From Planctomycetota bacterium (GTDB lineage: Bacteria > Planctomycetota > Planctomycetia > Isosphaerales > Isosphaeraceae): a DNA stretch of 11,005 bases. Below the pieces are notes generated by a model. The model searched no databases, was not told the DNA's origin, and saw only the letters and a list, made by a program, of their open reading frames with translations. Location of the stretch: contig JAJYCH010000079.1 in the NCBI GenBank assembly GCA_021778575.1, forward strand, positions 1 to 11,005, read 5' to 3'. The translations under genes were made by a program, and so were the position numbers. Shown piece after piece: positions 1-11,005 of this stretch (positions are counted from its first letter, which is position 1; the number at the start of each line of letters is the position of its first letter).

Positions 1-1407
1 CCAGAACCGGTCGGTTCCCACCCGGGTCTCGATCATGTTCATGACCCTGCCGCCCCGGTCGTCGGCCAGGCTGAAGACCGCTCCCAGGTCCCCCCTCTGG
101 TCGAGGTCGCGAATGACCGAGCCGCCGTTCCCCTTGGCTCGCCAGCCGTAATAGCCCGAGAGCCGGAGATCTTCGCGGCCGATCGTCGGCATCCACTTCA
201 TCCGGCGGTCCCAGACGATCAGCGGGCCGTTCCGGCCATATTTCTCGTCGAGCCGCTTCGCCGTCAGACCGTTGACGATCCCCTCATCCATGAAGGTCTC
301 GGCATAGCCGTCGGTTCCGATCACGTTCCAGAACCACTGATGCATGGTCTCGTGGGTCACGAGGTGCTCGATGTAGCGAGCCCCGGCGACGGGTAGCTTG
401 GTGACGCGGTCATCGAGCAGAACCAGGCCCGAGCATTCGTTGCCGTTCCAGCCGAAGTAGGACGTGGCGATCTCGAACTCGTCGTCGCAATAGGGGCCAA
501 ACCAGTTTTCATACTGAGGGACGACCTCGCAGGCGGCTTCGAGCGCCCGGACCGAGTTGTCGTGGTCTTCGCGGAACCCGACGACCCGGATGTTGACATC
601 CCCGGCCATCCGTTCGAGGACCTCGTACCGGTCCGAGCAGGTCAGGGCGAAGTCGCGCGCCGGGATCGCCTCGATCTTCAGGCTCTGCCGACCGTTCTTC
701 ACGGGCTTTGTCTCGACGATATGTCCCGACGAGGCCACGACCTGACCTTCGGGAACGTCGACCCGGACCGTGTAGAGTCCGGCGTCCTGGTGCCAGGGCT
801 GGTGCCACGGGACGAACGGAGTATGTTCCCAACCCCGATCATCGACGTGGGCCAGAACCGGATACCAGTTCAGGAGATAGGTCACGCCTTTGTGCTGGCC
901 CCAGCGTCCCCACTTGTCGGGCAGCTCGACCGTGAAATTGATCTCGGCGGTGACCGAGGCCCCAGGCGGGACCGGTTTCGCCAGCGCCAGGCTCATGACC
1001 GTGTCGTTCAGCGGGTCGTAGCTGATCGGGACATTCTTGCCGCCGATCCGGGCGTCGGTCACAGAGATCCGCCGGCCGTCGGCGTCCATGGCCTCATCGG
1101 GACTGAGCCGGAGGACTTCCAGAGTCCGGGCCACCTTGGGCCGATCGGCTTCCTCGACCCGGTGCCTCGGGTAAACGTGGAAGACGAGCTCGGTAACGTC
1201 CACCTTGGTCCGGTTAAAGAACGTGACCCGTTCGGAGGCGTGGACGACTCGACCGGCAACGTCGATCTGGAGGTCGATCTCGTACTTCGGCAGGCCCGGA
1301 GGAACGGGCAATCGAGGCGGACGGGGGCCATCCTGGGCCTGCGCCGGCGGACCGGCGAGAATTCCCAGACAGAGCGCGAACCAGGCGATCCATCGCCGGA
1401 TATTCAA
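1..1407 (-). CDS. Secreted M1-family (gluzincin) metallopeptidase, 3' end cut by window edge
   Basis: 469 codons are visible and no stop is reached at the left edge. Seen: an N-terminal signal peptide (RR, hydrophobic core, cleavage likely after AQA near residue 24); a beta-rich N-terminal region, about residues 35-220; then a gluzincin core with HETMH at 352-356, a zinc-ligand Glu at 375 exactly 18 residues after the second His, and an NECSGLVLL block at 323-331 (E324) where M1 enzymes carry the exopeptidase GxMEN-type motif. Known for the family: zinc-dependent removal of N-terminal residues from peptides. Inferred: an exported or periplasmic aminopeptidase-like enzyme. The start is TTG at 1407: an in-frame stop lies at 1501-1503, no ATG or GTG follows it, and the TTG sits directly before the signal peptide. 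The ribosome site there is weak. Odd: the residue aligned with the catalytic Tyr (Y381 of PepN) is D449, so activity is uncertain. Specificity is unknown. Confidence 0.85.
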   Translation of the reverse strand, partial: MNIRRWIAWFALCLGILAGPPAQAQDGPRPPRLPVPPGLPKYEIDLQIDVAGRVVHASERVTFFNRTKVDVTELVFHVYPRHRVEEADRPKVARTLEVLRLSPDEAMDADGRRISVTDARIGGKNVPISYDPLNDTVMSLALAKPVPPGASVTAEINFTVELPDKWGRWGQHKGVTYLLNWYPVLAHVDDRGWEHTPFVPWHQPWHQDAGLYTVRVDVPEGQVVASSGHIVETKPVKNGRQSLKIEAIPARDFALTCSDRYEVLERMAGDVNIRVVGFREDHDNSVRALEAACEVVPQYENWFGPYCDDEFEIATSYFGWNGNECSGLVLLDDRVTKLPVAGARYIEHLVTHETMHQWFWNVIGTDGYAETFMDEGIVNGLTAKRLDEKYGRNGPLIVWDRRMKWMPTIGREDLRLSGYYGWRAKGNGGSVIRDLDQRGDLGAVFSLADDRGGRVMNMIETRVGTDRFW

Positions 1408-1699
1408 GGGGAATCGTTCCCGACGAATTTCGGCCCGATCGAGAAAGAGACGAGAGATCGTCCCGAGTTTTCCTCGAACCAGGCGGGGGGTGACGGGAGT
1501 CTAACCAATTTTTCGATTGGGGCCAGCCCAACAGAGGGGGGGACTCAGGACTTCAGGACTGGTGGACTCAGGACTCAGGACTTACCTTGGCTTCACCGTA
1601 ACAACCCTGCAAATCACGGCTTTACCGAAGCGACCATTCGTGCGATGCGATTGTGAACGGCTCTCGAGATCCGGGCTGAACGTTCTGATGGCCCATCCC
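1408..1699. other. Intergenic spacer with short repeats
   Basis: This spacer lies between two minus-strand genes: the end of fabF's coding frame is on its right and the start of the M1 peptidase on its left. It should carry the peptidase promoter. I see a small hairpin (CCAAT / ATTGG at 1505-1520) and the GGACT repeat cluster at 1541-1583, but no convincing -35/-10 pair and no ORF with gene-like codon use. Confidence 0.6.
1541..1583. repeat. Phased GGACT direct-repeat cluster
   Basis: Six GGACT units start at 1541, 1548, 1556, 1564, 1571 and 1578, spaced 7 or 8 bases. The 13-mer GGACTCAGGACTT occurs exactly twice, at 1541-1553 and 1571-1583. It lies about 135-175 bases upstream of the TTG start of the minus-strand M1 peptidase. 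It could be a slippage-born tandem repeat or an array of binding sites; the sequence alone does not decide. Confidence 0.75.
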
Positions 1700-2980
1700 T
1701 CAATACCGCGTCATCACCAGCGAAGCGTTCTGGCCGCCGAAGCCGAAGCTGTTGGAAATGGCGGTCCGGACCGGGATCTCCCGGGCGGTGTTGGGGACGT
1801 AATCGAGATCGCACTCCGGATCGGGCGTCTCCTGGTTGATGGTGGGGGGGATCACCCCACGTTCGAGCGAGAGCGCGGTCGCGGCGGCTTCCAGCGCTCC
1901 CGACGCTCCGATCAGGTGGCCGACCATCGATTTCTGCGAACTCATCGGGATCTTGGCGGCTCGGTGGCCGAAGACTCGTTTGACCGCGACGGTTTCCATC
2001 AAGTCGTTGAGCCGGGTACTGGTGCCGTGGGCGTTGATGTAATCGATGTCCGAGGCATCCTGGCGAGCCTCTTTCAGGGCTGCCTTCATGGCCAGTGCCG
2101 CTCCTTTGCCTTCGGGCTCGGGACGAGTGATCCCGTAGGCGTCGAACGACGAGCCGTAACCGGTGACCTCGGCGTAGATCGTGGCCTTCCGGCGTTTGGC
2201 CCGGGCCAGACTTTCGAGGATCAGGACGGCCGCCCCTTCGCCCAAAACGAAGCCATCGCGCTGACCGTCGAACGGTCGAGAGACTTGCGACGGGGTTCTG
2301 GTCGAGGAACTGACCGCCTTCATGGCCTGGTAAGCGACCATCATCAACGGGTCGAGCCGGCTATCGCAGCCGCCGGCCATCATGATGTCGGCGTCCCCTC
2401 GACGGATCAGGCGGAATGCCTCGCCCACGGCCTGGGTTCCGGCGGCGCAGGCGGTGACGATCGTGTTGTTCGGCCCCATCGCGTGATGGAGGATCGACAG
2501 GTGGGCCGCCGCCATGTTCGGCAGATGCTTGAGGAGCCAGAGCGGGAAGATCGACTCGGATTGGGCCGCGGCGAATTTGCCGACGTCGAACCCGCCGTCC
2601 TGACCGATCCCCTTGCTGATCGGGCCGACCAGTTCGGCCACATCCATCGGCGTGATCCCGGTCCCCATGCAGATTCCGAACCGCTCGGGATCGATCTTGG
2701 CGGTGTCGAGCCCTGAATCCTCGATCGCCAGGGCACCGGCTCCCACGGCGAACTGGACCGCGCGGCTCATCACCTTGATATTCTTGCGGTGAGACCCAAG
2801 GTAGGGGGAGACGTCAAACCCCTTGACCTCGCCGGCGATCTTGATCGATTGCCCCGACGTGTCAAAGCTTTCGATCAATCCGACTCCGGAACGCCCTTCG
2901 ACGATTGCCTCGCTGAAGGCCCGTCGTCCAATCCCATTGGGCGAGACGATGCCAAGGCCGGTCACGACGACACGACGCAT
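1700..2980 (-). CDS. fabF: 3-oxoacyl-[acyl-carrier-protein] synthase II (KAS II, FabF type)
   Basis: This 426-residue protein has the usual length for KAS II. It catalyses decarboxylative condensation of malonyl-ACP with acyl-ACP in cytoplasmic type II fatty acid elongation. Seen: start MRRVVVTGLGIVSPNG; active-site Cys in TACAAGTQ (C178); first His in NAHGTST (H318); Lys and second His in SQKSMVGHLIGASG (K350, H355); C-terminal GFGG loop (about 413-416). The C-to-H-to-H spacing (140 and 37 residues) matches E. coli FabF. The frame stays open upstream to 3145, but the ATG at 2980 is chosen because family homology begins there and a GGGGGAT stretch precedes it; the upstream extension has no family match. 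No acpP, fabG or fabD is beside it, so it stands alone rather than in a fab cluster. A KAS of a polyketide-like pathway is possible, but the C-H-K-H set and ETPDPECDLDYVPN favour FabF. Confidence 0.95.
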   Translation of the reverse strand: MRRVVVTGLGIVSPNGIGRRAFSEAIVEGRSGVGLIESFDTSGQSIKIAGEVKGFDVSPYLGSHRKNIKVMSRAVQFAVGAGALAIEDSGLDTAKIDPERFGICMGTGITPMDVAELVGPISKGIGQDGGFDVGKFAAAQSESIFPLWLLKHLPNMAAAHLSILHHAMGPNNTIVTACAAGTQAVGEAFRLIRRGDADIMMAGGCDSRLDPLMMVAYQAMKAVSSSTRTPSQVSRPFDGQRDGFVLGEGAAVLILESLARAKRRKATIYAEVTGYGSSFDAYGITRPEPEGKGAALAMKAALKEARQDASDIDYINAHGTSTRLNDLMETVAVKRVFGHRAAKIPMSSQKSMVGHLIGASGALEAAATALSLERGVIPPTINQETPDPECDLDYVPNTAREIPVRTAISNSFGFGGQNASLVMTRY

Positions 2981-3117
2981 AAGATCCCCCACCGCTTGAT
3001 CCCGGGTTGCTGTCTCATCGATGTCGCCGCGAGATCTCTCGCCGACTGAATTCACTTCACCGCGAACCACAACCGGTCCGGTCGCTGTCTCACTTCCGAC
3101 AGCAAACCGACAAGAAT

Positions 3118-3145
3118 ATCCTACCACCCAGAATGCCAGGATCAA
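3118..3145 (-). promoter_or_regulatory. Possible sigma-70-like promoter for fabF
   Basis: On the minus strand TTGATC (3145-3140) is followed after 16 bases by TAGGAT (3123-3118). It would give a leader of roughly 130 bases to the fabF ATG. The hexamers are 4/6-level matches and planctomycete promoters are poorly defined, so this is only a candidate. Confidence 0.25.
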
Positions 3146-3266
3146 GCAACATGGATAAAATGGGTAATTAAAAATGATTCAGGCTGGTTGTTCTGATTGC
3201 GGCGTTTGTGTAGGTCTTTTTGAGAGACAGCAGATTCGATGCCGGTTCGGTCTTTCGTTTCGGATC

Positions 3267-3295
3267 GTGACGTTCCGTCGTGAGTTTGATAGAAT
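3267..3295 (+). promoter_or_regulatory. Possible sigma-70-like promoter for the aminotransferase
   Basis: GTGACG (3267-3272) and TAGAAT (3290-3295) are separated by 17 bases in the AT-rich divergent region. Transcription would begin near 3302, about 80 bases before the ATG at 3385. The -10 is good, the -35 fair. Confidence 0.33.
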
Positions 3296-3375
3296 TGATC
3301 TGTTTTCTCCGGCACGGGCAACCGAAACGATTTTCCGAGTTCGGGAAGTCGGATGCCCTTAATGAGCGAGGCTTT

Positions 3376-3379
3376 GAGG
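3376..3379 (+). promoter_or_regulatory. Ribosome binding site of the aminotransferase
   Basis: GAGG sits 5 bases before the ATG at 3385. It supports that start over the GTG at 3280, which is in frame but lies inside the putative promoter and lacks homology in the 35 residues it would add. Confidence 0.6.
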
Positions 3380-3384
3380 ACGCG

Positions 3385-4578
3385 ATGGTTCTGACACTGG
3401 CGGAGAGGTCGAGCTTGATTGCACCTTCGGCAACCCTGGCGATGGCGTCGGAGGCCCGGAGATTGAAGGCGGAAGGGGTGGACGTCCTCGACTTCGCGCT
3501 GGGGGAGCCCGACTTCAAGACCCCCGAAAACATTCAGGAAGCGGCGATCCGGGCCATGAGAGCCGGACACACCCACTATACGCCGCCGGCGGGAATTCCC
3601 GAACTCAAGCAAGCCCTGGCCGATCATTACACCCGGAAAATGGGCCTGCCGACCCAGGCGGCGCAGGTTCTGATCTCGAACGGCGCCAAGCATTCGATCC
3701 ACAACGCCCTGATGGCCGTCTGCGGACCAGGGGACGAGGTGATCATCCCGGCGCCGTACTGGGTCAGCTATGCCGACCTGGTCAAGCTGACCGGAGCGGT
3801 CCCGGTGGTTCTGACGACGACCGAGGAATCAGGCTTCAAGCTCACTCCTGAACAGTTTCTCGCCGCCGTGACCCCCCGGACAAAGCTGCTGATGATCAAC
3901 AGTCCGTCGAACCCGACGGGCGTGGTCTACGACCGCTCCGAACTCGAAGCTCTCGCCGACGCCGTGCTGACCACTAACGTCGGCGTCCTCTCCGACGAGA
4001 TTTACGAGCAACTGACCTACGGCGACGCCCGCCCCACCGTTTTCGCCACGCTCCGGCCCGGCCTGGCCGAGCGGACCATCACCATCTCCGGAGTCAGCAA
4101 GACTTACGCGATGACCGGCTGGCGGATCGGCTGGGCCATCGCTCCGACGGCCATCGCCAAGTTCATGGGCGATCTCCAGAGCCAGGAGACCAGCAACCCC
4201 TGTTCGGTCAGCCAGTACGCGGCGCTCGAAGCGGTGGTCGGCCCGCAGGATTCGGTCCGGCTGATGCACGAACAGTTCGTCAAGCGCCGCGAATATGTCC
4301 TCGGCCGGATCGAGACGCTGCCCGGGGTCACCTGCGTTCCACCGGGCGGGGCGTTTTATGCGTTCATGAACGTCTCGGCGCATTTCGGGCGGACTCTGGG
4401 CGGGCGAGAGATCAAGAATTCGACCGATTTCTGCCTCTCGGCGCTGGCCTCGGCTCATGTCGCGCTGGTGATGGGTTCGGCGTTCGGGGCCGAGGGGTAT
4501 GCCCGGCTCTCATTCGCCACCGACCTGAAAACCCTCGAACGCGGTTTCGACGCACTCGAAAATTTCCTGAAGGGATGA
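3385..4578 (+). CDS. aspC: Class I aminotransferase, aspartate/prephenate type
   Basis: This 397-residue PLP enzyme of fold type I most resembles the class I-beta/gamma aspartate aminotransferases (Thermus AspAT, plant prephenate aminotransferase). It moves the amino group between aspartate or glutamate and oxo acids in the cytoplasm. Seen: FALGEPDF (about 37-44), NGAK (99-102), IPAPYWVSY (121-129), NSPSNPTG with N176, SDEIYEQL with D204 binding the pyridine nitrogen, SGVSKTYAMTGWRIGW with the Schiff-base lysine K239 and R247, and GYARLSF with R374 for the substrate alpha-carboxylate. All catalytic residues are present. T17 and K102 match, with the same 85-residue spacing, two residues I recall as prephenate determinants in the plant enzyme (T84, K169), so an arogenate-route role in Phe/Tyr synthesis is possible. 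It is a single gene with its own likely promoter, divergent from fabF; no aromatic-pathway neighbour is visible. Confidence 0.92.
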   Translation: MVLTLAERSSLIAPSATLAMASEARRLKAEGVDVLDFALGEPDFKTPENIQEAAIRAMRAGHTHYTPPAGIPELKQALADHYTRKMGLPTQAAQVLISNGAKHSIHNALMAVCGPGDEVIIPAPYWVSYADLVKLTGAVPVVLTTTEESGFKLTPEQFLAAVTPRTKLLMINSPSNPTGVVYDRSELEALADAVLTTNVGVLSDEIYEQLTYGDARPTVFATLRPGLAERTITISGVSKTYAMTGWRIGWAIAPTAIAKFMGDLQSQETSNPCSVSQYAALEAVVGPQDSVRLMHEQFVKRREYVLGRIETLPGVTCVPPGGAFYAFMNVSAHFGRTLGGREIKNSTDFCLSALASAHVALVMGSAFGAEGYARLSFATDLKTLERGFDALENFLKG

Positions 4579-4609
4579 CCGGCGACCGGTCGATACTCAA
4601 CTGAAGGTG

Positions 4610-4631
4610 GATCGATCCCCTCGGATCGATC
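4610..4631 (+). terminator. Hairpin downstream of the aminotransferase, possible terminator
   Basis: GATCGATC (4610-4617) and GATCGATC (4624-4631) can pair as an 8-bp stem over a CCCTCG loop, starting about 30 bases after the aminotransferase stop. No U-run follows, so an intrinsic terminator is not proven. As GATCGATC is self-complementary, the unit is both a direct and an inverted repeat. Confidence 0.35.
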
Positions 4632-4640
4632 TTGCCGCGA

Positions 4641-4680
4641 ATGACGGGATGAGTTAGGTTTCCGCCGATCGTCCCGTCAT
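4641..4680. repeat. Inverted repeat ATGACGGGA / TCCCGTCAT
   Basis: A perfect 9-bp inverted repeat (4641-4649 and 4672-4680) flanks 22 bases in the spacer between the aminotransferase and the lipoprotein gene. It could be an RNA hairpin with a large loop or a spaced dyad bound by a regulator about 85-125 bases upstream of the lipoprotein ATG. Confidence 0.5.
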
Positions 4681-4750
4681 GCTCCCTTCGCGTGCGCTCC
4701 CAGGATGGCCCTCTTGTCACAGTCCGGTCGCCCGATTGAGGCTTGATCGG

Positions 4751-4755
4751 GGAGG
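4751..4755 (+). promoter_or_regulatory. Ribosome binding site of the lipoprotein gene
   Basis: GGAGG is followed by 8 bases and the ATG at 4764. It decides the start: an in-frame TTG at 4743 lies upstream of the site and would put acidic residues before the positively charged signal-peptide start. Confidence 0.75.
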
Positions 4756-4763
4756 ATTCCGTC

Positions 4764-5969
4764 ATGGTCCGGCGCTCAATGATCCCCGCTCTCATCGCCC
4801 TGATCGCCGGCGCGGGCTGTAGTGCCGGAACCCCGGGCGGTCAGGTTCGGCAACCCCCGCCGCTGAGCCGCGAGACCTTGACGACGACCCGGATCATTGC
4901 CCAGATCAACAAGAACGCCCGGGCCATCCAGTCGCTCGAAGTCGACCCGGCGATCGAGGTCAGCGAGGGGCTCGGCGACGACGTCGACCGCCATAACGTC
5001 CGGGGTCGGATGCGGATGGAACGGGAGAAGGACTTCCGCCTGGTCCTCTCGGTTCCCGTCCGGGGCAACGTCGCCGACATCGGTTCGAACTCCGAGGGGT
5101 TCTGGTTCTGGGTCAAGGATCAGAACAAGAAAGAAAACGTCATTTATGCGTGCGACTACGAGCATGTCGGTTCGAGCCGACTGTCGGAGACCATGCAGCC
5201 CGACTGGATCATGGAGTCGATGGGTCTCCGCGAATTCAGCGACCACGAAGCCGCCACGATCGATGCCCGTCCCGGTGAGGTCAGCGGTCAGGTTCTCCTG
5301 ACTCAGATTCGCAAGGGGTCGAACGGGGCGACCTACACCAAGGAAACCGTGGTCAACGAGAAGAGTGGCGAGATCATCGAGCATCGACTCTACGCCGGTG
5401 CCAGCAAGAAAGAACTGCTCGCACGGGCCACGATCAAGTCGAGCACGACCAAGATGATCGCTTCCGACAACGGTGGTGAAGTCAAGGTTATCCTCCCGAA
5501 TCACTTCGTTCTCGAATGGGTGGCCGAGAAGTTCAAGCTCGACATCACGATGGGCAGCAGCTTGAAGGTCAATCCGCGATTCACCAAGGAGAATGTCGCC
5601 AACCTGTTCACCGAGCCGACGATCTCCGGAGCCACGCGGGTCGACCTCGCCACGATGGGCCAGGCCCAGGCGGCGGCAGCGCCGTCGCGGGTCTACGAGA
5701 CAATGCCGCGTTCGGGAATCCGGGAGACGATGCCGCGTTCGGGGATCCGACTCGGTCAGCCCCAGGCTGTCCCCTCCGGCGAAGGAGCGAACTCGACCCG
5801 ATCGTCCTCATCGCGGTCGTCACGAGGTTCGTCGCGGAATGATCTGCCCGATCTTCCGCCGGACCCCACGGTGATCGGTCCCGGGATTCCGCAAGGCTCG
5901 GCGAACGACCCAACGGCCGTCCAGGCCTCGGCCCGGGGACTCGGTCTGCGCCCGGTCTTCGAGAATTGA
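4764..5969 (+). CDS. Predicted lipoprotein with LolA-like domain and repetitive Ser/Arg-rich tail
   Basis: The 401-residue product starts MVRRSMIPALIALIAGAGC: a short charged n-region, a hydrophobic core and a lipobox-like GAGC with the acylated Cys at 19. Position -3 is Gly rather than Leu, so the lipobox is imperfect. Residues about 40-285 form one soluble domain with alternating beta-like stretches, including MRMEREKDFRLVLSVP and GSNSEGFWFWV, the sort of block seen in planctomycete proteins distantly like LolA/LolB and DUF4292; this is my impression, not a search result. After about residue 285 the chain becomes low in complexity: an AQAAAAPS stretch, a tandem ETMPRSGIR repeat, a Ser/Arg cluster and Pro/Gly-rich segments, probably disordered. 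It stands alone on the plus strand and ends 25 bases from the convergent operon. A role in carrying or sensing envelope lipid is a guess from the fold type only. Confidence 0.8.
   Translation: MVRRSMIPALIALIAGAGCSAGTPGGQVRQPPPLSRETLTTTRIIAQINKNARAIQSLEVDPAIEVSEGLGDDVDRHNVRGRMRMEREKDFRLVLSVPVRGNVADIGSNSEGFWFWVKDQNKKENVIYACDYEHVGSSRLSETMQPDWIMESMGLREFSDHEAATIDARPGEVSGQVLLTQIRKGSNGATYTKETVVNEKSGEIIEHRLYAGASKKELLARATIKSSTTKMIASDNGGEVKVILPNHFVLEWVAEKFKLDITMGSSLKVNPRFTKENVANLFTEPTISGATRVDLATMGQAQAAAAPSRVYETMPRSGIRETMPRSGIRLGQPQAVPSGEGANSTRSSSSRSSRGSSRNDLPDLPPDPTVIGPGIPQGSANDPTAVQASARGLGLRPVFEN
5697..5750 (+). repeat. Tandem 27-bp repeat inside the lipoprotein gene
   Basis: Two adjacent 27-base units (5697-5723, 5724-5750) differ at only three bases, all silent within the unit, and each encodes ETMPRSGIR. 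It is an in-frame recent duplication in the disordered tail. Confidence 0.85.
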
Positions 5970-5994
5970 GACCCGACCGCCTTGATTCGTGCCG

Positions 5995-7548
5995 TCAACG
6001 AACCGGCTCGTGGATCTGCCCCGTGACCTCGCGGAAGAGGTACGGCTGGGGATAGGGTGAGTAAAAGCTGCGGTCGGGAAGCAGCCCGAGCTTCGAGCCG
6101 AAGCCGCGATCGAAGACGAGTCGGAACGTGTTCACGAGCGAGATCGAGGGGTTGATCTCACCACGGATCGTTTCCGGAAGATAGATCGCGTTCAGGACCG
6201 TCATTCGCTCGAAAAGGTCGTTCGGTTCCGGAGTATTGGCGTCGAACCGAGACCCCGAGCCATGATCCCCCTGGATGATGATGATCGGCTCGACCTTCGA
6301 CGTCGACAGGATTCGCTCGACGACTTGCTCGACCCGAGCGCTGAGATAAGCCGCCTGGTCGCGATAGCGTCGGGCATATTCGGCCGAGCCATCAGGTCCT
6401 TCAGGCCTGGTGTCGTTGAGCGTGTAAGCCCCCTCGCGTTCCGAGTAGTCGCGACCATCCGCTCCAAACAGAAACGGCGGATGCGGGGCGACGACATGCG
6501 CGAACGTGAATGTCGGAGCGTCGGAGGGATGACTCGACGCCGGTAGATTCTCAAAGACGTTCAGGATTCGCTGCCGGTGCAGTCGTCGAGGGTCATAGGT
6601 GTTGCGCGATCCCAGGATCAACCAGAGCGGGGTCTGGTCGGCGACGAGCGAAGGGAACGTCCGGAGCCGTTCCGGCGGTCCCAGGTTCAGGTCGCCGACG
6701 ATCGAATCGGTCGCGTCGAACCCCGAATCGAACCTCACCACCCGGTAGCCGAGCTTCCGGAAACTCCGGAACACCAGGCTCTCGGTGATCAAGGTCTTGA
6801 GCGGATGGCGATCCTCCGACGGGCAGCCGGCCAGGTCGTCGAGGTAGCGCAGGTTCAGCGTCGCCGAGAGCGAGAGCATCGTCTGGGTATAGTTCGCGGT
6901 CCCATGGTCGGCGACGAAGAATCCCCGCTGTTTCAGTCGCGCCAGAAATGCCGAGTTGTCGAAACCGATCACCCGTCGGAGTGCATCGGAGCGTCCATAG
7001 GCGTCGAGGACGAGGAAATAGACGTCGGGCAATCGCCCGGACGGCGGGTGGAACGCGGGAATCGGTCGGTCGTCGAGCCGGACCGGAATCACCGCCGGCT
7101 GTTCCCAACGTTCCCTGGCGATGCCCAGGATCGAGAGGGCCAGCAAGGCGCAGGCCGAAGCGTTCAGGAACCCGGTGGATCGCCGCGCCAGGTCCGGCGT
7201 CTTGATCGCGAGAACGACCACGCCAGCCAGCCAAAGCGATTCAATGGCGAGTGCCAGAAACTCCTGAGCCAGGCGGTTCGGGACGACTTCGAGGTGGTCG
7301 ACGAGCCGGACCGCAGGCCCGAACCCGAAGCAAAGCAGCAAGCCGGTCGAGACGATCAGCGAGGCTCGCGGGCCGTCGAGTCGCAGCCCTCGGAGAATCC
7401 CCCAGAGCAGAGTCACGGTCCCGAGGTTCAAGGCGATCGGCAACCAGATCTCGAACAGGTCGATCAGGTGAAGGTTGCGGGAGTAGAGCAGTAAGATCGG
7501 GAACGGGGCGATCAGGAACGGGTGGATCGCCCGGGTTCGCTGGGTCAT
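5995..7548 (-). CDS. Membrane-anchored sulfatase / alkaline-phosphatase-superfamily enzyme
   Basis: 517 residues. About four or five hydrophobic helices occupy residues 11-143 (roughly 11-24, 33-52, 62-80, 94-115, 126-143); the rest is a soluble domain, probably outside the cytoplasmic membrane. Seen in it: PDVYFLVLDAYGRSD (D182, first metal ligand of the superfamily), NYTQTMLSLSATLN (T221 or T223 in the place of the nucleophile), HVVAPHPPF (H351, H356) and IIQGDHGSGS (D428, H429, second metal site). There is no CxPxR sulfatase motif, so a formylglycine sulfatase is unlikely; Thr as nucleophile is as in LtaS and phosphoethanolamine transferases. Known for the superfamily: two-metal hydrolysis or transfer of phosphate, sulfate or phosphoglycerol. 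Inferred: transfer or removal of such a group on a surface glycan or lipid. Its ATG overlaps the TGA of the methyltransferase gene (ATGA at 7545-7548), with GAGG five bases before the ATG, so it is the last gene of the operon. Confidence 0.85.
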   Translation of the reverse strand: MTQRTRAIHPFLIAPFPILLLYSRNLHLIDLFEIWLPIALNLGTVTLLWGILRGLRLDGPRASLIVSTGLLLCFGFGPAVRLVDHLEVVPNRLAQEFLALAIESLWLAGVVVLAIKTPDLARRSTGFLNASACALLALSILGIARERWEQPAVIPVRLDDRPIPAFHPPSGRLPDVYFLVLDAYGRSDALRRVIGFDNSAFLARLKQRGFFVADHGTANYTQTMLSLSATLNLRYLDDLAGCPSEDRHPLKTLITESLVFRSFRKLGYRVVRFDSGFDATDSIVGDLNLGPPERLRTFPSLVADQTPLWLILGSRNTYDPRRLHRQRILNVFENLPASSHPSDAPTFTFAHVVAPHPPFLFGADGRDYSEREGAYTLNDTRPEGPDGSAEYARRYRDQAAYLSARVEQVVERILSTSKVEPIIIIQGDHGSGSRFDANTPEPNDLFERMTVLNAIYLPETIRGEINPSISLVNTFRLVFDRGFGSKLGLLPDRSFYSPYPQPYLFREVTGQIHEPVR

Positions 7549-9011
7549 TCCGGCCTCGCTCGCATCAGGTAGAGCGTCCGCTCGGTCTCGATGATCGGCT
7601 CGGCGCGCTCGATCGCGAAATGCTCGACGAACGCCGATTCGAAACCGTCGGAGGTGTAGTCGGGAAAAACGTCGGCCCTCGAAGCCAGAAGCCGCTGGAC
7701 CTGCGAATCCTGCTTGGGCACGAATTCAATAATCAACGACTGACACGTTGACCGCAGAAACCGCGCGATCCGCTCCAGCGGGACATTGGCCGAGATCGCC
7801 AGGTGATGAATCAAGGCCAGGGCCATGCTCAGGTCGACCGGACCTCGATCGAGCAGCGACGATCGTTCGGTGTGCGCCCAACCCAGCGCCGGGCTGGGAT
7901 TGGTCAGGTCGAGCCAGAGCGGCAGGATTTTTTGCTCGTCGCGAGCGAGCCCATCGCGGTAGTTCCGTTCGACGCAGGCGGGATCGACGTCGAAGGCCAC
8001 CGTGGAGGCTCCGCGCTCCGAGGCCAACCGGCTATAACGCCCCGTGTTCGCCCCCAGGTCCCAGACGGTCCGAGGGCGAACCCGGTCGAGGAACTCGGCG
8101 ACCAGATCGACCTTCCGACCGGTCGCCCCGGTCGAGTAGTTGGTCTCGGAATAATAGTCGGCCCATTCGGTTCCCGCCGGACTCCAGCGCAGCGACTTGA
8201 TCGCCCCTTCGAGACTATCAATCAGCCCGAGCAGCGCGTGTTTCGAGAACGCCGGACTTGATCCGCCGGGACTGGCTTTCGACTTGGCCCTGGTCTTGGT
8301 CTTGGTCTTGGTCTGCCCGGCATAGGCTTTCTCGGCACGCGCATGCAGGTGAAGATGGATCAGAAGCCTCGGGTCGAACCGGGTCTTCCAGGGCAAGAGC
8401 CGGCTGGCCAGTTCGAGCGAGATCCCTTCGAGGCTGGGCTGCATCAACTGGTTGAGCCGGACGTCCACGAGGCTCATCAGGGCCAGGGGAGCAAGAAAGT
8501 TCCGGCAGAACTGGCGATAGGCCACCCAGGGGGTTCCGTCGCGATGCGTCTCGAACGAGAGCGAGTCGATGAAGATCGGTCGGGAGCCGATAAACTGGAC
8601 GTTGAAGGCCGAGGCATCCTTGAGCGACATCCCATAAGTGAGCGCCTGCTTCTGGAGCGTGAGCGTCAACAGTGCCGCCGCCTTGAGCTGGCCGAAGCAC
8701 CACTCGTAGGGATACGAGATGAACGGGACGCGCTCCGGGCGGAGGATCTTGTACGCACTCTCGGGTTCGCTGGGGGGCTCGTCAACCTCGGAATAAGGAA
8801 TGACGAGTCGATCATCGATCAGCGTCCGGGCGAGTCCGGAGGCGACCAGACGGTCGTAATCCGCCTGGTAAGCCCGGTTCACCTGTCGATAGAGCGTCCC
8901 GTCGCGTTCGAAGACGAAACCGCTCGGGTCGCGAAACGACCCGGGCGTTCTTCGGTCCGCGCCGTTATCGGATCTTGGCGGTCTGATGGCCATGGACGGT
9001 CGGTCTCGCAT
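7545..9011 (-). CDS. Two-part protein: kinase-like N-terminal half fused to SAM-dependent methyltransferase
   Basis: 488 residues. The C-terminal half (about 285-488) is a class I methyltransferase: motif I WDLGANTG at 317-324, the acidic end of beta-2 in AFDVD (D341), ALALIHHL at 398-405 as motif IV, and late-strand IIEFVPK. The N-terminal half (about 25-230) holds SYPYEWCFGQLKAAALL and LKDASAFNVQF followed by PIFIDSLSFE. D132 with N137 and then D149 copies the spacing of the catalytic loop (DxxxxN) and metal Asp of aminoglycoside/choline-kinase-like folds, suggesting a kinase-like domain; this is inference. The halves are joined by a Lys/Thr linker (QTKTKTKTRAKSKAS, about 233-247). I recall similar two-part proteins, some annotated NoeA-like, in other bacteria. 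The start at 9011 overlaps the preceding small gene by 47 bases; ATG 8993 is an alternative but has no better ribosome site. The methyl acceptor is unknown. Confidence 0.82.
   Translation of the reverse strand: MRDRPSMAIRPPRSDNGADRRTPGSFRDPSGFVFERDGTLYRQVNRAYQADYDRLVASGLARTLIDDRLVIPYSEVDEPPSEPESAYKILRPERVPFISYPYEWCFGQLKAAALLTLTLQKQALTYGMSLKDASAFNVQFIGSRPIFIDSLSFETHRDGTPWVAYRQFCRNFLAPLALMSLVDVRLNQLMQPSLEGISLELASRLLPWKTRFDPRLLIHLHLHARAEKAYAGQTKTKTKTRAKSKASPGGSSPAFSKHALLGLIDSLEGAIKSLRWSPAGTEWADYYSETNYSTGATGRKVDLVAEFLDRVRPRTVWDLGANTGRYSRLASERGASTVAFDVDPACVERNYRDGLARDEQKILPLWLDLTNPSPALGWAHTERSSLLDRGPVDLSMALALIHHLAISANVPLERIARFLRSTCQSLIIEFVPKQDSQVQRLLASRADVFPDYTSDGFESAFVEHFAIERAEPIIETERTLYLMRARPE
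8291..8314 (-). repeat. Hexamer microsatellite (TGGTCT)x4 in the methyltransferase gene
   Basis: Four perfect copies of TGGTCT on the plus strand read as alternating Lys-Thr codons on the coding strand. The unit is six bases, so gain or loss changes only the length of the linker between the two domains and never the frame. Confidence 0.9.
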
Positions 9012-9273
9012 TGTCCGGAGAACCAGGACTCGGGGTGTTTCGCACGGAGCGCGAATCGGCGGTGGGCGGGGAAGTCTCGAAGCGGCGGCTCAGCCAGAGC
9101 TTCAGGTTCGACCAGGACTGCTTGAGCGCGAAAACGCCGCCGAAGAAGGTCGCCAGCAGAATCTGGAGCGCGAAGCTTCCGGTCCCGGGATCGAGATACG
9201 CCAGGATCGGAGCCGGCCAATCCGTGGCGATTCCCGTCAGCCAGTTGAGTGGTAGATCAAACCAAGATGGCAT
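8965..9273 (-). CDS. Small membrane protein with YLDPGTGS motif
   Basis: 102 residues, first gene of the three-gene operon. Seen: a tryptophan-rich amphipathic N-terminus (1-24), the motif AYLDPGTGSF at 25-34, one hydrophobic segment at about 34-50, a basic stretch (KLWLSRRF, 58-65) and a polar Ser/Pro-rich tail that is probably disordered. GGAG eight bases before the ATG at 9273 supports the start. From memory, short proteins with a Y-[LI]-DPGTGS motif followed by a single membrane helix recur in many bacteria next to phosphodiesterase or sulfatase-like and methyltransferase genes; no function is established to my knowledge. The last 47 bases overlap the methyltransferase reading frame, so the two are likely translationally coupled. 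It may be a membrane partner or scaffold for the other two products; that is inference. Confidence 0.75.
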   Translation of the reverse strand: MPSWFDLPLNWLTGIATDWPAPILAYLDPGTGSFALQILLATFFGGVFALKQSWSNLKLWLSRRFETSPPTADSRSVRNTPSPGSPDNARPTVHGHQTAKIR

Positions 9274-9281
9274 GAATCAGA

Positions 9282-9285
9282 CTCC
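9282..9285 (-). promoter_or_regulatory. Ribosome binding site of the small membrane protein gene
   Basis: GGAG on the minus strand lies eight bases before the ATG at 9273. It is the clearest ribosome site in the operon and supports translation of the small ORF. Confidence 0.6.
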
Positions 9286-9961
9286 ATTCGTTCGAGAACG
9301 GTTCCGGCAAATCCGGGACGGCGGACTGGTCGTGCCCCGGGCAACGAGACCCGGTGACTCGGCTGATCCGTCACCCCACCAGGTGTCGGGAACCAATCCC
9401 ACGAGATCCGTGGGGTCCGTCCCTCCGAGAGGCGGTCGTGACCTCTCGATCGGTATTCGCAAGCCTGAAGTCCTACGTCCCTCAGCGCGATAAGTTATCA
9501 GCGACAAATCCCCGGGAACCGGACAGACAAAGTGGTGAAAACCTGGCAATTATCAGCAAAATAGAAATTGTGGATCAGTGCGATCCGTGCTCGATCCGAG
9601 ACGGGACGCCGGTGGTTCCAGCGTCCGCCCACGGTTCACGATCCGGAATGAAATCGACCAGGCGATGGTTATCCAGGAGAATGTCGCAAGGTCGCTTACG
9701 ACCTGCGGGAGAGATCATCGTGTCGTCCATCAAGCGACGACCCAGGATGATTCTCGGCTTCGGGGGGGAAGTCGAGCCCGAGAACGGGCGGGAAGAGTTT
9801 TGGCCGCGATGGCGACCGGTTTTCGACCCTCATCGAGAGAAACGTTAACGGATTTCGGCAATTCTGACCAGCCGAGATCGACCGAGTCGGCCCGCGTGGG
9901 TGTGCCCGGATTTTCTGGGGGCTCTGGTCGACCCTACCCTCGGCATTGCGACGAAGCCCTC

Positions 9962-10101
9962 ATCTGGAGTGCGAGAGCTTGCTCTCGCTCTGGCGACCGG
10001 AGCTTGCTCCGAGCCCGAATAACATGGCCAACGGTTACCCCGCAAAGACCGTGGAGCAAGCTCCACGAAGCAGAGCGAGAGCAAGCTCTCGCACTCCAGA
10101 T
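9962..10101. mobile_element. 140-bp nested palindromic element (REP/MITE-like)
   Basis: The outer arms, 9962-9992 and 10071-10101, are a perfect 31-bp inverted repeat. Inside them a second pair, GGAGCTTGCTCC at 9999-10010 and its complement at 10053-10064, sits at exactly mirrored distances (coordinate sums all equal 20063), while the bases between arms have diverged. Each outer arm also folds on itself: GCGAGAGC-TT-GCTCTCGC is an 8-bp hairpin. The centre (10011-10052) is unique and carries no ORF. This could be a REP-like or miniature inverted-repeat element mobilised in trans. No clear target-site duplication is seen at the edges, and no other copy is in this window, so mobility is inferred. 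Confidence 0.7.
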
Positions 10102-10228
10102 AACCAATCCGTCCGAGTCCCCACCAGAACATTCGGGTTTATCCGCCCGCGTCCCCGGAGACCGCTCGATCCGATGGTCGTGACTTGTCGACCGGAATTG
10201 GCGGGCGTTTCGAGCTTCGGAGTTCCGC

Positions 10229-11005
10229 TCAGGTCCGGATCGTATCCCAGCGGGCCACGGCGATCGTTCCGAAGAAGATCAACGGTAGCCAGGCCGCCAG
10301 CTCGGGGCTATAAAGCTGGTGGCCACCAAGATACTGGCTCATGAAGTTGAATGAATAGAACAACCCGGAGGTCCCGAGCGACATTCCGAGGTTCACGAAC
10401 ATGTTCCGCCCCGCTCCGCCCAGGACGAGCGGGAGGCTCAGGAGCATCAGGTTGAAGCTCAGGAGCGGGCGGATCATCCGCGAATGGAGGAAGATCTCCA
10501 TGTCGATCCGTTCGGCCACGTTCGACGGGTCGGACAGGCCGCGGATCAGCTCGATCGTCGGGGCGAAGTGGTACCAGCGCCGGCTTCGGGTCAGCGACGA
10601 GAACGTCAGGTCGGTCTTGAGGAAATAGACCTTGCCGTTCATGCGTCCGGCCAGCTTATCCTTGGGCGGTGGATAGGGGGAAGGGTCTTCGATCCGGCTG
10701 AGAACCCCTTTGGTCAAGACGTCGAGCGACTTCGCCCCTTCGTTGGCCAGGAAGCTGGTGTTCCAGAGAATCCAGCCACCATTGAGGGGATAGCGCTTGT
10801 CGTCGAGAGGGATGTACTGGGCTTCGAGCGCCGAGATCTCGATCAGTTCGCCGGCGACCCGGACCGGGATCGTCGCCGAGAACGGGGCGACCGACCGCGT
10901 GGCGCGCTCGGCCATGTTACCCGACAGGAAGACCTCGTTCGTATCCTGCCGGGGATAGACCTTCACGAGCCGCTGACCATCGTCGTCGGGGTCTTTCTGC
11001 AATTC
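10229..11005 (-). CDS. LptF/LptG-family permease, C-terminal part, 5' end cut by window edge
   Basis: 258 residues are visible, and the frame is open at the right edge, so the true start lies outside. Known for the family (YjgP/YjgQ): inner-membrane half of the LptB2FG transporter that extracts lipopolysaccharide and passes it to the periplasmic bridge; six helices with a jellyroll domain between helices 3 and 4. Seen: a soluble part of about 170 residues rich in short beta-like segments, fitting the jellyroll domain, then three hydrophobic helices (RPLLSFNLMLLSLPLVLG, the segment around NLGMSLGTSGLFYSFNF, and AAWLPLIFFGTIAVARW), which is the canonical C-terminal arrangement. LptF and LptG cannot be told apart from this fragment. 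It ends without an obvious terminator hairpin; the palindromic element starts about 130 bases downstream of the stop. Its presence suggests an organism with an outer-membrane glycolipid export route. Confidence 0.85.
   Translation of the reverse strand, partial: ELQKDPDDDGQRLVKVYPRQDTNEVFLSGNMAERATRSVAPFSATIPVRVAGELIEISALEAQYIPLDDKRYPLNGGWILWNTSFLANEGAKSLDVLTKGVLSRIEDPSPYPPPKDKLAGRMNGKVYFLKTDLTFSSLTRSRRWYHFAPTIELIRGLSDPSNVAERIDMEIFLHSRMIRPLLSFNLMLLSLPLVLGGAGRNMFVNLGMSLGTSGLFYSFNFMSQYLGGHQLYSPELAAWLPLIFFGTIAVARWDTIRT

Follow-up and report, generated by a model that had tools for sequence, protein, structure and literature searches.

Host-range genes noeA and noeB of Sinorhizobium meliloti were reportedly named as such in 1995, as cited in later papers, and stand in an operon with nodL, a Nod-factor acetyltransferase gene. 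In the passages of PMC9048898 available to us, modification of Nod factor by NoeA and NoeB is still only hypothesised, and in those of PMC4053727 a truncated noeA is suggested as the cause of failed nodulation by strain M162. The family of NoeA and Lani_1194 has been assigned as a kinase, and linkage of this kinase-methyltransferase type with an alkaline-phosphatase-fold gene is already published (PMC9758233), along with a further neighbour, Lani_1193, in 65% of 816 neighbourhoods; the main text of that paper contains no DPGTGS and does not state the identity of Lani_1193. A kinase and a SAM methyltransferase are likewise joined in one protein in WbdD of E. coli O9a, which, in the excerpt of PMC3482155, makes methyl phosphate and carries the methyltransferase first, with a coiled coil after the kinase. 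In the BcsE-BcsF-BcsG set, as given in part of PMC11470070, one operon encodes a cytosolic partner, a small single-pass protein and a membrane phosphotransferase; BcsF holds BcsE at the membrane in cellulose secretion, and in E. coli neither BcsF nor BcsE contacts BcsG.

Here we describe a NoeA/NoeB-type locus in an 11,005-nucleotide stretch of planctomycetotal DNA (contig JAJYCH010000079.1; "the window") from an incomplete assembly (75% complete, 883 contigs); the protein relatives that carry the most informative names come from Tundrisphaera and an Isosphaeraceae bacterium. An earlier note, made from the letters alone, had read three overlapping minus-strand genes there, and we recovered the same coordinates (Table 1), with overlaps of 47 bases between the small ORF and the NoeA-like gene (8965-9011) and of 4 bases between the NoeA-like and NoeB-like genes (ATGA, 7545-7548). 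It had also placed a good ribosome site only at the first clear start, and by eye we agree: GGAG lies 8 nt 5' of the small-protein ATG, and no comparable site precedes the annotated NoeA-like start. Because close homologues of the NoeA-like protein begin at the equivalent of Met7 (ATG at 8993), the first two genes may in fact share 29 bases instead of 47. A promoter and terminator scan of 9200-10300 returned nothing exceeding shuffles.

Table 1. Features of the NoeA/NoeB-type locus in the window.
Feature	Positions	Strand	Evidence
DPGTGS small bitopic membrane protein (predicted topology), 102 aa	8965..9273	(-)	ORF, homologues, gene linkage
YLDPGTGS motif, residues 26-33, predicted outer end of membrane helix	9175..9198	(-)	
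NoeA-like candidate kinase-methyltransferase, 488 aa; likely start is internal ATG at 8993	7545..9011	(-)	
Kinase-like domain, about residues 20-240; invariant D132, N137, D149	8292..8954	(-)	Conservation; family kinase assignment (PMC9758233)
Putative class I SAM methyltransferase domain, about residues 280-488	7548..8174	(-)	Domain match below cut-off; structure matches
NoeB-like membrane alkaline-phosphatase-superfamily enzyme, 517 aa	5995..7548	(-)	
NoeB-like membrane region, residues 9-152, read as five helices	7093..7524	(-)	Structure model
T223 codon, putative catalytic nucleophile, start of helix 223-231	6880..6882	(-)	Alignment and model

Judged by its sequence, the second protein is a homologue of the genetically defined host-range protein NoeA (tblastn against S. 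meliloti NoeA: 36.8% identity over 94%, E 9e-59). D132, N137 and D149 are invariant in 18 aligned rows, NoeA included, and following PMC9758233 we read them as probable counterparts of PKA D166, N171 and D184; the protein is a candidate kinase and methyltransferase in one chain. Structure models were made for the two enzymes, and for this one the listed rows of the structure search were occupied by the methyltransferase domain. Foldseek ranked WbdD first, aligned across 220 columns at a TM-score of only about 0.3, but the architecture differs: the kinase part comes first here, with its kinase-like residues at 132-149 and the methyltransferase (280-488) at the protein end. Matches to the methyl-phosphate methyltransferases 6dcc and 6l8u were tied with many other structure rows, and we therefore give them no weight. 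A PDB sequence search with both enzymes found no significant relative (best E 0.13), and a phage collection held no match to the NoeA-like protein.

The third protein is, on sequence grounds, a homologue of the host-range protein NoeB, which the NoeB-like profile matches at 4e-14, and it has a PF00884 match. D182, T223, H351, H356, D428 and H429 are invariant in 41 aligned sequences; we take these, by analogy, to be the probable metal ligands and nucleophile. The earlier note had placed a Thr at the nucleophile position, and the invariance of T223 bears this out. In the structure model (pLDDT 92, DSSP) long N-terminal helices stand ahead of the enzyme domain, and we read them as probably five membrane helices, the number expected of EptA/LtaS-type phosphotransferases. 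Like EptA, EptC, MCR and BcsG, the protein would thus combine membrane helices with an alkaline-phosphatase-superfamily domain carrying Thr at the nucleophile position, although identity to them in structure alignments is only 8-12%. The best structure match was the phosphoethanolamine transferase EptC, with soluble sulfatases nearly equal (Z to 21.9); the sulfo-modification proposed earlier thus finds no specific support, even if sulfatases score almost as high.

The first gene encodes a small protein for which Pfam gave no match above cut-off and NCBIfam none in the members run; a TRAPP14_C row in Pfam fell below its cut-off and was ignored. A database search matched 11 proteins, that of the window included. 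A profile built without alphaproteobacterial rows recovered the ORFs of L002, L006 and L007 at 4e-16, 2e-14 and 2e-16, and one without the rows of the window, L003 and L060 recovered the window ORF at 2e-17. The motif occurs 75 times in 345,624 bp near NoeA-like genes versus once in 494,047 bp elsewhere, and the lone far match belongs to L025, which carries the small gene twice. Ten further homologues, this motif contrast and the leave-out profiles rule out a chance ORF.

In a 33-row alignment Tyr, Asp, Ser and Gln are invariant. The Thr of the motif can be replaced by S, A or V, with variants such as YLDAASAS and YIDPAAGS. Beyond the 33 rows Asp or Ser also varies in a few (L086, L181, L183, L187); looser motifs in sampled genomes are YLDPGTGT (L092), YLEPGTGS (L181), YVNPGVGQ (L183) and YNDPGSMS (L187), and the protein of L024 is degenerate (CLDPGTAN). 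The tail has no conserved Ser, Thr or Tyr column in the same alignment. Across 76 sequences the motif is free of K and R, and the 20 residues past the helix average 4.5 K/R, which argues for the motif outside and the tail inside; the protein is therefore predicted to cross the membrane once, with the motif on the outer side and a basic cytosolic tail. A signal-peptidase-like site and hydrophobic stretch precede the Tyr in 50 of the 76 and are missing from 26.

Searches of open-licence literature for NoeA/NoeB, DPGTGS and the gene types found no description of the small protein (Ardourel et al. 1995 is known to us via citations only), and it seems to be an overlooked, new part of the NoeA/NoeB gene set. 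Lani_1193 (PMC9758233) might be a DPGTGS protein, and the linkage would then already be in print, unnamed. Of the earlier description of all three proteins as uncharacterised types, the part on the small protein stands in this literature; the other two are NoeA and NoeB homologues whose pairing is published (PMC9758233).

We surveyed gene neighbourhoods by a profile search of genome contigs with the NoeA-like alignment and took the best 80 of 519 confirmed loci, whose titles include Chloroflexi, Zixibacteria, Omnitrophota, Armatimonadetes, Phycisphaerae, Bacillota, the archaeon Methanoculleus and others; Actinobacteria and Legionella were left out of the surveys. Among these best 80, a small ORF adjoins the NoeA-like gene on the same strand in 76 (L024, with its degenerate copy, is one of them), and in the remaining four a contig end lies no more than about 200 bases from the NoeA-like start; where more than 350 nt precede the NoeA ORF, the small ORF is present in 74 of 74. 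The small stop most often lies 17 nt from the conserved SFRDP codons (82 distances, including six plasmid loci and the window's own); in a few outliers the small ORF lies downstream, or upstream by about 1 kb.

Genomes sampled by phylum gave a similar picture. Within the window's phylum 13 of 149 genomes have NoeA-like genes (small ORF adjoining 11 of 13). The counts are 26 of 282 for the phylum of L054 (26 of 26, 25 on the same strand and L182 on the opposite one), 5 of 198 for that of L009 (5 of 5) and 4 of 148 for that of the Methanoculleus locus L016 (4 of 4). Together the small ORF adjoins 46 of 48 loci, a set that includes the window and four loci (L160, L161, L184, L189) repeating genomes of the 80; the two without it are L093, where the gene reaches the locus end, and L100, whose match was confined to the methyltransferase part. 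Searching in the other direction, the small-protein profile hit 20 of 151 genomes in L018's phylum (two of them, those of L018 and L036, already among the 80), with 22 sites in all, of which 19 adjoin a NoeA-like gene. The profile matched all 25 genomes or records behind surveyed loci, exactly once in 20, and gave one match in each of 7 further genomes. The linkage thus reaches well past close relatives, and conservation of the small ORF is clear from its database homologues and from 76 of 80 loci, the opposite of the rare adjacency or unconserved ORF that the earlier note had set against its idea of a conserved cassette; the neighbourhood survey it called for upholds that idea from archaea to rhizobia.

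The rhizobial operon itself contains such a gene. Between nodL and noeA, the S. meliloti plasmid pSymA (CP140953) encodes a "hypothetical protein" of 71 aa whose sequence contains PAHAYLDPGTGSMLVQGL and whose gene overlaps noeA by 23 bases. The order is small ORF, noeA, noeB, as in the window; published work treats noeA and noeB, and the small protein is added here. By tblastn the 71-aa protein occurs in 61 records of plasmids, each from Sinorhizobium, Rhizobium or Ensifer, and these are near-copies rather than independent cases; of 65 plasmid records with NoeA, 57, 3 and 1 belong to those three genera, equal to the number with the small protein. Two rhizobial plasmids differ in the 71 codons of the small gene by 11 synonymous and 9 non-synonymous changes, which falls short of a sign of strong purifying selection. 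Relatives of the small protein also adjoin NoeA-like genes on plasmids of Rhizobium, Novosphingobium, Gemmatirosa and Singulisphaera, and on a deltaproteobacterium plasmid one lies downstream of the NoeA-like gene.

The third gene is less constant. Among the best 80 of 519 loci, 73 have over 900 nt downstream, and 48 of these carry a same-strand NoeB-like gene (E<1e-3; 44 at E<1e-20), directly downstream in 42; in the other 25 the small protein and NoeA occur without one. Among loci without one, a different PF00884 gene immediately follows in L016, L045 and L050 (L032 shares that of L016), while in L053 and L059 PF00884 genes lie on the other strand. Weak NoeB-like matches include L056, without a Pfam match, and L077 and L028, below the Pfam cut-off. 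In the sampled loci, which extend no more than about 1.5 kb to each side, same-strand NoeB-like genes occur in 8 of 13 (window's phylum), 10 of 26 (L054's), 3 of 5 (L009's) and 3 of 4 (L016's), and in L018's phylum in 0 of 19, with 10 on the opposite strand. Since the third gene is often another superfamily gene or is unrecognised, the constant core is the small protein with the NoeA-like protein, and the alkaline-phosphatase-superfamily gene is its usual, replaceable third member; of the trio proposed earlier, the first two thus hold together and the third varies. NoeA may accordingly work without a NoeB-like partner.

At seven loci (L113, L126, L127, L128, L129, L130, L148) a small ORF is immediately followed by an alkaline-phosphatase-superfamily ORF, and no NoeA separates the two. 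The downstream ORFs of L113 and L126 look NoeB-like at the N-terminus (L126 PF00884 E 0.0015, below cut-off); that of L127 is PF00884, and those of L128, L129, L130 and L148 are PF01663. The small ORFs of these last five match the profile more weakly (3e-10 to 6e-7) and carry YIDPNTGG or YIDPGSGG. L149 has a small ORF, no NoeA match and a NoeB-like ORF on the other strand. Given the NoeA-free copies, the small protein looks like a bridge between two enzyme types.

These observations lead us to favour, at a little short of an even chance, a NoeA/NoeB-type membrane-associated envelope-modification cassette in which the small protein is anchor or bridge between the enzymes; gene linkage, domain content, conserved catalytic positions and homology to NoeA and NoeB are observed, folds and topology are predictions, and the complex, substrate and reaction order are what we infer. 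The DPGTGS protein would span the inner membrane once, motif at the outer face, and its basic tail in the cytosol would recruit the kinase-methyltransferase to the membrane, in favoured analogy to BcsF and BcsE, while its membrane or outer part would sit near the EptA/EptC-like alkaline-phosphatase-superfamily enzyme. At the inner face the NoeA-like enzyme could phosphorylate and methylate a glycolipid or lipid-linked sugar, much like the methyl-phosphate capping by WbdD; at the outer face the NoeB-like enzyme could use its Thr nucleophile to transfer a phospho-group to this product or away from it. Several points count against this model. Soluble sulfatases match the modelled NoeB-like fold almost as well as transferases do; a same-strand NoeB-like partner is present in only the 48 of 73 loci (best 80 of 519); no glycosyltransferase gene was recognised within the window; and in ten Chloroflexi loci the small ORF and NoeA-like pair stands by a topoisomerase I gene (L084 alone checked by Pfam). 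The Bcs likeness is an analogy; BcsE is not a kinase-methyltransferase, and the lack of contact between BcsF/BcsE and BcsG (PMC11470070) would, if it carries over, speak against a bridge.

The seven NoeA-free copies would also fit a small protein that is mainly partner or chaperone of the alkaline-phosphatase-superfamily enzyme, with the NoeA-like gene linked without direct contact. We find this doubtful, because the small ORF overlaps the NoeA-like gene, five of the seven copies are the weaker profile matches, and 25 of 73 loci (best 80 of 519) keep the small protein and NoeA without a same-strand NoeB-like gene, though at least four of these have another PF00884-type gene. The small protein could instead be itself the substrate. 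The outer enzyme would then act on Thr or Ser of the exposed YLDPGTGS end, or the kinase-methyltransferase on the tail, as the invariant Y, D, S and Q of the 33-row alignment and the signal-peptidase-like site just before the Tyr in many members might suggest. This seems very unlikely, however: some members have S, A or V in place of the Thr, the motif drifts to YLDAASAS and YIDPAAGS, Asp or Ser varies in the four loci beyond that alignment, the motif would lie on the wrong membrane side for the kinase, and the tail lacks a conserved hydroxyl column.

A set that modifies lipid (a phospholipid or polyprenyl phosphate) rather than glycan would suit organisms with envelopes as different as these, Methanoculleus included, and the nearest membrane folds to the NoeB-like model, which include PE-using transferases and YejM. 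The rhizobial copy, however, lies directly behind nodL, and Nod factor is the hypothesised target of NoeA and NoeB (PMC9048898, in part), so that we hold lipid modification to be improbable. Returning to the anchor or bridge, we would give about an even chance to the wider proposal that DPGTGS proteins are pan-prokaryotic single-pass adaptors joining kinase-methyltransferases to membrane alkaline-phosphatase-superfamily phosphotransferases, and that the nodL-noeA-noeB operon holds an unrecognised member that NoeA and NoeB need.

While NoeA and NoeB are still only hypothesised to modify Nod factor, an extra component linked to them from archaea to rhizobia offers a direct handle, and it points to what to co-purify and co-express. 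Constructs of noeA made without the small gene may have lacked a partner. YLDPGTGS, in turn, is a marker motif for finding such systems, with partners that span more than one branch of the alkaline-phosphatase superfamily.

The linker of the NoeA-like kinase-methyltransferase in the window carries a short lysine/threonine-rich insertion, TKTKTKTRAKSK (window about 8260-8320), which the alignment showed to be missing from most of the aligned relatives. The genes that flank the trio of small protein, NoeA-like and NoeB-like genes are listed below; roughly 950 bases separate the trio from the permease gene. When the 408-aa ORF was searched against Pfam, the sole row returned was DnaA_N, below threshold.

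Genes flanking the trio in the window
Feature	Position	Orientation relative to trio	Character	Basis
408-aa ORF	4743-5969	convergent	lipoprotein-like start	
LptF/LptG-family permease, C-terminal part	10229-11005	same strand, upstream		Pfam search

In ten Chloroflexi loci (L084 and nine others), the gene surroundings of the small protein and NoeA-like genes are conserved: they include a topoisomerase I gene and encode a conserved 343-aa protein, for which a Pfam search, run on L084, gave no match. At the surveyed locus L059, three alkaline-phosphatase-superfamily-like genes lie in a row (7398-13367) on the strand opposite the NoeA-like gene; one of them, in a single-gene Pfam run, matched PF00884. 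Among these genes lie two more small-protein copies of the same genome, and one copy (L127) lies directly 5' of such a gene. L025, a single locus, contains two small genes and four NoeB-like matches, and these copies are a tandem expansion.
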